This document shows positions 1 to 64,000 of a stretch of 64,000 nt of DNA, piece by piece. Location: positions 152,050 to 216,049 of the forward strand of contig NZ_JACYWE010000006.1 in the NCBI RefSeq assembly GCF_014841105.1. Reading direction: 5' to 3'. Position numbers and translations under genes: made by a program. The stretch's first letter is position 1. The number at the start of each line of letters is the position of its first letter. The stretch comes from Lolliginicoccus lacisalsi (lineage in GTDB: Bacteria; Actinomycetota; Actinomycetes; Mycobacteriales; Mycobacteriaceae). The notes beneath the pieces were generated by a model. It searched no databases, had not been told where the DNA came from, and saw nothing but the letters and a program-made list of their open reading frames with translations.

Positions 1-1040
1 GCGAGCTGCTTCGGGGGGCTCTTCATCAGGTACGAGGAGGCCGAGAACACTGGCCCGCCCACGCCGCGATCAAGGGCGATCTTGGCGGCACGCACGGCGT
101 CGATGATGATGCCGGCCGAGTTGGGGGAGTCCCACACCTCGAGCTTGTACTCAAGGTTGATGGGCACATCACCGAAGGCGCGGCCCTCGAGGCGCACGTA
201 TGCCCACTTGCGGTCATCGAGCCACTCGACGTAGTCGGAGGGTCCGATGTGGACGTTGCGGTCGTGGACCTTGCCGGACAGCGACCCGCTCAGGTTCGAG
301 GTGACGGCTTGCGTCTTGGACACCTTCTTGGACTCCAGGCGCTCGCGCTCGAGCATGTTCTTGAAGTCCATGTTGCCACCTACGTTGAGCTGGTAGGTGC
401 GGTCCAGCGCGACACCGCGGTCCTCGAAGAGCTTCGCCATGACGCGGTGCGTTATGGTGGCGCCGACCTGCGACTTGATGTCGTCGCCGACGATCGGGAT
501 GCCAGCGTCCTCGAACTTCTTCGCCCAGGCCGGGTCGGAGGCGATGAAGACGGGCAGCGCGTTGACGAACGCCACGCCAGCGTCGATGGCGCACTGCGCG
601 TAGAACTTGTCCGCCTCCTCGGAGCCCACGGGCAGGTAGGAGACGAGGACATCAGCCTTCGCGTCCTTGAGCGCCTGCACCACGTCGACGGACGCGGCGT
701 CGGAGAGCTCGATGGTCTCGGCGTAGTACTTGCCGATGCCGTCGAGGGTGGGCCCGCGCTGGACGGTGATGCCGGTGGGCGGCACGTCGGAGATCTTGAT
801 GGTGTTGTTCTCGCTGGCGTTGATGGCCTCGGACAGGTCGAACCCGACCTTCTTGGCATCGACATCGAACGCGGCGACGAACTCCACATCACTGATGTGG
901 TACTCGCCGAACTGCACGTGCATCAGTCCGGGGACGGTCGAGTTGGCGTCAGCGTCCTTGTAGTATTCGACGCCCTGCACAAGCGAGGAGGCGCAGTTGC
1001 CTACACCCGCTATGGCGACGCGTACCTTTTTCTCACCCAT
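1..1040 (-). CDS. ino1: Inositol-3-phosphate synthase (5' part, gene runs off the window)
   Basis: Converts glucose 6-phosphate to inositol 3-phosphate with NAD, the first step to phosphatidylinositol, mannosylated lipids and mycothiol in actinobacteria. Read on the minus strand from ATG at 1040, the product begins [20 protein letters not shown]. The GVGNCASSL segment is the NAD-binding loop typical of the short bacterial enzymes. About 346 codons lie in the window and family members are about 360 residues, so only the C-terminal end is missing. An AAGGAG ribosome site lies just upstream, inside the end of the PadR gene. The PadR stop codon sits within the ino1 start (ATGGGTGA), so the two genes overlap by 8 bases and are probably translationally coupled. 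PadR-ino1 adjacency is also found in mycobacteria (Rv0047c-Rv0046c, from memory). Confidence 0.93.
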
Positions 1041-1620
1041 GGTCGGGTTCTCCTTCTGTCTGGTGAAGCTCGCTCGGTGGCGTTGTCGAGTTGTGGGACT
1101 GGGGGGCGGTCTCGGTGGAGATGAGCTCGTTGAGCCATCGGACCTCGCGCTCGCTCGATTCGAGCGAGAGCTGGTGGAGCTGCCGGGTGTACCGGTCATG
1201 CCCGCTCATGCGGGCGATGGTCTCGCGGAGGCTCTCGCGGCGTTCCTCGACCTGACGCCGGCGGCCCTCGAGGATGCGGATCCTCGCATCGGCCGGTGTG
1301 CGGTTGAAGAACGCCAGGTGGACCCCGAAGCCGTCGTCGCTGTAGTTCTGCGGGCCCGTGTTGGCGACGAGGTCGGCGAAGCGGGCGTGCCCTGCCTCGG
1401 TGACCTCGTAGACCTTCCGGGCGCGCCGGCGCAGCCCCTGGCCCTCGTTGAGGGGATCCTCAGCGATAAGGCCATCCGCCTGCATGCGGCGGAGGGTGGG
1501 GTACAGCGAGCCGTACGAGAACGCGCGGAACGGACCAAGGAGCTCGGTCAGGCGCTTGCGCAGCTCGTACCCGTGCATGGGGGACTCCTTGAGGAGGCCT
1601 AGCACTGCAAGCTCTAGCAC
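1033..1620 (-). CDS. PadR-family transcriptional regulator
   Basis: A 195-residue regulator, probably a repressor of itself and of ino1. The N-terminal winged helix is clear: [19 protein letters not shown] followed by [18 protein letters not shown], with the usual Tyr/Leu recognition-helix pattern. The C-terminal half (residues about 95-180) is Arg/Glu-rich and should form the long dimerisation helices of PadR subfamily 1. The start is GTG at 1620, preceded by GAGGGGGAG. The gene overlaps ino1 by 8 bases. Palindromes upstream of it (1655-1699) are candidate operators. The ligand cannot be read from the sequence. Confidence 0.9.
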
Positions 1621-1654
1621 GGCTCCCCCTCACTGGTCCCGGTGTGATAGATAC

Positions 1655-1699
1655 CGCTGCTTGTGCAGCGATGCGATAACCAACTGTATCGCAGCGATA
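1655..1699. promoter_or_regulatory. Two palindromes between padR and the DUF5318 gene, candidate PadR operators
   Basis: In the 280-base gap before padR I see CGCTGC-TTGT-GCAGCG (1655-1670) and TATCGC-A-GCGATA (1687-1699). Both have perfect 6-base arms and share the GCAGCGAT string. The region is more AT-rich than its surroundings. Autoregulation by PadR is inference. No other feature was seen between 1700 and 1900. Confidence 0.45.
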
Positions 1700-1900
1700 T
1701 ATTCGATGCACGTAATTGTTGGCCTCGTCATAACCCTGCCGCCATGATGTGTCAACCGTCACGCCATGGTCCTGTCACCCGAGTTCCCCGGGCACTGGAA
1801 GGCGCGCCGAGAGGCAGTGCCACCCGTCACACCAGTGCCCGGGCATGCAAAGGGCCACCAGGCGGAGTGGCCCGCGGGGCGCCGACGTACTCTGGTATCC

Positions 1901-2320
1901 GTGCGATCGCAGCGGCAGACCGTGGACTACGCGCTCCAGCGTCGCTCCGTTCTCGCCGACGTCTACGCGGGGAGGACCGGAGTCGCCGCCGCCTGCGATG
2001 CCAGCCCCTACCTCCTGCGGGCAGCGAAGTTCCACGGGCGCCCCAGCGAGGTTGTCTGCCCGATCTGCCGTAAGGAACAACTCACCCTCGTATCGTGGGT
2101 ATTCGGTGATCGGCTCGGAACGGTCTCGGGATCGGCGCGCAGCGACGAGGAGATCTCAAGGCTCGCGCTGGTGCAGGAGGAGTTCACGGTGCATATCGTG
2201 GAGGTGTGCCGGACATGCGGATGGAACCACCTCGTGCAATCCCACGTGCTGGGCGAGGCACCGCCGCGCCGATCCCGCCGCAAGCAGACGCGTCCATCGG
2301 CCCGCACCGCGAGCGAATAG
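1901..2320 (+). CDS. DUF5318 family zinc-ribbon protein
   Basis: A 139-residue cytoplasmic protein of unknown function, conserved in Mycobacteriales next to the ponA1 gene. The open frame extends upstream to 1766. I choose GTG at 1901 because family members begin near VRSQRQTVDYALQRRSVL and because the upstream part has no conserved look. Two CxxC pairs (CPIC and CRTC) about 60 residues apart probably bind zinc. The C-terminus is basic (RRSRRKQTR). The PBP gene starts 39 bases downstream, so the two are probably co-transcribed, which hints at a role in envelope growth or division. Confidence 0.8.
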   Translation: MRSQRQTVDYALQRRSVLADVYAGRTGVAAACDASPYLLRAAKFHGRPSEVVCPICRKEQLTLVSWVFGDRLGTVSGSARSDEEISRLALVQEEFTVHIVEVCRTCGWNHLVQSHVLGEAPPRRSRRKQTRPSARTASE

Positions 2321-2359
2321 CCGCACCATGAGCGCCACCGCAAGAACGGGAGTCCAGAA

Positions 2360-4780
2360 GTGAGCTCGACGAAGAAGCCCTCGACGAGGGCCGGCGCAGC
2401 CCGTCGCAAGAAGTCACGGGCCGGCATGGCCCTGCGGCTCCTCGCGGTCGCGCTCGTCCTGATCATCATCATCCCGATCGCCACGTTCATGGTCTTCTAC
2501 ATGGCGGCGAGCGTTCCCCGGCCCGGCGATATCGAGAACAACCAGGTAGCCACCATCTATATGGATGATGGCGAGACCGAGCTCGCGCGCATCGTGCCGC
2601 CGGAGGGCAATCGCACCGAGGTCACGATCGACGAGATCCCCCAGCACATGCTCGATGCCGTCATCGCCGCCGAGGACCGGAACTTCTATACCAACCCCGG
2701 GTTCTCGGTCACCGGCCTCGCCCGCGCGGTGCGCGACAACCTGCTGGGAAGCGACAACGCCGGTGGTGGCTCCACCATCACCCAGCAGTACGTCAAGAAC
2801 GCGCTCGTCGGCTCCGAGCGGACCCTCACCCGCAAGCTGCGGGAGCTCGTGATCGCGACGAAGATGTCCCGAGAGTGGGCGAAGGACGACATCCTCCTTG
2901 CCTACCTGAACACGATCTACTTCGGTCGTGGCGCCTACGGCATCTCCTCGGCCGCGGACTACTACTTCGACAAGGACGTCTCCGCGCTCACGCCCGAGGA
3001 GAGCGCGGTCCTCGCCGCGGTCGTCCAGCAGCCCTCGCGCCTCGATCCCGCCCTCAACCGCGAGGAGGCCGAGCGGCGATGGGGCTACGTGCTCGACGGC
3101 ATGGTGGAGATCGGCTCCCTGAGCGCCTCCGAGCGAGCCGCTGCCCAGTACCCCGAGGTGCTGGCCCTCGACGAGATTGGCGACGAGAATATCACGCCGG
3201 GACCCAACGGGCTGATCCGCACCCGTGTCATCAATGAGCTGCGATCGCTTGGCATCAACGAGACAACCCTCAACACGCAGGGCCTGCAGATCACTACCAC
3301 CATCGATTCGCTCGCCCAGGACGCTGCCGTCAATGCCGTGGATAACACGCTTTCCGCGCAGCCCGAGAACCTGCGCTCCGCGGTCGTCTCGGTCGACCCC
3401 CGATCCGGTGCCGTGCGTGCCTACTACGGCGGCGAGGACGGAGCTGGCTTCGACTACGGCCACGCACCGCTGCAGACCGGCTCCACGTTCAAGGTATTCG
3501 CCATGCTCGCGGCGCTCGATCAGGGCATCCCGGTCACCCAGCCCTACGACAGCAGCCCGCTGACCCTCAATGGCATCACCATCAACAACGTCGACAACGC
3601 GAGCTGTGGCCGCTGCTCCATGGGCGAGGCGCTGAAGCAGTCGTTGAACACGTCCTTCTACCGCGTCATGCTTTCCCTGGACAACGGCCCGCGTGACGTG
3701 AAGGAGGCGGCCCACGAGGCCGGGATCCCGCGCGAGATCCCGGAGCTCGACTACGAGGTACTCACCGAGCAGGGAGATGCGCCCAACAACGGCATCGTGC
3801 TCGGCCAGTACCAGGTGCGTCCCATCGACATGGCCTCCGCGTACGCGACGATCGCCGCTTCCGGCATCTACCACGAGCCGTACTTCGTCGAGCGCGTTGT
3901 CGACGCCGAGGGCCGGCTCCTCTTCGAGCGCGACGAGCCCGACGGCGAGCGGCGCCTGCGCGAGGCGGTCGCCGACAACGCCACCTCAGCCATGGAACCG
4001 ATCGCCGCCTACTCCAACGGCAACGCCCTCGCAGGTGGCCAGCCGTCCGCCTCGAAGACGGGCACCACCCAGCTCGGCGACACCGGCAACAACCGTGATG
4101 CCTGGATGGTCGGCTACACCCCCTCCCTGTCCACCGCGGTGTGGGTCGGCACCAACGATGGCGAACCACTCCTGACGTCGTGGGGCGGCCAGGTCTACGG
4201 CTCCGGGTTCCCCTCCACCATCTGGAAGCGGACCATGGACGGCGCCCTCATCAACACCCCCTGGGAGGACTTCCCCGAGCCCGACCCGATCGGCGGGGTC
4301 GCGGGCCTGCCCGTCTTCGTGCCGCCCACCACGACCGAGGAGGAAGAGGAGGAAGAGGAGGAAGACGAGGAGCCGGAGGAGACCGAGACCACCGACGTCT
4401 CTGTCCCGATCGCTCCCGGCTTGACCATCGAGATCCCCCTGCCCAGCGGCCCTGGAAACGGTGGGCAGGACCCCGGCGGGCAGGACCCCGGCGGCCCCGG
4501 TGGCGAGGGAACCCCTAGCGCGCCAGGGCAGGGCGGTGGTGGGACCACCGAGGGTGGCGAGGCAGGCACCAACCAGCAGGAGAACCCTGGCGTTGGCGGC
4601 GGACCGGTCTCCACCCGCAATCCCGCCAGCAGCCAGGTCACGAGCACCGCGCCGGCTCCAGCGGGCGATCAACCCGACGATGTGACCGAACCCTCGAGCC
4701 AGCCGCTCACCACGGCCGCGAGCGAGCCGACGGACGACGATGAGCAAGCAGCCCAGGCCGTCGAGGCCGGCACGGGCTAG
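2360..4780 (+). CDS. ponA: Class A penicillin-binding protein (bifunctional transglycosylase/transpeptidase)
   Basis: Polymerises lipid II into glycan strands and cross-links the peptides at the outer face of the membrane. It has 806 residues from a GTG start. A basic cytoplasmic tail is followed by one membrane segment (about 24-50). The GT51 domain holds the catalytic EDRNF at 105-109 and GGGSTITQQ near 135-143. The transpeptidase domain holds Ser375 in STFK, SLN near 429 and KTG near 565. The C-terminus is unusual: an acidic Glu-run at about 658-675 is followed by a Pro/Gly/Gln-rich, low-complexity tail of over 100 residues, probably in the wall. Position after the DUF5318 gene and before a GT87 gene matches PonA1 in mycobacteria. 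Confidence 0.96.
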   Translation: MSSTKKPSTRAGAARRKKSRAGMALRLLAVALVLIIIIPIATFMVFYMAASVPRPGDIENNQVATIYMDDGETELARIVPPEGNRTEVTIDEIPQHMLDAVIAAEDRNFYTNPGFSVTGLARAVRDNLLGSDNAGGGSTITQQYVKNALVGSERTLTRKLRELVIATKMSREWAKDDILLAYLNTIYFGRGAYGISSAADYYFDKDVSALTPEESAVLAAVVQQPSRLDPALNREEAERRWGYVLDGMVEIGSLSASERAAAQYPEVLALDEIGDENITPGPNGLIRTRVINELRSLGINETTLNTQGLQITTTIDSLAQDAAVNAVDNTLSAQPENLRSAVVSVDPRSGAVRAYYGGEDGAGFDYGHAPLQTGSTFKVFAMLAALDQGIPVTQPYDSSPLTLNGITINNVDNASCGRCSMGEALKQSLNTSFYRVMLSLDNGPRDVKEAAHEAGIPREIPELDYEVLTEQGDAPNNGIVLGQYQVRPIDMASAYATIAASGIYHEPYFVERVVDAEGRLLFERDEPDGERRLREAVADNATSAMEPIAAYSNGNALAGGQPSASKTGTTQLGDTGNNRDAWMVGYTPSLSTAVWVGTNDGEPLLTSWGGQVYGSGFPSTIWKRTMDGALINTPWEDFPEPDPIGGVAGLPVFVPPTTTEEEEEEEEEDEEPEETETTDVSVPIAPGLTIEIPLPSGPGNGGQDPGGQDPGGPGGEGTPSAPGQGGGGTTEGGEAGTNQQENPGVGGGPVSTRNPASSQVTSTAPAPAGDQPDDVTEPSSQPLTTAASEPTDDDEQAAQAVEAGTG

Positions 4781-4798
4781 TGGATCCCAGGAGCTCGG

Positions 4799-6412
4799 GT
4801 GCCTGACGCAGCAGGCGCTCGGTCGGCCGCGGCACCAGGGCTGGGCCCCGAGCAGCGCGACCGGCCCACCCTCGCCCACCCCGCGGTGGCCAGGCTGAGC
4901 ACCGCGATAGGTGGGCCCGTGGGCCAGCACGCCCACGTGGGCGGCGCGAGGTTCTGGACACCGCTGCGGGTGGTGCTGGCGCTCGCCGTGCTCGTGCTCG
5001 CCCTCTCCTGGGCAGGGAAGGCAGCGTGCATCCAGCAGTATCCCGGTGGCCCCGATGGGGAGATGGTCCTCGACTGGCGGGACAGCCGCCAGTACGTGGC
5101 CCTGTGCTACTCCGACACCGTGCCCCTCTACGGCGCGCACCAGCTCAATGAGCTCGCGCTTCCCTACAAGACATCCTGGGAGCAGGAGAACCCCGACGGC
5201 ACCGTGGAGCTCCGGTACATGGAGTATCCCGTCATCACCGGCATGTATCAGTACGCTGCCGCAGTGGTGGCTAGCGTGTGGTCCGAGGGCGCGCGGCAGG
5301 GATGGCTGCCCGGCGCGCTCCCGGTCGTCCTCTACTTCAACGTCGTCGCGCTCGGTCTCGCCGTGGCCTGGCTGCTCACCGTGCGCTGCACCATGGCGCT
5401 CGCTGGGCGCCGGCCCTGGGATGCCGTTCTCGTCGCGCTCTCGCCGATCGCGGTGGTGCATGCCTTCACCAACTTCGACGCGATCGCCACAGCGCTGACC
5501 ATGCTTGCCCTGCTCGCCTGGAGCCGAGGCCGGCCAGCCACATCGGGGCTGCTCATCGGCGTCGGTGCCGCAACGAAGCTCTATCCCTTGTTCCTGGTGG
5601 GCGCGCTGCTGGTGCTGTGCCTGCGCACCGGGCGGCTGGGAAAATGGGCGCGCATGCTGGTCGCGGCGATCGCCGCATGGCTGGCGGTGAACCTGCCAGT
5701 GCTCGCGCTGTACCCGCAGGGCTGGCTGGAGTTCTTCCGGCTCAACAACGAGCGCGGCATGGATCCCGATTCGCTCTACAACGTGGTCCGGTCGTTCACC
5801 GGCTGGCCGGGGTTCGACGGCGAGCTAGCGGCGGGGGAGAGCCCCGAGCTCCTGAATGCCGTCTCGCTGGGCGCCTTCCTGCTGGTATGCGTGGCGGTGG
5901 CGATCGTCGCCCTGACCGCTCCGCGGAGGCCCCGCGTGACGCAGTTGATGTTCCTGCTCGTGGTCGGGTTCCTGATCACCAACAAGGTCTGGAGCCCGCA
6001 GTTCTCGCTATGGCTGGTCCCGCTGGCCGTGCTCGCGGTGCCACGCTATCGGTTGCTGCTGGCCTGGATGGCCATCGATGCCCTGGTGTGGGTGCCGCGC
6101 ATGTACTACTACCTCGGCACCGGGAGCAACGGGCTGCCGGAGCAGTGGTTCACCGCCACGGTCGTGCTCCGCGATATCGCGGTGCTGGTGGTGTGCGCCG
6201 TGGTGGTGCGGCACATCTATCGCCCGGGGGAGGACCGGGCGCGCCAGCATGGCGAGGACGATCCCGCGGGCGGGGTGCTCGATCATGCGCCCGACGCCCC
6301 ACCGGCCTGGCTGCCGGGCTGGCTGCGCCCTCGTGGGTTCCAGCCGTGGCAGGCCCGCAGGGCGGAGGCGGACCGCGAACCCGTGGCGGTCGATCCCGGG
6401 AATCGGTGCTAG
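4799..6412 (+). CDS. GT87 (DUF2029) integral membrane glycosyltransferase
   Basis: A polytopic membrane protein of 537 residues, of the polyprenyl-phosphate-sugar dependent GT-C class that includes mycobacterial mannosyltransferases. The start is GTG with AGGAG 6 bases upstream. After a first hydrophobic segment comes a large outer loop with CYSDTVPLY and YMEYPVITG. The last of these is a Y-P-x-x-T/S-G motif shared with the second GT87 protein in this window (YPVLSG). Many further hydrophobic helices follow, with ATKLYPLFLVGALL as the conserved K-Y/L-P motif. The C-terminal 60 residues are polar and cytoplasmic. It corresponds in position to Rv0051. Its stop overlaps the stop of the convergent downstream gene. 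Confidence 0.85.
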   Translation: MPDAAGARSAAAPGLGPEQRDRPTLAHPAVARLSTAIGGPVGQHAHVGGARFWTPLRVVLALAVLVLALSWAGKAACIQQYPGGPDGEMVLDWRDSRQYVALCYSDTVPLYGAHQLNELALPYKTSWEQENPDGTVELRYMEYPVITGMYQYAAAVVASVWSEGARQGWLPGALPVVLYFNVVALGLAVAWLLTVRCTMALAGRRPWDAVLVALSPIAVVHAFTNFDAIATALTMLALLAWSRGRPATSGLLIGVGAATKLYPLFLVGALLVLCLRTGRLGKWARMLVAAIAAWLAVNLPVLALYPQGWLEFFRLNNERGMDPDSLYNVVRSFTGWPGFDGELAAGESPELLNAVSLGAFLLVCVAVAIVALTAPRRPRVTQLMFLLVVGFLITNKVWSPQFSLWLVPLAVLAVPRYRLLLAWMAIDALVWVPRMYYYLGTGSNGLPEQWFTATVVLRDIAVLVVCAVVVRHIYRPGEDRARQHGEDDPAGGVLDHAPDAPPAWLPGWLRPRGFQPWQARRAEADREPVAVDPGNRC

Positions 6413-7245
6413 GGGCATGCCGAGCGTGGCACGCGCCGCGGTTCGGCCGGACCATCGCTAGCGAGCGCATCGATCGCGAGGAGCTGTGCCACCGGGTCGG
6501 CGGCGAGGGTCTGGAAGGAGACCTCGCCGGTGCTGACGAAGGTGTCCCAGGTGGCTTGCAAGGCCAGGGCCTCCGGGAAGTAGGGCCCGCACACGTCCTG
6601 GGTGCGGACGATCCGCAGGGGAGATTCTGGCTGGGGCAGGAGATCATCGACAGTGTGCGCCACGCCGGCCGCATCGGTGCCGCTGACGATGAAGGTCGTC
6701 TCGAGCCCAGTGGACCGGGCGTTGCTCAAAGTCGTGCGGTTCCGGGGGTCTAGGTCCGGGGAGATCGCCACAAGATCCTTGACGACATGTGCCGCAGCGG
6801 GCCATTTCCCGATCGCGAGAATGCTGGGAAGGGCTCCGGATCCAATAGTAACAATACTGATTTTGTCACTATGGATTTCGATCATGGCCCGCAGGGTGTC
6901 GAATACATGCCGGCTTGCTCGGGAGGAATCGGTGGCTGCATTGCGGGGGACCGTGAGAATGCATGTAGTGTGCCCGGCATTGACCAGTTCCGCGATGAGA
7001 GGATGGTCGCGCGGGATCCCGGTTTCGGTCGGTGGCACGAGCAGGACGGGCTCGCGCATCGTGTCGGGGGCCATAGTGAGATCCGCGTCGCAGTGGACCG
7101 CCGCGTGCTTCCTGGGGTCGGACTGGCGGCCGGGCTCGGCGAGCGCGAGGCTGTGCGAGGTGGCCAGGATCGTGGCGAGGACCGCGGCACTGGCGCACGC
7201 GAGGATGCTCCGGCGCCGGATTGGCGGCACTTTCTCCTGCTGCAC
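6409..7245 (-). CDS. Secreted lipase-like protein with an apparently broken catalytic triad
   Basis: An exported protein of about 278 residues in the alpha/beta hydrolase fold, most like actinobacterial secreted lipases of the CalB type. Shared features include PVLLVPPTETG (usually a HGTG loop), a central strand-turn, DLVAISPDLDPRN, VSGTDAAG and the tail ADPVAQLLAIDALASDGPA. The nucleophile elbow, usually GHSQG, reads TIGSG, so the Ser position is Gly. The usual DH before the tail reads SFQ, so the His seems lost too. I infer a non-catalytic member. A basic RRR plus hydrophobic stretch and ALA-EP form a Sec signal peptide. I prefer GTG 7245 (GGAGG 5 bases upstream) to GTG 7257. The stop overlaps the convergent GT87 gene by 4 bases. 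Confidence 0.6.
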   Translation of the reverse strand: MQQEKVPPIRRRSILACASAAVLATILATSHSLALAEPGRQSDPRKHAAVHCDADLTMAPDTMREPVLLVPPTETGIPRDHPLIAELVNAGHTTCILTVPRNAATDSSRASRHVFDTLRAMIEIHSDKISIVTIGSGALPSILAIGKWPAAAHVVKDLVAISPDLDPRNRTTLSNARSTGLETTFIVSGTDAAGVAHTVDDLLPQPESPLRIVRTQDVCGPYFPEALALQATWDTFVSTGEVSFQTLAADPVAQLLAIDALASDGPAEPRRVPRSACP

Positions 7246-7264
7246 GACATCCTCCACCTTGAGA

Positions 7265-7280
7265 TGTGTTCTATGTCACA
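7265..7280. promoter_or_regulatory. Candidate CRP/GlxR-type site
   Basis: TGTGTTCTATGTCACA matches the TGTGA-N6-TCACA pattern of CRP-family regulators with one mismatch. It lies 20 bases upstream of the lipase-like gene start, where a bound protein would most likely repress. The rest of the gap to 7608 is AT-richer and serves two divergent genes. I saw no gene in it. Confidence 0.4.
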
Positions 7281-7608
7281 CTATCAGCCGTGTTGCTGTA
7301 GCGAGTTGATTCATCTCAACTACCCCGACGGTGCGCTTCCGAAACAAGCCGGTCGCGCTGCCGGCCCCTGCTGGCCCCGCGCGGGGGTGGCGTCGCCACG
7401 GATCGATCGCCGCCGCGGCCGTGTAGGCAATTGGAATGACAAAGCTTCTAGGGTATTGCGCCACCGGCGGGAGGCGCGTTCACTATATGTGCGCCGAGAA
7501 CTGCTTCTACCCGGGGAAGATCATTATCTGGTCAATTTCCCCATGGCAAGCGCACGCAAATTTCCAGTCGCTTTAGCGAGAAAATCTCTTGACCGAGAGG
7601 TGTGATAG

Positions 7609-8241
7609 TTGTTCACGGACGAATTGAGCAAGGTCCGAGGGAAGATCGGCATCGCGGGGCGGGGGGATTTCATCGATGACGCCGTATGCGCGCTCCTCGC
7701 CACCGAGGGCTTCCACGCCACCACCCAGATCCGTCGCGAGCCCGCCAGCCGCTTCGACCTGATCGTCATCCGGCCCCCGGACGCCTACCGCGGCCCCGAC
7801 CACTTCACCACCGTGGCGGCCGCAGCGCCACGGCACCTCGTCCTTGGCCAGCCCGACCCAGCAACGATCGCCAGGTTCCCCGCGGCGCGCTGGCTGCCCA
7901 GCAATGTGGACGGGTCGACCTTCCTCGCCACCGTGACCGAGCTCATCGGCAGGCCCCATCCCGCGCCAGCACCTCGTCGCAAGCCTGCTCTCTCCGCCCG
8001 TGAGCGTGCCGCCGTCGTCCACTACTCGCTCGGCATGACGGTCCGGCAGGTCGCCGTCGAGCTCGGCGTGGCCCCCACCACGGTGTCCACGCACCTCGAT
8101 CGGGCGCGGGCGAAGTATGTCGCCGCTGGCCGCGGAGCGGAAGGCAAGATCGGGCTGCTGCGATGCGCCCTCGAGGACGGACTGATCCCTTGCCCGTGCC
8201 ACCGCGGCACGGCCTCTGCCGCTGGCCTCGTGATCGGCTAG
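7609..8241 (+). CDS. LuxR-type regulator with a degenerate receiver-like N-terminus
   Basis: A 210-residue DNA-binding protein. The C-terminal LuxR/GerE helix-turn-helix is clear: LSARERAAVVHYSLGMTVRQ then VAPTTVSTHLDRARAKY. The N-terminal 110 residues look like a receiver fold (GKIGIAGRGDFIDDAVCALL, FDLIVIRPPDAY), but the acidic pocket and phospho-acceptor Asp are absent, so phosphorylation is unlikely. The C-terminal end, CALEDGLIPCP, is closely similar to RAVEDGWLPIP in the convergent regulator at 8279-8959. The two are paralogues. The start is TTG at 7609 with GAGAGG 8 bases upstream. Targets are unknown. Confidence 0.72.
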   Translation: MFTDELSKVRGKIGIAGRGDFIDDAVCALLATEGFHATTQIRREPASRFDLIVIRPPDAYRGPDHFTTVAAAAPRHLVLGQPDPATIARFPAARWLPSNVDGSTFLATVTELIGRPHPAPAPRRKPALSARERAAVVHYSLGMTVRQVAVELGVAPTTVSTHLDRARAKYVAAGRGAEGKIGLLRCALEDGLIPCPCHRGTASAAGLVIG

Positions 8242-8278
8242 GACGCCCACGCCTGCCCGGATGGCACCGGCTGGACGG

Positions 8279-8959
8279 TCACGGCTCCCGATGCTCGGGA
8301 ATCGGCAACCACCCATCCTCCACGGCACGCTTGAACAAGTCCGTCTTGGTGGGAGCAGGACGCCCTGCCTCCGAGTACTTCTGCCGGATCCGGCCCAGGT
8401 AGTCATGCACTGTCTGCTCGGCGAGGCCTGTCAGGTGCGCCACGCGAGCCGCTTTCTCCCCGGAGGCGTACAGCGCGAGGACCTCCTGCTGGCGGGGGCT
8501 CAGGCCCACATCCGGCAACTGCGGATCACCGTCGATCGCCGCCGCCCAATCCGTGGTGACCACCTGCTGCCCGGCCGCGGCCATGCGCATCGCCTCGACG
8601 ACAGCATGCGCCGGCTCGGACTTGCGCACCACGCCGAGAACACCAGCCCGGGCCGCGGAACGCACCAGGTAGGGATTCTCCGCGCCCGTGAAAGCAAGCA
8701 CCGGCTTGCCATGCTCGTGCAGCGTCGTCACGTTGCTCATCGGGGACGAGCCATCGCCGAGCCGCAGGTCCAGCACGACCAGGTCCAACTCGTCGATCCG
8801 TGGCAGCAGATCCTGCACCGTGCTGGCGGTCACCACGAGCGAGAGGTCGGGCACCTCGGCGAGGATCGTTGCGAGCCCGATGGCCACGGACTCATGGTCC
8901 TCGATCAAGCCGATCGCGCGAACCGGCGTCGATGTCGCTGGCTCGGCATCCTCGGGCAT
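8279..8959 (-). CDS. NarL/FixJ-type response regulator
   Basis: A 226-residue regulator with an intact receiver domain: IGLIEDHESVAIGL (acidic pocket), LDLVVLDLRLGDG (phospho-acceptor Asp), LAFTGAE (Thr switch) and VVRKSE (Lys). A LuxR helix-turn-helix follows (LSPRQQEVLALYASGEKAAR). The start codon overlaps the stop of the upstream GT87 gene (TGATG), so they form one transcript. An alternative GTG lies one codon upstream. There is no histidine kinase beside it. The convergent gene at 7609 encodes a paralogue that lacks the receiver chemistry. Confidence 0.85.
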   Translation of the reverse strand: MPEDAEPATSTPVRAIGLIEDHESVAIGLATILAEVPDLSLVVTASTVQDLLPRIDELDLVVLDLRLGDGSSPMSNVTTLHEHGKPVLAFTGAENPYLVRSAARAGVLGVVRKSEPAHAVVEAMRMAAAGQQVVTTDWAAAIDGDPQLPDVGLSPRQQEVLALYASGEKAARVAHLTGLAEQTVHDYLGRIRQKYSEAGRPAPTKTDLFKRAVEDGWLPIPEHREP

Positions 8960-10353
8960 CACGGCGCGTCCCCTCGTTGTCCTCGCGGCTCCCCGATCAC
9001 GGCCTCGCTCCCGGATCGCCGCAGTGCCTGGTCATCGTACCGTGGGGCCTCCGGCACCATCGTGGAACGCGACCACGCCGGACGGGCCCCGAGGAAGGCC
9101 ACCGCGAGCAGCACGAGGCCGACCGCCCGGCCCCATACCCCGACCTGGAGCACCAGCAACGACCCGCCCCCGGGATCGATGCCCGCGCCCAGGTCGTGGA
9201 AGTACCGGAAGACCCCGATACCGATCGCGAGGTCGGCGAGCATGTACGCGCCGATCAGCGTCCATGGCACGCGCAGCAGCACCAGGAACGGCAGCAGCCA
9301 CAGCATGAACTGGGGCGAGTGGACCTTGTGCAGCAGCAGGAACCCGCACAGCATGGTCGCCGACACCGCGATCCACGGGTACGTGCCCGTCCGCCGCAGG
9401 ATCCACCACCCCGCTGCGAGCGCCGCCGCGAAGCTCGCCAGCACCAAGGCAGGGGAGAAAGTGCCGACGATCAGGTCGTAAGTCTCGTCCTCGCCGATCA
9501 GCGGGCGCAGGCCCCAGTACCAGATCGAGTTGGTGGTGATGTCGGCCTCGCGCAGGGACTGGAACTCGAACGAGGCCCGCCAGCCCTCGTAGCCCAGCAC
9601 GGCGAACGGGGCGTTGATCGCGGCCACCACGAGCGCCGCCACACCCGCGACCCCTGCCGCGCCCGGCACGTCCCACCGCCGCCGAGGATCATCGCCCCCG
9701 GTCAGGACCCAGAGCGCGAGGGGCGCGAGGAAGAAGCCGGGATAGATCTTCACGCAGAAGCCCACCGCGAGGATCGCCGCGGCGACCAGCGCCCGACGGC
9801 GGGTGCTCCAGCCCTGGCAGCGGACGACGACGAACGCCGCGGCCACCGCCGTGAGGACGACGGCAAGGTCCCAGTTGTGGAATCCATACATCACCAGCGC
9901 CGGCGCGGCGGCGAACAACAGTGCCCGCCAGCCCGCCAGGCGGGCCAGCAGCCAGGCCGTGGCCAGGCCGAAGGGGGCCAGGATGATGCTCGACCACAGC
10001 AGGAAGCCGGCGTCGTTGCTCGCCGGGAGCGCCCCGAGCCACATCAGCAGCCCCGACAGGACGGGGTACTCGACAGTGCCGCCAACAAGGTTCCCATCCG
10101 GAGTGATGCTGCCGTGGATGTAGGGGAACACCTTGGTATCGATGCCCCGGCCGAGCCAGAGCAACTGGATGTCGGAGTAGCACACAGCCTGGTTCTTGAG
10201 GGCGGCGAAGTTCGCGCTGCGCCCGGCTGGATCGAACGCGGGTCCCGTGCAGCGTGCCTTGTTCGCGTAGGCGAGCACGAGCGCGATGGCCGCCACGAGG
10301 AGGACCAGGGCGGGGGCGAGTAGGCGGCGCGCGAGAACAGGCATCGGGGACAT
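8959..10353 (-). CDS. Second GT87 (DUF2029) membrane glycosyltransferase
   Basis: A 464-residue polytopic protein paralogous to the GT87 protein at 4799-6412. Shared points are a Cys-rich first loop (CYSDIQLLWLG), VEYPVLSG, NWDLAVVLTAVAAA and VKIYPGFFLAPLAL. It probably transfers a sugar from a polyprenyl phosphate donor onto an envelope glycolipid or glycan. The frame is open upstream to 10590, but that extension would cross the rpsF start and a tandem repeat. I choose ATG 10353 (ATG 10344 is an alternative), just before the first membrane segment. No strong ribosome site is visible. The gene is divergent from rpsF and coupled to a response regulator. Confidence 0.82.
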   Translation of the reverse strand: MSPMPVLARRLLAPALVLLVAAIALVLAYANKARCTGPAFDPAGRSANFAALKNQAVCYSDIQLLWLGRGIDTKVFPYIHGSITPDGNLVGGTVEYPVLSGLLMWLGALPASNDAGFLLWSSIILAPFGLATAWLLARLAGWRALLFAAAPALVMYGFHNWDLAVVLTAVAAAFVVVRCQGWSTRRRALVAAAILAVGFCVKIYPGFFLAPLALWVLTGGDDPRRRWDVPGAAGVAGVAALVVAAINAPFAVLGYEGWRASFEFQSLREADITTNSIWYWGLRPLIGEDETYDLIVGTFSPALVLASFAAALAAGWWILRRTGTYPWIAVSATMLCGFLLLHKVHSPQFMLWLLPFLVLLRVPWTLIGAYMLADLAIGIGVFRYFHDLGAGIDPGGGSLLVLQVGVWGRAVGLVLLAVAFLGARPAWSRSTMVPEAPRYDDQALRRSGSEAVIGEPRGQRGDAP

Positions 10354-10398
10354 TGTTGCGGAAAACCGCCACCGCTGCGGGAGAGACCGGCCGCGGCA

Positions 10399-10434
10399 GG
10401 TTTCGCGGCTGGTTTCGCGGCTGGTTTCGCGGCT
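10399..10434. repeat. Three tandem copies of a 12-base unit
   Basis: GGTTTCGCGGCT occurs three times without interruption between the divergent GT87 and rpsF genes, within the promoter region of at least one of them. Copy number may vary between strains, which is inference. Confidence 0.85.
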
Positions 10435-10504
10435 GCACCAGCAATTAGCTTCTGCCGCCGCGAACTGGTAGTTTGCTGAGGTTGCTGACGTAACAACCCT
10501 CCTG

Positions 10505-10521
10505 CCACGGACCGTCCGTGG
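10505..10521 (+). promoter_or_regulatory. CCG-loop hairpin in the rpsF leader, candidate S6:S18 autoregulatory element
   Basis: CCACGGA-CCG-TCCGTGG forms a 7-pair perfect stem with a CCG loop about 30 bases before the rpsF start. A CCG trinucleotide in a hairpin is the recognition element reported for the S6:S18 complex in rpsF leaders of other bacteria, where it mimics the 16S rRNA site. Feedback control of this operon is therefore likely but unproven. Confidence 0.5.
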
Positions 10522-10553
10522 CCGTTGAAGCCCATAGGAGGTGATGAGGTCCC

Positions 10554-10841
10554 GTGCGTCAATACGAAATGATGGTGATCCTCGATCCACGCCTGGACGA
10601 GCGCACCGTTGCCCCTTCGCTCGATACTTTCCTCAATGTGGTCCGCCAGGGTGGCGGCACCGTCGACAATGTCGACATCTGGGGCAAGCGTCGGCTCGCC
10701 TACGAGATCAACAAGCTGGGCGAGGGCATCTATGCCGTCGTCAACGTGACTGCTGAGCCCAGCGTCGTCGCGGAGCTTGACCGCCAGCTCGGTCTCAATG
10801 AGTCCGTGATGCGCACGAAGGTTCTCCGGCTCGTCCGCTGA
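10554..10841 (+). CDS. rpsF: 30S ribosomal protein S6
   Basis: A 95-residue primary rRNA-binding partner of S18 in the platform of the 30S subunit. The sequence ([47 protein letters not shown]) is unmistakable. The start is GTG at 10554. AGGAGGTGATGAGG upstream gives a strong ribosome site. It is the first gene of the rpsF-ssb-rpsR-rplI cluster. A 207-base gap before ssb shows no further gene. Confidence 0.98.
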
Positions 10842-11048
10842 AGCAAGCCTTGAGAGCGTGAATTGTCAGGGGTCGCGGGTAACCATGCAGGTGCGGCTCC
10901 CGCGGCACATCCCATGACGCCCGGATAGGTCACGACATCGGCAAGCCCCAGGGCATGTCGCTGAATCGGCCCCCTAACTGTGTGACATTGGATGACCGAA
11001 GGCATTCACGAACAACCAGGCTGGCTCGTCCATCCATCAGGAGGAAAC

Positions 11049-11552
11049 ATGGCAGGCGAAACTGTAATCACGGTCATCGGCAATCTCACCGCCGATCCCG
11101 AGCTGCGGTTCACTCCCGCAGGTGCAGCAGTAGCGACTTTCACCGTCGCGTCGACCCCTCGCCGGTTCAACGCTCAGTCGAACCAGTGGGAGGACGGCGA
11201 GGCACTGTTCCTCCGGTGCAACATCTGGCGCCAGGCGGCGGAGCACGTCGCCGAATCCCTCAACAAGGGGATGCGCGTCATCGTCAACGGCCGGTTGCGG
11301 CAGCGCAGCTTCGAGACCCGCGAGGGCGAGAAGCGCACTGTCATCGAGCTCGAGGTCGACGAGGTGGGTCCTTCCTTGAAGTACGCCACCGCGAAGGTCA
11401 ACCGGATCAGCCGTTCCGACGGTGGACAGGCAGCACAGGGTGGACGCGGCGGCGGATTCGGCGCGGCTGCGGCAGCGCCGGCGAATGATCCGTGGGGAAG
11501 CGCGCCACCGGCCAGCGGCTTCGCGGGCCAGGACGACGAACCACCGTTCTGA
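11049..11552 (+). CDS. ssb: Single-stranded DNA-binding protein
   Basis: Coats single-stranded DNA in replication and repair. It has 167 residues: an OB-fold ([20 protein letters not shown] to about residue 115), a Gly/Ala-rich linker and the acidic tip DDEPPF that recruits partner proteins. ATG 11049 has AGGAGG 5 bases upstream. The frame extends upstream to 10992, but that extension lacks homology. Its place between rpsF and rpsR is the usual one. Confidence 0.98.
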
Positions 11553-11699
11553 TCGGTCCGGGCGCATGCCACGGGCACGATCGGCCTGGTCGGGAACACC
11601 CGCCCAGGAGTTGAGCTACCAGCAGATGAGATACCTGATGCAGCAGGAACGCGGGGGTGCGCGTTCCCGACAGCACCAGGAATCAATCGGAGAAAGACC

Positions 11700-11936
11700 A
11701 TGTCCCACGCACGCTTGCGTTTGACACCACAACAGTCCTGCGAGTTCTGCGCCTCGGCCGGAGCCCGCATCGACCACAAGGACACGGCACTGCTCCGGAC
11801 ATTCGTCAGCGATCGCGGACGAATCCGGGCACGCCGGGTCACTGGCACTTGCGTCCAGCATCAGATGGACGTGGCTGCCGCTGTCAAAGTTTCCCGAGAA
11901 ATGGCCCTGCTGCCGTACACCTCGACGGCACGCTAA
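11700..11936 (+). CDS. rpsR: 30S ribosomal protein S18, zinc-binding (C+) form
   Basis: A 78-residue S18 with the conserved RVTGTC and MALLPYT blocks. It keeps CEFC near the N-terminus and a further Cys in GTC, followed by His. This is the zinc-ligand set of the primary C+ form. In mycobacteria a C- paralogue replaces it under zinc limitation, and none is seen in this window. The start is ATG with GGAGAAAG upstream. The 147-base gap after ssb has no gene. Confidence 0.97.
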
Positions 11937-11955
11937 GGAACGGGAGGACACTAGA

Positions 11956-12408
11956 ATGAAGCTCATCCTCACCGCTGAAGTTGAGCACCTTGGCGCTCCT
12001 GGCGACTCCGTCGAGGTCAAGGACGGCTACGGCCGTAACTACCTGCTTCCGCGAGGACTCGCAATCCGCGCCACCCGTGGCGCCGAGAAGCAGGTTGAGG
12101 AGCTGCGCAAGGCTCGCGAGTCACGCGCGGCCCGCGACCTTGACACCGCCGAGGAAGCCAAGGCGACGCTCGAGAAGATCGGCACCATCACGATTCCGGT
12201 TCGCACCGGTGCGGGTGGCAAGCTGTTCGGCTCGATCGCAGCCGCGGACGTCGTCACGGCCATCAAGTCGGCCGGTGGCCCGACGGTGGACCGCCGCAAC
12301 GTCGAGATGCCTTCAGCGCACATCAAGTCAGTTGGCAAGCATGTCATCGTTGTCGGTCTGCACCCCAAGGTGTCAGCCCGGCTGAACGTCAGCATCGTGC
12401 CTGCCTGA
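11956..12408 (+). CDS. rplI: 50S ribosomal protein L9
   Basis: A 150-residue two-domain protein of the large subunit. The N-terminal RNA-binding domain is [20 protein letters not shown] with [16 protein letters not shown] long charged helix and the C-terminal domain follow. The start lies 19 bases after rpsR, so it is in the same transcript. A strong hairpin follows 15 bases after the stop. Confidence 0.98.
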
Positions 12409-12423
12409 CACAGCATCGCTCGC

Positions 12424-12456
12424 CTAGCCCCAGGGGTCCCCGACCTCTGGGGCTAG
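12424..12456 (+). terminator. Hairpin terminator after rplI
   Basis: CTAGCCCCAG (12424-12433) pairs perfectly with CTGGGGCTAG (12447-12456). Pairing can extend inward by about four more pairs, leaving a 5-base loop. No T-run follows, as is common in high-GC actinobacteria. It would end the rpsF-rplI transcript before dnaB. Confidence 0.75.
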
Positions 12457-12464
12457 ACGTGTAG

Positions 12465-12766
12465 TTATCCACAACCCTCCTGTGGATAACGTTGGGGAAC
12501 GGGGCCTGGAAGGTGCTCCGCCGCCCCGAACAGGTGACAGGCCGGCAAACAGGGCGTGCATAACTAACGCACAGCACCGTGCGACACGCCGAAAATCACA
12601 AACCGGCGACACGCCGTGCACAGCATTGTCCACAGTGTGCACAGCCTAGAAATAGCATCTGAACTGCTGATATCCATCGCTCCGACATATTGCTCCCCAA
12701 ACTGTCCACAGGTTGTTCACAAGATATCCCCAACTATCCACAGGGTTGTGCACAGAACTGTGCACA
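12465..12766. other. Cluster of DnaA-box-like motifs upstream of dnaB
   Basis: TTATCCACA (12465-12473) faces TGTGGATAA (12481-12489) across 7 bases. Then come TTGTCCACA (12626-12634, the actinobacterial DnaA-box consensus), CTGTCCACA (12702-12710), TTGTTCACA (12713-12721), CTATCCACA (12734-12742), TTGTGCACA (12746-12754) and CTGTGCACA (12758-12766). That makes eight boxes or near-boxes in about 300 bases of non-coding DNA, with an AT-richer stretch at 12647-12700. It could be a DnaA-controlled promoter for dnaB, a DnaA-titration site, or less likely an origin. No protein-coding gene was seen from 12409 to 12910. Confidence 0.65.
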
Positions 12767-12910
12767 GGTAACCCTCGCGTGACACTTGAGACTCGTCCGG
12801 GTCGGTGGATCCGACACGCCCACGACCCTCGCAACCGTCAGACCAAAGCGGTACAACAAGAACGCGGCACCCACGCCGCACCCAGCCAGCATCACCAACA
12901 GGAGGCACCA

Positions 12911-14299
12911 GTGGCCGCGGACGACCGGGCACCACGCACTAGCGATCCCGCGACCGACCGGGGGCCCGGCGACGACCACTTCCGCCAGCCGCCCCAGGAT
13001 CTCGGTGCCGAGCAAGCCGTCCTCGGTGGCATGCTGCTCAGCAAGGACGCCATCGCCGACGTCATCGAGCGGCTCCGGCCCGGCGATTTCTACCGGCCCG
13101 CCCACCAGGACGTCTACGACTGCATCCTTGACCTCTACGCGCGCGGCGAGCCTGCCGACCCCGTCACCGTCGCCGCGGAGCTCGAGCGACGCGGTGATCT
13201 CCGGCGCATCGGCGGCGCCCCCTACATGCACACCCTCATCTCGACCGTGCCCACCGCCGCCAACGCCGGGTACTACGCCGAGATCGTCGCCGAGAAAGCC
13301 ATCCTCCGCCGCCTCGTCGAAGCCGGAACCCGCATCGTCCAGTACGGCTACACCGGCAGCGAGGGGCAAGACGTAGCAGGCATCGTCGATCGCGCCCAGG
13401 CCGAGATCTTCGAGGTCACCGAGCGCCGCACCACCGAGGACTATGTCGCGCTCGAGGAACTGCTCCAGCCCACGCTGGACGAGATCGACTCCATCGCCTC
13501 CCGCGGCGGCATGTCCCTCGGCGTACCCACTGGGTTCGTCGAGCTCGACGAGCTCACCAACGGCCTCCACCCAGGACAGATGATCATCATCGCCGCCCGG
13601 CCCGGCGTCGGGAAGTCCACGCTCGGAATGGACTTCCTGCGCTCCTGCTCCATCAAGCACGGCATGGCCAGCGCGGTGTTCTCCCTCGAGATGAGCAAGA
13701 CCGAGATCGTCATGCGACTGCTCTCGGCCGAGTCGAAGATCAAGCTCGCCGACATGAGATCCGGCCGCATGACCGATGACGACTGGACCCGGCTCGCGAG
13801 GCGCATGCGCGAGATCAGCGAGGCGCCGCTTTTCATCGACGACTCGCCCAACCTCACCATGATGGAGATCCGCGCCAAGGCCCGGCGGCTCAAGCAGAAG
13901 CACGACCTCAAGCTGATCGTGCTCGACTACCTGCAGCTCATGAGCTCCGGTCGCAAGGTCGAATCCCGGCAGCAGGAGGTGTCCGAGTTCTCCCGCAGCC
14001 TCAAGCTCCTCGCCAAGGAGATCGAGGTCCCCGTCATCGCCATCAGTCAGCTCAACCGTGGCCCCGAGCAGCGCGCCGACAAGAAGCCTCAAGTCTCGGA
14101 CCTGCGCGAATCAGGCTCCCTTGAGCAGGATGCGGACATGGTCATCCTGCTGCACCGCCCGGATGCGTTCGAGCCCGATGACCCGCGCGGCGGCGAGGCC
14201 GACATCATCATCGGCAAGCACCGCGCCGGCCCCACCGCCACCATCACCGTCGCCCACCAGCTGCACTACTCCCGCTTCGTCGACATGGCGCGCGGGTAG
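12911..14299 (+). CDS. dnaB: Replicative DNA helicase DnaB
   Basis: The hexameric 5'-3' helicase that unwinds DNA at the fork. It has 462 residues: an N-terminal collar domain (PPQDLGAEQAVLGGMLLSKD), then a RecA-like ATPase with Walker A ARPGVGKST near residue 229, Walker B LIVLDYLQLM, ISQLNRGPEQR and the arginine-finger region GKHRAGPT. The frame is open back to 12713. GTG 12911 with AGGAGG 6 bases upstream is the sensible start. The intein insertion known in some mycobacterial DnaB proteins is absent. Confidence 0.96.
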   Translation: MAADDRAPRTSDPATDRGPGDDHFRQPPQDLGAEQAVLGGMLLSKDAIADVIERLRPGDFYRPAHQDVYDCILDLYARGEPADPVTVAAELERRGDLRRIGGAPYMHTLISTVPTAANAGYYAEIVAEKAILRRLVEAGTRIVQYGYTGSEGQDVAGIVDRAQAEIFEVTERRTTEDYVALEELLQPTLDEIDSIASRGGMSLGVPTGFVELDELTNGLHPGQMIIIAARPGVGKSTLGMDFLRSCSIKHGMASAVFSLEMSKTEIVMRLLSAESKIKLADMRSGRMTDDDWTRLARRMREISEAPLFIDDSPNLTMMEIRAKARRLKQKHDLKLIVLDYLQLMSSGRKVESRQQEVSEFSRSLKLLAKEIEVPVIAISQLNRGPEQRADKKPQVSDLRESGSLEQDADMVILLHRPDAFEPDDPRGGEADIIIGKHRAGPTATITVAHQLHYSRFVDMARG

Positions 14300-14344
14300 G
14301 GCGCGGGTCTGCTGGCCCGGTCGGCGGGGCTGGGGCCCGCGCGC

Positions 14345-14418
14345 GCCAAACGCGATAGAAACCGGCGCCCGTGCTGCGTGTTGCATCGGCGTGTCGAGGA
14401 GTTTCTATCGCGTTTGGC
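14345..14418. repeat. Intergenic inverted repeat, ACGCGATAGAA family, copy 1
   Basis: GCCAAACGCGATAGAAAC (14345-14362) and its exact complement GTTTCTATCGCGTTTGGC (14401-14418) flank a 38-base GC-rich loop. It lies between the convergent dnaB and binding-protein genes. A second element with the same core lies at 22180-22223, also between convergent genes. It may act as a two-way terminator. The shared sequence suggests a dispersed element. Confidence 0.85.
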
Positions 14419-14441
14419 CTCGAGGGCGGTCATCGTGGCTG

Positions 14442-15731
14442 TCACGGCGTGACGCAAGCAGCCCCGTAATCGATGCTCGTGGTCGCGGTGACGGCCTCGG
14501 CCACGGTCCTCGTGCCGAGCTCGACGTTGGCATCGGGCACCGTGATCACGGCTGTCAGGTCCTCCAACGCGGGAGGATCGCCGAAGGTGCGGTCAGGAAG
14601 GATGCCCTCGTAGCTCACCTCGAGGCCATCGATGGCGTCGCGCAGTCCGGACCGGGAGAGATCGTCCTCCGCCGCTGCCTTCTCCAGCAGCTCCTTCAGC
14701 GCGTACGACCACACCCAGCCGAAGACGTATCCCTGATTGGTAGGGAGGTTCCCGCCGAGGGAATCGCGGATCGCGTCCATCCCGGCGCTCTGACCGTCCC
14801 AGTTCTGCCAGGGGCTCGTCTGGTTGTACCGGGCCGTCAGCGCTTGGATGGCGGCCGTCTGGAGCAGGCCTGGGTTCCACGTGGGCACGCTCCCCATGAA
14901 CCTGCCCCCATAGCCGCGGGCAACAGTGGTGGCGACGATCTCAGCGGCCTCCGCGGGCGCGGTAGCGAGCACCACGACATCTGGCGCGAGGGTGAGGATC
15001 TGCTCGATGGGACCGGCCTGGTCCTGCACCATTGCGTTGGGGGCGGTGTTGATCTCTGCGAGCACCTCCACGTCGTTCTCCTCGGCCCATCGGCGGGCAC
15101 CCGTCGCGGCGTCGCTGCCGTAGTCACCGGGATAGCCCACGGTCACGAGGGTCGACGGGGCGCCGTGCTCCTCGCTGTACCAATCGAGGCCGATGACGGA
15201 CTCGGTGCAGTAGGAGTAACCGGACTCGAGGATCAGGCCTTGATCAGTGTCGTTGAAGTGCAGGCCAGACCACCAGGAGCCAGGCACTGCCACGATGTCG
15301 GCGGCATCCATGTTGGGGAGCACCGACTCGGTCTGGGGCGTGCCAAGGCTCATGGCCAGCGCGAGGATGTGCGGCTCGATGTCCTGGTACTCGGTGGCGT
15401 GGCGATCGACGCTGTACGCGGTGTTCCGGGTGTAGGTGCTGAGATCGATGTCGTGGCCGGCGATCCCCCCTTGCTCGTTCACCCGCTGCCAGAACGCGAG
15501 CTGTCCTTCATGGATAGGGGTGCCCAGCGCGGCGAAGGGCCCGCCCTCGAGGTCGGAGAGCACTCCGAGGTAGATGCAACCATTATCGGGGTTGACGGCG
15601 TTGGGGCAGGCCTCGGACGTGATGCCCGCCCCACTAGCGGTGTCGTCGTCGCTCCCGTCCACAGCGGTGCAGGCCGCGGTCGCCGCGAGCAGCGTGATCG
15701 CGGGCCCAGCGATGAGGCGCTTGGATATCAT
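14442..15731 (-). CDS. Branched-chain-amino-acid-type ABC transporter substrate-binding lipoprotein
   Basis: A 429-residue extracytoplasmic binding protein of the periplasmic-binding fold type I (LivK/AmiC-like). A signal peptide (MISKRLIAGPAITLLAATAAC) ends in a Cys suited to lipidation, followed by an Asp/Ser-rich linker. The mature part has YLGVLSDLEGGPFAALG and a C-terminal lobe with NPGLLQTAAIQALTARY. ATG 15731 has AAGGAGTC upstream. The longer open frame to 15803 has no support. It is the last gene of the operon, 23 bases after the LivM gene. Such proteins bind amino acids, amides, urea, aromatic acids or fatty-acid-like ligands. The ligand here is unknown. Confidence 0.85.
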   Translation of the reverse strand: MISKRLIAGPAITLLAATAACTAVDGSDDDTASGAGITSEACPNAVNPDNGCIYLGVLSDLEGGPFAALGTPIHEGQLAFWQRVNEQGGIAGHDIDLSTYTRNTAYSVDRHATEYQDIEPHILALAMSLGTPQTESVLPNMDAADIVAVPGSWWSGLHFNDTDQGLILESGYSYCTESVIGLDWYSEEHGAPSTLVTVGYPGDYGSDAATGARRWAEENDVEVLAEINTAPNAMVQDQAGPIEQILTLAPDVVVLATAPAEAAEIVATTVARGYGGRFMGSVPTWNPGLLQTAAIQALTARYNQTSPWQNWDGQSAGMDAIRDSLGGNLPTNQGYVFGWVWSYALKELLEKAAAEDDLSRSGLRDAIDGLEVSYEGILPDRTFGDPPALEDLTAVITVPDANVELGTRTVAEAVTATTSIDYGAACVTP

Positions 15732-15754
15732 GTGACTCCTTCTTGGGGTGGTGG

Positions 15755-16933
15755 CTAGCGGGAGAAAGGCCAGGTCCGGAAGTAGAGGCGGATGCGCATC
15801 CACAGCCCGAAGAGCCCCCGCGGCTCGACGATGATGAAAAACACGATGAGGAGGCCGAACAGGATCGCCTTGAACTCATCGACGGTGATCCCGCTGCTGC
15901 TGACGCCGCTCTGCGTGAGGAACGGGATGAGGTGCGAGAACTCGTCGATCACGCGGGGCAGGAGGACGATGAAGCAGGCACCGATGATGCTGCCGCTGAT
16001 CGTGGCGGCTCCACCGATGATCACGATCGCGAGGAAATCGATGGACAGGAACAGGTTCCAGCGGTCCGCGCTGATCCGGCCGATGATCGTGGCGAGCAGC
16101 GCCCCGCAGATCCCCGCATAGGCGGACGACAGGACGAAGGCGAGCGTCTTGGTCCGTTGCAGCGGGATCCCCATGACCTCGGCGGCGATATCGCGGTCGC
16201 GGACGGCCGCGAAGGCCCGTCCCACGCGGGATCGCGCCATGTTGCGTGCTGCGATCGCGAGGGCGATGAGCAGGCCCAGGCACAGGAAGTAGATGGTGGT
16301 CTGCGGGGGGATGATGATCCCGGCGATGGCGTAGGTAGCGCCAAGATCGATACCGAGCAGCACGGGGCTCGCGGGCGCCCGGCCGACACCGGAACCGCCG
16401 GTGACCGCTATCCATTCGCGGAAGAGGTGATCCCCGAGCATGAGGAGCGCGAGCGTGAGCGTGGCGAGATAGAGCCCGCGCACCCGGGCGGCCATGGGTG
16501 CGACGAGGAAGCCGATGGTGGCGGGCACGATCGCGGACATGGGCAGCCAGATCGCCATGTCGAGGCCGAGTCCCCAGACCCGGCCAGTGGATTCGCCGCC
16601 CAGGACGGCCGCGGTGTAGGCACCGGTCCCGACGAAGAAGGCATGGCCGAGGGAGATCTGCCCGGCGTATCCCGTGAGCAGGTTGAGGCCGATTCCCCCG
16701 ATCGCGTACGCGCAGGCGAGCGACAGCAGCACGATCAGGTCGGTGGTGAGCAGGAAGGGCGCGACGGCCGCGAGGCCGATGAGACCGAGGGTCCACCACA
16801 GCTTGGCCGGGGTGTTCCAGATGGCCTGGTCCGAGGCGTAGCTGGTGTAGAGGCGGGGGCGGCCATGCCGGACCGCGCGGGGCACGGTGGCTCTCGGGGA
16901 TGCGGTGGCTCTGGGGGACGCGGTGGCGCTCAT
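15755..16933 (-). CDS. livM: ABC transporter permease, LivM type
   Basis: An inner-membrane permease of 392 residues. The N-terminal 25 residues are repetitive (SPRATASPRAT) and polar. About ten hydrophobic segments follow. The LivM signature is present: GGIGLNLLTGYAGQISLGHA, and GRAFAAVRDRDIAAEVMGI, the cytoplasmic coupling loop. The ATG overlaps the LivH stop (ATGA). It pairs with LivH to form the channel. Confidence 0.9.
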   Translation of the reverse strand: MSATASPRATASPRATVPRAVRHGRPRLYTSYASDQAIWNTPAKLWWTLGLIGLAAVAPFLLTTDLIVLLSLACAYAIGGIGLNLLTGYAGQISLGHAFFVGTGAYTAAVLGGESTGRVWGLGLDMAIWLPMSAIVPATIGFLVAPMAARVRGLYLATLTLALLMLGDHLFREWIAVTGGSGVGRAPASPVLLGIDLGATYAIAGIIIPPQTTIYFLCLGLLIALAIAARNMARSRVGRAFAAVRDRDIAAEVMGIPLQRTKTLAFVLSSAYAGICGALLATIIGRISADRWNLFLSIDFLAIVIIGGAATISGSIIGACFIVLLPRVIDEFSHLIPFLTQSGVSSSGITVDEFKAILFGLLIVFFIIVEPRGLFGLWMRIRLYFRTWPFSR

Positions 16934-17883
16934 ACGCGCTGGACCTCCTTGGTGCCGAACAGTCCCTGTGGCCTGATGAGCAGGACGACCAGCATGATCA
17001 GGTAGGGCGTGACGATGTCGAAGTTCGCGCCGAGCCAGGGGGCCAGACCCGGCTGGTAGGTCTTGGTCAGCGATTCGGTGATGCCAACGATCAATCCGCC
17101 GATGACCGCGCCCTTGATGGAGTCGAGGCCGCCAAGGATGATGGCGGGGATCGCCTTGAGCGCGATGAGGGCACCAAGCGCGGCGACCCCTCCGGCCGCG
17201 GTGCCGAGGAGTACTCCGGCGAGCGCGGCGAACGCCCCGGCGATGCCCCACGACAAGGCGAACACCGTGCCCGCGCTGATGCCTTGGGCCATGGCGACCT
17301 CGGGGTCGTGCGCGGTGGCGCGCATCGCGAGCCCATAGCGGGACCGATGCAGCCACCAGGCGAGCATGCTGATCGCGATGATGGCGGTGATGATCTTCGC
17401 GATGTCGGTGTGGTTGACGGTGACGCCGCCGTCGCAGGGCGCGGGAATTCCCTCGATGGGGCTCGCGAGCTCGCGCCGTTGCCCGCCGAGGCACAGGTTG
17501 CCAAGCCTCCAGGGATCTCCGGAGGTAATGACTCCATGCCCGATGAGCCGGGTCGCGATGACCAGTCCCGCGGCGAACAATCCGACCGTGACCAGCGCCG
17601 CGGCGAAGGGGGGCCGGCCGACCATGGGACGCATGGCGACGCGCTCGCACGCCATTGCTGTCCCGGCGCCCGCGACGGTGGCCGCTATCACCGCGAGCGC
17701 GAACGGGAGCCCCCAGGTGACGGCGACCAGGTAGCTCACCCAGGTGCCGAGGATCATGAGGACGGGCTGGGCGAAGTTGAGCACGCCGGTCGATCGGTAG
17801 ATGATGACGAAACCGATCCCGATCAGGGAGTACATGGCGCCGAGCCCGGTGCCTCGGGCGAGGGTGTCGAGCAGCTCGATCAT
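16930..17883 (-). CDS. livH: ABC transporter permease, LivH type
   Basis: A 317-residue membrane permease. LivH marks are ARGTGLGAMYSLIGIGFVII, RSTGVLNFAQP, the coupling loop RYGLAMRATAHDPEVAMAQG and AIPAIILGGLDSIKGAVIGG. The start ATG overlaps the acyl-CoA synthetase stop by four bases (ATGA), so translation is coupled. The open frame reaches 18141, inside the ligase gene, and that part is a shadow. Confidence 0.9.
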   Translation of the reverse strand: MIELLDTLARGTGLGAMYSLIGIGFVIIYRSTGVLNFAQPVLMILGTWVSYLVAVTWGLPFALAVIAATVAGAGTAMACERVAMRPMVGRPPFAAALVTVGLFAAGLVIATRLIGHGVITSGDPWRLGNLCLGGQRRELASPIEGIPAPCDGGVTVNHTDIAKIITAIIAISMLAWWLHRSRYGLAMRATAHDPEVAMAQGISAGTVFALSWGIAGAFAALAGVLLGTAAGGVAALGALIALKAIPAIILGGLDSIKGAVIGGLIVGITESLTKTYQPGLAPWLGANFDIVTPYLIMLVVLLIRPQGLFGTKEVQRV

Positions 17884-19700
17884 GTCGCCCCCTGGTACAT
17901 GTCGTCGATGAGGTCCTCGAAGCGCTCGGCGAGGGCCTTGCGCCGGACCTTCTGCGTGGCGGTGAGCTCGCCGTCGTCGTGATCGAGCTCCTTCGGTAGC
18001 AAGCGGAACTTGCGGATGCTCGCCACGCGCGCGAGCCGGGCGTTGGTCCCGTCGACGATTCCCTGCACGAGCTCGAGGACCTCGGGACGCCCGGCGAGAT
18101 CGCGGTAGGTCGTGAACCGCATGCCCCTGCGGGAGGCCCAATCAGCCACGGAATCGAAGTCGATCCCGATGAGCGCGGTGAGGTAGGGCCGCTGGTCGCC
18201 GATGACGATGGCTTCCTTGATATGCGGCGAGTTCTTCAGCTGGTTCTCGATCTCGGAGGGCGAGATGTTCTTTCCGCCGGCCGTGATGATGATGTCCTTG
18301 ATCCGGTCGACGATGCGCAGATGGCTGCCATCGACCCATTCGCCGATGTCGCCAGTATGCAGCCAGCCATGGGCGTCGATGCCCGATTCGGCGCGGTTCC
18401 AGTAGCCAGCGAAGTTCGCTGGATGCCGGGTGAGGATCTCGCCGCTATCGGGATCAACAGCAAGATCGATGCCCTCGATGGGCTCGCCGACCGTGCCGAG
18501 CTTCATGCTGCCCGGGCGATTGGCTGCCGCCACAGCGGTATTCTCCGTCATGCCATAGACCTCGAGCATGGGGACGCCGATTCCGAGGAAGAACGCGAGC
18601 ACCTCGGGGGAGATCGGTGCCGCGCCGGAGAACGCCGCGCGGACCTTGCGCAGGCCAAGCTTGTCGCGCAGCGCGCGGAATGCCAATGGATAGCCCAGGA
18701 CGTAGAGAGCGCGGCTGGCAACAGTGTGGTCACCGCCGTGCTCCGTCCTGATGCGGGCGATGCGCTGGTTGAGATCATCGCTGATGCGGTAGGCGGCGCG
18801 CTTCGCGGGAGACGCGGAGAGCATGCGGATGGTGACGCCCGATCGCAGCTTCTCCCAGATGCGCGGCACCGCGAACAACAAGGTGGGCTGCACCTCGGCG
18901 AGGTCCGCGGCAACGGTATCGATGGACTCGGCGAAATGGACGACGACACCGTTCGCGGCGTTGTTCCACACGGTGAACATGCGCTCGGCGACATGGCAGA
19001 GCGGAAGGAACGACAGGGTCACATCGCTGGGCGATGGCTTCGGGACCACGATGCCCGAGCCGCCCAGGAGCGCATCGATGGCGAAGTCGATGTTCGCGAC
19101 GGTGAGCATCGCCCCCTTGGGTGGCCCGGTCGTCCCGGAGGTGTAGATCAGGGTGGCGATATCACCGGGCTGCACCATCCCGGCCTGGTCCTCGAGCAAT
19201 GCCGGGCTTGTGGCCTGGTGGCGCTTCCCCCGTTCAAGGAGCTCCTCGAAGGACAGCAGCCGTGGACCGGCGAGATCCATGAGGCCGCGCGGTTCGAGGA
19301 AGACGATGAACTCGAGGGAGGGGCAGGAATCCTGGATGGCGAGGACCTTGTCGACCTGCTCCTGGTCCTCGGCGATGAGCACGCGGACCCCGGCGTCGCG
19401 AAGCTGGTACTCGATCTCGGGTGCCGGACTAGTGGGGTAGAAGCCGACAGTGATCGCGCGCAGGCCAAGCGTGGCGATATCGCAATAGAGCCACTCGGGC
19501 CGGTTCTCCGACAGGATGCCCACCCTGTCCGCGGCCGTGACGCCAAGATCGGCGAGCCCGTGCGCGACCAGGGCGGCGGTGGCGTGGTACTCCGACCATG
19601 TGATGTCCCGCCAGACGCCGAGGTGCTTCTCGCGCATCGCGACGAGCCGGGGCGTGGTGCTTGCACGGGATGCCACGCGCTGGGGCAGCGTAGTGATCAT
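17880..19700 (-). CDS. AMP-forming long-chain-type acyl-CoA synthetase inside the transporter operon
   Basis: A 606-residue adenylate-forming enzyme that would turn a carboxylic acid, ATP and CoA into acyl-CoA. Motifs: P-loop YTSGTTGPPKGA, the second core motif VYGMTENTA, GWLHTGDIGEW with DRIKDIIITAGGKNISPSEIE, and a C-terminal lid. The long-chain class features (600 residues, LSFLPLCHVAERM, insertion loop) point to a fatty or bulky acid. It sits between livG and livH with ATGA overlaps on both sides. I infer that the imported substrate is a carboxylic acid activated at entry, as in transport-activation coupling. The exact substrate cannot be read. Confidence 0.87.
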   Translation of the reverse strand: MITTLPQRVASRASTTPRLVAMREKHLGVWRDITWSEYHATAALVAHGLADLGVTAADRVGILSENRPEWLYCDIATLGLRAITVGFYPTSPAPEIEYQLRDAGVRVLIAEDQEQVDKVLAIQDSCPSLEFIVFLEPRGLMDLAGPRLLSFEELLERGKRHQATSPALLEDQAGMVQPGDIATLIYTSGTTGPPKGAMLTVANIDFAIDALLGGSGIVVPKPSPSDVTLSFLPLCHVAERMFTVWNNAANGVVVHFAESIDTVAADLAEVQPTLLFAVPRIWEKLRSGVTIRMLSASPAKRAAYRISDDLNQRIARIRTEHGGDHTVASRALYVLGYPLAFRALRDKLGLRKVRAAFSGAAPISPEVLAFFLGIGVPMLEVYGMTENTAVAAANRPGSMKLGTVGEPIEGIDLAVDPDSGEILTRHPANFAGYWNRAESGIDAHGWLHTGDIGEWVDGSHLRIVDRIKDIIITAGGKNISPSEIENQLKNSPHIKEAIVIGDQRPYLTALIGIDFDSVADWASRRGMRFTTYRDLAGRPEVLELVQGIVDGTNARLARVASIRKFRLLPKELDHDDGELTATQKVRRKALAERFEDLIDDMYQGAT

Positions 19701-20470
19701 GTGGCCTCCTCGGCAGCGCCGCCGAGGTATGCGCGCAGGACGGCCTCATCCTGCTGGACCTCGCGGGGCGTGCCCAATGCGATGCGCCGCCCGAAGTCCA
19801 GCACGAGTACCCGGTCCGCGAGGTCCATGACAAGGCGCATGTCATGCTCGACCATGATCATGGTGGTGCTCAGCTCCGCCCGGATATCGAGGATCGCGCG
19901 CGCCATGTCCTCGGTCTCCTCGGTGTTCATGCCCGCGACCGGCTCGTCGAGAAGGAGAAGCCGGGGTTCCATCGCTAGGGCGCGCGCGAGCTCCACGCGC
20001 TTCTTCATGCCGTAGGGGAGCATGCCGACGGGGTGACGGCGCACCGCCTGGAGGTCCAGGAAGTCGAGGATCTCCTCGGCGAACCGGCGGGCTGCAAGCT
20101 CCGCGCGCCGCGCACGGCCTAGTCGCAGGGCGGCCTCGAGGGCCGAGTAGCGGAGATGGATATGGCGCCCGAGCATGATGTTGTCGAGCACGGTGAGGTT
20201 GTCGAAGAGCTCGATGTTCTGGAACATGCGGGCCACACCAAGCCGTGCGATGCCATCGGGCCGCGTGGCGGTGATCCGGGTGCCATCGAGCAGGATGGCA
20301 CCCGATTGCGGGCGGTACACCCCCGACAAGCAATTGAAGATGGAGGTCTTTCCGGCACCGTTGGGACCGATGATCGCGAACAGCTCGCTCTTCTCGACGG
20401 CGAAGCTGACGCCATCGAGTGCCTGGGTGCCGCCGAACCTCAGGGATAGATCGTTGACTTCCAGCATCAT
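19697..20470 (-). CDS. livG: ABC transporter ATPase, LivG type
   Basis: A 257-residue ATPase. Walker A is GPNGAGKTS, Walker B is LLLLDEPVAGMN and the H-loop is MIMVEHDM. The signature loop reads LPYGMKKRVELARAL. LivG proteins normally have LSYGQQRRLEIARAL, so the first Ser and the QQ are changed, which is worth noting but probably tolerated. ATG 20470 overlaps the LivF stop (ATGA). A GTG at 20479 is an alternative. Translation is coupled on both sides. Confidence 0.92.
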   Translation of the reverse strand: MMLEVNDLSLRFGGTQALDGVSFAVEKSELFAIIGPNGAGKTSIFNCLSGVYRPQSGAILLDGTRITATRPDGIARLGVARMFQNIELFDNLTVLDNIMLGRHIHLRYSALEAALRLGRARRAELAARRFAEEILDFLDLQAVRRHPVGMLPYGMKKRVELARALAMEPRLLLLDEPVAGMNTEETEDMARAILDIRAELSTTMIMVEHDMRLVMDLADRVLVLDFGRRIALGTPREVQQDEAVLRAYLGGAAEEAT

Positions 20471-21255
20471 GACAGCCACCTCTTGCGCCGCTTGTAATGC
20501 TTGAGGTCCCGGTAGGAGGCAGTGTGCCCGAGGCCGAGGTAGAACTCCTGGATGTTGGCGTCATCCCGGAGCGTTGCTGCCGAGCCATCCATGACAATGC
20601 GACCGTTCTCCATCACGTAGCCGTGGGTGGCTATCGACAATGCCATCGCGGCGTTCTGCTCGACGAGCAGCACACCGGTCCCGGATTGGTTGATGCGCAC
20701 GATGAGGTCGCGGATCTGCTCGACGATCCGGGGCGCGAGGCCGAGGCTGGGCTCATCGAGGAGCAGGTAGCGGGGGCGTGCCATGAGGGCCCGTCCGATG
20801 GCTAGCATCTGTTGCTCGCCACCGGATAGGTAGCCGGCGCGGTCGCGGCGGCGGTCGGCGAGGAGGGGGAACATGGTGTAGATGCGGTCGAGGCTTTGCG
20901 GTATCCCGCTGCGGGGCTGGGTGTGCCCGCCGACGCGGAGATTCTCCTCGACAGTGAAGTCGACGAGGACGCGGCGGCCCTCCATCACCTGCGCGATGCC
21001 ACTAGCGACGACATCGGCTGGAGTGGCCCGGGTGATCTCCCTGTCCTCGAGCCGGATGGTGCCTGTCGCAATTCGCCCTCGGTGGGTGTCGAGCAGGCCA
21101 GTGATGGCTCGGAGGGTGCTGGTCTTTCCCGCGCCGTTGCTGCCGAGGAGCGCGATGATCCCGTCGCTCGGGACGGCGAGGCTTACTCCCTTGCAGGCAA
21201 GAATGACGTCTTCGTAGACGATCTCGACGTTGTCGAGCGACAACATGCTGGCCAT
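20467..21255 (-). CDS. livF: ABC transporter ATPase, LivF type
   Basis: A 262-residue ATPase and first gene of the operon. Walker A is GSNGAGKTS, the signature is LSGGEQQMLAIGRALM, Walker B is LLLDEPSLGLAP and the H-loop region is VLLVEQNA. The C-terminus has a basic extension (DLKHYKRRKRWLS) beyond the usual LivF end. ATG 21255 has a G-rich stretch upstream. An internal ATG at 21246 is an alternative. Confidence 0.92.
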   Translation of the reverse strand: MASMLSLDNVEIVYEDVILACKGVSLAVPSDGIIALLGSNGAGKTSTLRAITGLLDTHRGRIATGTIRLEDREITRATPADVVASGIAQVMEGRRVLVDFTVEENLRVGGHTQPRSGIPQSLDRIYTMFPLLADRRRDRAGYLSGGEQQMLAIGRALMARPRYLLLDEPSLGLAPRIVEQIRDLIVRINQSGTGVLLVEQNAAMALSIATHGYVMENGRIVMDGSAATLRDDANIQEFYLGLGHTASYRDLKHYKRRKRWLS

Positions 21256-21305
21256 CCCCCCGAATGCTGCGATGCCTGGTTCGCGCTATTTCCTGGAAGG
21301 TATCA

Positions 21306-21319
21306 GTGATCCAGATCAC
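21306..21319. promoter_or_regulatory. Candidate CRP/GlxR operator of the liv operon
   Basis: GTGATCCAGATCAC is a palindrome that fits the GTGA-N6-TCAC core of CRP/GlxR sites, about 50 bases upstream of livF. The window also encodes a class III cyclase (30966-32087). The rest of 21320-21540 shows no gene. Confidence 0.5.
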
Positions 21320-21547
21320 GCGCTAGCAATGACGCTAACCCGCAACCGGATGAAAAGGCGCCTTGCTCAACGCAATTCGCGCGACCATGACGAGAGGGCA
21401 GGGCGAGAGGGCGGAACCCAGCGATCGGGCGCTGGGGGGCTTGGATCCCAGCTGCCCGGTGGCGTTATTCCAGCGTTATCCCTACGTTATCGAACCGTGA
21501 CTATTGCTGTGGTGGCGCTGTGACACCCGGAGCGCATCGTAGAGAGC

Positions 21548-21630
21548 GTCACCGCAGTTCAGGAAGCCGATTCGCCCGACCCACCCGCCCCCACGCAGTA
21601 GTAGCGAAAAGGTCTCCTGACTGCGGTGAC
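21548..21630. repeat. Long-arm inverted repeat before the STAS gene
   Basis: GTCACCGCAGTTCAGGA (21548-21564) is matched by TCCTGACTGCGGTGAC (21615-21630), with a one-base bulge and a loop of 50 bases. It lies 73 bases before the STAS start and could be an operator or a leader RNA stem. Confidence 0.6.
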
Positions 21631-21702
21631 ATCACGATTAGCCCCATCTCCGGCACAGGCCACGGCCTGGTCGGCCCCCGCCCCCAGAGGGAGCTTCGCG
21701 CC

Positions 21703-22089
21703 ATGATCGCTAGCCCGAATGTCGCCATCAGCATCGAGAACCTGTGCGACGAGATCGACGTCGTGCGTATCGCGGGGGAGCTCGACGCGCTCGCTCTGCC
21801 GCGGTTGTTCACCGTCCTCGGAAACCTCGATGACCCCGACCAGGTCATCATTGATGTGCGCAAGGTCCATTTTGTGTCCCGGACCGGCATGAGCGCCCTC
21901 GCTGACGTTGCTTCCCTCTCGACGCTCACCGGCGCATCGATCGCCATCATCGCGCCAGCGAACGTACGCGAGGTGCTCGCTGCTCGAGATAACGCGCCGC
22001 TGGCCTGCGGCTCCCTGCGGGCGGCATGCTTGCTCCTCGCTGCGGGGCCGGCCCAGCCGGCCTTGCGGCTGGTGCCCTCAGCCTCGTAG
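21703..22089 (+). CDS. STAS-domain protein (anti-sigma-antagonist type)
   Basis: A 128-residue protein with one STAS domain (IDVVRIAGELDALALPRLF, QVIIDVRKVHFVSRTGMSAL). In SpoIIAA-like antagonists the loop reads DSSG with a phosphorylatable Ser. Here it reads SRTG, so Thr may take its place or regulation by phosphorylation is lost. ATG 21703 has AGAGGGAG upstream. The longer frame from 21520 covers the inverted repeat and is rejected. There is no kinase next to it. The sigma module at 52-55 kb could be a partner, but that is speculation. Confidence 0.78.
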   Translation: MIASPNVAISIENLCDEIDVVRIAGELDALALPRLFTVLGNLDDPDQVIIDVRKVHFVSRTGMSALADVASLSTLTGASIAIIAPANVREVLAARDNAPLACGSLRAACLLLAAGPAQPALRLVPSAS

Positions 22090-22179
22090 CCCACGTCCCG
22101 GGGCCGCGGTCTCCGCCAGCGGGTCCCGGGGCCAGCGGGTTTCCGCCAGCGGGTCGAGCGGTCTCGAACGAATCCGCGA

Positions 22180-22223
22180 ACGCGATAGAAGCGGCGTGAA
22201 TGACGGGTCCGCTTCTATCGCGT
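22180..22223. repeat. Intergenic inverted repeat, ACGCGATAGAA family, copy 2
   Basis: ACGCGATAGAAGCGG (22180-22194) and its exact complement (22209-22223) surround a 14-base loop. The core is the same as in the element at 14345-14418. It sits between convergent genes and is directly followed by a GC-rich tandem repeat. Confidence 0.85.
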
Positions 22224-22247
22224 ATGCCAGTTTCCGGTGCTTTTGCC

Positions 22248-22373
22248 GCCACCCGGCCGCCACCGAGCACCCCGCCACCCGGCCGCCACCGAGCGCCCCG
22301 CCACCCGGCCGCCACCGAGCACCCCGCCACCTGGCCGCCACCCGGCCGCCGCCCGGCCGCCACCGAGCACCCC
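22248..22373. repeat. GC-rich tandem repeat, 26-base unit
   Basis: Three near-perfect 26-base units (22248-22273, 22274-22299, 22300-22325) beginning GCCACCCGGCCGCCACCGAG are followed by a fourth unit with an internal expansion to 22373. The repeat ends 6 bases before the stop of the EAL-DICT gene. Non-coding, probably unstable by slippage. Confidence 0.9.
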
Positions 22374-22379
22374 GCCGCG

Positions 22380-23564
22380 TCAGCGGTGCGGGCCGTCGAA
22401 CCGGTCGAGGATGGCGCGGGCGCAGCGCACGGCGGTCGCGCGATCCTGGGTGAGCGCGTATTCGAACTCGCGGTCCTCGTCGCGTCCCCCGCGGTGCAGG
22501 TCGCGGGCGGTGAGCACGCTGCAGAAGTGAGGCGCGAGCACCACGACGTTCCATTCCTCGACGAGTGGCTCGCCGGGCTCGAGGGGCGCGTGGTGCACGC
22601 CTTCTTCCACGGTGGGGCCCATTCCTACGCCGTACACGCCGGCGAAGGCGACGCGGCCCGCTATCGATTCCCAGCGCCGACGGGTGCGGGCGGTGAAGTT
22701 GCGGACGTGCTGGAAGGTGCCGAGCAGGATCGTGTCTCGGCCGGCGGTGGCCGCGAGGTTCTCCAGGGTGGTACTGAGCTCGACGAGCAGTGTCTTGCGG
22801 CTCCAGTGGGTGTGGTGGTCCTCGGCCGCGATAGCAAAGGGGAGCCTGCCTTCCCGGGCGGGCGCTGTGCCAATCAGCAGCGGCGTGACGGCAGTCGTGT
22901 CGAGCTGGGCGGGGGAGGCGGCCGGTGGATGCATCTTGCCCATGCCGTGGCTGGCGCCGAGGCCGCGGGCTCGCTCGTGATGGATCGTGGAGTCGATGCC
23001 GTCGGCGATGACGATGGTGGTGCTGTGCTCGGCTTGTGCCGCGACGGCTTGGGCCACGTGGGCGGTCCATGCATCGGGCGGGGTGGCGATGAGCGCGGCG
23101 GTGAGGATGATGATCTCGGGCTCGATGAGGGGGCGCAGCGCGAGGGTCTTGTCGCGGGCGCCGACCTCGTCGCCGGCGATGGCTTTCCCGGATGCGCGGG
23201 CCGCGGCGATCAGGCGGAGGGCGCGCGCGGGGTCGGAGGCGAGGGCGTGGTCGGTGATGACAACGATCTCGCGGCGGTCGCCACGTTGTTCGGTGGTGGG
23301 CCGGAGCTGCTCGAGCGATCCGACGTCGACGGTCACGAGTGCGGGCACCGCGCTGGCGGGGTGCCCGTCGAGCGCGTGGGAGCGCATCTGGTCGAGGGTG
23401 GAAGTGTCGCTCATGGCCCGGGCGACTGCTCGCAATGCGGCGGATGCGGAGAGTGGGCCGTCGCCCTCGCCTCGTAGTTGCACGTCCACTGCTGCGAGGT
23501 GGCCGGTGCCGAGGTGGTGGATCGGCGCGAAGGTCGGCCGGATCGGGAGTCCCGCGAATTCCAT
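22380..23564 (-). CDS. Degenerate EAL domain fused to a DICT domain
   Basis: A 394-residue cytoplasmic protein. Residues about 5-230 follow the EAL phosphodiesterase fold (FAPIHHLGTGHLAAVDVQLRG, ITDHALASDPARALRLI, AGDEVGARDKTLAL). The E-A-L signature itself reads VDVQL, and several metal ligands are not in place, so c-di-GMP hydrolysis is unlikely and a binding or sensing role more so. Residues about 235-390 match the DICT sensor domain (LLGTFQHVRNFTARTR, GVYGVGM, EEWNVVVLAPHFCSVLTARD, ILDRF). ATG 23564 is preceded by GAAGG. The open frame upstream to 23693 crosses the CsoR-like promoter of the divergent gene. Confidence 0.75.
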   Translation of the reverse strand: MEFAGLPIRPTFAPIHHLGTGHLAAVDVQLRGEGDGPLSASAALRAVARAMSDTSTLDQMRSHALDGHPASAVPALVTVDVGSLEQLRPTTEQRGDRREIVVITDHALASDPARALRLIAAARASGKAIAGDEVGARDKTLALRPLIEPEIIILTAALIATPPDAWTAHVAQAVAAQAEHSTTIVIADGIDSTIHHERARGLGASHGMGKMHPPAASPAQLDTTAVTPLLIGTAPAREGRLPFAIAAEDHHTHWSRKTLLVELSTTLENLAATAGRDTILLGTFQHVRNFTARTRRRWESIAGRVAFAGVYGVGMGPTVEEGVHHAPLEPGEPLVEEWNVVVLAPHFCSVLTARDLHRGGRDEDREFEYALTQDRATAVRCARAILDRFDGPHR

Positions 23565-23627
23565 AGCCTTCAGGCTTGCACTTGATGTGTCGCGGGTCGC
23601 ATCCAGGTCCGTGATCGAGCTCGAATC

Positions 23628-23657
23628 TAGACACGTTAATACCCCATGGGGTATATT
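23628..23657 (+). promoter_or_regulatory. Promoter with a CsoR-like operator
   Basis: ATACCCCATGGGGTAT (23639-23654) is a perfect 16-base palindrome of the A-T tract/C4-G4 type bound by CsoR/RcnR-family repressors. TAGACA (23628-23633) and TATATT (23652-23657) with 18 bases between them make a fair promoter pointing at the small Cys-rich gene, so the operator overlaps the spacer and -10. No CsoR gene is in the window. Confidence 0.65.
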
Positions 23658-23691
23658 TTGGGTTAGTCCGCACCACCCATGAGGAGTCATC

Positions 23692-23862
23692 ATGTGCTAT
23701 CCCGTCAACTGCCGCCAGTGCGGCAAGACCACCTGGTCCGGCTGTGGCATGCATGTCGATCAGGTCATGCGCGGAGTCCCCAAGAACGAGCGCTGCGAGG
23801 GCCACGAGCCCGCCCCCGGGGTTCAGGGCGGCTCATTCCTGACCCGTATGTTCGGCCGCTAG
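23692..23862 (+). CDS. 56-residue Cys-rich protein (CYPVNCRQCGKTTWSGCG type)
   Basis: A small cytoplasmic protein, easily missed by length cut-offs. It begins MCYPVNCRQCGKTTWSGCG, followed by MHVDQVMRGVPKNERCEGH. Five Cys plus His (a CxxC unit, GCGMH and RCEGH) suggest zinc or copper binding. I recall similar short CGKTTWxGCGxH proteins in many actinobacteria and fungi, with no established function. AGGAG lies 6 bases before ATG 23692. The CsoR-like operator in its promoter suggests induction by copper, sulfide/persulfide or aldehyde. Confidence 0.85.
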   Translation: MCYPVNCRQCGKTTWSGCGMHVDQVMRGVPKNERCEGHEPAPGVQGGSFLTRMFGR

Positions 23863-23910
23863 ACCGCGCGGGCCAACCCGCTAGGCGCCCTGCCCTCGCG
23901 CCCTGGTCCT

Positions 23911-23961
23911 CCACCAGTGGAAACTCCTCCCGCCTCAGTGGGGAAAAGTCTCCACTGGTGG
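23911..23961. repeat. Palindromic intergenic element, GTGGAAAC family, copy A
   Basis: CCACCAGTGGAAACTCCTCC (from 23911) is matched by GGAAAAGTCTCCACTGGTGG (to 23961) with a short loop. It is the most diverged of four copies. It lies between convergent genes and is followed by degenerate GTGGCCGC-GGCCA repeats up to about 24005. Confidence 0.8.
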
Positions 23962-24053
23962 CCGCTGGCCAAGTGGCCGCCGGCCAGAAGTCCGCGCAGC
24001 CGGCCCCGGCGGCGGAAGCAACGAGCCACCCGGGTCCCGCGGGCGAACCCTGC

Positions 24054-25142
24054 CTAGCGCGGCCCCGCGCCGTCGAGCAGGAATCCCGCCCGATCCGTCC
24101 GGACGCCGTTGACCTGGATCGACACCGCGTGCTCGCCGTCGTAGTAGCGGCGCGTGCTGATCGGCGTGAACCGGTGGCGCCGCGCTATGTCCCAGGACGC
24201 GCCGGGCTCGAGGTCGCGGACCCCCAGCTTGAAGACCTTCTCCCGCTCGGCTCCCCGCGCGCTCGCGAAGTGGATGACGTAGTCCGCCGCGACGCGGGCA
24301 CGCGCGGAACCTTCCAGCGTGACGCGGCAGTCGAACGCGAGCTCCTCGCCCATCGTGACCACCGGCGTGCGCACTCGTGGTCCCGCGACGTCGATCGCCG
24401 CGCGGGCATCCACACCGATGCAGGCGAGGGCCTCCACGTCTGATCGCTTGATCAATGTGCGCAACGCATGCCGCGCCACCGAGGCCGTGCTGCCGTCCGG
24501 CTCCGCGAGCCACCCTTGCGCGATCCGGACGGCCAGCTCCGGATGGTCCCGGCTGATGTCATTCACGCAGTTCGCCACCGACCGGCGCACATACTCCGAC
24601 TCGTCCCGGTACAGCGCATCGAGAATCGGCACGATCGGGCCGGGATCGGCGACAAGCCTCCGTGCCTGCGGGGCCCAGGGCAGCCTGGGCCGCACCCCCT
24701 CGCTCGCTAGCCGCCGCACATGCTCATCCGGATGGACGGTCCACTCCCTCACGACGGCCAGGCAACGCTCGAGATGCTCGTCGAGGAACCAGCGCAGCGC
24801 GGTCTCCGCCGTCAGCCGCGGCGTCAGCGCGGCCAGCAGCGCCAGCGCATCCTCGACGTGCTCCTGTCCCCGGATGGCGACGGCCTCGGTAACGGGAAAG
24901 GTCATCCAGCCGGTGAACCGGGGATCGCGCAGAGCGTTGCGGACCAGGCCCGCCAGGCCGGGGAAATCCCCCGGGACATCCTCGAGCACGGCGCCTCGGA
25001 TGGCATTCACCCGCTCCCGGAAGCCCAGGCCATCGAGGCCATCAGCGACGCGGCGCAGCCCCGGCAGGGCGGCACCCCCGCCGAGAATGGTGGAAAGGTC
25101 GACAACAGCATCGCGGCCAAGGAGCTCATCGGCGAAGGGCAT
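24054..25142 (-). CDS. AlkC-like DNA alkylation repair HEAT-repeat protein
   Basis: A 362-residue protein probably acting as a DNA glycosylase for alkylated bases. Residues about 20-240 form HEAT-like helical repeats typical of the AlkC/AlkD family (FRERVNAIRGAVLEDVPGDF, SEYVRRSVANCVNDISRDHP). Residues about 255-360 look like the C-terminal Ig-like domain known in AlkC (GEELAFDCRVTLEGSA, YVIHFASARG, YYDGEHAVSIQVNG). I choose ATG 25142 over TTG 25172. Specificity (3-methylcytosine and 3-methyladenine in AlkC) is from family knowledge. Confidence 0.75.
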   Translation of the reverse strand: MPFADELLGRDAVVDLSTILGGGAALPGLRRVADGLDGLGFRERVNAIRGAVLEDVPGDFPGLAGLVRNALRDPRFTGWMTFPVTEAVAIRGQEHVEDALALLAALTPRLTAETALRWFLDEHLERCLAVVREWTVHPDEHVRRLASEGVRPRLPWAPQARRLVADPGPIVPILDALYRDESEYVRRSVANCVNDISRDHPELAVRIAQGWLAEPDGSTASVARHALRTLIKRSDVEALACIGVDARAAIDVAGPRVRTPVVTMGEELAFDCRVTLEGSARARVAADYVIHFASARGAEREKVFKLGVRDLEPGASWDIARRHRFTPISTRRYYDGEHAVSIQVNGVRTDRAGFLLDGAGPR

Positions 25143-25181
25143 GGCAGCGATTGTGCACCCGGGACCTGACAACGTTTGGCG

Positions 25182-25529
25182 CTACTCCTGCGCCTCGTCC
25201 TTGCGGCGCTCCTCGCGGTAGCGGCGGCGCTGCTCCTCGGCGCGTGCCCGGCATTCGCGGAGGAACTCCTCGTCGGACTGCTGGTCCTGGGCGATGTGCC
25301 GGCCGAGCCGCTCGTACTCGGGGAAGCCGGTGCTGCGGTAGCGGGGAGCTTCGTCGGCATAGGGCCGGCCCGCGACGAGCCAGGCGACCATGCCCGCGAG
25401 CGGCAGGATGATCACCAGCAGGATCCACGCGGCCTTGGGGAGGTTGCGGATGCGGCTGTCGTCGGTGGTGATGATGTCGATCAAGCACACGACGAGGATC
25501 ACGAACGAGAGCAGGAACAAGTACGGCAT
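25182..25529 (-). CDS. Small membrane protein with a PLDc_N domain
   Basis: A 115-residue protein with two membrane helices (MPYLFLLSFVILVVCLIDII and AAWILLVIILPLAGMVAWLV) separated by a short loop. This is the phospholipase D N-terminal type domain. A cytoplasmic tail of 50 charged residues (EEQRRRYREERRKDE) follows. GGAGGTG lies before ATG 25529. It has no catalytic domain and its function is unknown. Confidence 0.8.
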   Translation of the reverse strand: MPYLFLLSFVILVVCLIDIITTDDSRIRNLPKAAWILLVIILPLAGMVAWLVAGRPYADEAPRYRSTGFPEYERLGRHIAQDQQSDEEFLRECRARAEEQRRRYREERRKDEAQE

Positions 25530-25599
25530 TGATGGCACCTCCGGATCGTCATGATCACAGCATGCCGGCGAGCGGCGCGCAACCGGAACGCAGTACGCG

Positions 25600-26835
25600 T
25601 TATCGAGATGCGTGCTCGCGGTGCTCCTGCCATGCCGTGGCAAGGAACTGCTCCACGACGGCGAGCGCCCGGATCGTCCGCCACGAGGGCACCAGGTCGA
25701 ACGAGTGCTGCCCACCGGCCACCTCCACATAGTGCGCGGGCTTGCGGGACTTCTCGCGCAGCTTCATGGCGAACCTGCGCCCTTCCTCGACCGTAACCAG
25801 CGAATCCTGATCGCCATGCACCACGAGGAACGGGGGCGCCTCGGCGGTGATCCGGTGCAGCGGGGAGGCCGCGCGGAACAGGTCCGGCTGCTCCTTGCGA
25901 CGCGTCCGGAAGACCCTGCGCTGCAACAGCGATCCGATGGGGCGGAAGTGGTGCCGGTCCTCATCGAGCAGGTCATAGACCCCGTAGAAGGCCACGCAGG
26001 CCGCTATGGACGTATCGGCGTCCTCGAACCCGGGCTGGAAGAGCGGATCACCGGACGTCAGGGCGGCCAGCGCGGCGAGATGCCCACCGGCAGAACCACC
26101 CGTGATGGCGATGAACGATGGATCGATGCCGTATTCGCCGGCGTGCTCGCGGACCCAGGCGATTGCTTGCTTGACATCGACGATGTGATCGGGCCACCGG
26201 GAACGGGGACTCAGCCGGTAGTCGATGTTGAAGCCCACCCATCCGTTCGCCGCGAGGTGCGTGAGCAGGGGGATGGCCTGGTCCTTGCGGCTGCCGACGC
26301 TCCAGCCGCCTCCGTGCACCTGGATGATCGCGGGCCGGCCTCCGTCAGGGACCTCGCCGTCGCGGGGCAGGGTGATGTCGAGCTTGAGGCCAAGGTTGCC
26401 GTGCCGCGAGTACACGACGTTATTGATCCGCTGGATGTCCCGCCTGCGCCAGGGCAGCCACGGCAGCAACACGTGCGATCCGGGGTATTCCGGACCTGAG
26501 CGCGCGGCCATTTCCGGCAACGGGGGATCGGCGGCGATGCGGGTGGCGCGGGAGCGGTACGCGAACCAGGCCAGGCCCGCGGCGCCAGCGCCGAAAAGGA
26601 CGAGCCCCGCGATGCCGAGCGGATGGATGCCGCCGAACGCCACCAGCACCGCGACGGCGATGATCCCGCCAAGCAGGACGTGCACGGGCATCTCGATGGC
26701 GAGCCAGGCTGCCGGCCAACTGACGATCACCGGCCTCCCCGAGGTGCGCGGCCACACGGCATTGACGACGAGGGCAAGCACCGCTGCCCCCGTGGCCAGC
26801 AGCGCGAGGGAGGTAAACAGCTCGAGCCCGTTCAC
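25600..26835 (-). CDS. Membrane-anchored alpha/beta hydrolase (hormone-sensitive-lipase-like esterase)
   Basis: A 411-residue esterase. Three or four hydrophobic segments fill residues 1-95. The catalytic domain has the oxyanion motif HGGGW (174-178), nucleophile Ser248 in GGSAGG, Asp344 in HGDQDS and His377 in GGQHSF, so the triad is complete. GTG 26835 overlaps the stop of the F420-type oxidoreductase gene (GTGA), so both are in one transcript. It probably hydrolyses short or medium acyl esters at the membrane. Similar to mycobacterial LipC-type carboxylesterases. Confidence 0.85.
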   Translation of the reverse strand: MNGLELFTSLALLATGAAVLALVVNAVWPRTSGRPVIVSWPAAWLAIEMPVHVLLGGIIAVAVLVAFGGIHPLGIAGLVLFGAGAAGLAWFAYRSRATRIAADPPLPEMAARSGPEYPGSHVLLPWLPWRRRDIQRINNVVYSRHGNLGLKLDITLPRDGEVPDGGRPAIIQVHGGGWSVGSRKDQAIPLLTHLAANGWVGFNIDYRLSPRSRWPDHIVDVKQAIAWVREHAGEYGIDPSFIAITGGSAGGHLAALAALTSGDPLFQPGFEDADTSIAACVAFYGVYDLLDEDRHHFRPIGSLLQRRVFRTRRKEQPDLFRAASPLHRITAEAPPFLVVHGDQDSLVTVEEGRRFAMKLREKSRKPAHYVEVAGGQHSFDLVPSWRTIRALAVVEQFLATAWQEHREHASR

Positions 26836-27758
26836 AGCGCAGCGATCACCTCGCGCGCGATGAGCTCGATGTGATCCAGGTCGTTCACATCAAGGATCTG
26901 CAGGTAGAAGCGCTCCACTCCTTCGCGGACGAACGCGCCGATCCGGTCCGCTGCCTCGCTAGGAGTGCCGCAGATCCCATGCTCGCGCAGTTCCTGCGGA
27001 TCGCGGCCGATGATCGACGCCCGTCGCCGGAACTCCTCCTCGGTGCTGCCCACGCAGGCCACCAGCGCCGCCGAGTACACCAGGTCATCGGGGTTGCGCT
27101 CGAGCCGCTCGCACGTATCGCGGATCGTGCCAAAACGGCCCCGGACGGCATCGAGCTCGGGGAACGCCGCGTTGTACTCATTGGCGAACCGTGCGACGAA
27201 CTCGGGCGTGCGCGTGGGGCCATTGCCACCAATGATGATGGGCAGCTCCGACTGCAACGGCTTGGGCAGCGCGGGATTGTCCTCCAGCGTGTAGTGGTCG
27301 CCGCGGAAGGTGAACGACACGCCGTCCGGAGTGTCCCAGAGGCCGGTGATGATCGCGAGCTGCTCCTCGAACCGGTCGAAGAGCTTCGGAGGGAACGGGA
27401 TGCCGAACGCCCGATGCTCCGCCTCGAACCACCCCGCGCCGATGCCGAGCTCGACCCGCCCGCCCGACATGTGATCGACCTGCGCTGCCTGCACCGCGAG
27501 GATCGCCGGATGCCGGAAAGTCGCGGATGTCATCAGGGTGCCCAGGCGGATCCGCGAGGTTTCCCGCGCGAGGCCGGCGAGCGTGGTCCAGGCATCGGTG
27601 GGGCCAGGAAGGCCATCCGCGGAGCCCATGCGCATGAAGTGATCGGACCGGAAGAAGCCGTCGAAGCCGAGCTTCTCGGCCGCGCGGGCGACCGCGAGGA
27701 GATCGTCATAGCTCGCGCCCTGCTGGGGCTCTGTGAAGATCCGGAAATCCACCATCAT
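26832..27758 (-). CDS. LLM-class F420-dependent oxidoreductase
   Basis: A 308-residue TIM-barrel enzyme of the luciferase-like family. Features: GFDGFFRSDHFMRM, RIRLGTLMTSATFRHPAILA, VELGIGAGWFEAEHRAFGIP and LPIIIGGNGPTRTPEFVARF, which fit the F420-binding subset common in Mycobacteriales. ATG 27758 (with a second ATG at 27755) follows GGGAGGG. The substrate is unknown. It is coupled to the downstream esterase gene. Confidence 0.85.
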   Translation of the reverse strand: MMVDFRIFTEPQQGASYDDLLAVARAAEKLGFDGFFRSDHFMRMGSADGLPGPTDAWTTLAGLARETSRIRLGTLMTSATFRHPAILAVQAAQVDHMSGGRVELGIGAGWFEAEHRAFGIPFPPKLFDRFEEQLAIITGLWDTPDGVSFTFRGDHYTLEDNPALPKPLQSELPIIIGGNGPTRTPEFVARFANEYNAAFPELDAVRGRFGTIRDTCERLERNPDDLVYSAALVACVGSTEEEFRRRASIIGRDPQELREHGICGTPSEAADRIGAFVREGVERFYLQILDVNDLDHIELIAREVIAAL

Positions 27759-27799
27759 GAAATGCCACCCTCCCACGCCGTCGCTGGTTCTCGGTCGAG

Positions 27800-28465
27800 C
27801 TAGACCGAGTCTGCCACGGCCTCGGGAATCGAGGTGGCCCCACGCGTCAACATCAAGGTTGCGCGCACTGTGGCGGGCGCATCGATGAGGGCCGCCACGA
27901 CCGCGGCGACGTCGGACCGAGGCACCTCGTCCTTGGGCAGCGGCGCCGCGGACAGAGCGACGAGGCCCGTCGGGGGATCGTTCGTCAGCCGGCCCGGCCG
28001 CAGGATCGTCCAGTCGAGGTCGTCGCGGCCCCGCAGGTCCTCCTCCGCGGCGGTCTTGGCCCGCAGGTAGGCAGTCCACACTTCCCCGGCGTCCTCGGGG
28101 ATGGGCTCGCCCGCGCCGAACGTCGAGATCTGGATGAACCGGCGGGCCCCCGCGCGGGCTGCCGCCGCGGCGAGCAGGACCGCCGCTCCGCGATCCACCG
28201 TGTCCTTGCGCGCGGTGCCGCTGCCCGGCCCCGCTCCCGCCGCGAACACCGCGACATCAGCACCCTCGAGGGCGAGGGCGGCATCCGCGACGGTCGAGTG
28301 CTCGAGATCCAGCAGGATCGCCTCGCCGCCGAGCACATGGATGTCGTGGGCATGGCTCGGATTGCGGATCAGCGCCACCGCGGAGTCCCCCCGTGCGACG
28401 AGCAACTCGATCAGGTGCTGGGCGATCTGGCCGTGGCCACCGGCAATGACAACGCGATGCGACAT
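27800..28465 (-). CDS. NAD(P)-binding SDR-family protein (NmrA/YwnB-like)
   Basis: A 221-residue atypical short-chain dehydrogenase. The N-terminal dinucleotide motif is VVIAGGHGQIAQHL, then VAVFAAGAGPGSG and RFIQISTFGA. A YLRAK motif keeps the Tyr-x-x-x-Lys pair. It is probably an oxidoreductase or redox-sensing protein. ATG 28465 has AAGG upstream. It ends 41 bases before the oxidoreductase gene start, so they may share a transcript. Confidence 0.82.
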   Translation of the reverse strand: MSHRVVIAGGHGQIAQHLIELLVARGDSAVALIRNPSHAHDIHVLGGEAILLDLEHSTVADAALALEGADVAVFAAGAGPGSGTARKDTVDRGAAVLLAAAAARAGARRFIQISTFGAGEPIPEDAGEVWTAYLRAKTAAEEDLRGRDDLDWTILRPGRLTNDPPTGLVALSAAPLPKDEVPRSDVAAVVAALIDAPATVRATLMLTRGATSIPEAVADSV

Positions 28466-28510
28466 GAGGAGCCTTTCCATCCAATGAGCGTGCAGGGGAC
28501 CTGGCAAGGA

Positions 28511-29077
28511 TCACCAGGGGCGGGCGCGCAGCACCACATCAATGGCGCGGCCCTTGGGCGTGCTGCGGAACTGGTGATGCAACTGCTCGACGCGCAGTCC
28601 CGCGGCGGCCTCCGCGAGCAGGGCCACCGTGGGCAGCACCGAGGGATCAGGGGGCCCGCCCACCCCGTTCTCGAGGTTCTCGCGGGCATGCCCGAGGTAG
28701 AGCATCGTGCCCGTGGGGGAGAGCCAGTGGCCGGCGCCGCGGATCAGGGCGGCCAGCGCTTCCGCGGGCAGGTGCAGGTACGACACCAGAACCAGGTCCA
28801 CCCGCTCCTCGGGGTGCCACGTCGTTGCATCGGCGACGGTCCACCGGATGCGCCCCTCCGGATCGGACTCCCGGGCATTGGCGATCGCTTGCTCGGACGA
28901 ATCGACCGCGGTCACTCGCCAGCCCAGGCTGGCCAGCCAACGGGCGTTGCGGCCCTCGCCGCAGCCCAGATCGATCGCGGAGCCTGGCGCGAGGTCCTCG
29001 ATGAGGCCGGGCAGCAAGGCCGCGGGCTCCCCGCCCCACGGCTGGGGCTCGGTGCGATACCGCTCGTTCCAATCCAC
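28511..29077 (-). CDS. Class I SAM-dependent methyltransferase
   Basis: A 188-residue Rossmann methyltransferase with motif I IDLGCGEGRNARWL, motif II VTAVDSSEQAI and a DLVLVSYLHLP block (TehB/UbiE-like). The start is GTG 29077 (VDWNERYRTEPQPWGG). The frame continues upstream, but that part runs into the palindrome and tandem repeats at 29215-29341. The ribosome site is weak. Substrate unknown. Confidence 0.8.
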   Translation of the reverse strand: MDWNERYRTEPQPWGGEPAALLPGLIEDLAPGSAIDLGCGEGRNARWLASLGWRVTAVDSSEQAIANARESDPEGRIRWTVADATTWHPEERVDLVLVSYLHLPAEALAALIRGAGHWLSPTGTMLYLGHARENLENGVGGPPDPSVLPTVALLAEAAAGLRVEQLHHQFRSTPKGRAIDVVLRARPW

Positions 29078-29214
29078 GATTACCGAGGCTAGTGCCTTCG
29101 TGCTCCTCGCGCCGCTGCCTCGGGCGCCGCTGCCTCGGTCCAGTCGGCTCGCCGGTGGCGGCCGTTTCGCGGGGCCAGGTCTGCGGGCCTCGTTCCGCGG
29201 GGTTCCGCGGGGCC

Positions 29215-29255
29215 AGTGGAAACTTTTCCCCCGCCAGCGAGGAAAAGTTTCCACT
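29215..29255. repeat. Palindromic intergenic element, GTGGAAAC family, copy B
   Basis: AGTGGAAACTTTTCC (29215-29229) and its exact complement GGAAAAGTTTCCACT (29241-29255) flank an 11-base loop. It lies between two minus-strand genes, so it is not placed as a convergent terminator. Confidence 0.9.
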
Positions 29256-29341
29256 CGCGATCGGCTGGCTGCCCGCGCCGCGATCGGCTGGCTGCCCGCG
29301 CCGCGATCCGTCGGCTGCCCGCGCGCCGCGATCGGCCGGCT
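29256..29341. repeat. GC-rich tandem repeat, 23-base unit, beside palindrome B
   Basis: CGCGATCGGCTGGCTGCCCG begins a 23-base unit repeated at 29256 and 29279, with diverged copies from 29302 and 29327. Short TTCCGCGGGG repeats also lie just before the palindrome (29193-29212). Confidence 0.85.
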
Positions 29342-29391
29342 ATCCCCCCATCAATCGCACCATCAATCACCGCCGGCCCCCACCGATGCTC

Positions 29392-30042
29392 CTAGTCGAG
29401 CAGACCGAACTCCGCCATCTCGAGGAGGCCGTCGAGCGCGTCCGAGAGCACGAGCGAGCGCTCGTGCACACCGGGGGCGGTGAGGAGCTGGTAGCGGTCC
29501 ACGTCGCCGAGGGGGATGCAGTCGGCGAGCTCATAGAGGTGCCGCGCGGGCGTCTTGGAGGTCCCTCCTAGAACGGGCAGCTCAGGCATGGCCACCTCGC
29601 TGCCGGGGATGTCCTGCTTGTCGGCGAGCTGAGCGAGGAGGCTGTAGAGCTCGGCGATGCGGGCGGCGAACGTGTGGAATCCCGGCTCGACTGGGCCATC
29701 GTTCTCGTCGGGCCAGGGCTCGATCTCCGCGCGCGGGAAGGGGGCGTCGTCGAGCCACTTGGTAACGCGGATGCGCTCGCGGCCGCGGCAGTCGAGCGCA
29801 TGCTGCCCGGGACCGATCTCGACGTGGGCGATGATCTCGGCGAGGGTGCCTACATCGTGGCGCTGCTCGCCGCCGCCGACCTCGGTGCCGCGGGCGATGA
29901 GCACCTGCCCGAACGTGGGCGTGCGGGCCTCCCCGAGGCAGTGGCGCACCATTGCCTGGTAGCGCGGCTCGAAGACGTGGAGGGGCATGGCGCCGCCGGG
30001 AAGCAGGACGGAGCCGAGCGGGAACATGGGCGAGACGGTCAT
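29392..30042 (-). CDS. LON substrate-binding-domain protein
   Basis: A 216-residue protein that is a stand-alone Lon N-terminal-type domain (PF02190-like). It begins MFPLGSVLLPGGAMPLHVFEPRYQ after a few residues, with DVGTLAEIIAHVEIGPGQHA and CRGRERIRV. There is no ATPase or protease part. Its role is unknown. The start ATG overlaps the stop of the upstream hydrolase gene (ATGA). Confidence 0.85.
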   Translation of the reverse strand: MTVSPMFPLGSVLLPGGAMPLHVFEPRYQAMVRHCLGEARTPTFGQVLIARGTEVGGGEQRHDVGTLAEIIAHVEIGPGQHALDCRGRERIRVTKWLDDAPFPRAEIEPWPDENDGPVEPGFHTFAARIAELYSLLAQLADKQDIPGSEVAMPELPVLGGTSKTPARHLYELADCIPLGDVDRYQLLTAPGVHERSLVLSDALDGLLEMAEFGLLD

Positions 30043-30878
30043 TCCGGTAAGAGCCCCGTGATCGCGTCGATGAGGGTCGCGCCCACGAGCATCTCGACGT
30101 CATTGTGGCCCGCTCCGGGCAGCACGACCCGGGAATGCAGGTTTCGTGCCGCATCGGCGACCTCGGCGCTCATGGATGCGGGGATGATCTCGTCCGCGGT
30201 GCCGTAGGCGACGACCGTGGGGACGGTGATGCGCTTGACGGCGTCGAGCACGCGGAACCGGTCGCGCAGCAGGCCATGTGGCAGATAGGGGTAGTGGACG
30301 CGGCCGATCGAGGCCAGGTCGGTGAAGGGGGAGCGCAGGACCAGGCCCGCGGGCGGGTAGCGCAGCGCGAGCGACGCCATGACGCCGCAGCCGAGGCTCT
30401 CGCCGAAGTAGATCAAACGCTCAGCGGGGACGGAGCGCTCCCTCCGCAGGTACCAGTAGGCGGCGCGGGCATCGAGCGCGAGGCCCTCCTCGGACGGCGA
30501 GCCGGGGTTGCCGCCGTAGCCGCGGTAGTCGAGCAGCAGGCTGGCGATCCCCTCCCGGGCAAGGGCCTCGGCGAGCGGCGCCCGGTCGGCCCGGTTCCCG
30601 GCGTTGCCGTGGGCGATGAGCACGGTGATGCCGCGCGGCTGGGATCCGGGCACGGGCGATACATGCCATGCGTCGAGGGTGAGCCCGTCATCGGTGTTGA
30701 GGCGTATCTCCTCGGCGGTGGGGAGCACGGAATGGGCGGCGGGCACTGCCGCGTCGTCCGGGTAGTAGATGAGCTTTCGTTGCATGGCCCAGGCCACGGA
30801 TCCCGCTGCTCCCGCGACGGCGAGCCCGGCGCCGCCCACGGCGAGGCCGCGCCCCCACAACCCATCGGTCAGTCCCAT
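30039..30878 (-). CDS. Membrane-anchored alpha/beta hydrolase (BEM46/ABHD13-like)
   Basis: A 279-residue hydrolase with an N-terminal membrane anchor (about 12-30), then KLIYYP and IAHGNAGNR (oxyanion region). The nucleophile is Ser161 in GESLG, and Asp229 in YGTADEI and His258 in GAGHND complete the triad. LDYRGYGGNPGSPSEEGL is the typical BEM46 block. Probably a lipid or small-ester hydrolase, substrate unknown. Overlaps the LON-domain gene by four bases. Confidence 0.85.
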   Translation of the reverse strand: MGLTDGLWGRGLAVGGAGLAVAGAAGSVAWAMQRKLIYYPDDAAVPAAHSVLPTAEEIRLNTDDGLTLDAWHVSPVPGSQPRGITVLIAHGNAGNRADRAPLAEALAREGIASLLLDYRGYGGNPGSPSEEGLALDARAAYWYLRRERSVPAERLIYFGESLGCGVMASLALRYPPAGLVLRSPFTDLASIGRVHYPYLPHGLLRDRFRVLDAVKRITVPTVVAYGTADEIIPASMSAEVADAARNLHSRVVLPGAGHNDVEMLVGATLIDAITGLLPE

Positions 30879-30965
30879 CGTGGTCTACCTCTCGGTCGGA
30901 TCGATCACTCGCTATCCGAACCTACACCGGTGGTGGCGGGCTTGGCTCTCCCGCGCGGCGGCTGC

Positions 30966-32087
30966 TCATCCCTGGGGGGAGGCGCGGAGCAGCTCATGCG
31001 GCTTGTACTTCATGAATCCCCGGTGCCGGGCAGACTTGACGGCCTTGACGCGGAATGCCGGATGGTGCCGCAGGATCTCGGCGAGCTCGCCATCGACGAG
31101 GATGTCCCCGCCGGGCGCGGCGCTGGTCAACCGGGCCGCGGTGTTGACCACTTGCCCGTATAGGTCCCCGAAGCGGGCGAGCGCGATGCCATAGGCGAGC
31201 CCGATGTGCAGCAGGGGCAGGGATTCGTTGCTGCGGATGGCGTCCTGCAGGGCGATGGCGATGCGGGCGGCCGCGGCGGGCTGCTCGACGGAGAACATGA
31301 TCTCGTCGCCGACGTTCTTGATCACCGATCCGCCGTGCGCGGCGATGATCGAGGTGACCGTGTTCTCGAAGGTATTGAGCAGGGTCGCGAGGCCGGTGAT
31401 GTTATTCAGCCGGGTGAGATCGGTGTAGCCGACCATGTCCGCGAACCCCACGACGAGGGCTTGGCTGGCGGTGTCCTCATCGGGGCCGGCGAGGTAGCGG
31501 CCCGCGCGGGCGGCGAGGTGGCGGCGCCACACGTAGGTCTGCATCGCGTGCACCACGGGCACCCACTCGCGGACGAGGTCGGCGGCGTCGTCGAGCAGCT
31601 CGGTGGGGGAGAGGGGAGGGTCGGCGGCCATGCGTTGCTCGACGAGCTCGAGCACCTGCTCGTTGAGCAGCGGGACCTGCCATTCGGCGATGCGGGAGAA
31701 CGACTGCCCGAGGGCGCGGGTCATCCCCACGGCGAGCTCCGGGGTGAGTATCCCGGCGGACTCGAGCTGGGCAAGGGTGCGGATGGCGTTGATATCGGAT
31801 TCGGTGTAGAGCACGGAGGCGGCGTTCGGGGCGGTGGCGAAGCCGAGCGCGCGCCAGAGCTCCTGGCCGTACTCGGCGCTCACTCCAGCGCGCTCGGCGA
31901 CCTGCGAGCGGGTGTAGCGGCGGGCCTCGCCGAGGAGTGCCTTCTCCACCTCGGACTGGATGAGGCGCATGATCAACGGCCGCGGCTCGGTCTTCTCGTC
32001 GCCGCTCTTCGTCCGGCGCGGCGGCACGAACAACGGCTCGGTGGGCGCGTTGGCGTTCGCGTGGGCGAAATCGTCGAACGATGCCAT
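30966..32087 (-). CDS. Class III adenylate/guanylate cyclase
   Basis: A 373-residue soluble cyclase with an N-terminal helical regulatory domain (residues about 35-195; MRLIQSEVEKALLGEARRYTR and an HTH-like QVAERAGVSAEYGQELWRALGFA), like the pH-sensing Rv1264 group. The catalytic domain has VGFADMVGYTDLTRLN (metal Asp), VIKNVGDEIMF (Lys and second Asp), FGDLYG (base-selecting Asp) and VVNTAARL (Asn and Arg). The full set of active-site residues suggests active cAMP synthesis as a homodimer. ATG 32087. The upstream 250 bases to 32338 hold no other gene. Confidence 0.9.
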   Translation of the reverse strand: MASFDDFAHANANAPTEPLFVPPRRTKSGDEKTEPRPLIMRLIQSEVEKALLGEARRYTRSQVAERAGVSAEYGQELWRALGFATAPNAASVLYTESDINAIRTLAQLESAGILTPELAVGMTRALGQSFSRIAEWQVPLLNEQVLELVEQRMAADPPLSPTELLDDAADLVREWVPVVHAMQTYVWRRHLAARAGRYLAGPDEDTASQALVVGFADMVGYTDLTRLNNITGLATLLNTFENTVTSIIAAHGGSVIKNVGDEIMFSVEQPAAAARIAIALQDAIRSNESLPLLHIGLAYGIALARFGDLYGQVVNTAARLTSAAPGGDILVDGELAEILRHHPAFRVKAVKSARHRGFMKYKPHELLRASPQG

Positions 32088-32338
32088 CTCTGCCGTCCCT
32101 GGTAGTTGTCTCAGATCGAGGAGTGCCGGTGGCTTCTATCGTCGGGGATGCCGCGGGCAAACCCGTGTATTTTGCCGCGTCGGCGGCGTCATGGCCGCGG
32201 GGCGGCGTGATCCTCGTCCCAGTTGTGCCGGGAACCCGTAACAAGATCATCCCTGTGCCCGATCACCGCAACAGATAGTCACGAACATGGCTCCTGGTGC
32301 GCGAGCAGCGCATCGAGCCTGGAACCAGGGGTGCAGGC

Positions 32339-32716
32339 ATGAACGGTGTGCAGATGATGATCGACGTATGGTCCCGGGTCGATGGGCCCATGACCGTCCT
32401 CGCGGTCGGGCTGCTCGCGCTCAGTGCAGGCATCTCCGGGCTCGGGCTGATCCTCGATGAGGAGCACCGGGCTCGCTGGGCGTTCCCCCTTGGCCTGATC
32501 CTCGCGGGAGTGGGCGGCTTCCTCGCCTCGATCTTCCTCGTCGAGCCCGGGGCGCTCGCCTTCGACGGGCTCCTGCCGGAGCTTGCCACGCTGGTGGCGT
32601 TCGCCGGGGTGCCTGCCACGGTGTTCGTCCTCGTCACCAGCGGCAGCGTCTACCTGCTGCGGTCGGTGCGCGACGTGCTCGCCGAGCACGGCCAGGTTCG
32701 CGCCCACGCATCCTGA
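32339..32716 (+). CDS. Small membrane protein of unknown function
   Basis: A 125-residue protein with three predicted membrane segments (MTVLAVGLLALSAGISGLGL, WAFPLGLILAGVGGFLASIF, LATLVAFAGVPATVFVLV). I do not recognise the family. ATG 32339 follows AGGGG. The longer frame to 32297 is less likely. It is convergent with the ArsR gene, 22 bases apart. Confidence 0.6.
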   Translation: MNGVQMMIDVWSRVDGPMTVLAVGLLALSAGISGLGLILDEEHRARWAFPLGLILAGVGGFLASIFLVEPGALAFDGLLPELATLVAFAGVPATVFVLVTSGSVYLLRSVRDVLAEHGQVRAHAS

Positions 32717-32738
32717 GCCACCCGCTGGCGCGCGGCCG

Positions 32739-33083
32739 CTACCCGTGCGCGTGGGTGCCGCCTATGCCATGGAGCATCGAGTGGACCACGGGATCGTCGA
32801 GGTAGTAGCGCATGTTGCGCCCGTCGCGCTGGACCCGCACCCAGTTGTGGCTGCGCAGCAGCCGCAGCGCGTGCGAAACGGCGGAGCTGGACATGTCGAG
32901 GGCCTCGGCCAGGCCGGTGACGGTGATCCCTGGCGCGCGGTGCATCGCTAGCAGGATCCGGAGCCGGTTCGAGTCGGAGAGCAGCGCGAACCGCTGGGCC
33001 CAGAAGTCCACGTCTGGCACCAGGGTGACCGCGGCGACGGCCTCGCGGGCCCGCTGGTCATCATCGAGCGGGGAAACAGCCAT
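32739..33083 (-). CDS. ArsR/SmtB-family regulator with a His-rich tail
   Basis: A 114-residue winged-helix repressor (FALLSDSNRLRILLAMHRAP, GLAEALDMSSSAVSHALRLLRSHNWVRVQRDGRNMRYYL). The C-terminal helix and tail carry D-D, H-SML-H and HAHG, which suggest metal sensing (Ni/Co/Zn class), but the exact D-x-H spacing of the alpha-5 site is not met. No metal exporter is adjacent. ATG 33083 or ATG 33092 are both possible. Confidence 0.85.
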   Translation of the reverse strand: MAVSPLDDDQRAREAVAAVTLVPDVDFWAQRFALLSDSNRLRILLAMHRAPGITVTGLAEALDMSSSAVSHALRLLRSHNWVRVQRDGRNMRYYLDDPVVHSMLHGIGGTHAHG

Positions 33084-33146
33084 GGTTACCATTCTGCCCG
33101 CAATCGGCGCGCGCGGAGCCGAGCATGGGACTGATCCTTCGACGCG

Positions 33147-33180
33147 CATGCCCCGGCCACCACGATGTGGCCGGGGCATG
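33147..33180. terminator. Perfect 14-pair hairpin upstream of the ArsR gene
   Basis: CATGCCCCGGCCAC (33147-33160) and GTGGCCGGGGCATG (33167-33180) with a 6-base loop. It lies 64 bases upstream of the ArsR gene, in a divergent gap, where a terminator is not expected. It could be an attenuator or the end of a small RNA. From 33181 to 33451 the DNA is AT-richer and I see no gene. Confidence 0.55.
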
Positions 33181-33451
33181 TGTGAAAGAGCAGCGGTGAT
33201 CTTTCCGCGATTGTCGGATACAGCTCCGCATTGAGGGCTCGCCTCGTCGTCGGGACAAGCTAAGCGGAGGTCCTGAAACGAGGGTAGGAAAATTGTGAGA
33301 GATCGTTGAGATTATTTTTGCCCTCGTGCATATGGCAATGATCACCCTAAAAACAAATGCGGGACTGCATCACCGTGAAAAACCACGAAACGGGCGGCCG
33401 GGCGCCAGGCTGTAGGATGCAAGCCATCCATGGGACCGCGAGGAGCATGAC

Positions 33452-35062
33452 TTGGACATCGCCTACATCGTCATCCCCTTCCTCGGTGGGATGCTCGCAC
33501 TGGGTCTCCGGGTGCCGCCGCTCGTGGGCTTCCTCGCGGCCGGGTTCCTGCTCACCGCCCTCGGCTACGGGGAGCTGCCAGCGCTGTCGACCATCGCGGA
33601 TCTCGGGGTGACGCTGCTGCTGTTCACGATCGGCCTCAAGCTCAATGTGCGGACGCTCCTGCTCAAGGAGGTGTGGGCCACCGCCAGCGCGCACCTGGTG
33701 CTTTCGACAGCAATGATGGTGGGCTTCCTGGCCGTGCTGAAGATCATCGGGTCCACCGCCCTGGCGGGAGCGGGCCTGCCGATGATGCTGGTCCTTGGGT
33801 TCGCGCTCTCGTTCTCGAGCACGGTGTTCGCGGTGAAGATCCTCGATGACCGGGGGGAGTCGAAGGCGCTCTACGGTCGCCTCGCCATCGGAATCCTCAT
33901 CATGCAGGACATCTTCGCGGTCATCTTCCTCACCGCGTCCACCGGGGAGCTCCCGAGCCCCTTCGCGTTCGCGCTGCTCGCGCTGCTCCCGCTGGCCCCC
34001 TTGCTCCGGTCGATGCTCGAGGTCGTCGGTCATGGCGAGATGCAGATCCTCTATGGCGTGGTGCTCGCCCTCGGTGCCGGCTACGCGTTGTTCGATCTCG
34101 TTGGCCTCAAGGGCGACCTCGGCGCGCTCATCATCGGGATGCTCCTCGCGCCGCATCCAGCGGCAGTGAGCATGTCTCGCGCGCTATTCATGATGAAGGA
34201 ACTGTTCCTCGTCGGGTTCTTCGTCTCCATCGGCCTGACCGGGCTCCCGACCTTGGAGACGTTCGGGCTCGCCTCGATGCTGCTGGTGCTGATCTTCGCG
34301 AAATCGTTGTTGTTCATCGTTCTTTTCCGGGCATTCCGGCTGCGCCATCGCACCTCGTTCCTCGGTGCTCTCGGCCTGATGAACTACTCGGAGTTCGGCC
34401 TGATCGTGGCGGTGCTCGCGGCAAGCAATGGATGGATCACCGACACCTGGCTGGTGGTGCTCTCGCTCGCGGTGGCGATGAGCTTCGGCATCTCCGCCGT
34501 GGTCAATCGCTTCTCGGCCGAGACCTACGCGAGCGTGGAACGGTTCTGGCCCGAGGTGGACGACGCTCGCCTCAACACGATGGAGCGTCCGATCCAGATC
34601 GGTGAGGCGCAGGCCGTGGTGCTTGGCATGGGTCGCGTGGGACGGGCCGCCTACGAGCGGCTCGAGGAGGAGTTCGGCCTCGATGTGCTAGGCATCGATA
34701 CCGATGCTGACCGCATCCATGACCTCCGCCAGCATGGCTACAACGCGGTCGAGGGCGACGCCACCGACTGGGACTTCTGGGAGAAGCTCTGCCTGAACGA
34801 GGCCGTCACCATAACGATCCTCGCGCTACCGCTCTACGACTCCAATGTCCAGGCGCTCGACTTCCTCAAGCAACTGGACTACCAGGGCGAGATCGCGGCG
34901 GTGGTGCAGCATCGCGATGAGATCGAGAAGATGTACGAGCATGGCGCGGACGATGTCTTCCACCTCTACGGTGGTGCCGGCTACGCGCTCGCGGGGCGGG
35001 CCGCCCAGGTCAAGGGGCTCGAGCCAGTGCTCGACGAGGACGACCCGCCCCTGCCGCGGTAG
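33452..35062 (+). CDS. CPA2-family monovalent cation/proton antiporter with TrkA-N domain (KefB/C-like)
   Basis: A 536-residue membrane transporter. Residues 1-360 hold about 11-13 hydrophobic segments of the Na+/H+ exchanger fold (DLGVTLLLFTIGLKLNV, LGFALSFSSTVFAVKILDDRG, GILIMQDIFAVIFL). Residues about 385-510 form an RCK/TrkA-N domain (AVVLGMGRVGRAAYERL, DVLGIDTDADRIHDLRQHGY, VEGDATD). It likely exports K+ or Na+ for H+ under nucleotide control. TTG 33452 has GAGGAG 7 bases upstream. Confidence 0.9.
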   Translation: MDIAYIVIPFLGGMLALGLRVPPLVGFLAAGFLLTALGYGELPALSTIADLGVTLLLFTIGLKLNVRTLLLKEVWATASAHLVLSTAMMVGFLAVLKIIGSTALAGAGLPMMLVLGFALSFSSTVFAVKILDDRGESKALYGRLAIGILIMQDIFAVIFLTASTGELPSPFAFALLALLPLAPLLRSMLEVVGHGEMQILYGVVLALGAGYALFDLVGLKGDLGALIIGMLLAPHPAAVSMSRALFMMKELFLVGFFVSIGLTGLPTLETFGLASMLLVLIFAKSLLFIVLFRAFRLRHRTSFLGALGLMNYSEFGLIVAVLAASNGWITDTWLVVLSLAVAMSFGISAVVNRFSAETYASVERFWPEVDDARLNTMERPIQIGEAQAVVLGMGRVGRAAYERLEEEFGLDVLGIDTDADRIHDLRQHGYNAVEGDATDWDFWEKLCLNEAVTITILALPLYDSNVQALDFLKQLDYQGEIAAVVQHRDEIEKMYEHGADDVFHLYGGAGYALAGRAAQVKGLEPVLDEDDPPLPR

Positions 35063-35072
35063 GCGGGGCCGG

Positions 35073-35366
35073 TCAGGCGGCGACGGTGGGGGACCAGGTC
35101 ACCCGCAGGTCATCCCGCTGGCCGAATGCCTCGAGATGCCGGGTGATGATCTCCTGGACCTCGGCGACGTCGCTCTCCCTGTGGGCCTGCACGGTGACGG
35201 TGATCCCACGGGAACCGGCTGCGCACACTGCCACGCCAAGATCGAACAGGATCTCTACCTGGCGGCCTTCCTGGACCACCGGCACCATGTGCCCGAAGTG
35301 GCTCGCCAGTTGCTTGACAATTCGATCCGCGCGATCGGTGGCGATCCGAGCGACTGATTCAGGCAT
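35073..35366 (-). CDS. DUF2218 family protein
   Basis: A 97-residue cytoplasmic protein (MPESVARIATDRADRIVKQL, ASHFGHMVP, VEILFDLGVAVC, LRVTW) matching DUF2218. Function unknown; in some genomes the family lies near siderophore or iron genes. ATG 35366. It ends 11 bases from the convergent antiporter stop. The following 126 bases to the TetR gene show no gene. Confidence 0.82.
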   Translation of the reverse strand: MPESVARIATDRADRIVKQLASHFGHMVPVVQEGRQVEILFDLGVAVCAAGSRGITVTVQAHRESDVAEVQEIITRHLEAFGQRDDLRVTWSPTVAA

Positions 35367-35492
35367 GGGATTCTCCGTTTTGAGGGATGGTAAGCCTAAT
35401 AACGAAGAATGGTACGTACGAATTCCGTCGCGGAATATCAGCTCCGTCACACTCCATGCTGTTAGCTGCGTTACTCGCGGCGCGCGATTGGC

Positions 35493-36119
35493 TCAGTGGA
35501 AAAGGGCCCCGAGTGCCATGGAGCGAAGCACTGCCCGCGCGCGCCCGGCAGCATCCGGGAGCTCGCGCCCACCTAGGCTGTGCGCGGTGGAGTTGAGCAG
35601 GCCGAACACGCCATGGGCCTTGATCCGGGCATCACGCGTGTCGATGCGGGGATCGTTCTCGATCAGTGCCGCGACCCACAGCTCGACATAGCGGCGCTGC
35701 ATGTGCCGGATCTCGCGGCGCGCCTCCTCGGGCAAGCTGTGCAGATCGCGGTCCTGCACCCGGATGAGGTCTGGCTGCCCCAGCGCGAAGTCGAGATGGA
35801 AGTCCACGAGATCCTCGATGGCGTCCTCGGCCGAGGACGCCTGGCCGGCGACCGCTCGGGCGCCTGTGAGCAGGCGGCGGCTCACGCTGCTGAGCAGCTC
35901 GACGAGCAACGCTTCCTTGCTGGAGAAGTGACGGTAGATCGCGGGGCCGCTGATCCCGACGGCCGCGCCGATATCCTCGAGCCGGACGCCGCTGAAGCCT
36001 CGTTCCGCCACGAGCTGTGCCGCGGCGCGGAGCAATTGCTCGCGCCGGTCCGCCTTGAGCCGGGAACGCCGCGTCGACTCGGTTCCCGCGGCACGCGGGG
36101 ACGTGGCCGGCTCCGTCAT
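35493..36119 (-). CDS. TetR-family regulator, probably of branched-chain acyl-CoA catabolism
   Basis: A 208-residue repressor. The N-terminal DNA-binding domain is REQLLRAAAQLVAERGFSGV, then LEDIGAAVGISGPAIYRHFSSKEALL. The C-terminal domain is helical (FHLDFALGQPDLIRVQDRDL). It resembles the BkaR/LiuR-like TetR proteins next to accA1-accD1-fadE genes in actinobacteria. Those genes are nearby here (38462, 45234, 47260). The palindrome in front of it recurs, in similar form, before accD1 and accA1. Confidence 0.85.
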   Translation of the reverse strand: MTEPATSPRAAGTESTRRSRLKADRREQLLRAAAQLVAERGFSGVRLEDIGAAVGISGPAIYRHFSSKEALLVELLSSVSRRLLTGARAVAGQASSAEDAIEDLVDFHLDFALGQPDLIRVQDRDLHSLPEEARREIRHMQRRYVELWVAALIENDPRIDTRDARIKAHGVFGLLNSTAHSLGGRELPDAAGRARAVLRSMALGALFH

Positions 36120-36138
36120 GCCGCTCCCTTCGCTCCAG

Positions 36139-36154
36139 GTTAAACCACATTAAC
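36139..36154. promoter_or_regulatory. Candidate TetR operator, GTTAAT-N4-ATTAAC type, copy 1
   Basis: GTTAAACCACATTAAC is an imperfect inverted repeat 19 bases upstream of the TetR gene and 38 bases upstream of the divergent XdhC gene. Related sites lie at 38426 and 45178. Confidence 0.65.
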
Positions 36155-36192
36155 CCACGTCACTGATGCGCCGGTGCCGCTACCGTGGCAGC

Positions 36193-37221
36193 ATGCGCGA
36201 GATTCTGCCGTGGCTGCATCACCGGGTAGCGAGGGACGGGGCGTGCGGTCTCGTGACCGTGATCGCGACTCGCGGTTCCGCTCCGCGCGAGCCGGGCGCG
36301 GCGATGGCTGTCGATATGCGCGGCGAGGTGGCGGGCGGTGTCTCCGGCGGCTGCGTCGAGGCCGATGCGCACGCCCGCGCGATGCGTGCTCTGTCCACTG
36401 GCATCGCCGAGCGGGTGGGATATGGGCCGGGCGGCGAGCCCGGCGGCATCTCGCTCACCTGCGGCGGCCAATTGGAGGTGCTCGTCGAGCGCGTGGATAC
36501 AGCGACGTTCCCGGGGCTCGCCGAGGTCTGCGAGGCGGTGGCGGCGGGGAGGCCGGCGACAGTGGGCGTCGTGATCACGGACGGCGAGGCTCCCGGTCAT
36601 CGATTGGGCCAGCGGGGCACGAGCGTGGCGGGCAAGCAGTTCGGCATCCCGCTGCGCGAGGACATGCTCGCGATCGACTTCGTCGGTGTGCCGCGCATGC
36701 TGATCCTGGGATCCACGCCGCATGTGGCGGCGATGGCGGCGATGGGGCGGTTCCTTGGTTTCGCCGTCACCGTGTGCGACCAGCGGCCGGTGTTCACCAC
36801 CAGTGCCCGCTTTCCCGGCGCGCACGAGGTGGTGGTGGCCCGGCCCGCCGCGTACCTCGATGCGGAGATCCGTCGCGGGCGGGTGGATCACCGCACGGTG
36901 GTGCTGGTGATGACCCATTCGGACGGCGTGGATGTGGATGTGCTCCAGCGCGCGCTCGGGGGCGACGAGGTGCTCGGCTTCGTGGGAGCGCTGGGTTCCT
37001 CGGCGACAGCGCTGCGGCGCCGCGAGGAGCTGCGGCGGCGCGGAGTGGGGGAGGCGGAGCTAGCCATGCTCGTCTCGCCCGTGGGACTCGGTGCCGCGGG
37101 CCGGATGCCGGAGGAGGTGGCGGTATCGATCGCCGCCCAGCTCGTGGCGGGCGGGCATGCAAAGGCCGGTGGGGCCGAGCGTGTGCTCGGCCCCACCGGC
37201 GCGATGGTGCTGCAGGGCTAG
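36193..37221 (+). CDS. XdhC/CoxI-family protein
   Basis: A 342-residue maturation factor of the XdhC family, which supplies or sulfurates the molybdenum cofactor for xanthine-dehydrogenase-like enzymes. Marks: GLVTVIATRGSAPREPGAAM, GGVSGGCVEADAH, a C-terminal Rossmann part (MLILGSTPHVAAMAAMGRFL) and VGALGSSATALRRREEL. Its likely client is the hydroxylase at 41509-44214, about 4 kb away. ATG 36193 is preferred over the frame start at 36166. Confidence 0.88.
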   Translation: MREILPWLHHRVARDGACGLVTVIATRGSAPREPGAAMAVDMRGEVAGGVSGGCVEADAHARAMRALSTGIAERVGYGPGGEPGGISLTCGGQLEVLVERVDTATFPGLAEVCEAVAAGRPATVGVVITDGEAPGHRLGQRGTSVAGKQFGIPLREDMLAIDFVGVPRMLILGSTPHVAAMAAMGRFLGFAVTVCDQRPVFTTSARFPGAHEVVVARPAAYLDAEIRRGRVDHRTVVLVMTHSDGVDVDVLQRALGGDEVLGFVGALGSSATALRRREELRRRGVGEAELAMLVSPVGLGAAGRMPEEVAVSIAAQLVAGGHAKAGGAERVLGPTGAMVLQG

Positions 37222-37240
37222 CCAGCTAGAGCTGGCTAGC
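37217..37240. terminator. Bidirectional hairpin between XdhC and the Gly-rich gene
   Basis: GCTAGCCAGCT-AG-AGCTGGCTAGC is an 11-base perfect inverted repeat that includes the XdhC stop codon and lies between convergent genes. Confidence 0.65.
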
Positions 37241-37254
37241 GGCTAGCGCAGGTG

Positions 37255-37983
37255 TCAGCCTGCGTTGACGCCGCCACCGAGGCCGAGGGCGATGTTCAGC
37301 AGGTTGCCGAGGTCGAAGCCTCCGCCGGCGCCGAGGTCGCCGCCGATGCCGAAGTCAGCGCTGCCGGCGCCGAGGTCGAGCCCGAGGTCGCCGCCGCCGT
37401 CAACGTTCGCGCCGCCGCCGATGAGGGCGTCGATGCTGGAGGTGTCGATGGTGAACTCGCCGCCGGCGGTGCCGCCTCCGGTGGTGCCACCCTGGACGCC
37501 GAAGAGGGCCTGGATGTCAGCCTCGGCCTGGGCCAGGAAGTCGAGCCAAGCCTGCTCGAGGTCGATGGTGCCGGTGAACTCGCCGCCGCCGGTGCCGCCG
37601 GTGCCGCCCTGGGCGCCGAAGGTGGCCTCGAGCCACGCGTTGAAGTCAGCCTCGGCCTGCTCGATCGCGGCCTGGAGGTCGAAGCCGCCCTGGGCGCCGC
37701 CCTGGCCCTCGACGTTGATGTTGAACAGCTGCTCGATGCTGGCGGTATCGATGGCAACGCCGCCGCCGACGTTCGCGCCGCCGTCAGCGGTGCCGCCGAG
37801 GCCGAGGAGCGCGCCGAGGTCCACGCCGCCACCGATGCCGAGGTCGGTGCTGCCGGCGCCGAGGTCGAGGCCGAGGTCGCCACCGAGGTCGAAGGTCGGC
37901 TGCGCCGAGGCTGCGCCGGCGAACGGGATGGTGAGGGCTGCCGAGGTCGCGGCGATCGCGGCGACGCGGGTGAATGCCTTCAT
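37255..37983 (-). CDS. Secreted Gly-rich protein with mirror-ordered repeat modules
   Basis: A 242-residue exported protein. The signal peptide (MKAFTRVAAIAATSAALTIP to ASA-Q) is clear. The mature part is Gly/Asp/Leu-rich with three pairs of related blocks in the order A-B-C-C'-B'-A'. A is GDLGLDLGAGSTDLGIGG near the N-terminus and GDLGLDLGAGSADFGIGG near the C-terminus. B is GGANV with IDTASIEQL, and IDTSSIDALIGGGANV. C is IEQAEADFNAWLEATFGAQG and AWLDFLAQAEADIQALFGVQ. No known domain is recognised. AGGAGG lies before ATG 37983. Possible roles are a cell-surface or aggregation protein. Confidence 0.75.
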   Translation of the reverse strand: MKAFTRVAAIAATSAALTIPFAGAASAQPTFDLGGDLGLDLGAGSTDLGIGGGVDLGALLGLGGTADGGANVGGGVAIDTASIEQLFNINVEGQGGAQGGFDLQAAIEQAEADFNAWLEATFGAQGGTGGTGGGEFTGTIDLEQAWLDFLAQAEADIQALFGVQGGTTGGGTAGGEFTIDTSSIDALIGGGANVDGGGDLGLDLGAGSADFGIGGDLGAGGGFDLGNLLNIALGLGGGVNAG

Positions 37984-38425
37984 TATGATTCCTCCTGGAG
38001 ATGTTGGTTGAGAGCAGGCGTTTGCAGTGTCTCACGGGAAAGTCGGGTTTCGTGAGCGATACCACGGTTGCGCACTGTCGAACTGTAGATCGTTGATCCT
38101 GCTGTGATTGTTACAGGTCGGGAAAGAAACTTTCCACCGTACGCGTCAGCATTGCATTGTTCGGAGAAATCCCTGCTCAGCGGGTGTTTCACTCTTCCCT
38201 GGCGCAAGCCCGATGGGGCCGGGTGGTACGCGTGAACGAACTGTGATCAGCGCGGCAGTTATTGGATTCACGGTGTCATCAATACCTGATCGGTTGCGGA
38301 TTGCATTGTCTCTCTCCTGCTCAGGGGTAAATTCGGATCTGCACCTGGCCCGGATTGGTGCCCGGTCCGGCCCGGGCAGGGAGTGATATGGACAACACGA
38401 GGCCGCGCGCGCTAGCCTCAGTTCG
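37984..38425. other. Non-coding gap between the secreted Gly-rich gene and accD1
   Basis: About 440 bases, AT-richer than the neighbours. It should hold the divergent promoters. I see GGAAAG-AAA-CTTTCC near 38121 but no convincing gene; a 92-residue plus-strand open frame at 38108 has no recognisable features. Confidence 0.5.
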
Positions 38426-38441
38426 GTTACTCATCATTAAC
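38426..38441. promoter_or_regulatory. Candidate TetR operator, copy 2, before accD1
   Basis: GTTACTCATCATTAAC shares 11 of 16 positions with the site before the TetR gene. It lies 20 bases upstream of the accD1 start, a position suited to repression. Confidence 0.65.
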
Positions 38442-38461
38442 TCAAATCTTGGGGTGTGGGC

Positions 38462-40039
38462 ATGGCACTAGATCGGCAAGCCAACCGATCCGCGCATCAG
38501 CAGCTCGTCGCGGAGCTCAACGAGGCGACGCGCGCCACCGCGCTCGGTGGCAGCGAGCGCGCCCGCGAGAAGCACCTCGCGCGGGGCAAGCTGCTGCCGC
38601 GCGACCGCGTGAACCACCTCCTCGATCACGGCAGCGCCTTCCTCGAGATCGCCCCGCTCGCTGCCAACGGCATGTACAACGACGAGGCCCCGGGAGCAGG
38701 CGTCATTGGTGGCATCGGGCGCATCGCGGGCCGGCTCTGCCTCGTGCTCGCCAACGACGCCACCGTCAAGGGCGGCACCTACTACCCAATGAGCGTGAAG
38801 AAGCACCTGCGGGCGCAAGAGATCGCGATGCAGAACAACCTCCCGTGCGTCTACCTCGTCGATTCCGGCGGCGGCTACCTGCCCAAGCAGGACGAGGTCT
38901 TCCCCGATCGCGAGCACTTCGGGCGAATCTTCTACAACCAGGCGAACATGAGCGCGCGCGGGATCGCCCAGATCGCCGCCGTCATGGGATCGTGCACCGC
39001 TGGTGGCGCCTATGTGCCCGCCATGAGTGACGAGACCGTCATCGTCCGCGGCCAGGGCACCATCTTCCTCGGCGGACCGCCCCTGGTGAAGGCCGCCACC
39101 GGCGAAGTAGTCACCGCGGAGGAGCTAGGTGGCGGGGAGCTGCACGCCAAGGTATCCGGCGTCACCGACCACCTCGCCGAGGATGACCAGGACGCCCTGC
39201 GCATCGTCCGTGGCATCGTCGACACCCTTCCGCCCGCGCCGCCCGTGCCCTGGAACCACCAGCCTGCCACCGCCCCCGAGCGTGACCAGACCGCTCTCTA
39301 TGACGTCGTTCCCACCGATTCGCGGATCCCCTACGACGTCCACGACGTCCTCGACATCCTCGTCGATGGCGGCCACTACCAGGAGTTCAAGGCCGAGTAC
39401 GGCAAGACGCTGGTCACCGCGTTCGCCCGCATCCACGGCCATCCCGTCGGCATCATCGCCAACAACGGCATCCTTTTCGGCGAGTCCGCCGTCAAGGGCG
39501 CCCACTTCATCGAGCTCTGCGACCAGCGCCGCATCCCCCTGCTCTTCCTGCAGAACATCAGCGGCTTCATGGTGGGCCGCGACTATGAGGCCGGCGGCAT
39601 CGCCAAGCACGGCGCCAAGATGGTCACCGCCGTCGCATGCGCGCGCGTGCCCAAGCTGACCGTGGTCATCGGCGGCTCCTACGGCGCCGGCAACTACTCG
39701 ATGTGCGGGCGGGCCTACTCGCCCCGGTTCCTGTGGATGTGGCCCAACGCGCGGATCTCCGTCATGGGCGGCGAGCAAGCGGCTTCCGTGCTGTCCACCG
39801 TGCGGCGCGACCAGCTCGAGGCCCAGGGCAAGGAATGGGCGACCGAGGACGAGGAAGCGTTCAAGCAACCCATCCGCGACCAGTACGAGGCGCAGGGAAA
39901 TCCCTACTACTCCACGGCACGGCTCTGGGACGACGGGATCATCGACCCCGCCCACACCCGTTCGGTCCTGGGCCTCGCGCTCGACGCGTGCGCGCACGCC
40001 CCCCTCGAGCCCATCGCCCACGGCGTGTTCCGCATGTGA
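38462..40039 (+). CDS. accD1: Acyl-CoA carboxylase beta subunit (methylcrotonyl-CoA carboxylase type)
   Basis: A 525-residue carboxyltransferase that moves CO2 from biotin to acyl-CoA. The crotonase-fold halves are clear: [58 protein letters not shown] and [36 protein letters not shown]. The order and length match 3-methylcrotonyl-CoA carboxylase beta (leucine breakdown) rather than the propionyl/acetyl type. The biotin-carrying partner is the gene at 45234. ATG 38462 with GGGGTGTGG upstream is preferred over GTG 38456. Confidence 0.9.
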
Positions 40040-40066
40040 CCGACCGCATTGGGCACATACAGTGAT

Positions 40067-40101
40067 CCTGCCGCCCTCCTGCCACGCGAGATAGCGGCAG
40101 G
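40067..40101. terminator. Hairpin after accD1
   Basis: CCTGCCGC (40067-40074) pairs with GCGGCAGG (40094-40101) around a 19-base loop, in the 80-base gap before the DUF2254 gene. Confidence 0.45.
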
Positions 40102-40119
40102 AAGGCCAGGCACAACGTC

Positions 40120-41445
40120 ATGCGCAAATGGATCATCACGTTCCGCGACTCGTTCTGGTTCCTGCCCACCATCCTGGGCATCATCGCCCTGGCGTTGTCG
40201 CAGGTGCTGATCCGCATCGATGTGACGATCCAGCGGCTCGGCCCGGACGTGGCCGGCTCGCTGTTCTACACAGTGGGCGTCAGCGGCAGCCGCGACATCC
40301 TCACCGCGATCGGTGGCTCCATGCTCGCCGTCGCCGCGACGTCATTCTCGATCACGATCTCCGTCCTCGCCATCGCGAGCTCCACCTACGGACCGCGCCT
40401 CGTGCGCAACTTCATGGCTGATCGGGCCAACCAGTTTGTCCTCGGCATCTACGGCGCCACGTTCTTGTACTGCCTGTTGGTGCTGCGCTCCATCCGCTCC
40501 GAGACCGACCAGGGCGGGGAGTTCATCCCTGATCTCGCGGTGAATGTCGCGGTGCTGCTCGCGGTGCTCGACGTAGCGGTGCTCGTTTTCTTCATCCACC
40601 ACATCGCCAACTCCATCCAGGTGCCCACCTTGCTGGCCCGCGTGCGCGGCGAGATGGTGAGCGCGCTCGACGAGCTCTACCCCGGGGAGCCAGCGGGCAA
40701 CGCCGTCGATGCCACCACGTCTGCACCAGGCAGCGGCACTGCTGTGCCGGTCGCTAGCTTCGGTTTCGTCATGGTCGTCGATGAGGACCGGCTGCTCGAT
40801 CTCGCCGAGGAGCATGACTGCCGCATCGAGGTCCGCGCGGGAACGGGCACCCACGTCGTGGCGGGGGAAGCGCTCGCGACGGTTCATGGGCCACGGGCGC
40901 CCAGCGAAGAGCTCGCCAGCTCGATCCGGGCCGCGTACGCCCTCGCGGAATCACGCAGCCCCCGCCAGGACATCACCTTCGCCGTGCAGCAGCTCACCGA
41001 GATGGCGATCCGGGCGCTCTCGCCGAGCATGAATGATCCCTTCACCGCCAGCAATGCTCTTGACGAGCTAGCCGTCGGCCTCGTTCCCCTCGCCCAGCGG
41101 CCCGACCCCGTGCTCGGCAGGACGGGCGACGAGGGAAAATTGCGGCTAGTCGTGGCCAGGGTGCCCCCCGCCGAACTGATTGGCGGCGTGCTCGATGCGA
41201 TGCGCCACTACGCGCTCGACAATCCCCTGGCCATCGAGTCCACGATCCGCCTCGCCGAGCGCATCGGCACCACCACCAACCAGGCCCATCTCGCCGATCT
41301 CGTCGTCGACCACCTCGCGCGGCTCCGCACCGAATACACCAACCATGCCGAGCGGGAGGCTGACAAGGCGGCCGAGGCGGCCCGCATCGACGCCGCGCTA
41401 TCCGCGATCTCCGGCAACGCTATTTCCGGCAAAGCGCCCCTCTGA
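40120..41445 (+). CDS. DUF2254 membrane protein
   Basis: A 441-residue protein with four membrane segments in the first 170 residues (WFLPTILGIIALALSQVLI, ILTAIGGSMLAVAATSFSIT, FVLGIYGATFLYCLLVL, NVAVLLAVLDVAVLVFFI) and a large cytoplasmic domain (FAVQQLTEMAIRALSPSMND, PFTASNALDEL). This is the full DUF2254 pattern. Function unknown. It is the first of four genes lying between accD1 and accA1. Confidence 0.88.
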   Translation: MRKWIITFRDSFWFLPTILGIIALALSQVLIRIDVTIQRLGPDVAGSLFYTVGVSGSRDILTAIGGSMLAVAATSFSITISVLAIASSTYGPRLVRNFMADRANQFVLGIYGATFLYCLLVLRSIRSETDQGGEFIPDLAVNVAVLLAVLDVAVLVFFIHHIANSIQVPTLLARVRGEMVSALDELYPGEPAGNAVDATTSAPGSGTAVPVASFGFVMVVDEDRLLDLAEEHDCRIEVRAGTGTHVVAGEALATVHGPRAPSEELASSIRAAYALAESRSPRQDITFAVQQLTEMAIRALSPSMNDPFTASNALDELAVGLVPLAQRPDPVLGRTGDEGKLRLVVARVPPAELIGGVLDAMRHYALDNPLAIESTIRLAERIGTTTNQAHLADLVVDHLARLRTEYTNHAEREADKAAEAARIDAALSAISGNAISGKAPL

Positions 41446-41508
41446 CAATGTGATCCGTGCCACCTTTTCTAGTGCCCCGAAAGCAATAGGCACGAAAGCA
41501 GGTGGTCC

Positions 41509-43734
41509 GTGGTCGAGAGCATGGCACGTCGCCAGTTCCTCACCTTCCTCGTCACCGCCCCCATCCTCACTGTCGGGGCCCAATGGGCCGCCCCGGGAAC
41601 AAGCCCCAGAGCTAGCGCGCAACCAGGGGCGCCCGGGATCCCCAGCAACCCCGAGGTCGGCCAGATCGTCGACATCGGTGACCTCTTCATCACCGTTGGC
41701 CTGCCCACCGCGCTGATCCTCGTCATCGAAGTCGTCCCCGATGGCCGCATCCGCTTCGAGCTGCCCCGCGCCGAGCTCGGCCAGGGCATCAGCACCGCCA
41801 CCGCCATGATCGTCGCCGACGAGCTCGACGTCCCCGTCGACCAAGTCGATGTGCGCCTCGCCGCCGCGAAGCCCGAGCTGCTGTTCAACCAGTTCACCGG
41901 AAGCTCCAACACCATTCGGTCGCTGTGGCATCCCCTGCGCGCCGTCGCCTCGGTGGTGCGGGCCCGCCTCGTCGCTGCCGCGGCCGCCCGCCTGCTGGTC
42001 CTGCCCACGGACCTGCGCACCGAGAATGGTCGCGTCCTCGCTCGCGACGGCCGCTCCCTCGGGTATGGCGAGCTCTCCGCCGGAGCAGCCAGCCCCTCCC
42101 TCGCCGATGTCACCGCCCGGCCCAAGACCAGCCACCACACCGTCGGCACCCCCACCCGGCGCCAGGATGCGCGCGCCATGGTCACCGGGGAGCTTGCCTA
42201 CACCCTCGACATCGACGTGCCCGGGGCCAAGCCCGTGATGGTGCGCCGGCCGCCCACGATCAACGGCAGCCCCGAGTGGTTCGACGAGGCCACCGCGCGC
42301 CAGCAGCCCGGTGTCATCGACGTCGCGATGATCCCCACTGGCGTCGCCATCATGGCCGAGACCTTCGGCGAGGCCCTCGACGCGACTCGCGCGTTCGACG
42401 TCACCTGGAGGCCGGGCACGATCGACGGGCTTTCCGACCCCGATATCCGCGCCCGGCTCCGCGGCGCCGTCCCCCCGTACGACGACCCGGCACTCAGCTC
42501 CGGCAGCCTCGCATCCGGAGTCCTCGACGCCGAGTACGACTTCGCGTTCGCCAGCCACGCTCCCCTCGAGCCCAACACTGCGATCGCCGACGTGCGCCCC
42601 GACCGCGCCGAGATCTGGTCCGCGCTGCAATCCCCGATCATCACCCGCGAGCACATCGCCCTCGAGCTCGGCCTGCCGCTCGACAAGGTCATCGTGCACG
42701 TCACCCAGGCCGGCGGCAGCTTCGGGCGCCGGCTCTTCTACGACGGTGCCCTCGAGGCGGCGCGCATCTCCCGCGCCATGGGCAAGCCCGTCAAGCTGAT
42801 GTGGAGCCGCATCGACGACATGCGCCACGGCCGCGCCCGGCCCGCCTCCCATCACCGCCTCCGCGCCCGCCTCGGCACCAGCGCCGTGAACGCGTTCCAT
42901 CACCGCGCCGGCTTCGTCGAGACCGACTTCCGCCATGGCCTCGGCGAGATCCTCACCGCCGCCTACACGCAGCTCCCCGTCGTCGGCAATCCCGTCTTCG
43001 GGCAAACCCTCTTCCACCTCACCCAGTTCACCCCCTATGAGGTGGGCGCCAAGACCCACGAGCTGTTCGAGATCCCCCTGCGCATGCCCACCGGAAGCTG
43101 GCGCGGCGTCTACTCCGGCAACACCCGCGGCTGCGAGGAGATGTTCATCGACGAGATCGCCCAGCATCTCGGTCGCGACCCCGTCGAGTACCGGCGCGCC
43201 ATCATCAAGGACCACCGCGTCCGCGACGTGCTCGATACCGTCGCTCGCGAGGGGAACTGGGGGCGTGACATGCCACCGGGCTTCGGCCAGGGCGTCGGCG
43301 TCCACGAGGAATACCGCTCCGCCATCGCCGTGCTCGTCGAGATCGATGCGCGCGACCGCCGCAAGCCCCGCGTCACCAAGGCCGTCATCGCTGTCGACGT
43401 CGGCAAGACCATCAACCCCCTGGGGCTCGAGGCGCAGATGCAGGGCGGCCTCAGCGACGCCATCGCCACCACCCTCAGCGCCGGGCTGCACATCGTCGAC
43501 GGGCTGCCCCTCGAAGGCTCGTACTCGCAGTACCACTATCCGCGGCAAGGTGACTCGCCGCCCGACGTCACCGTCCACATCCTCGAGAGCGGAGACGATC
43601 CCGGGGGCGCGGGGGAGCTCGGCGTTCCTGCCTCGGTCGGTGCCGTCGCCAACGCCTACGCCCGCGCCACCGGCACCCGGCCACGCTCGTTCCCGATCAA
43701 CTTCGACATCGACTTCGAGCCCTTCCCCCGCTAG
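41509..43734 (+). CDS. Molybdenum hydroxylase large subunit (isoquinoline 1-oxidoreductase beta type), Tat-exported
   Basis: A 741-residue molybdopterin-binding subunit of the xanthine oxidase family, IorB/aldehyde dehydrogenase subclass. A twin-arginine signal (ARRQFLTFLVTAPILTVGA) suggests export in folded form. Family marks: ELGQGISTATAMIVADELDV, QFTGSSNTIRSLW, ASHAPLEPNTAIADV, TQAGGSFGRRLFYDGALEAA, and the C-terminal AVDVGKTINPLGLEAQMQGG with GGAGELGVP (catalytic Glu). At 741 residues it is near full length. GTG 41509 is the start. It forms an enzyme with the [2Fe-2S] subunit 24 bases downstream. The substrate (N-heterocycle or aldehyde) is unknown, and no cytochrome c partner is seen. 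Confidence 0.88.
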   Translation: MVESMARRQFLTFLVTAPILTVGAQWAAPGTSPRASAQPGAPGIPSNPEVGQIVDIGDLFITVGLPTALILVIEVVPDGRIRFELPRAELGQGISTATAMIVADELDVPVDQVDVRLAAAKPELLFNQFTGSSNTIRSLWHPLRAVASVVRARLVAAAAARLLVLPTDLRTENGRVLARDGRSLGYGELSAGAASPSLADVTARPKTSHHTVGTPTRRQDARAMVTGELAYTLDIDVPGAKPVMVRRPPTINGSPEWFDEATARQQPGVIDVAMIPTGVAIMAETFGEALDATRAFDVTWRPGTIDGLSDPDIRARLRGAVPPYDDPALSSGSLASGVLDAEYDFAFASHAPLEPNTAIADVRPDRAEIWSALQSPIITREHIALELGLPLDKVIVHVTQAGGSFGRRLFYDGALEAARISRAMGKPVKLMWSRIDDMRHGRARPASHHRLRARLGTSAVNAFHHRAGFVETDFRHGLGEILTAAYTQLPVVGNPVFGQTLFHLTQFTPYEVGAKTHELFEIPLRMPTGSWRGVYSGNTRGCEEMFIDEIAQHLGRDPVEYRRAIIKDHRVRDVLDTVAREGNWGRDMPPGFGQGVGVHEEYRSAIAVLVEIDARDRRKPRVTKAVIAVDVGKTINPLGLEAQMQGGLSDAIATTLSAGLHIVDGLPLEGSYSQYHYPRQGDSPPDVTVHILESGDDPGGAGELGVPASVGAVANAYARATGTRPRSFPINFDIDFEPFPR

Positions 43735-43758
43735 CCCCCTCCCGGAGGTCCCTCCCGC

Positions 43759-44214
43759 ATGCCCAGCTACTCGTTCCGCGTCAATGGCCGCGACGTCACC
43801 GTCGAGGCTGCTCCTGGCCTGCCGTTGCTGTGGGTGCTCCGCGACAAGCTCGGCATCACCGGGCCCAAGTTCGGCTGCGGCATCGACGTGTGCAAGGCCT
43901 GCACCAGCCACCTCGACGGCGCCGCGGTCCGTCCCTGCGTCACACCTGTCGAGGATGTCGCCGGGCGGGACGTCACGACCATCGAGGGGCTAGCCAGCGG
44001 GGGGCAACTGCACGCCGTCCAGCAGGCCTGGATCGACCTCGACGTCGCGCAGTGCGGATACTGCCAGCCAGGGCAGATCATGTCCGCCGTCGACCTGCTG
44101 CGCCGCAACCCGCGCCCCACCGATGCCGATATCGACGAGGTCATCAACGTCTGCCGGTGCGGCACATACCCGCGAATCCGGGCCGCCATCAAGCGCGCCG
44201 CGGGGCTCGGCTAG
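43759..44214 (+). CDS. [2Fe-2S] small subunit of the molybdenum hydroxylase
   Basis: A 151-residue electron-transfer subunit (IorA type). The plant-ferredoxin-like cluster uses Cys40, 45, 48 and 60 (CGIDVCKAC). The second cluster uses Cys99, 102, 132 and 134 (CGYCQPGQ and VCRCGTY). It has no signal peptide, so it would travel with the Tat-bearing large subunit. The start lies 24 bases after the large subunit, with GGAGG upstream. Confidence 0.93.
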
Positions 44215-44268
44215 GCCCGCCCGGGTGCCCAGGTGCTCAGGTGCTCGGTCGCGGGTGCCCAGGTGCTT

Positions 44269-44309
44269 AGTGGAAACTTTTCCCGCGCCCATCGGGAAAA
44301 GCTTCCACT
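44269..44309. repeat. Palindromic intergenic element, GTGGAAAC family, copy C
   Basis: AGTGGAAACTTTTCCCG (44269-44285) and CGGGAAAAGCTTCCACT (44293-44309), 17-base arms with one mismatch and a 7-base loop, between convergent genes. Just before it, GGGTGCCCAGGTGCT occurs twice (44223-44267). Confidence 0.9.
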
Positions 44310-44360
44310 GGGGCGGGCGCGCCGGTCCTGACCGCGCGCCGGAGCTGACTGGGCGCGGTA

Positions 44361-45005
44361 TCACGCGCTGGGCGGGTAGCCGGGCGGTTCCCCCTGCCCC
44401 GGTGCCCCCTGCCCTGGCGCCCCCTGCCCTGGCGCCCCCTGCCCTGGTGCCCCTTGCCCTGGTGCCCGATGACCAGGTGGAACGCGCCGCCGAAGCAGGA
44501 AGATCACGAGCCACAGCAGGAAGCCACCGACGACACCGATCCCGAGCGCCGCCACCGCGCCGAGGACGAGGCCGACGAACCCGAACACCGTGGCGCGCGG
44601 GCCCACGCCATAGATGACGCTGGAGTCCTCGCTCGTGCACAGTACCGAGTACTCGCCGGGCCGGACGGGTTCCGAGGAGCGCAGGACGACATGCCAGGTG
44701 CGGGCTCCCACGCTGATGGTCTCGGTCGTGCTGAGGCCTCGCATCGGCACGGTCGCGCCGCGGGTGTCGGACACCTCGCAGTCCAGCGAGGCTCGATCGG
44801 TATCGGCGAAGATCGTCAGGCCCTCGTCCTCGATCGACACCTCGAGCGGCTGGTTGGCGCGTGCCTCGGCGGTGACCGAGGGGAACGCGCCCGCCGCGGC
44901 CCATGCGAGAAGCGCGCCGACCGCTAGGCCCACGACGACCAACACGGCCACGAGCAGGTACCACCGGGAGGAGGGGGATCGGGGGTGGGTGCTGCGCTGC
45001 GACAT
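44361..45005 (-). CDS. Two-helix membrane protein with GAPGQ tail repeats
   Basis: A 214-residue protein of unknown function. A first membrane helix (WYLLVAVLVVVGLAVGALLA), an outer domain of about 85 residues with two Cys (DCEVSD and LCTSED, possibly a disulfide), a second helix (VFGFVGLVLGAVAALGIGVV) and a cytoplasmic tail with five GAPGQ-type repeats follow in that order. The tail repeat is a 15-base DNA tandem repeat, so its length may vary. ATG 45005 follows GGAGG. Confidence 0.75.
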   Translation of the reverse strand: MSQRSTHPRSPSSRWYLLVAVLVVVGLAVGALLAWAAAGAFPSVTAEARANQPLEVSIEDEGLTIFADTDRASLDCEVSDTRGATVPMRGLSTTETISVGARTWHVVLRSSEPVRPGEYSVLCTSEDSSVIYGVGPRATVFGFVGLVLGAVAALGIGVVGGFLLWLVIFLLRRRVPPGHRAPGQGAPGQGAPGQGAPGQGAPGQGEPPGYPPSA

Positions 45006-45177
45006 CAAGGACCTCCGGTGCGCATGGATGGTGGCTCGTGCGTTCAGTATCCACCCTGTCCCGCGGCTTTACCGCGGCTTTACCGCGGCTTCGCCGCGGC
45101 GATCGGCGCGGAGCCCGCGTGCCTTGGTGCGCGCAGCGCGGAGAGGCGGGCCTGCCCTGTGTGATCTGGACAACTCA

Positions 45178-45193
45178 GTGAATGGCGATTAAC
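45178..45193. promoter_or_regulatory. Candidate TetR operator, copy 3, before accA1
   Basis: GTGAATGGCGATTAAC has the same ATTAAC half-site and a GTGAAT left half (one change from GTTAAT), 40 bases upstream of accA1. Confidence 0.55.
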
Positions 45194-45233
45194 CTAAATT
45201 TGCTACCAGACACCCCCGATCCCGGAGTCGCTC

Positions 45234-47243
<2,010 letters not shown>

Positions 47244-47259
47244 GGAGCCTTGAACAGCC

Positions 47260-48423
47260 ATGACGAGCTTCCTCTCCGCCTCGGCCCTGCCGGATGAGTA
47301 CGAGCAGCTCCGCCGCACCGTCGAGGAGTTCGCCCGGGAAGTCGTCGCCCCGGTCGCGGCCGAGCACGATGAGAACAAGACCTTCCCTTACGAGGTGGTC
47401 CGCGGGATGGCGGGGATGGGGCTGTTCGGCCTCCCGTTCCCCGAGGAGCACGGCGGCATGGGCGGCGACTACTTCGCGCTGTGCGTCGCGCTCGAGGAGC
47501 TCGGCAAGGTCGATCAGTCCGTCGCGATGACCCTCGAGGCCGCAGTGTCGCTCGGTGCCATGCCGATCTACCGCTTCGGCACCGACGAGCAGAAGCAGGC
47601 CTGGTTGCCCCAGCTCGCCAGCGGTGCCCGGCTTGGCGCGTTCGGACTCACCGAGCCGGGAGCGGGCAGCGACGCGGGCGGCACCCGCACCACAGCGCGG
47701 CTCGACAACGGTGAATGGGTGATCAACGGCAGCAAGCAGTTCATCACCAACTCGGGAACCGACATCACCGAGCTCGTCACCGTGACCGCGGTGACCGGGA
47801 CGACGGGCAGCGGGAAGAAGGAGATCTCCACGATCATCGTTCCCGCGGGCACCCCGGGCTTCACGGTCCAGCCCGCTTATTCCAAGGTCGGCTGGCACGC
47901 CTCCGATACGCACCCGCTGTCCTTCGACGACGTCCGCGTTCCCGAGGCCAACCTCCTCGGGGCGGCCGGTCGTGGCTACGCGAACTTCCTGAGCATCCTC
48001 GACGAGGGCCGCATCGCCATCGCCGCGGTGGGCACCGGGGTGGCCCAGGGCTGCGTCGACGAATGCGTCCGCTACGCGAAGGAGCGCACAGCCTTCGGCA
48101 AGCCGATCGGGGAGAACCAGGCCATCGCGTTCAAGATCGCGCGCATGGAGGCCCGGGCCGCGGCATCCCGCGCTGCCTACTACGATGCCGCCGCGCTCAT
48201 GCTGTCGGGCAAGCCGTTCAAGAAGGCAGCATCGATTGCCAAGCTCGTCTCCAGCGAGGCGGCGATGGACAACGCGCGCGACGCCACCCAGGTGTTCGGT
48301 GGCTACGGCTACATGAACGAGTACCGCGTCGCCCGCCACTACCGCGACAGCAAGATCCTCGAGATCGGCGAGGGCACCACGGAGGTGCAGCTCATGCTGA
48401 TCGCCCGCGAGCTCGGCCTCTAG
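47260..48423 (+). CDS. Acyl-CoA dehydrogenase (isovaleryl/FadE19-like)
   Basis: A 387-residue flavoenzyme that makes the alpha-beta double bond of acyl-CoA. Marks: FGLTEPGAGSDAGGTRTTA (FAD and substrate region), AFGKPIGENQAIAFKIARME and the C-terminal FGGYGYMNEYRVARHYRD. Placed directly after the carboxylase alpha gene, it fits isovaleryl- or methylbutyryl-CoA dehydrogenase in the leucine/isoleucine pathway. Assignment to a single substrate is inference. Confidence 0.88.
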   Translation: MTSFLSASALPDEYEQLRRTVEEFAREVVAPVAAEHDENKTFPYEVVRGMAGMGLFGLPFPEEHGGMGGDYFALCVALEELGKVDQSVAMTLEAAVSLGAMPIYRFGTDEQKQAWLPQLASGARLGAFGLTEPGAGSDAGGTRTTARLDNGEWVINGSKQFITNSGTDITELVTVTAVTGTTGSGKKEISTIIVPAGTPGFTVQPAYSKVGWHASDTHPLSFDDVRVPEANLLGAAGRGYANFLSILDEGRIAIAAVGTGVAQGCVDECVRYAKERTAFGKPIGENQAIAFKIARMEARAAASRAAYYDAAALMLSGKPFKKAASIAKLVSSEAAMDNARDATQVFGGYGYMNEYRVARHYRDSKILEIGEGTTEVQLMLIARELGL

Positions 48424-48430
48424 GGCAGCA

Positions 48431-49315
48431 CTACCATCGCGGCGGTCGCGCCGAGCGCCGGAACTCCGTGGGCGACATGCCCGTGCGCGCCGCGAAGAAC
48501 TTGGTGAAGTTCGAGACATCGCTGAACCCGAGGTCGTCGGCGATGCTGCCGGTGGTGCGCTCGGTGTGGGAGAGCAACCTCTTGCACTCGAGGATGACCC
48601 GCTCGTCGATGAATTGCTTCGCGGTCAGCCCGGTGGCGGCCCGCACCGCCCGCGTGACCGTCTTCTCCGAGTAGCCGAGCTCGCGGGCATAGTCACTGAC
48701 CGATCGGGTGCGGGTGAAGCCATCCTCGACGGCCTGGGCGAAGGTGTCCACTGTCGACGAGCCAATGGTCGGCGCGGGCCCGGGATCAGGGGGCGCGATG
48801 TCGAGCAGGGTGATCAGCAACGTGTTCGCCAGGTGGCGCAGCAGCGGCGCCGCCCCGGGGCCGGATTGGTCGAAGACGGTGCTGAGGTGCGCGATGAGGG
48901 GCGCTACGAGATTGCTGCCGCTCTGGTTCTCGTCGAGGTGCCAGCAGCAGCGCCAGCGCATCGGGCTGCCGGTCAGCGAGGATCTCGCGATCGGACCGAG
49001 CACGCCATCCTCGAGCAGGACAATGGTGGCCTCGTAGTCATAGACGTTGCCCCATTGCTGCACCTGGCCAGGGCGCACCCACCACACGGTCCCTGGGTGC
49101 AGCTCGCCGGAGCGGAAATCGACGGCATGGGTGCCATGGCCTTCGGTGACGAGTGCGATCAGGTGGAACCGCGGGCATTGCGGCGCGGTGAACTCGCCGG
49201 GGCCCATCCGCTCGCGCAAGGAGCGCAGCGTCATCACCTCGACTCCGTGGCGAGCGGTGTCGCTGGACGGCGAGTACCGGATCGCGCGCACGGGCGCCTG
49301 TCCGCTAATCACCAT
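48431..49315 (-). CDS. AraC-family transcriptional regulator
   Basis: A 294-residue regulator. The N-terminal cupin-like effector domain (FHLIALVTEGHGTHAVDFRS, GTVWWVRPGQVQQW) is followed by a C-terminal AraC double helix-turn-helix (DYARELGYSEKTVTRAVRAA, IADDLGFSDVSNFTKFFAAR). ATG 49315 with AGGA upstream is preferred over the frame start at 49420. It is divergent from the aminotransferase gene and may regulate it. Confidence 0.85.
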   Translation of the reverse strand: MVISGQAPVRAIRYSPSSDTARHGVEVMTLRSLRERMGPGEFTAPQCPRFHLIALVTEGHGTHAVDFRSGELHPGTVWWVRPGQVQQWGNVYDYEATIVLLEDGVLGPIARSSLTGSPMRWRCCWHLDENQSGSNLVAPLIAHLSTVFDQSGPGAAPLLRHLANTLLITLLDIAPPDPGPAPTIGSSTVDTFAQAVEDGFTRTRSVSDYARELGYSEKTVTRAVRAATGLTAKQFIDERVILECKRLLSHTERTTGSIADDLGFSDVSNFTKFFAARTGMSPTEFRRSARPPRW

Positions 49316-49403
49316 TGATTGTCCTGGTTTGACCGTGATCCACGCCTCATGAGGGCATAGATTAACCCATGACGTCGGCATCCATCCCCGTTGCGGACGA
49401 TGT

Positions 49404-49439
49404 CCTGGGCGCGCCGCCAACGTTGTCGGCGCGCCCAGG
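49404..49439. other. Perfect 13-pair palindrome in the divergent AraC/aminotransferase gap
   Basis: CCTGGGCGCGCCG (49404-49416) and CGGCGCGCCCAGG (49427-49439) with a 10-base loop that itself holds CAACGTTG. The position between divergent genes argues for an operator, an insulator or the end of a small RNA. Confidence 0.55.
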
Positions 49440-49561
49440 CATCAGTGCCGCGCGAGCGCGCCCGTCCCGCGCGCCACGCGTGTCGATTCCCCCTTCCCGC
49501 GGGACCAGCCGTAATACAGTTGCCGGGTTGCTCCATCGGTGGCGGGAAGGAACGAGCAGGC

Positions 49562-50965
49562 ATGGATGACCAGCAGGATGTGTCGCGGCGCACGGCGGAG
49601 GAGCAGGTGCCAGGCTTCGGCAGCGTGGAGGAAGCCCGCTCCTCGGCCTCCCGGGCGTACGAGCTCGATCGCAAGCACGTCTTCCACTCCTGGGTGGCGC
49701 AGGGCGCGTTCAAGCCGATGGTCGTCACCGCCGCCCAAGGCTCCCACGTGTGGGATGGCAACGGCGATCGGCTGCTCGATTTCTCCAGCCAGCTCGTCAA
49801 CACCAACATCGGTCACCAGCACCCGAGGGTCGTCGCGGGAATCGTCGAGCAGGCCCAGCGCCTCGCGACCATCGCGCCGCATCATGTCAACGACCAGCGC
49901 AGCGAGGCTGCCCGCCTGATCGCCGAGCGCACTCCGGGCGACCTCGACAAGGTGTTCTTCACCAACAGCGGGGCCGAGGCGGTCGAGCATGCGATCCGCA
50001 TGGCGCGCGTGCATACCGGTCGCAACAAGATCCTCTCCCGCTACCGGTCGTACCACGGCGCCACGGCGCTCGCGATCAACGTGACCGGGGACCCGCGCCG
50101 GTGGGCGAACGATCGCGGCACCGAGGGCACCACCCACTTCTTCGGCCCGTTCCTGTACCGCTCGGCGTTCCACGCCACCACGGAGGCGGAGGAGGAGCAG
50201 CGGGCGCTGCAGCATCTCCAGCAGGTGATCGAGCTCGAGGGGCCCGGCACGATCGCGGCGATCATCCTGGAGACCATTCCCGGCGGACCAGGCATCATCC
50301 CGCCTCCGCCCGGCTACCTGCGCGGGGTGCGCGAGCTGTGCGACCTGCACGGCATCGTCATGATCGCGGACGAGGTGATGTGCGGCTTCGGGCGCTCCGG
50401 GCACTGGTTCGCCATCGACGAGTCCGGGGTCGCGCCGGACCTGCTCGCCTTCGCCAAGGGCGTCAACTCGGGCTACGTGCCGCTCGGCGGGGTGGCGATC
50501 TCGGCACGGGTGGCCGAGACCTTCGAGGAGCGCCCCTACCCGGGCGGGCTGACCTACTCGGGCCACCCGCTCGCGTGCGCTGCCGCGGTCGCCACGATCA
50601 CGGCGATGGCGGACGAGGGCATCGTCGAGAACGCGCGACGCATCGGCGAGACCGTGCTCGGGCCGGGGCTCGCCGAGATCGCGGCCCGTCATCCCTGCGT
50701 CGGCGAGGCCCGGGGGAGGGGCGTGTTCTGGGCGCTCGAGCTCGTGACGGACGCGACCACCCGCGAGCCCCTCGCCCCCTACGCGGGCACGAGCGCGGCG
50801 ATGGCCGAGATGATGGCCGAGTGCAAGCGCCAGGGCCTGCTGCCCCTGATGGTGTCCAACCGGATCCACTGCGCGCCGCCCTGCACCATCACGGCCGATG
50901 AGGCGAGGGAGGGGCTGCGCATCCTCGACGAGGTGCTCAAGATCGGTGATTCCTACACGGTCTGA
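49562..50965 (+). CDS. Class III (omega) PLP-dependent aminotransferase
   Basis: A 467-residue aminotransferase of the aspartate aminotransferase-like fold. VWDGNGDRLLDFSSQLVNTN, VFFTNSGAEAVEHAIRMAR, SRYRSYHGAT, VMIADEVMCGFGRSGHWFA (PLP ring Asp) and FAKGVNSGYVPLGG with the Schiff-base Lys near residue 299 are present. Likely substrates are omega-amino acids or taurine/beta-alanine type amines with pyruvate or oxoglutarate. ATG 49562. Its stop overlaps the convergent RNase H-like gene by 13 bases. Confidence 0.9.
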   Translation: MDDQQDVSRRTAEEQVPGFGSVEEARSSASRAYELDRKHVFHSWVAQGAFKPMVVTAAQGSHVWDGNGDRLLDFSSQLVNTNIGHQHPRVVAGIVEQAQRLATIAPHHVNDQRSEAARLIAERTPGDLDKVFFTNSGAEAVEHAIRMARVHTGRNKILSRYRSYHGATALAINVTGDPRRWANDRGTEGTTHFFGPFLYRSAFHATTEAEEEQRALQHLQQVIELEGPGTIAAIILETIPGGPGIIPPPPGYLRGVRELCDLHGIVMIADEVMCGFGRSGHWFAIDESGVAPDLLAFAKGVNSGYVPLGGVAISARVAETFEERPYPGGLTYSGHPLACAAAVATITAMADEGIVENARRIGETVLGPGLAEIAARHPCVGEARGRGVFWALELVTDATTREPLAPYAGTSAAMAEMMAECKRQGLLPLMVSNRIHCAPPCTITADEAREGLRILDEVLKIGDSYTV

Positions 50966-52005
50966 TCGACACTGTCCGCGGTGAGGTCCTCAAGGATCCC
51001 CGACACGATGCGCTGCTGGGTATCGGGAGGGACGTTGCTGGTATGGCACCGTCGCGCGGCCACGGCCAGGCGGTGCGCGGCCTCGTTGAGCGGATGGCCG
51101 TTGTGGGCGCGGACCCATTCGAACGTCACGGGCCGGCTGCGGGACTTGCCGCGGATGCTGTCCACGAGCGAAGCGATCGCATGGTCTCGTGCCCGGCCCA
51201 CGCCCTCGATGTAGTTCAGGGCATGACGGCTGTCGACGAGGACATGCAGGGCACGGCCGTCGCAGAACGTGGAGAGCGCGAGATCGATGGCAGCGAGCTC
51301 CGCGACATCAATGCGCCCGAGATGGGCGCGGAACACCGACTCGGCGATGCCCTCCTCGCTCACGCAGGCGATGCCCGCGCCACGATGCCGGCTGCGCAGG
51401 GACGCATCCGTGGCGACCACGAGGCGCCCGTGCTCCTTGCGGGGTATGCCCGCGAGGCGGGATTGCTGGCGATGGACCCGCAGGTCGATCTGCATGCCGG
51501 CGATCCCGTTGAGTCGCGAGAGCCGCTCATCCTCGAGGCTCTCGCGCATCGTGCACTGCGGGAAAGCAGGCGCGGCGGACCGCAGCAGATCCCGCAGGTG
51601 CGGCTGGTGCAGGTACACGATGATGTCGCGCTCGTGCCCCTCCACGATCTTGTAGAGGTACTCGAACGCGTCCACGCCGACCAGGCCCAGCGTTGCCTCG
51701 CGCCGCCGCGGGCCCGTGCCCTCGTGCGGGCGGGAGAAGAAATGGAAGGCCGAGTAATCGCCATCGCACACCACCGCGATGGCGCACGCCGTCGTGCGGG
51801 GCTGCCCGTCGATGAGCTCCTCGGCAGTGAAGGTCCGAACCACGCCATACCATTGCTGATCCCGTGGATCCGCCGAGCTCCAGCGAGCGCTCCGTACTCC
51901 GAGGCCCGCGAGCAGCACGCGACGCGCACGGCGTGCCCGGCTGGGGAACTGGTCGCGGGCGGCCGAGATAGTGGTCCGAACGCGACCAAGCAGGCGTGGC
52001 GACAC
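50953..52005 (-). CDS. RNase H-like domain protein with an unknown N-terminal domain
   Basis: A 350-residue protein. The C-terminal part (about 195-330) has an RNase H fold: VVATDASLRSRHRGAGIACV (first Asp), VAELAAIDLALSTF (Glu), LHVLVDSRHALNYIEG (Asp) and EWVRAHNGHPLNEAAHRLA. The last acidic residue of RNase HI is replaced by His in that block. The N-terminal 190 residues (GVVRTFTAEELIDGQPRTTA, YLYKIVEGHERDIIVYLHQP) match nothing I recognise. GTG 52005 with AGGGAGGA 6 bases upstream is preferred over TTG 52011. RNA-DNA hybrid cleavage is possible but unproven. Confidence 0.72.
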   Translation of the reverse strand: MSPRLLGRVRTTISAARDQFPSRARRARRVLLAGLGVRSARWSSADPRDQQWYGVVRTFTAEELIDGQPRTTACAIAVVCDGDYSAFHFFSRPHEGTGPRRREATLGLVGVDAFEYLYKIVEGHERDIIVYLHQPHLRDLLRSAAPAFPQCTMRESLEDERLSRLNGIAGMQIDLRVHRQQSRLAGIPRKEHGRLVVATDASLRSRHRGAGIACVSEEGIAESVFRAHLGRIDVAELAAIDLALSTFCDGRALHVLVDSRHALNYIEGVGRARDHAIASLVDSIRGKSRSRPVTFEWVRAHNGHPLNEAAHRLAVAARRCHTSNVPPDTQQRIVSGILEDLTADSVDQTV

Positions 52006-52165
52006 GGGCAATCCTCCCTCGTGGTACTGCCGGACGCGCGAGCTCGGCTCTACGTGGAAAGCACCTCCAGGCTACGGCAATTTGGACAGCCGTAACCGGG
52101 GATTTGCCTGAGGATTGACTGATACGTCGTGCATGTCCGGTGGGGGAGCGAGCACCTGGTCCCCC

Positions 52166-52885
52166 TTACCTGCGCTGCCCTCCTCGGTCGCCCTCCTTGC
52201 GCAGCGCTCGCGAGCGGGCGTCGTCGACGATCTTCTCCGCCACGGTGCGCAGCTTCTCCTGCGTGCGCTGGGACAGCGAGACGAGCACCGCGAAAGCACG
52301 CTCGTCGGTCACCGCGAGCGAGTGCATGATGATGCCCTTGGCCATGCCGATCACATCGCGGGAATCGAGCGCATCGAGCAACTGCACCCGCTCCCGCGAG
52401 TGCGCCACCGCGATCGAGGCATGCGCCGCGAAGGGCTGCCCGATGTAGACCGCCTCCTCGTCGAAGGCATTGCCCTGCGTGGAGTACAGGTTGAGCGCGC
52501 CCAGCACCCGCCCGTCGAGGTGCAGGCGGAACGCGAGCATCGAATGCACCCCGGCGTTGCTCGCTGCCTCCGCGAAGCGGGGCCAGCGGGTCTCCCGCGC
52601 GAGCTGCCCAGTGCGGTACACACCCCCCTCGAGCACCGCGTCCACGCACGGGCCCTCCTGGAAGGTGTACTGGAACGAGTCGATGACCTCGACGAGCTCG
52701 GAGGTGGGCGCGGCCGTGATCACGCGATCCTGCTCGAGCAGCGACAGGCCAGCGTGATCCGTGCCGGGGATGGACTTCTGCGCCTCGCGGACGATCGCGT
52801 CGAGCGTGGCATCATGGCCGGGCTCGCTCTCCATCGCGCGGGCGGCGTCGGCAAGCAGTTCGGCCATCGGTGGCAAGCTGGTCAT
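52166..52885 (-). CDS. GAF and ANTAR domain protein
   Basis: A 239-residue RNA-binding antiterminator-type regulator. The GAF domain spans residues about 25-170 (HAGLSLLEQDRVITAAPTSE, FQEGPCVDAVLEG, LGALNLYSTQGNAF). The C-terminal ANTAR domain (LDSRDVIGMAKGIIMHSLAV, RAFAVLVSLSQRTQEKLRTV) binds dual-hairpin RNA. It is typical of actinobacterial stress modules. ATG 52885 overlaps the STAS stop by four bases. Confidence 0.88.
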   Translation of the reverse strand: MTSLPPMAELLADAARAMESEPGHDATLDAIVREAQKSIPGTDHAGLSLLEQDRVITAAPTSELVEVIDSFQYTFQEGPCVDAVLEGGVYRTGQLARETRWPRFAEAASNAGVHSMLAFRLHLDGRVLGALNLYSTQGNAFDEEAVYIGQPFAAHASIAVAHSRERVQLLDALDSRDVIGMAKGIIMHSLAVTDERAFAVLVSLSQRTQEKLRTVAEKIVDDARSRALRKEGDRGGQRR

Positions 52886-53328
52886 GGCCGGGGCTCCGGA
52901 CGTCGGCAGCGGGCCCGCTCGGTGGCATCGAGCAGCGCGCCGATGCGCCCCGCCTCGACGAACCGCGCGATGCACTGCTGGGCATCATGAAGCGTGCTGG
53001 TGACGGTCACCCGCTTGTCCGCCCCGGTCACGCGCAGGATGTGGCGCAGTGGCCGGTCGGCCACCACGACGCAATAGCCACCGCGCTCCCGGAGATCAGC
53101 GGCGAGCGCGATCACCGCAGCGATGCCCGCCGAAGCGACGAAGGTGGCCTGGGTGAGGTCGATGACGCAATGCGGGGGGCAGATCCATGGAGCGTGCCGG
53201 GATGCCCACGCGCGGGGCTCGCCGATCCGCACGGCGTCGACATCACCCACAAAAGTGATCATGGTGGGTGCTCGTCCTGGCGCGCGTCCCGTGGTGGTGA
53301 TCCGATTTCCCTGCATCGAGCTTCTCAT
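52882..53328 (-). CDS. STAS-domain anti-anti-sigma factor
   Basis: A STAS protein (MITFVGDVDAVRIGEP, CVIDLTQATFVASAGIAAVI) of 148 residues from ATG 53328, which has GGGAGG 5 bases upstream, or 126 residues from ATG 53262. The switch loop reads VASAGI, with a candidate Ser. It probably binds the anti-sigma kinase at 53587 and frees the sigma factor. Coupled to the GAF-ANTAR gene. Confidence 0.78.
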   Translation of the reverse strand: MRSSMQGNRITTTGRAPGRAPTMITFVGDVDAVRIGEPRAWASRHAPWICPPHCVIDLTQATFVASAGIAAVIALAADLRERGGYCVVVADRPLRHILRVTGADKRVTVTSTLHDAQQCIARFVEAGRIGALLDATERARCRRPEPRP

Positions 53329-53586
53329 CCTGGCCTCCCATCGATTGCTGACGACTGGGAGCGAGCACTCGCCAAGGCGAGAACACGAGACGTGCCAATG
53401 CGCGCGTCCCAACAAGGCTGTGTGCTCAACCGGATACCAATATTACCTGGATCACAGGGCCTCGCGGGAGGGGTGTATGAATTGTCTTTATTGCCGGGAT
53501 TCCGAGCCGTGGGAATATCCTGCACACCCCCTGGGTATCCTTCCGTAGCGAGGCAGCATCGAAGCTGCCGTGACCGGGGAGCAGGT

Positions 53587-53982
53587 GTGAGCATCACGAG
53601 AAGAACAAGCCTGACCGACACCATCGCGCTGAGCGTTCCCGCGCGCCCGGACTATCTGGCGCTGGGCAGGCTCGTGGCCGCGAGCGTCGCCGCGCGGGCT
53701 GATCTCGACCTGACCAGCGTGGAGGAAGTACGCCTCGCCGTCGACGAGGCTTGCACCCAGCTCATCGCGGTGGCGCTGCCGGGCAGCGAGATCCTCTGCG
53801 AGTTCCGGATCGAGCCCGGCGAGGTCCATGTCACCGCCAGCGTCGACCACGATGGCACCCGTCATCCCGACCAGGACTCCATCGGCTGGCACGTCCTGGC
53901 CAGCGTCAGTACTGGCCTCGCCTACCGGCTCGAGGGGGCGCGCGCCATGCTGGGCTTCCGGGCCTGCCGCGACAGCGCTTGA
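53587..53982 (+). CDS. Anti-sigma factor, RsbW-type serine kinase
   Basis: A 131-residue GHKL-fold ATPase (LTSVEEVRLAVDEACTQLIA holds the N-box E-x-x-x-A-V-x-E-A-x-x-N region, with Thr-Gln in place of the usual Asn). In UsfX/RsbW proteins it binds and silences the sigma factor encoded next. GTG 53587 has GGGGAG upstream. Two bases separate it from the sigma gene. Loss of the N-box Asn might reduce kinase activity. Confidence 0.8.
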   Translation: MSITRRTSLTDTIALSVPARPDYLALGRLVAASVAARADLDLTSVEEVRLAVDEACTQLIAVALPGSEILCEFRIEPGEVHVTASVDHDGTRHPDQDSIGWHVLASVSTGLAYRLEGARAMLGFRACRDSA

Positions 53983-53984
53983 CG

Positions 53985-54710
53985 ATGAACCCTCTCGAGG
54001 TCGAGCAGGTGAACAAGCTGCTCGAGAAGCGCGCGGCCCTGCCTCACGGCGATCCGGCCGCTGAGGAACTGCGCGCGGAGATCGTCACCCGGTGCCTGGG
54101 TCTCGCCCGCAACATCGCCAGCCGGTTCCGGTATCGCGGCGAGGACCCCGACGACGTGCTGCAGGTGGCAAGCCTCGCGCTCATCGTGGCCGTGGATCGT
54201 TTCGATAGCTCCCGCGGCAGCGGCTTCATCGCGTTCGCCGTGCCCACCATCGTGGGAGAAATCCGGCATCACCTGAGGGACAAGCGGGACCTCGTGCGGG
54301 TCCCCCGGCACATCCACGAGCTGCGCGCGCGAATCGCTCAGGAGGTGCCCGCCCTGGCCCAGTCGCTAGGCCGGACACCGAGCCCGCAGGACCTCGCCAC
54401 CGCGGTCGGCACGACCGTAGAGGACATCACCGAGGCGATGCATGCGGGAAGCATCTACCACGATGCCGAACTTGGCGACCTCGTGCACGACCACGATGCC
54501 GACCACCTCGCCATTGATCAGCGGATGGACCTGGCCGAGCTCGTGGCGATCCTGCCCGACCGTGAGAAAACTATCGTCCGCATGCGGTTCCTCGAGGAGC
54601 GCACCCAGTCCGAGATCGCCCACTGCCTGGGCATTTCCCAGGTCCACGTCTCCCGCTTGCTCGCCCGCGCGCTGGAATGCCTCCGGGAGCGAGCCAGGCC
54701 AGGAGTGTGA
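53985..54710 (+). CDS. Sigma-B/F family RNA polymerase sigma factor
   Basis: A 241-residue group 3 sigma factor. Region 2 is clear (CLGLARNIASRFRYRGEDPD, DVLQVASLALIVAVDRFD, VPTIVGEIRHHLRDKRDLVR), region 3 is VPRHIHELRARI, and region 4 is LPDREKTIVRMRFLEERTQS, EIAHCLGISQVHVSRLLARA. It should recognise GTTT-N16-GGGTAT promoters, and one lies directly downstream. Typical stress or stationary-phase sigma. Confidence 0.92.
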   Translation: MNPLEVEQVNKLLEKRAALPHGDPAAEELRAEIVTRCLGLARNIASRFRYRGEDPDDVLQVASLALIVAVDRFDSSRGSGFIAFAVPTIVGEIRHHLRDKRDLVRVPRHIHELRARIAQEVPALAQSLGRTPSPQDLATAVGTTVEDITEAMHAGSIYHDAELGDLVHDHDADHLAIDQRMDLAELVAILPDREKTIVRMRFLEERTQSEIAHCLGISQVHVSRLLARALECLRERARPGV

Positions 54711-54711
54711 T

Positions 54712-54737
54712 GTTTGCCATCTGGCGTCCCGGGGTAC
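54712..54737 (+). promoter_or_regulatory. SigF-type promoter before the small membrane proteins
   Basis: GTTT (54712-54715), 16 bases, then GGGTAC (54732-54737), one base from the GTTT-N15-17-GGGTAT consensus of SigB/SigF. It starts right after the sigma gene stop and points at the genes at 54787 and 54961. Confidence 0.72.
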
Positions 54738-54786
54738 TACCCCTCTAGCTGGCCACAAAGCGGCAAGCAGTCAGGAGGACAGGAAC

Positions 54787-54942
54787 ATGATCGTACTCGG
54801 TATCATCCTGCTCGTCGTGGGATGGCTGACCGGCATCCAGATCGTGTGGACGCTGGGCATCGTGGCGCTGGTAATCGGTGTCATTCTCGCCATCCTCGGC
54901 ATGATCGGGCGGCCCGTAGGCGGCCGCAAGACCTGGTATTAG
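54787..54942 (+). CDS. DUF6131-like 51-residue membrane protein
   Basis: Two membrane helices (MIVLGIILLVVGWLTGIQIV and TLGIVALVIGVILAILGMIG) and the end GRPVGGRKTWY, which match the DUF6131 family of short actinobacterial proteins as I remember it. AGGAGG lies 8 bases before the ATG. It is probably a stress-induced membrane protein of the sigma-F regulon. Confidence 0.85.
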   Translation: MIVLGIILLVVGWLTGIQIVWTLGIVALVIGVILAILGMIGRPVGGRKTWY

Positions 54943-54960
54943 CAGAGGGGAGTGAGAACC

Positions 54961-55170
54961 ATGCGAGGACTCGGCGGCATCATCACTCTGCTAGTCGTGA
55001 TCTGGCTGGTGGTCGGTGCCATCGCTGCGGGGCAGCGGGGCTACTTCAGTAGCACCAATCCGGATTGCGCCGGCATCAGCACGCTTGCCATCACTGTGGT
55101 CGCAGGTCCGCTGAACTACGCGGGCGTCAATCCGCAGGTCGACCAATGCGATATCCCGGAGCCAAGCTGA
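54961..55170 (+). CDS. 69-residue membrane or secreted small protein
   Basis: An N-terminal hydrophobic helix (LGGIITLLVVIWLVVGAIAA) is followed by QRGYFSSTNPDCAGISTLAI and a tail with a second Cys (QVDQCDIPEPS). It could be a one-pass protein with an outer disulfide. ATG 54961 follows GAGGGGAG. Co-transcribed with the DUF6131-like gene. Similar proteins occur beside DUF6131 genes in mycobacteria, from memory. Confidence 0.75.
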   Translation: MRGLGGIITLLVVIWLVVGAIAAGQRGYFSSTNPDCAGISTLAITVVAGPLNYAGVNPQVDQCDIPEPS

Positions 55171-55244
55171 TAGACCACAACTAAACCCGCCCGCCCCGGT
55201 TGATCGACGCCTCCCAGCCGAATCCATACCGGGGCTGGCTACGG

Positions 55245-55282
55245 GACGTGGGCCCGGAAGCAAAAGCTTCCGGGCCCACGTC
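55245..55282. terminator. Strong bidirectional terminator
   Basis: GACGTGGGCCCGGAAGC (55245-55261) and GCTTCCGGGCCCACGTC (55266-55282), a perfect 17-pair stem with an AAAA loop, between convergent small genes. Confidence 0.9.
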
Positions 55283-55300
55283 GCATGTTGTCGCCAGCTA

Positions 55301-55456
55301 TCAGATGCCGGGGATGTTGATGATCCCGGGCAGCAGGTCCTGGAAGAAGGCAGCCGCGCTGAGCAGGCCGTCGAAGATCGCTGCGTAGATCTCGGAGGGA
55401 GCAACGCCGAGCTGCTCCTCGCCGACGGTGGAAAGATCGAAGATGGAAGGGTTCAT
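55301..55456 (-). CDS. 51-residue protein of unknown function
   Basis: Reads MNPSIFDLSTVGEEQLGVAP then SEIYAAIFDGLLSAAAFFQD and LLPGIINIPGI. It has no signal peptide or clear membrane helix, but the second half is hydrophobic and could form an amphipathic helix. It ends in a Pro/Ile-rich tail. GGAGG lies 6 bases before ATG 55456 and a very strong terminator follows the stop, so expression is likely. I do not recognise the family. From 55457 to 55614 I see only upstream sequence. Confidence 0.65.
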   Translation of the reverse strand: MNPSIFDLSTVGEEQLGVAPSEIYAAIFDGLLSAAAFFQDLLPGIINIPGI

Positions 55457-55614
55457 GCAGTGCCTCCAAGCACGAGTGGTCGTATCCGGCAGGAATGCTA
55501 CGGGACGCGATGCCCGGCCCTCCCGCCAGTGATGGGTATCTCACAGTGACCAATCCGCGCTGCTGGCGTCCAGCAAACCAGGCAACGATCATCAGATCGT
55601 GATGTGCGCGCGAG

Positions 55615-56163
55615 CTACGCCACCGCGATCCGCTCGATGAGCTTGGCGCAGAACGCCTCCAGGTCACCAGGGCTACGGGAGGTGGTCAGGTTGCCGTCCG
55701 CCACGACCTCCTCGTCGATCCACACCGCCCCCGCGTTCCGCAGGTCGAGCGCCACCGACTTGTACGAGGTCATGGTCCGGCCCTTGGCCACGCCCGCGTC
55801 GATGAGGATCCACGGGGCATGGCAGATCGCCGCGACCGGCTTCTCCGCCTCGAAGAACGCGCGCACGAACTCGGCTGCTCCCTGGGCCAGGCGCATCGTG
55901 TCCGCGTTCACCGTGCCTCCCGGCAGCACGAGGGCATCGAACTGCTCCACGCTCGCTTGCCCGAGCGCCACGTCGACGTCGAACGAATCGGCATGGTCCC
56001 AGTCATTCTCCATGGCTGTGATCGACCCTTCCTGCGGCGAGACAAGCACGGGCGTGCCGCCCGCGTCCTTGACCGCCTCCCATGGCCGAGTCAGTTCCAC
56101 CTGCTCGACGCCGTTGGTGCACAGGAACGCCACCCGGGTGCCGGAAATGTCGAACTTGCCCAT
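55615..56163 (-). CDS. DJ-1/PfpI family protein (type 1 glutamine amidotransferase-like)
   Basis: A 182-residue PfpI-type protein. VAFLCTNGVEQVELTRPWEA carries the conserved Glu, FDALVLPGGTVNADTMR follows, and the nucleophile Cys114 is in AAICHAPWILIDAG. Members are glyoxalase III, deglycase or stress chaperone-like proteins. ATG 56163. Divergent from the MerR gene. Confidence 0.9.
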   Translation of the reverse strand: MGKFDISGTRVAFLCTNGVEQVELTRPWEAVKDAGGTPVLVSPQEGSITAMENDWDHADSFDVDVALGQASVEQFDALVLPGGTVNADTMRLAQGAAEFVRAFFEAEKPVAAICHAPWILIDAGVAKGRTMTSYKSVALDLRNAGAVWIDEEVVADGNLTTSRSPGDLEAFCAKLIERIAVA

Positions 56164-56251
56164 GTCAGAACTCCTTTCGTCCGCTGATGCCGTGATCTCG
56201 ACCGTACGCTCGGTGCTCCGTGCTGGCAGGTTCGGTCTCGCGGGCGCCGGC

Positions 56252-56300
56252 CTCGTGGTGGCCGGCCTCGTGGGCGGCCTCGTGGTGGCCGGCCTCGTGG
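56252..56300. repeat. Tandem GGCCTCGTGGTG repeats beside palindrome D
   Basis: Four imperfect copies of a 12-15-base unit around GCCGGCCTCGTGGTG run straight into palindrome D. Confidence 0.8.
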
Positions 56301-56338
56301 TGGAAACTTTTCCCGCTCCAGCCGGGAAAAGTTTCCAC
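56300..56338. repeat. Palindromic intergenic element, GTGGAAAC family, copy D
   Basis: GTGGAAACTTTTCCCG (56300-56315) and its exact complement (56323-56338) with a 7-base loop. It sits between divergent genes, where a terminator is not needed. Confidence 0.9.
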
Positions 56339-56377
56339 TGGCGGTGGAGGCCCCGGCCGGATCGCCCAAGAAAACCC

Positions 56378-56408
56378 TTGCGGTTGACGCAGCGTCAACG
56401 CCTACTGT
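56378..56408 (+). promoter_or_regulatory. MerR-type promoter and operator of the TipA-like gene
   Basis: TTGCGG (56378-56383) and TACTGT (56403-56408) are 19 bases apart, the overlong spacing of MerR-controlled promoters. The spacer is filled by the perfect palindrome GTTGACGC-A-GCGTCAAC (56383-56399). This indicates autoregulation. Confidence 0.75.
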
Positions 56409-56480
56409 CGAGATGTTTCCAGGCACTACCCAGCAAGAGGCTAGGGAAACCAGCCTGGGATGACAGCCAAGGAGTCGCAC

Positions 56481-57233
56481 ATGGACTGGCCCATCCAGCA
56501 GGTCGCGCGGCTTAGCGGGATCACCACCCGCACGCTGCGCCACTACGACCAGATCGGCCTGCTTCCGCCGAGCCGCACCGCATCAAGCGGATTGCGCCAC
56601 TACGACACCACCGCGCTGATGCGGCTCCAGCGGATCCTCATGCTCCGCCAGCTCGGGCTCGGCCTGCCCGCCATAGCCGATGTGCTCAACGGGCAGGACG
56701 ACGACATCAGCGCGCTTCGCGACCATCTCGGGTGGCTCGAGGCCGAGCAGGAACGCATCGCGCGGCAGATCCAGGCCGTCAAGCACACCATCACCACCCA
56801 CACGGAAGGAACAACCCCCATGGCACACGACATGCTCGACGGATTCGACCACACCCAGTACAAGGAAGAAGTGGAGCAACGCTGGGGCGCGAAGGCCTAC
56901 GCCGACAGCGACCGCTGGTGGCGCGGACTCAGCGCCACGGACAAGGCCGGTTTCATGGCAGAGACCCGTGCCCTCGCCCAGGCGTGGAAGGACTCATTCG
57001 CTGCCGGAGACGATCCTGCCAGTGATGCGGCGCAGCAGCTCGCGGCCCGCCACGTCCGCTGGCTCACCGCCGCCTACCAGGGAAAGGCCCCCGGCAAGGA
57101 GCACCTCATCGGACTCGCCCGCATGTATGTCGACGACCCACGGTTCGCCGCCAACTACGAGGCGGCACCCGATGATGGTGGCGCTACCCACGTCCGCGAT
57201 GCGCTTATCCACGGGGCGGAGGGCAACGGCTAG
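56481..57233 (+). CDS. MerR-family regulator with TipAS ligand-binding domain
   Basis: A 250-residue TipAL-type activator. The N-terminal MerR domain is IQQVARLSGITTRTLRHYDQ and IGLLPPSRTASSGLRHYDTT. A coiled linker (RDHLGWLEAEQERIARQIQA) leads to a TipAS antibiotic-recognition domain from about residue 115 (YKEEVEQRWGAKAYADSDRW, WRGLSATDKAGF, FAANYEA). An internal ATG at 56821 (MAHDMLDGFDHTQYKE) could give a short TipAS form, as in Streptomyces tipA. ATG 56481 has AAGGAG upstream. Confidence 0.88.
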   Translation: MDWPIQQVARLSGITTRTLRHYDQIGLLPPSRTASSGLRHYDTTALMRLQRILMLRQLGLGLPAIADVLNGQDDDISALRDHLGWLEAEQERIARQIQAVKHTITTHTEGTTPMAHDMLDGFDHTQYKEEVEQRWGAKAYADSDRWWRGLSATDKAGFMAETRALAQAWKDSFAAGDDPASDAAQQLAARHVRWLTAAYQGKAPGKEHLIGLARMYVDDPRFAANYEAAPDDGGATHVRDALIHGAEGNG

Positions 57234-57811
57234 AGCTCGCCGACGTAGTGGGACTCGCGGGCGCGGATGCGCTCGACGTAGGGCCGGGTCTGGGTGGTGT
57301 ACTCGCCGCCCTCGGGGAGGCCCTGGAAGCGCTGCACGGCACCGAACCCAGCGTTGTACGCGGCGAGCGCGAGATCGAGGGGGTCGCCGTCGAGCTGCCC
57401 GGCGGTGACTCCCTCGGTGGCGCGGCGATGGTTGTCGCACATGAACGCGGCCTGCGCGGTGATGGCGTCGGGGATGCTGTAGGGGTCGGCGAGGCCATCC
57501 TCGTCGGCGTCGATTCCCCAGATCTCCCACGTGGACGGGATGAACTGGGCGGGGCCCATGGCGCCGGCGGGGGAGAGGGCGTCGCTGCGGAAGCTGGACT
57601 CGGCCTCGATCTGCGCGGCGAGCAGTTGCGGGGTGATGGCCTCGCAGCTCTCGGCGGCGCGCAGGATCCACTCGCGGTACTCGTCGTTGAAGCCGTTGGT
57701 GACGGTGCGCGGGGTGTAGTTGGGGAACTCGCGGTCGCTGTCGAGGTAGGCGACGCATCCGGCCACGCCGAGCGCCCCCACGAACAGTGCCACGGGCCAG
57801 CTTTGTCTCAT
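57230..57811 (-). CDS. Lytic transglycosylase lipoprotein
   Basis: A 193-residue SLT-type murein hydrolase. The signal peptide ends in the lipobox VAGC. The catalytic Glu lies in IEAESSFRSDALSPAGAMGP, followed by AQFIPSTWEIWGIDADEDGL and AAYNAGFGAVQRFQGLP. It cleaves the MurNAc-GlcNAc bond and should be lipid-anchored at the outer face. ATG 57811 follows GAGGACG. Its stop overlaps the convergent MerR stop. Confidence 0.9.
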   Translation of the reverse strand: MRQSWPVALFVGALGVAGCVAYLDSDREFPNYTPRTVTNGFNDEYREWILRAAESCEAITPQLLAAQIEAESSFRSDALSPAGAMGPAQFIPSTWEIWGIDADEDGLADPYSIPDAITAQAAFMCDNHRRATEGVTAGQLDGDPLDLALAAYNAGFGAVQRFQGLPEGGEYTTQTRPYVERIRARESHYVGEL

Positions 57812-57964
57812 CGTCCTCGAGTGTGTCCGCAGCGGCGTGCTGGCGCCATAGGAAGTTACTGAGAATACTGCTCGAACAGGACACGATCTGGCATTGCCCA
57901 TGCTGCCGATCACGACCAGAATGGGAAGTGTCACGGATCACAGGTCGAATGCGGGGAGAGACGC

Positions 57965-58150
57965 ATGCACGCTGTCATTGGCGACCACCTCCACATCAAG
58001 AGCGCCACGGTAGGCCGGCCTGAGCAGGACTGCGAGGTCCTTGAGGTGCGCGGGCCGAGCGGCGAGCCACCGTACCGGGTGCGGTTCGACGACGGGCACG
58101 AGTCGTTGCTGTTCCCGGGCACGGATTGCCTCGTCGAGCACCGCGACTAG
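57965..58150 (+). CDS. DUF1918 protein
   Basis: A 61-residue SH3-like barrel protein (GDHLHIKSATVGRPEQDCEV, GPSGEPPYRVRFDDGHESLL, FPGTDCLVEH), the DUF1918 pattern, as in Rv2302. Function unknown. It starts behind a GGGGAGAG site. Confidence 0.9.
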   Translation: MHAVIGDHLHIKSATVGRPEQDCEVLEVRGPSGEPPYRVRFDDGHESLLFPGTDCLVEHRD

Positions 58151-58169
58151 GGGAGTCCCCGGGCGCGAT

Positions 58170-58973
58170 CTAGTCGTCCAGGAACCAGCCCTCGCGCATG
58201 CCGGGCGCGCGGCCGGGCTCGATGTAGAACTCCGTGCCGAAGACCGCGGCAAAGATCTCGGGCGGCATCGCCATGAAGCCTCCGATATCGGTGGCCTGGC
58301 TGGCGTGTGCCTGCATCGCGGCCCGGCGCTGGCCGAGGAACTCCGAGACATCTACTTGCCAGTGGATGTCGGCCTCGGGGGAGCCCAGGGGGTTGCCGTC
58401 GTCGGCGGGGGCATCGGGGTCGAAATCGGGAGTCTCCCCGGCCGCGACGAGCGCATCGCGCCACATGCGCAAGCGGTCGCGGTTGAAGGTGGATTCGAGC
58501 AAGCGCGGAGCCTGCGCTGCTAGCTTCGCGGCGCGATGGACCACCTGATGGACCTTGATGTGGTCGGGGTGGCCGTATCCGCCATGCCAGTCGTAGCCGG
58601 TGACGATGCTGGCGTGCTCCTCGTCGAGGATCCTGGCGAGCCGGGTGGCTGCTTCCTCGAGGTCGGCCTGGTGGAAGCAGCTGGGGTCTTTGTTCTGCTC
58701 CCAGCCGTTCATGCCGGAGTCGGAGTAGCCGAGCCATGCGATGCGGCTCGTACCGGTCGCGAGCGCGGATGCCTCGGCCTCGGTGCGGCGGCGGTCCACT
58801 AGTGACTCGCCCGGCGCGAGATCCTCGGGGACCTCCCCGTGCTCGCCATTGGTGCAGTAGACGACCACTACGCGGTGACCGTCCCGCGATGCCCGCGCCA
58901 TGGAGCCGGAGGTCTGCGAGCTCTCATCATCAGGGTGAGCATGGACGAAAACGACAGTGGTCACCCCCGCCAT
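58170..58973 (-). CDS. PIG-L/LmbE-family deacetylase (MshB/Mca-like)
   Basis: A 267-residue zinc-dependent N-deacetylase or amidase. VHAHPDDES (HPDD at 13-16) and HGGYGHPDHIKVHQ hold the zinc ligands. The family includes MshB and Mca of mycothiol metabolism. The SFHQADLEEAATRLARIL block and the C-terminal WQVDVSEFLGQRRAAMQAHA resemble Mca-like proteins, but I would not fix the substrate. ATG 58973; GTG 58964 is an alternative. Confidence 0.87.
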   Translation of the reverse strand: MAGVTTVVFVHAHPDDESSQTSGSMARASRDGHRVVVVYCTNGEHGEVPEDLAPGESLVDRRRTEAEASALATGTSRIAWLGYSDSGMNGWEQNKDPSCFHQADLEEAATRLARILDEEHASIVTGYDWHGGYGHPDHIKVHQVVHRAAKLAAQAPRLLESTFNRDRLRMWRDALVAAGETPDFDPDAPADDGNPLGSPEADIHWQVDVSEFLGQRRAAMQAHASQATDIGGFMAMPPEIFAAVFGTEFYIEPGRAPGMREGWFLDD

Positions 58974-59056
58974 CCTGCCGGACTGCTGCGTGCCTGTCCC
59001 GTCATGAGCCTCGGCATGCCGGTTCCGGCCATCGGGCCGTGCGCGCGGCCAAGCTG

Positions 59057-60388
59057 CTAGATCAGCCAGATGAAGTACCCCGTCACCGCGAGGAACAGCA
59101 GGTAGGTGATGGGGTGCACGTCCCGCCACCGGCCCTTGAGCACCATGACGATCGGGTAGAGGAACAGGCCGAACGCGATGCCGTTGGCGATGGAGTAGGT
59201 GAGCGGCATCGCGACGACCGTCATGAACGCGGGGATCGCGTACTCGAGCTTGCCCCACTCGATGTCGCCAAGAGCCTGCGCCATGAGCACGCCCACGATG
59301 ATCAGGGCGGGCGCGGTCACCTCCGGGGTGATCACCGCGAGCAGGGGCGAGAAGAAGATCGCGAGCAGGAAATAGCCCGCCGTCACCACCGAGGCAAGGC
59401 CAGTGCGGGCGCCGGCGCTCACGCCGGATGAGGATTCGATGTAGGACGTGGTGGTGGAGGTCCCGAGCACGGCGCCGCCCATGGTGGCCACCGAGTCTGC
59501 CATGAGGGCCTTGTTGGCACGGGGCAGCTTGCCGTTCTCCAGGAACCCGGCCTGGTTCGCCACGGCGATGAGGGTGCCGGAGGTGTCGAAGAAGTCCACG
59601 AACAGCATGGTCAGGATGACGATGATCATCTCGGTGGTCCAGATCTGATCGAGCGAGCCGATGGCCTGCCCAAAGGTCGGACCGATGCTGGGAACGGAGC
59701 TGACGACCCCGTCGGGCGCTGCGGTGAGGCCCGTGACCACTCCCGCCGTAGCGGTGAGCAGCAGCCCGTAGAACACTCCGCCCTTGTAGCCGCGGATGAG
59801 GAAGGCGGCGGTGACGAGGACGCCGAAGATCGCGAGCAGCGTCCCCGGGCGGGAGATGTCGCCGAGCCCCACCAGGGTGGCCTCGCTGGCCACGACGATG
59901 CCGGCGTTCTTGAGGCCGATGAACGCGATGAACAGGCCGATGCCCGCGCCCGTGGCGAACTTCAGATGCAGCGGGATCGCATTGACCAGGACGCCGCGGA
60001 TGCCGGTGACCGCGAGGATGAAGAACAGCACGCCCGAGACGAGGGTTCCCGCGAGCGCGGTCTGCCACGGGATGCCCATGACGAGCACCACGGTGAACGC
60101 GAAGAAGGCGTTGAGTCCCATGCCGGGGGCGAGCGCGATCGGATAGCGTGCCCACAATCCCATGACGAGCGAGTCGAGCGCCGCGGCGAGCGCGGTGGCG
60201 ACGAAGACGGCGTTGACGTCCATGCCGGTGGTGCCGAGGATCTGCGGGTTGACGAACAGGATGTACGCCATCGCGAGGAACGTCGTGGTGCCGCCCACGA
60301 ACTCGGCGCGCACGGTGGTGCCCTCGGCGGACAGTCCGAAGTACTCGTCGGTGGCCCGGTGGGCCCGCGCGGTCCGTGATCTGCCCAC
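59057..60388 (-). CDS. NCS2-family purine permease (PbuG/AzgA-like)
   Basis: A 443-residue transporter with about 13-14 hydrophobic segments. EFVGGTTTFLAMAYILFVNP, APGMGLNAFFAFTVVLVMGI, FVDFFDTSGTLIAVANQAGF and GTSTTTSYIESSSGVSAGAR are AzgA/PbuG marks. It likely imports adenine, guanine or hypoxanthine with protons. Start GTG 60388 has TAGGAGGAG upstream. Confidence 0.92.
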   Translation of the reverse strand: MGRSRTARAHRATDEYFGLSAEGTTVRAEFVGGTTTFLAMAYILFVNPQILGTTGMDVNAVFVATALAAALDSLVMGLWARYPIALAPGMGLNAFFAFTVVLVMGIPWQTALAGTLVSGVLFFILAVTGIRGVLVNAIPLHLKFATGAGIGLFIAFIGLKNAGIVVASEATLVGLGDISRPGTLLAIFGVLVTAAFLIRGYKGGVFYGLLLTATAGVVTGLTAAPDGVVSSVPSIGPTFGQAIGSLDQIWTTEMIIVILTMLFVDFFDTSGTLIAVANQAGFLENGKLPRANKALMADSVATMGGAVLGTSTTTSYIESSSGVSAGARTGLASVVTAGYFLLAIFFSPLLAVITPEVTAPALIIVGVLMAQALGDIEWGKLEYAIPAFMTVVAMPLTYSIANGIAFGLFLYPIVMVLKGRWRDVHPITYLLFLAVTGYFIWLI

Positions 60389-60523
60389 TGGCTCCTCCTA
60401 GGTCCCATCCCGATTTGCTGCGCTATCCATCGCAACAGGGATCTCCGATGAGTGTGGGGCTCATTGGTGACGTCGGCATTGCAGGCCCGCAACATTCGCG
60501 AACGCGTGCCGGACGTCACACCA

Positions 60524-61957
60524 CTACATGCTGGTAGCGGCCCTGTGGAGGATGTGGGCGATGCCCTCGGTGATGCGCCCGGCGAACGCGACGTTCAGCG
60601 ACTCGTCGGGCACGTGCGCGTTGCTGTCGGGACCGAGGGCTCCGGTGATCACGAACTGGGCGCCGGGGTGGGCCTCGTGCAGCAGTCCCATGAACGGGAT
60701 GGAGCCGCCTACGCCGAGGGCGCGCCACGGGCTGCCGAAGACGGTATCGCTCACCTCATCGAGGGCGTCGGCGAGCCAGGGCGCCGCGGTGGGCGCGTTC
60801 CAGCCGTTGGCCGCCTCGGTGTCGCTGACGGTCACGTGTGCCCCGCGCGGCGGGTCGGCCGTCAAGGTCCGGGTGATCGTGTCCACGGCGGTATCCGCAT
60901 CGACGGTCGGGGGGAGGCGGAAGCTCAGCCGCAGCGTCGTGGACGGTCGCAACACGTTCCCCGCATCGGCAGGCAGCGGCAGCCCATCCGCGCCGATTAC
61001 TTCCAGCGACGGCCGCCATGTGTTGAGCAGGTGCAGCTCCACCTCGTCCTCGCTGTCGAGGGCCATGCCCTCCTGCAGCGGCAGCATCGCCTGCCACGCG
61101 CCCGGCAGGGTAGCGGCAGCCGCCTCGGTCTCGGCGATACGGTCGGCGGGGATGTTCGCGTGCAGCTCGGGCAGCAGGATCTTGCCCGTCGCGGGGTCCT
61201 CGATCCGGTCGAGCAGCGCCCGCGCGATGCGGAACGACGATGCCACCGGACCTCCGGCCATGCCCGAATGCACGCCCGAGCGCAAGGTGGAGACTGACAG
61301 CGTCACCGAGGCGAGTCCCCGCAGCGACGTCGTCAGCCACATGCGCTCGTAGTCGCCGGCACCGGAATCCAGGCACACCACCAGGGAGACCGTGCCCAGG
61401 ATGCCGGCGAGATGGTCGAGGTACGCGGGAAGATCAGGGCTGCCGGATTCCTCGCTCGTCTCGAGCAGCAGCACGCACCGCGGATGCTCGCCGCCAGCGG
61501 CCTGCACCGCCTCGATCGCGGTGATCGCGGCGAAGCCGGCATAGCCATCATCGACCGATCCGCGGCCGAACAGCCGTCCCTCGCGCATCACCGGCTCCCA
61601 CGGCCCCAGTCCCTCCGACCAGCCGTCGAGACCCGGCTGCTTGTCCAGGTGCCCATACAGCAACGTCGTTCCCAGAGCGGTCGAGCCGGATGTGGCGGGA
61701 ACATCCACCACCAGCACGGGGGACAGGCCCGGCAGGCGCTCCACCACGATGCTCGCGCCGGGGATGTCACGAGAGGCGATCCAGGCGCGAGCATGCTCGA
61801 TCGCCGCGTCCAGGTGGCCCGTCTCGTCCCACCGGGAATCGAATGCCGGGGAGAGCGCGGGGATCCGCACGAAGTCCATCAAGCTCGGAAGCGCATCGCG
61901 CCACCGCCACGACGTCTCGTCCCGAAGCACACCAGAATCCATGCCGCCAGCAACCAT
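60524..61957 (-). CDS. M20-family dipeptidase/carboxypeptidase
   Basis: A 477-residue metallopeptidase. LLYGHLDKQPG, GRGSVDDGYAGF and LLETSEESGSPD hold the di-zinc ligands, and GVHSGMAGG lies in the dimerisation (lid) domain. Substrate class: dipeptides or acylated amino acids. The ATG at 61957 and a second ATG at 61942 are both possible. Confidence 0.88.
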   Translation of the reverse strand: MVAGGMDSGVLRDETSWRWRDALPSLMDFVRIPALSPAFDSRWDETGHLDAAIEHARAWIASRDIPGASIVVERLPGLSPVLVVDVPATSGSTALGTTLLYGHLDKQPGLDGWSEGLGPWEPVMREGRLFGRGSVDDGYAGFAAITAIEAVQAAGGEHPRCVLLLETSEESGSPDLPAYLDHLAGILGTVSLVVCLDSGAGDYERMWLTTSLRGLASVTLSVSTLRSGVHSGMAGGPVASSFRIARALLDRIEDPATGKILLPELHANIPADRIAETEAAAATLPGAWQAMLPLQEGMALDSEDEVELHLLNTWRPSLEVIGADGLPLPADAGNVLRPSTTLRLSFRLPPTVDADTAVDTITRTLTADPPRGAHVTVSDTEAANGWNAPTAAPWLADALDEVSDTVFGSPWRALGVGGSIPFMGLLHEAHPGAQFVITGALGPDSNAHVPDESLNVAFAGRITEGIAHILHRAATSM

Positions 61958-62076
61958 GCCCCCGATGCTAGCGCCGACCGGCGATCACCGAGGCGGGGGA
62001 GCGGCCGACCGCCAGGATTGGGTGGTTCTCGCTAGAATCCGCGATGCACGCAACACCTGGGGGAGAAGAGGCAGGA

Positions 62077-62895
62077 ATGGCGCTCAGCGCATGGCGGCAA
62101 CAGCTCGGGGACTTCGTGGAATCGCGCCGGGCTCGGGGCGTGATCACGGTGCTGATCCTGGTCAACGCCGTAATCCTGGGGCTCGAGACCTCGGATTCGG
62201 TGCGGGCGGCGGTGGGGCCGGTGCTCACGGCGCTGAACCAGGCGATCCTCGCGGTGTTCGTGGTCGAGATCGCGGCAAAGCTGGTGGCGTTCGGTCCGCG
62301 TTTCTTCCGCTCCGGCTGGAACGTGTTCGACTTCGTGATCGTGGCGATCGCGCTGGTGCCGACGTCCGGGCCGCTGGCGATCCTGCGCACGCTGCGTATC
62401 CTGCGCGTGCTGCGGTTGCTGTCCACGGTCAAGCGGCTGCGGATGATCATCGAATCACTCATCCAGGCCATGCCTGGCATCGGCTGGACCGCAGCGCTGC
62501 TCGGCATGATGTTCTACATCTTCGGCGTGATGGGCACCGAACTGTTCGGAGACCGCTTCCCCGACTGGTTCGGCAACCTTGGCCGCAGCATCTACAGCCT
62601 CTTCCAGGTAATGACGCTGGAGAGCTGGTCGATGGGCATCGCTAGGCCCGTCATGGAGGAGTACCCCTACGCGTGGGCGTTCTTCGTGCCGTTCATCCTC
62701 ATCTCGAGCTTCATGGTCCTCAACCTGTTCATCGCGATCATCGTCAGCGCCACCCAGGAGGTGCACGAGGAGGAAGTGCGCGCCGAGCGGGCGGAGGAAG
62801 ACCGGCAGGCCCACGATGAGCGCACGGAGATGCTGGAGCTGCTGCGCTCGGTGAACGCGCGCCTGGCGGAGCTGGAGCAGCGGCTGGGGCGGTGA
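62077..62895 (+). CDS. Bacterial voltage-gated sodium channel (NaChBac/NavAb-like)
   Basis: A 272-residue six-helix ion channel subunit that should assemble as a tetramer. The S4 voltage sensor is ILRTLRILRVLRLLSTVKRL, with Arg at every third position. The selectivity filter is TLESWS (Thr180 onward), as in sodium-selective bacterial channels. S6 is FMVLNLFIAIIVSATQEVHE. The C-terminus is an acidic then heptad-like coiled coil (LELLRSVNARLAELEQRL). ATG 62077 follows AGGCAGGA; ATG 62044 is an alternative. Confidence 0.93.
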   Translation: MALSAWRQQLGDFVESRRARGVITVLILVNAVILGLETSDSVRAAVGPVLTALNQAILAVFVVEIAAKLVAFGPRFFRSGWNVFDFVIVAIALVPTSGPLAILRTLRILRVLRLLSTVKRLRMIIESLIQAMPGIGWTAALLGMMFYIFGVMGTELFGDRFPDWFGNLGRSIYSLFQVMTLESWSMGIARPVMEEYPYAWAFFVPFILISSFMVLNLFIAIIVSATQEVHEEEVRAERAEEDRQAHDERTEMLELLRSVNARLAELEQRLGR

Positions 62896-62916
62896 GTGGC
62901 AGGGGCAGGCATGGGT

Positions 62917-62946
62917 CCGGCCCGGCATTGGTCAGTGCCGGGCCGG
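62917..62946. terminator. Bidirectional hairpin terminator
   Basis: CCGGCCCGGCA (62917-62927) and TGCCGGGCCGG (62936-62946), an 11-pair stem with an 8-base loop, between the convergent channel and Gly-rich genes. Confidence 0.75.
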
Positions 62947-62966
62947 GGAGTAGGGGCAGGGATGGG

Positions 62967-63314
62967 CTATGGGGTGGTCCCGAAGCCGAAGAAGGCGCCA
63001 AGGTTGCCGCTGCCGCCGGTGGAGCCACCGGAGCCGCCTGCGCTACCGCCGCCGCCGAAGGAGAAGTTGCCGAACGTCGCGGTGGCTGAGCCCTCGGCGC
63101 TGCCGCCGCCACCGGTGGTGGTTCCGCTGCCTCCAGCGCTAGCTCCGCCGCCGAGGGAGAAGCTGCAGCAGGAGAAGGAAAGACCGCCGCCCCCTCCCGC
63201 GTCGCCGCCGAAGCTGAAGCCCCCGGCGAGGGCGCTGGCTGGCGCGAGGAGCAGCGCGGTGGCCGATGCTGCCGCGACGAGACTAGTGCGTGCGCGCGTG
63301 GAGAGTCGTGCCAT
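62967..63314 (-). CDS. Secreted Gly/Ser-rich protein
   Basis: A 115-residue exported protein: signal peptide (LVAAASATALLLAPASALAG) then low-complexity GGFSFGG, LSFSCCSFSLGGG and repeated GGSG/GNFSFGGG blocks. A Cys-Cys pair lies near residue 48. It has no known domain. It is the second small Gly-rich exported protein in the window, after that at 37255. ATG 63314 follows GAGGCGG. Confidence 0.68.
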   Translation of the reverse strand: MARLSTRARTSLVAAASATALLLAPASALAGGFSFGGDAGGGGGLSFSCCSFSLGGGASAGGSGTTTGGGGSAEGSATATFGNFSFGGGGSAGGSGGSTGGSGNLGAFFGFGTTP

Positions 63315-63585
63315 GGGTGGTACCGCCTCGTGGATGGATCCCAAATGGTTCTCGAGTCGTTTCGCCGTGTTTTCCTATAGTGACACCCCCCCCGCTATCG
63401 GACTTGTGGGTTACGTCCAGGATAGCAAGTTTGGGTGCTCTTTTCCCGGGCTGGTTGAACAATTTATTAATAACACTGCCTTGGCAAATATGCTTCCTAA
63501 CCTGCGGTTATGTGACACGCTGTGCCGAGACATGGGAACCAAGGGATGGCATTGAACGATGCGCGGGTGAACTGCGGGCAAGAAA
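63315..63585. other. AT-richer non-coding gap
   Basis: About 270 bases with clearly lower GC than the rest (for example ATTTATTAATAACACTG near 63460). It holds the promoter region of the Gly-rich gene. I see no convincing gene; the open frames here have no ribosome sites or homology. Confidence 0.5.
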
Positions 63586-64000
63586 TCACAACATATAGTC
63601 GCGAATTGTTTCTCGAATACTCCCAGCCACATCCCGCGCGCTCTCAGGAGTGATACTCGCATGCCAGGTGCCATCCGGATACGTCACCACCAGCGGTCCG
63701 AGGTTGCACGGAGTCAGGCATCCGCTCGCCGACATCAGCACCGGCGCATCGAGCAGCTCGCGCACCAGCGCCCGCTGCACCTCGCCCGCCCCGTGCGCCG
63801 TGCAGCGCGGGCCCCGGCACACCATCACGTGAACCCGGTGCTCAGGGATCTCCGACCACTCCGGGCTCCGGAACGCCCGCGGGCTCGCCCGCGCCTCTCG
63901 GCCACCACTGGCGATCAGTTCCTGGACAGCCCCAGCTAGTCCTGCCGCGGCATCAAGGCCGTCGGTGATCCGCACCTCGAGCTCGTGGTCGCCCCGGGTC
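63586..64000 (-). CDS. Thioredoxin-like [2Fe-2S] ferredoxin domain protein (5' end off the window)
   Basis: The C-terminal part of a protein with a thioredoxin-like [2Fe-2S] domain: HVMVCRGPRCTAHGAGE and MSASGCLTPCNLGPLVVTYP give four Cys ligands in CxxxxC and CxxxC pairs. A GTG at 63975 could be the start, but the frame is open to the window edge, so the gene may be longer, perhaps with another domain. Such domains serve in electron transfer or accompany cobalamin/chelatase enzymes. Confidence 0.78.
   Translation of the reverse strand, partial: TRGDHELEVRITDGLDAAAGLAGAVQELIASGGREARASPRAFRSPEWSEIPEHRVHVMVCRGPRCTAHGAGEVQRALVRELLDAPVLMSASGCLTPCNLGPLVVTYPDGTWHASITPESARDVAGSIRETIRDYML

Follow-up and report, generated by a model that had tools for sequence, protein, structure and literature searches.

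The 56-residue cysteine-rich protein encoded in the 64-kb stretch of DNA analysed here (the window) is very probably, as judged from sequence and gene context, a member of the genome's CstR-type regulon, which senses persulfide and sulfane sulfur. In silico support for this assignment comes from the operator of the gene, from the one-base distinction between this operator and copper sites, and from association with the regulon. In relatives, this one-base difference separates the predicted sulfane-sulfur operators (TAC-X8-GTA, hereafter X8) from the predicted copper operators (TAC-X9-GTA, X9).

The small gene and its promoter

The gene, its control elements and its divergent neighbour are as follows.

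22380–23564, − strand: divergent DICT and EAL-like gene (Pfam DICT over the cut-off, EAL below it; scanned on the longer ORF 22380–23693)
23628–23633, + strand: −35 hexamer TAGACA (promoter scan)
23639–23654, no strand assigned: CstR-type operator ATACCCCATGGGGTAT (TAC-X8-GTA), a perfect palindrome
23652–23657, + strand: −10 hexamer TATATT (promoter scan), with three bases common to the operator
23682–23686, + strand: ribosome-binding site AGGAG, read from the sequence, 5 nt 5' of the ATG (23692)
23692–23862, + strand: 56-residue Cys-rich protein (ORF, homologs, codon comparison)

The predicted operator is a 16-bp inverted repeat made of two perfect 8-nt arms with no gap between them, it matches the published ATACCn6GGTAT form, and it is the sole match to its sequence in the 64-kb window when up to three mismatches are allowed (shuffle mean 0.08). 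It lies within TAGACA-18-TATATT, the sole promoter-like site in the interval 23500–24060 (10 of 12 consensus matches, an 18-nt spacer, shuffle mean 0.0), and the palindrome occupies 13 of the 18 spacer bases and three bases of the −10 hexamer, bearing out the overlap with spacer and −10 described in the initial annotation. A scan for intrinsic terminators also flags the palindrome as terminator-like, a reading that is disfavoured because the palindrome sits inside the promoter and recurs before homologs.

The tiny five-cysteine protein that had been proposed behind this promoter proves to be a real gene of 56 codons, with Cys at positions 2, 7, 10, 18 and 35. Of the 61 genomes searched, 35 have a homolog, the own genome being one of them. 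Codon comparison with two same-genus homologs out of three gave nine synonymous codons against one changed, and 11 against three, so that the reading frame is under protein-level selection and a chance ORF is ruled out by conservation. Homologs also occur in 36 of 296 genomes drawn across the phylum, in 77 plasmid records, in viral contigs (six relatives) and in one record of a phage collection. The protein itself has no Pfam or NCBIfam match at E ≤ 1, and 81 members searched at E ≤ 0.1 yielded weak matches only, no family being matched by more than six members and the lowest E values being 0.0023 (Pfam) and 0.0075 (NCBIfam); a PHROGs search returned E 0.24 only, PDB sequence searches returned nothing significant, and among the titles and abstract beginnings listed for open-access papers on the peptide motif, the regulon or a small protein in it, none described the protein. 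The under-annotation suspected earlier is plausible, 36 of the 40 plasmid matches listed having no feature under the match in a gene table that is incomplete by its own description.

The DICT/EAL-like gene lies beside the small ORF in two of three same-genus loci, and with its likely start about 75 bp from the operator, divergent co-regulation is possible. The intergenic stretches 22090–22420 and 23863–24055 contain repeats (72–82% identity) that recur in the genome, with copies at 29213 and 56300 of the window and at about 4108 of L014 and about 5025 of L015, and a 26-bp tandem array lies at 22246–22376.

Regulators and related operators of the genome

Two CsoR-family (PF02583) proteins are encoded in the genome. 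The proposal of a CsoR-family operator class ahead of the Cys-rich gene is thereby supported, and the finding that had been named as refuting it, a genome lacking any CsoR-family protein, does not apply. One copy (C15) keeps the copper-sensor Cys-His-Cys set (DDHMSHC, including the His of the Cu(I) site), and its gene is located after a copper-type P-ATPase. The other (C4) has Cys, Ser and Cys at those positions (GRDC ... ATSLREC), both cysteines being kept and the copper-ligand His replaced by Ser, and is thus the PF02583 protein with both Cys and no copper-ligand His that a CstR-type regulon calls for. In the PDB it is matched best by 7mq3 and 7mq1, entries named csoR that we take to be a CstR. 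The CstR-type regulators of this genome and of a Curtobacterium plasmid have in common an ELEKLF-TLA-like C-terminal tail (L014:4278–4320, − strand), noted beside the FLxRLFGR-like end of the small protein, and this raises the possibility of docking on one common partner.

Near-matches to the operator pattern are not enriched in the genome: TACCCCNNGGGGTA occurs at nine places when one mismatch is allowed and the reversed pattern at six, with another count giving seven against five; the case rests on where the sites lie. The nine sites precede a TauE gene (one site), an MBL-like/rhodanese protein (two), cstR, in the region it has in common with an MMPL gene (three), an MBL-rhodanese gene (one), a rhodanese gene (one) and the small ORF (one); apart from the small ORF, then, sulfane-sulfur genes (rhodanese, dioxygenase-like, TauE) or the repressor's own gene follow all eight other sites. 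The rhodanese-associated operator is 28 nt from the likely start of the rhodanese gene, and that before the MBL-rhodanese gene is a palindrome with a mismatch, with a divergent MFS transporter gene about 100 nt away on its other side. Rhodanese domains are all that Pfam detects at E 0.001 in the first MBL-like protein, yet most of this protein can be aligned, at 35% identity, with a plasmid-encoded one that carries the annotation MBL-fold metallo-hydrolase; such MBL-like/rhodanese proteins are presumably persulfide dioxygenases. Two TACCC-N5-GGGTA sites occur in the genome (reversed control 0). The first lies by the pair formed by the copper-type ATPase and DUF305 genes, the second upstream of another P-ATPase of the heavy-metal type. 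The TAC-X9-GTA spacing by which a copper CsoR site would be recognised is thus found at the genome's two sites at copper-type ATPases, and the site of the small gene is X8.

An MMPL-family transporter (L014:4773–6956, also L189) shares with cstR the intergenic region that carries three operators. MMPL matches also occur at the X8 loci L173, L189 and L192, and MMPL may belong to the sulfane-sulfur regulon.

Known regulons offer close parallels. Staphylococcus aureus CstR governs a sulfane-sulfur regulon of the same kind as that of Streptomyces ScCsoR. In S. coelicolor, ScCsoR is described as controlling a persulfide dioxygenase, a rhodanese and a sulfite transporter, and the present system resembles it in having a CsoR-family repressor with two cysteines and an ATACC-n6-GGTAT operator (PMC7533328, available text). 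It differs in its extent, since the S. coelicolor circuit is named in that available text (PMC7533328) as one of four genes, with no small Cys-rich protein among them, whereas here the sites are spread over several contigs and include a solitary small gene.

A formaldehyde response, in which this repressor would act in the manner of FrmR, is suggested by the membership of FrmR in the same protein family (PMC5016687, available text) but is exceedingly improbable: the FrmR entries are the two weakest of the ten PDB matches of the C4 regulator, the genome has no third family member, and sulfur genes are where the remaining near-perfect operators are found.

Operator spacing and gene neighbourhoods in relatives

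From the literature searches made here we know of no statement of an X8/X9 rule across actinomycetes. Published binding data for single members of the family agree with it. The copper sensor CsoR of S. lividans, which belongs to the same repressor family and recognises near-identical half-sites, binds TAC-X9-GTA (an N5 spacer) at copper genes, unlike the X8 sites found here at sulfur genes (PMC3902906, available text), and the ATACCn6GGTAT site bound by ScCsoR, which senses sulfane sulfur in S. coelicolor, corresponds to X8 (PMC7533328, available text). For a CstR-like protein of Thermus, a spacing between the site repeats that is one base longer or shorter is reported to change affinity about 10- or 15-fold (PMC10318464, available text).

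In the 61 genomes searched, X9 sites number 75 (reversed control 0) and X8 sites 85 (reversed control four). From these, thirty X9 loci (one from the own genome) were compared with 29 X8 loci plus one own-genome X8 locus, over about 1.5 kb on each side. Sulfur genes or CstR are present at 20/30 X8 loci (22/30 counting the small protein itself) and at 0/30 X9 loci, and a copper ATPase or CsoR is present at 21/30 X9 loci, with copper genes at 0/30 X8 loci (Fisher p = 1.4e-8 for sulfur, 20 vs 0, and 3.6e-9 for copper). Nine of the 30 X9 loci have no copper match and eight of the 30 X8 loci have none of the genes tested; by reading, these eight comprise one peroxiredoxin, one DUF2892-like and one MMPL locus, and five that are unexplained. 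The X8 operators before the peroxiredoxin-like and DUF2892-like genes (L180:1501–1514 and L186:1501–1514, ORFs read) point to possible further regulon members. Presence of the small protein is associated with a strict X8 site (28/35 vs 8/26 genomes, p = 1.8e-4), a comparison that is partly circular since the gene's own operator counts, and such a site is missing in seven of the 35 genomes with the protein; there is no association with X9 (26/35 vs 16/26 genomes, p = 0.40).

For the comparison of neighbourhoods 80 named loci were used; they are the best 80 of 590 relatives, collected with a search pattern that fixed W15, C18 and H21; the loci are not phylogenetically independent, several coming from Cryobacterium, Agromyces and Arthrobacter. 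Among these best 80 of 590, TACCC-N4-GGGTA lies within 200 nt upstream of the homolog in 41, the N5 form in none and the reversed control in 0/80. Within 3 kb, 43 of these loci have a CstR-type regulator, 48 a rhodanese domain and three a copper ATPase. Full-length dioxygenase-like/rhodanese matches of at least 120 bits lie within 3 kb at 17 of the best 80 of 590; a dioxygenase-like count of 40/80 in the same best 80 of 590 includes rhodanese domains alone. A sulfur gene or CstR lies within 3 kb at 57 of the best 80 of 590 and is absent at 23. At 31 of the 39 loci of this set (best 80 of 590) that lack a proximal strict operator, the homolog comes immediately after a same-strand sulfur gene or CstR, and a strict operator or a sulfur gene/CstR within 3 kb is present at 75 of the best 80 of 590. 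Visual inspection of the remaining five showed a palindrome that is degenerate or shorter by one base in four, and in the fifth a match that starts 72 nt from the contig end.

Six plasmid neighbourhoods chosen from 40 listed matches repeat this association, with a rhodanese in all six, an annotated metal-sensitive regulator in five, TauE, MBL and thioredoxin genes in three each and DsrE in one. A strict or near-strict operator lies within 150 nt upstream of the homolog in five of the six, and the sixth, from Curtobacterium, has a second, tail-less copy of the small protein with two operators. This paralogue (L046:6345–6476, − strand) adjoins trxA and an MBL protein, the two operators lying upstream of it.

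These data bear directly on a copper reading of the gene, as a copper metallothionein or copper chaperone under a copper-sensing CsoR. MymT in the RicR regulon of mycobacteria is the precedent for a copper metallothionein under a CsoR-family repressor, and it shares with the present gene, as compared by description, a very small Cys-rich product under such a repressor; small size, five cysteines, a CsoR-family operator and a copper-type CsoR in the genome all fit. MymT belongs to a copper regulon, however. The operator of the small gene is X8 and not the X9 seen at copper-type ATPases in its own genome and in relatives. The copper transport genes that a copper regulon would place near homologs are found within 3 kb as a copper ATPase at three loci only (best 80 of 590). 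The copper-ligand His is missing in 46/46 CsoR-family neighbours of homologs (best 80 of 590) and present in 5/5 at X9 loci. Finally, CxxC occurs once in the query and CxC is absent, and its conserved Trp15, Lys12, Gly17 and Gly19 suggest a folded domain. A copper role is thus very unlikely, the metallothionein reading being set aside on operator spacing, regulator residues and neighbours.

Of the three candidate signals put forward at the outset, Cu(I), persulfide and formaldehyde, it is persulfide/sulfane sulfur that is favoured. As a prediction from spacing, regulator residues, other operators and neighbourhoods it is strongly supported; copper is disfavoured by the same lines, and formaldehyde is unsupported.

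Protein features and a proposed role

The residues C7, C10, W15, C18, H21 and C35 are present in 80/80 homologs and C2 in 79/80 (best 80 of 590), of which C2, C7, C10 and C35 were left free by the search pattern that fixed W15, C18 and H21. In a separate 36-row alignment, collected with a reading pattern that fixed C2, C7, C10 and C18, it is H21 and C35 that were free and nonetheless invariant; all 30 loci from the 61-genome homolog search matched that reading pattern, and the alignment omits L017, a row from the same genus that hardly differs from the query. C35 is followed in these 36 rows by GH in 22, by a second Cys forming C-x-C in 13 and by a shifted His in one, an exchange of His and Cys that makes this a metal-ligand-like position. 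A variable linker leads to an FLxRLF-like tail, which a loose pattern finds in 69/80 homologs and misses in 11/80 (best 80 of 590); the query tail reads FLTRMFGR. A His/Cys near position 37–38 of the protein is conserved as well. An AlphaFold model built on 81 sequences is of moderate quality, with a mean pLDDT of 74 and a pTM of 0.42, pLDDT being about 82 over residues 1–40 and low in the tail, and contains two short strands and a short helix. Fold searches with this model gave a best Foldseek E of 2.8 and no VIA-align match at Z ≥ 2.

The metallochaperone, buffer or thiol-sensor roles put forward at the outset stay conjectural. Taken as a pattern, the Cys/His conservation suggests a zinc-thiolate mini-protein. 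Small zinc-binding domains of the C2HC type resemble it in their CxxC ... CxxH spacing and in the modelled strands and helix, but no significant sequence or fold match to them was found. It could then be a zinc store, or a zinc-thiolate buffer that releases zinc or protects thiols under polysulfide attack and is not itself a sulfur carrier. This is an unlikely reading, for which the resemblance of the His/Cys exchange after C35 to a metal-ligand position and weak, scattered matches of members to zinc-finger and zinc models would speak; the weak matches extend to Fe-S models too, and the rhodanese gene association fits a sulfur-handling partner equally well. Decidedly unlikely is a regulatory adaptor whose metal-thiolate head senses sulfane sulfur and whose C-terminal tail docks on an enzyme, RNA polymerase or the membrane. 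The frequent FLxRLF-like tail beyond the variable linker is consistent with it, and its absence, by the loose pattern, from the 11 homologs mentioned above (best 80 of 590), as well as from the second Curtobacterium plasmid copy, argues against it.

For the small gene as a member of the CstR-type regulon, the following course of events is proposed. In the resting state, the C4 CstR-type repressor would bind the TAC-X8-GTA palindrome and block the spacer and −10. As sulfane sulfur rises, the repressor cysteines would be modified and the repressor would leave, and the small protein would then be made along with the rhodanese, the metallo-beta-lactamase/rhodanese proteins and the TauE sulfite exporter. 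It would most likely form a small folded metal-thiolate domain, probably with zinc, using ligands from C7-x2-C10, C18-x2-H21 and C35-x2-H38 (or C35-x-C37 in relatives). Among the cysteines, C2, which removal of the initiator Met would expose, stands out as the candidate reactive thiol. At just under an even chance, the role of the protein would be that of a sulfane-sulfur carrier, which takes up or passes on sulfane sulfur, or of an adaptor that serves the regulon's enzymes.

On this footing the small protein is likely a new part of the actinomycete sulfur-stress response. A bolder reading, tentatively offered and somewhat doubtful, is that zinc-thiolate mini-proteins dedicated to sulfane sulfur form an uncharacterised family, widespread in actinomycetes and present on plasmid islands for sulfur detoxification, of which this protein would be the first to be recognised. 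Once induced it would accept or relay persulfide, as metallothionein does its work for metals, and the X8/X9 base would insulate its regulon from the copper regulon. Bacterial persulfide stress responses have been described mainly by their enzymes (dioxygenase, rhodanese, exporter), and a conserved small thiol protein that lacks a family model and is found repeatedly under one operator or in the same operons may be a missing component. The one-base rule in turn would be of practical use for assigning CsoR-family sites across actinomycete genomes, and would explain in testable form how the near-identical operators of paralogues avoid cross-talk.
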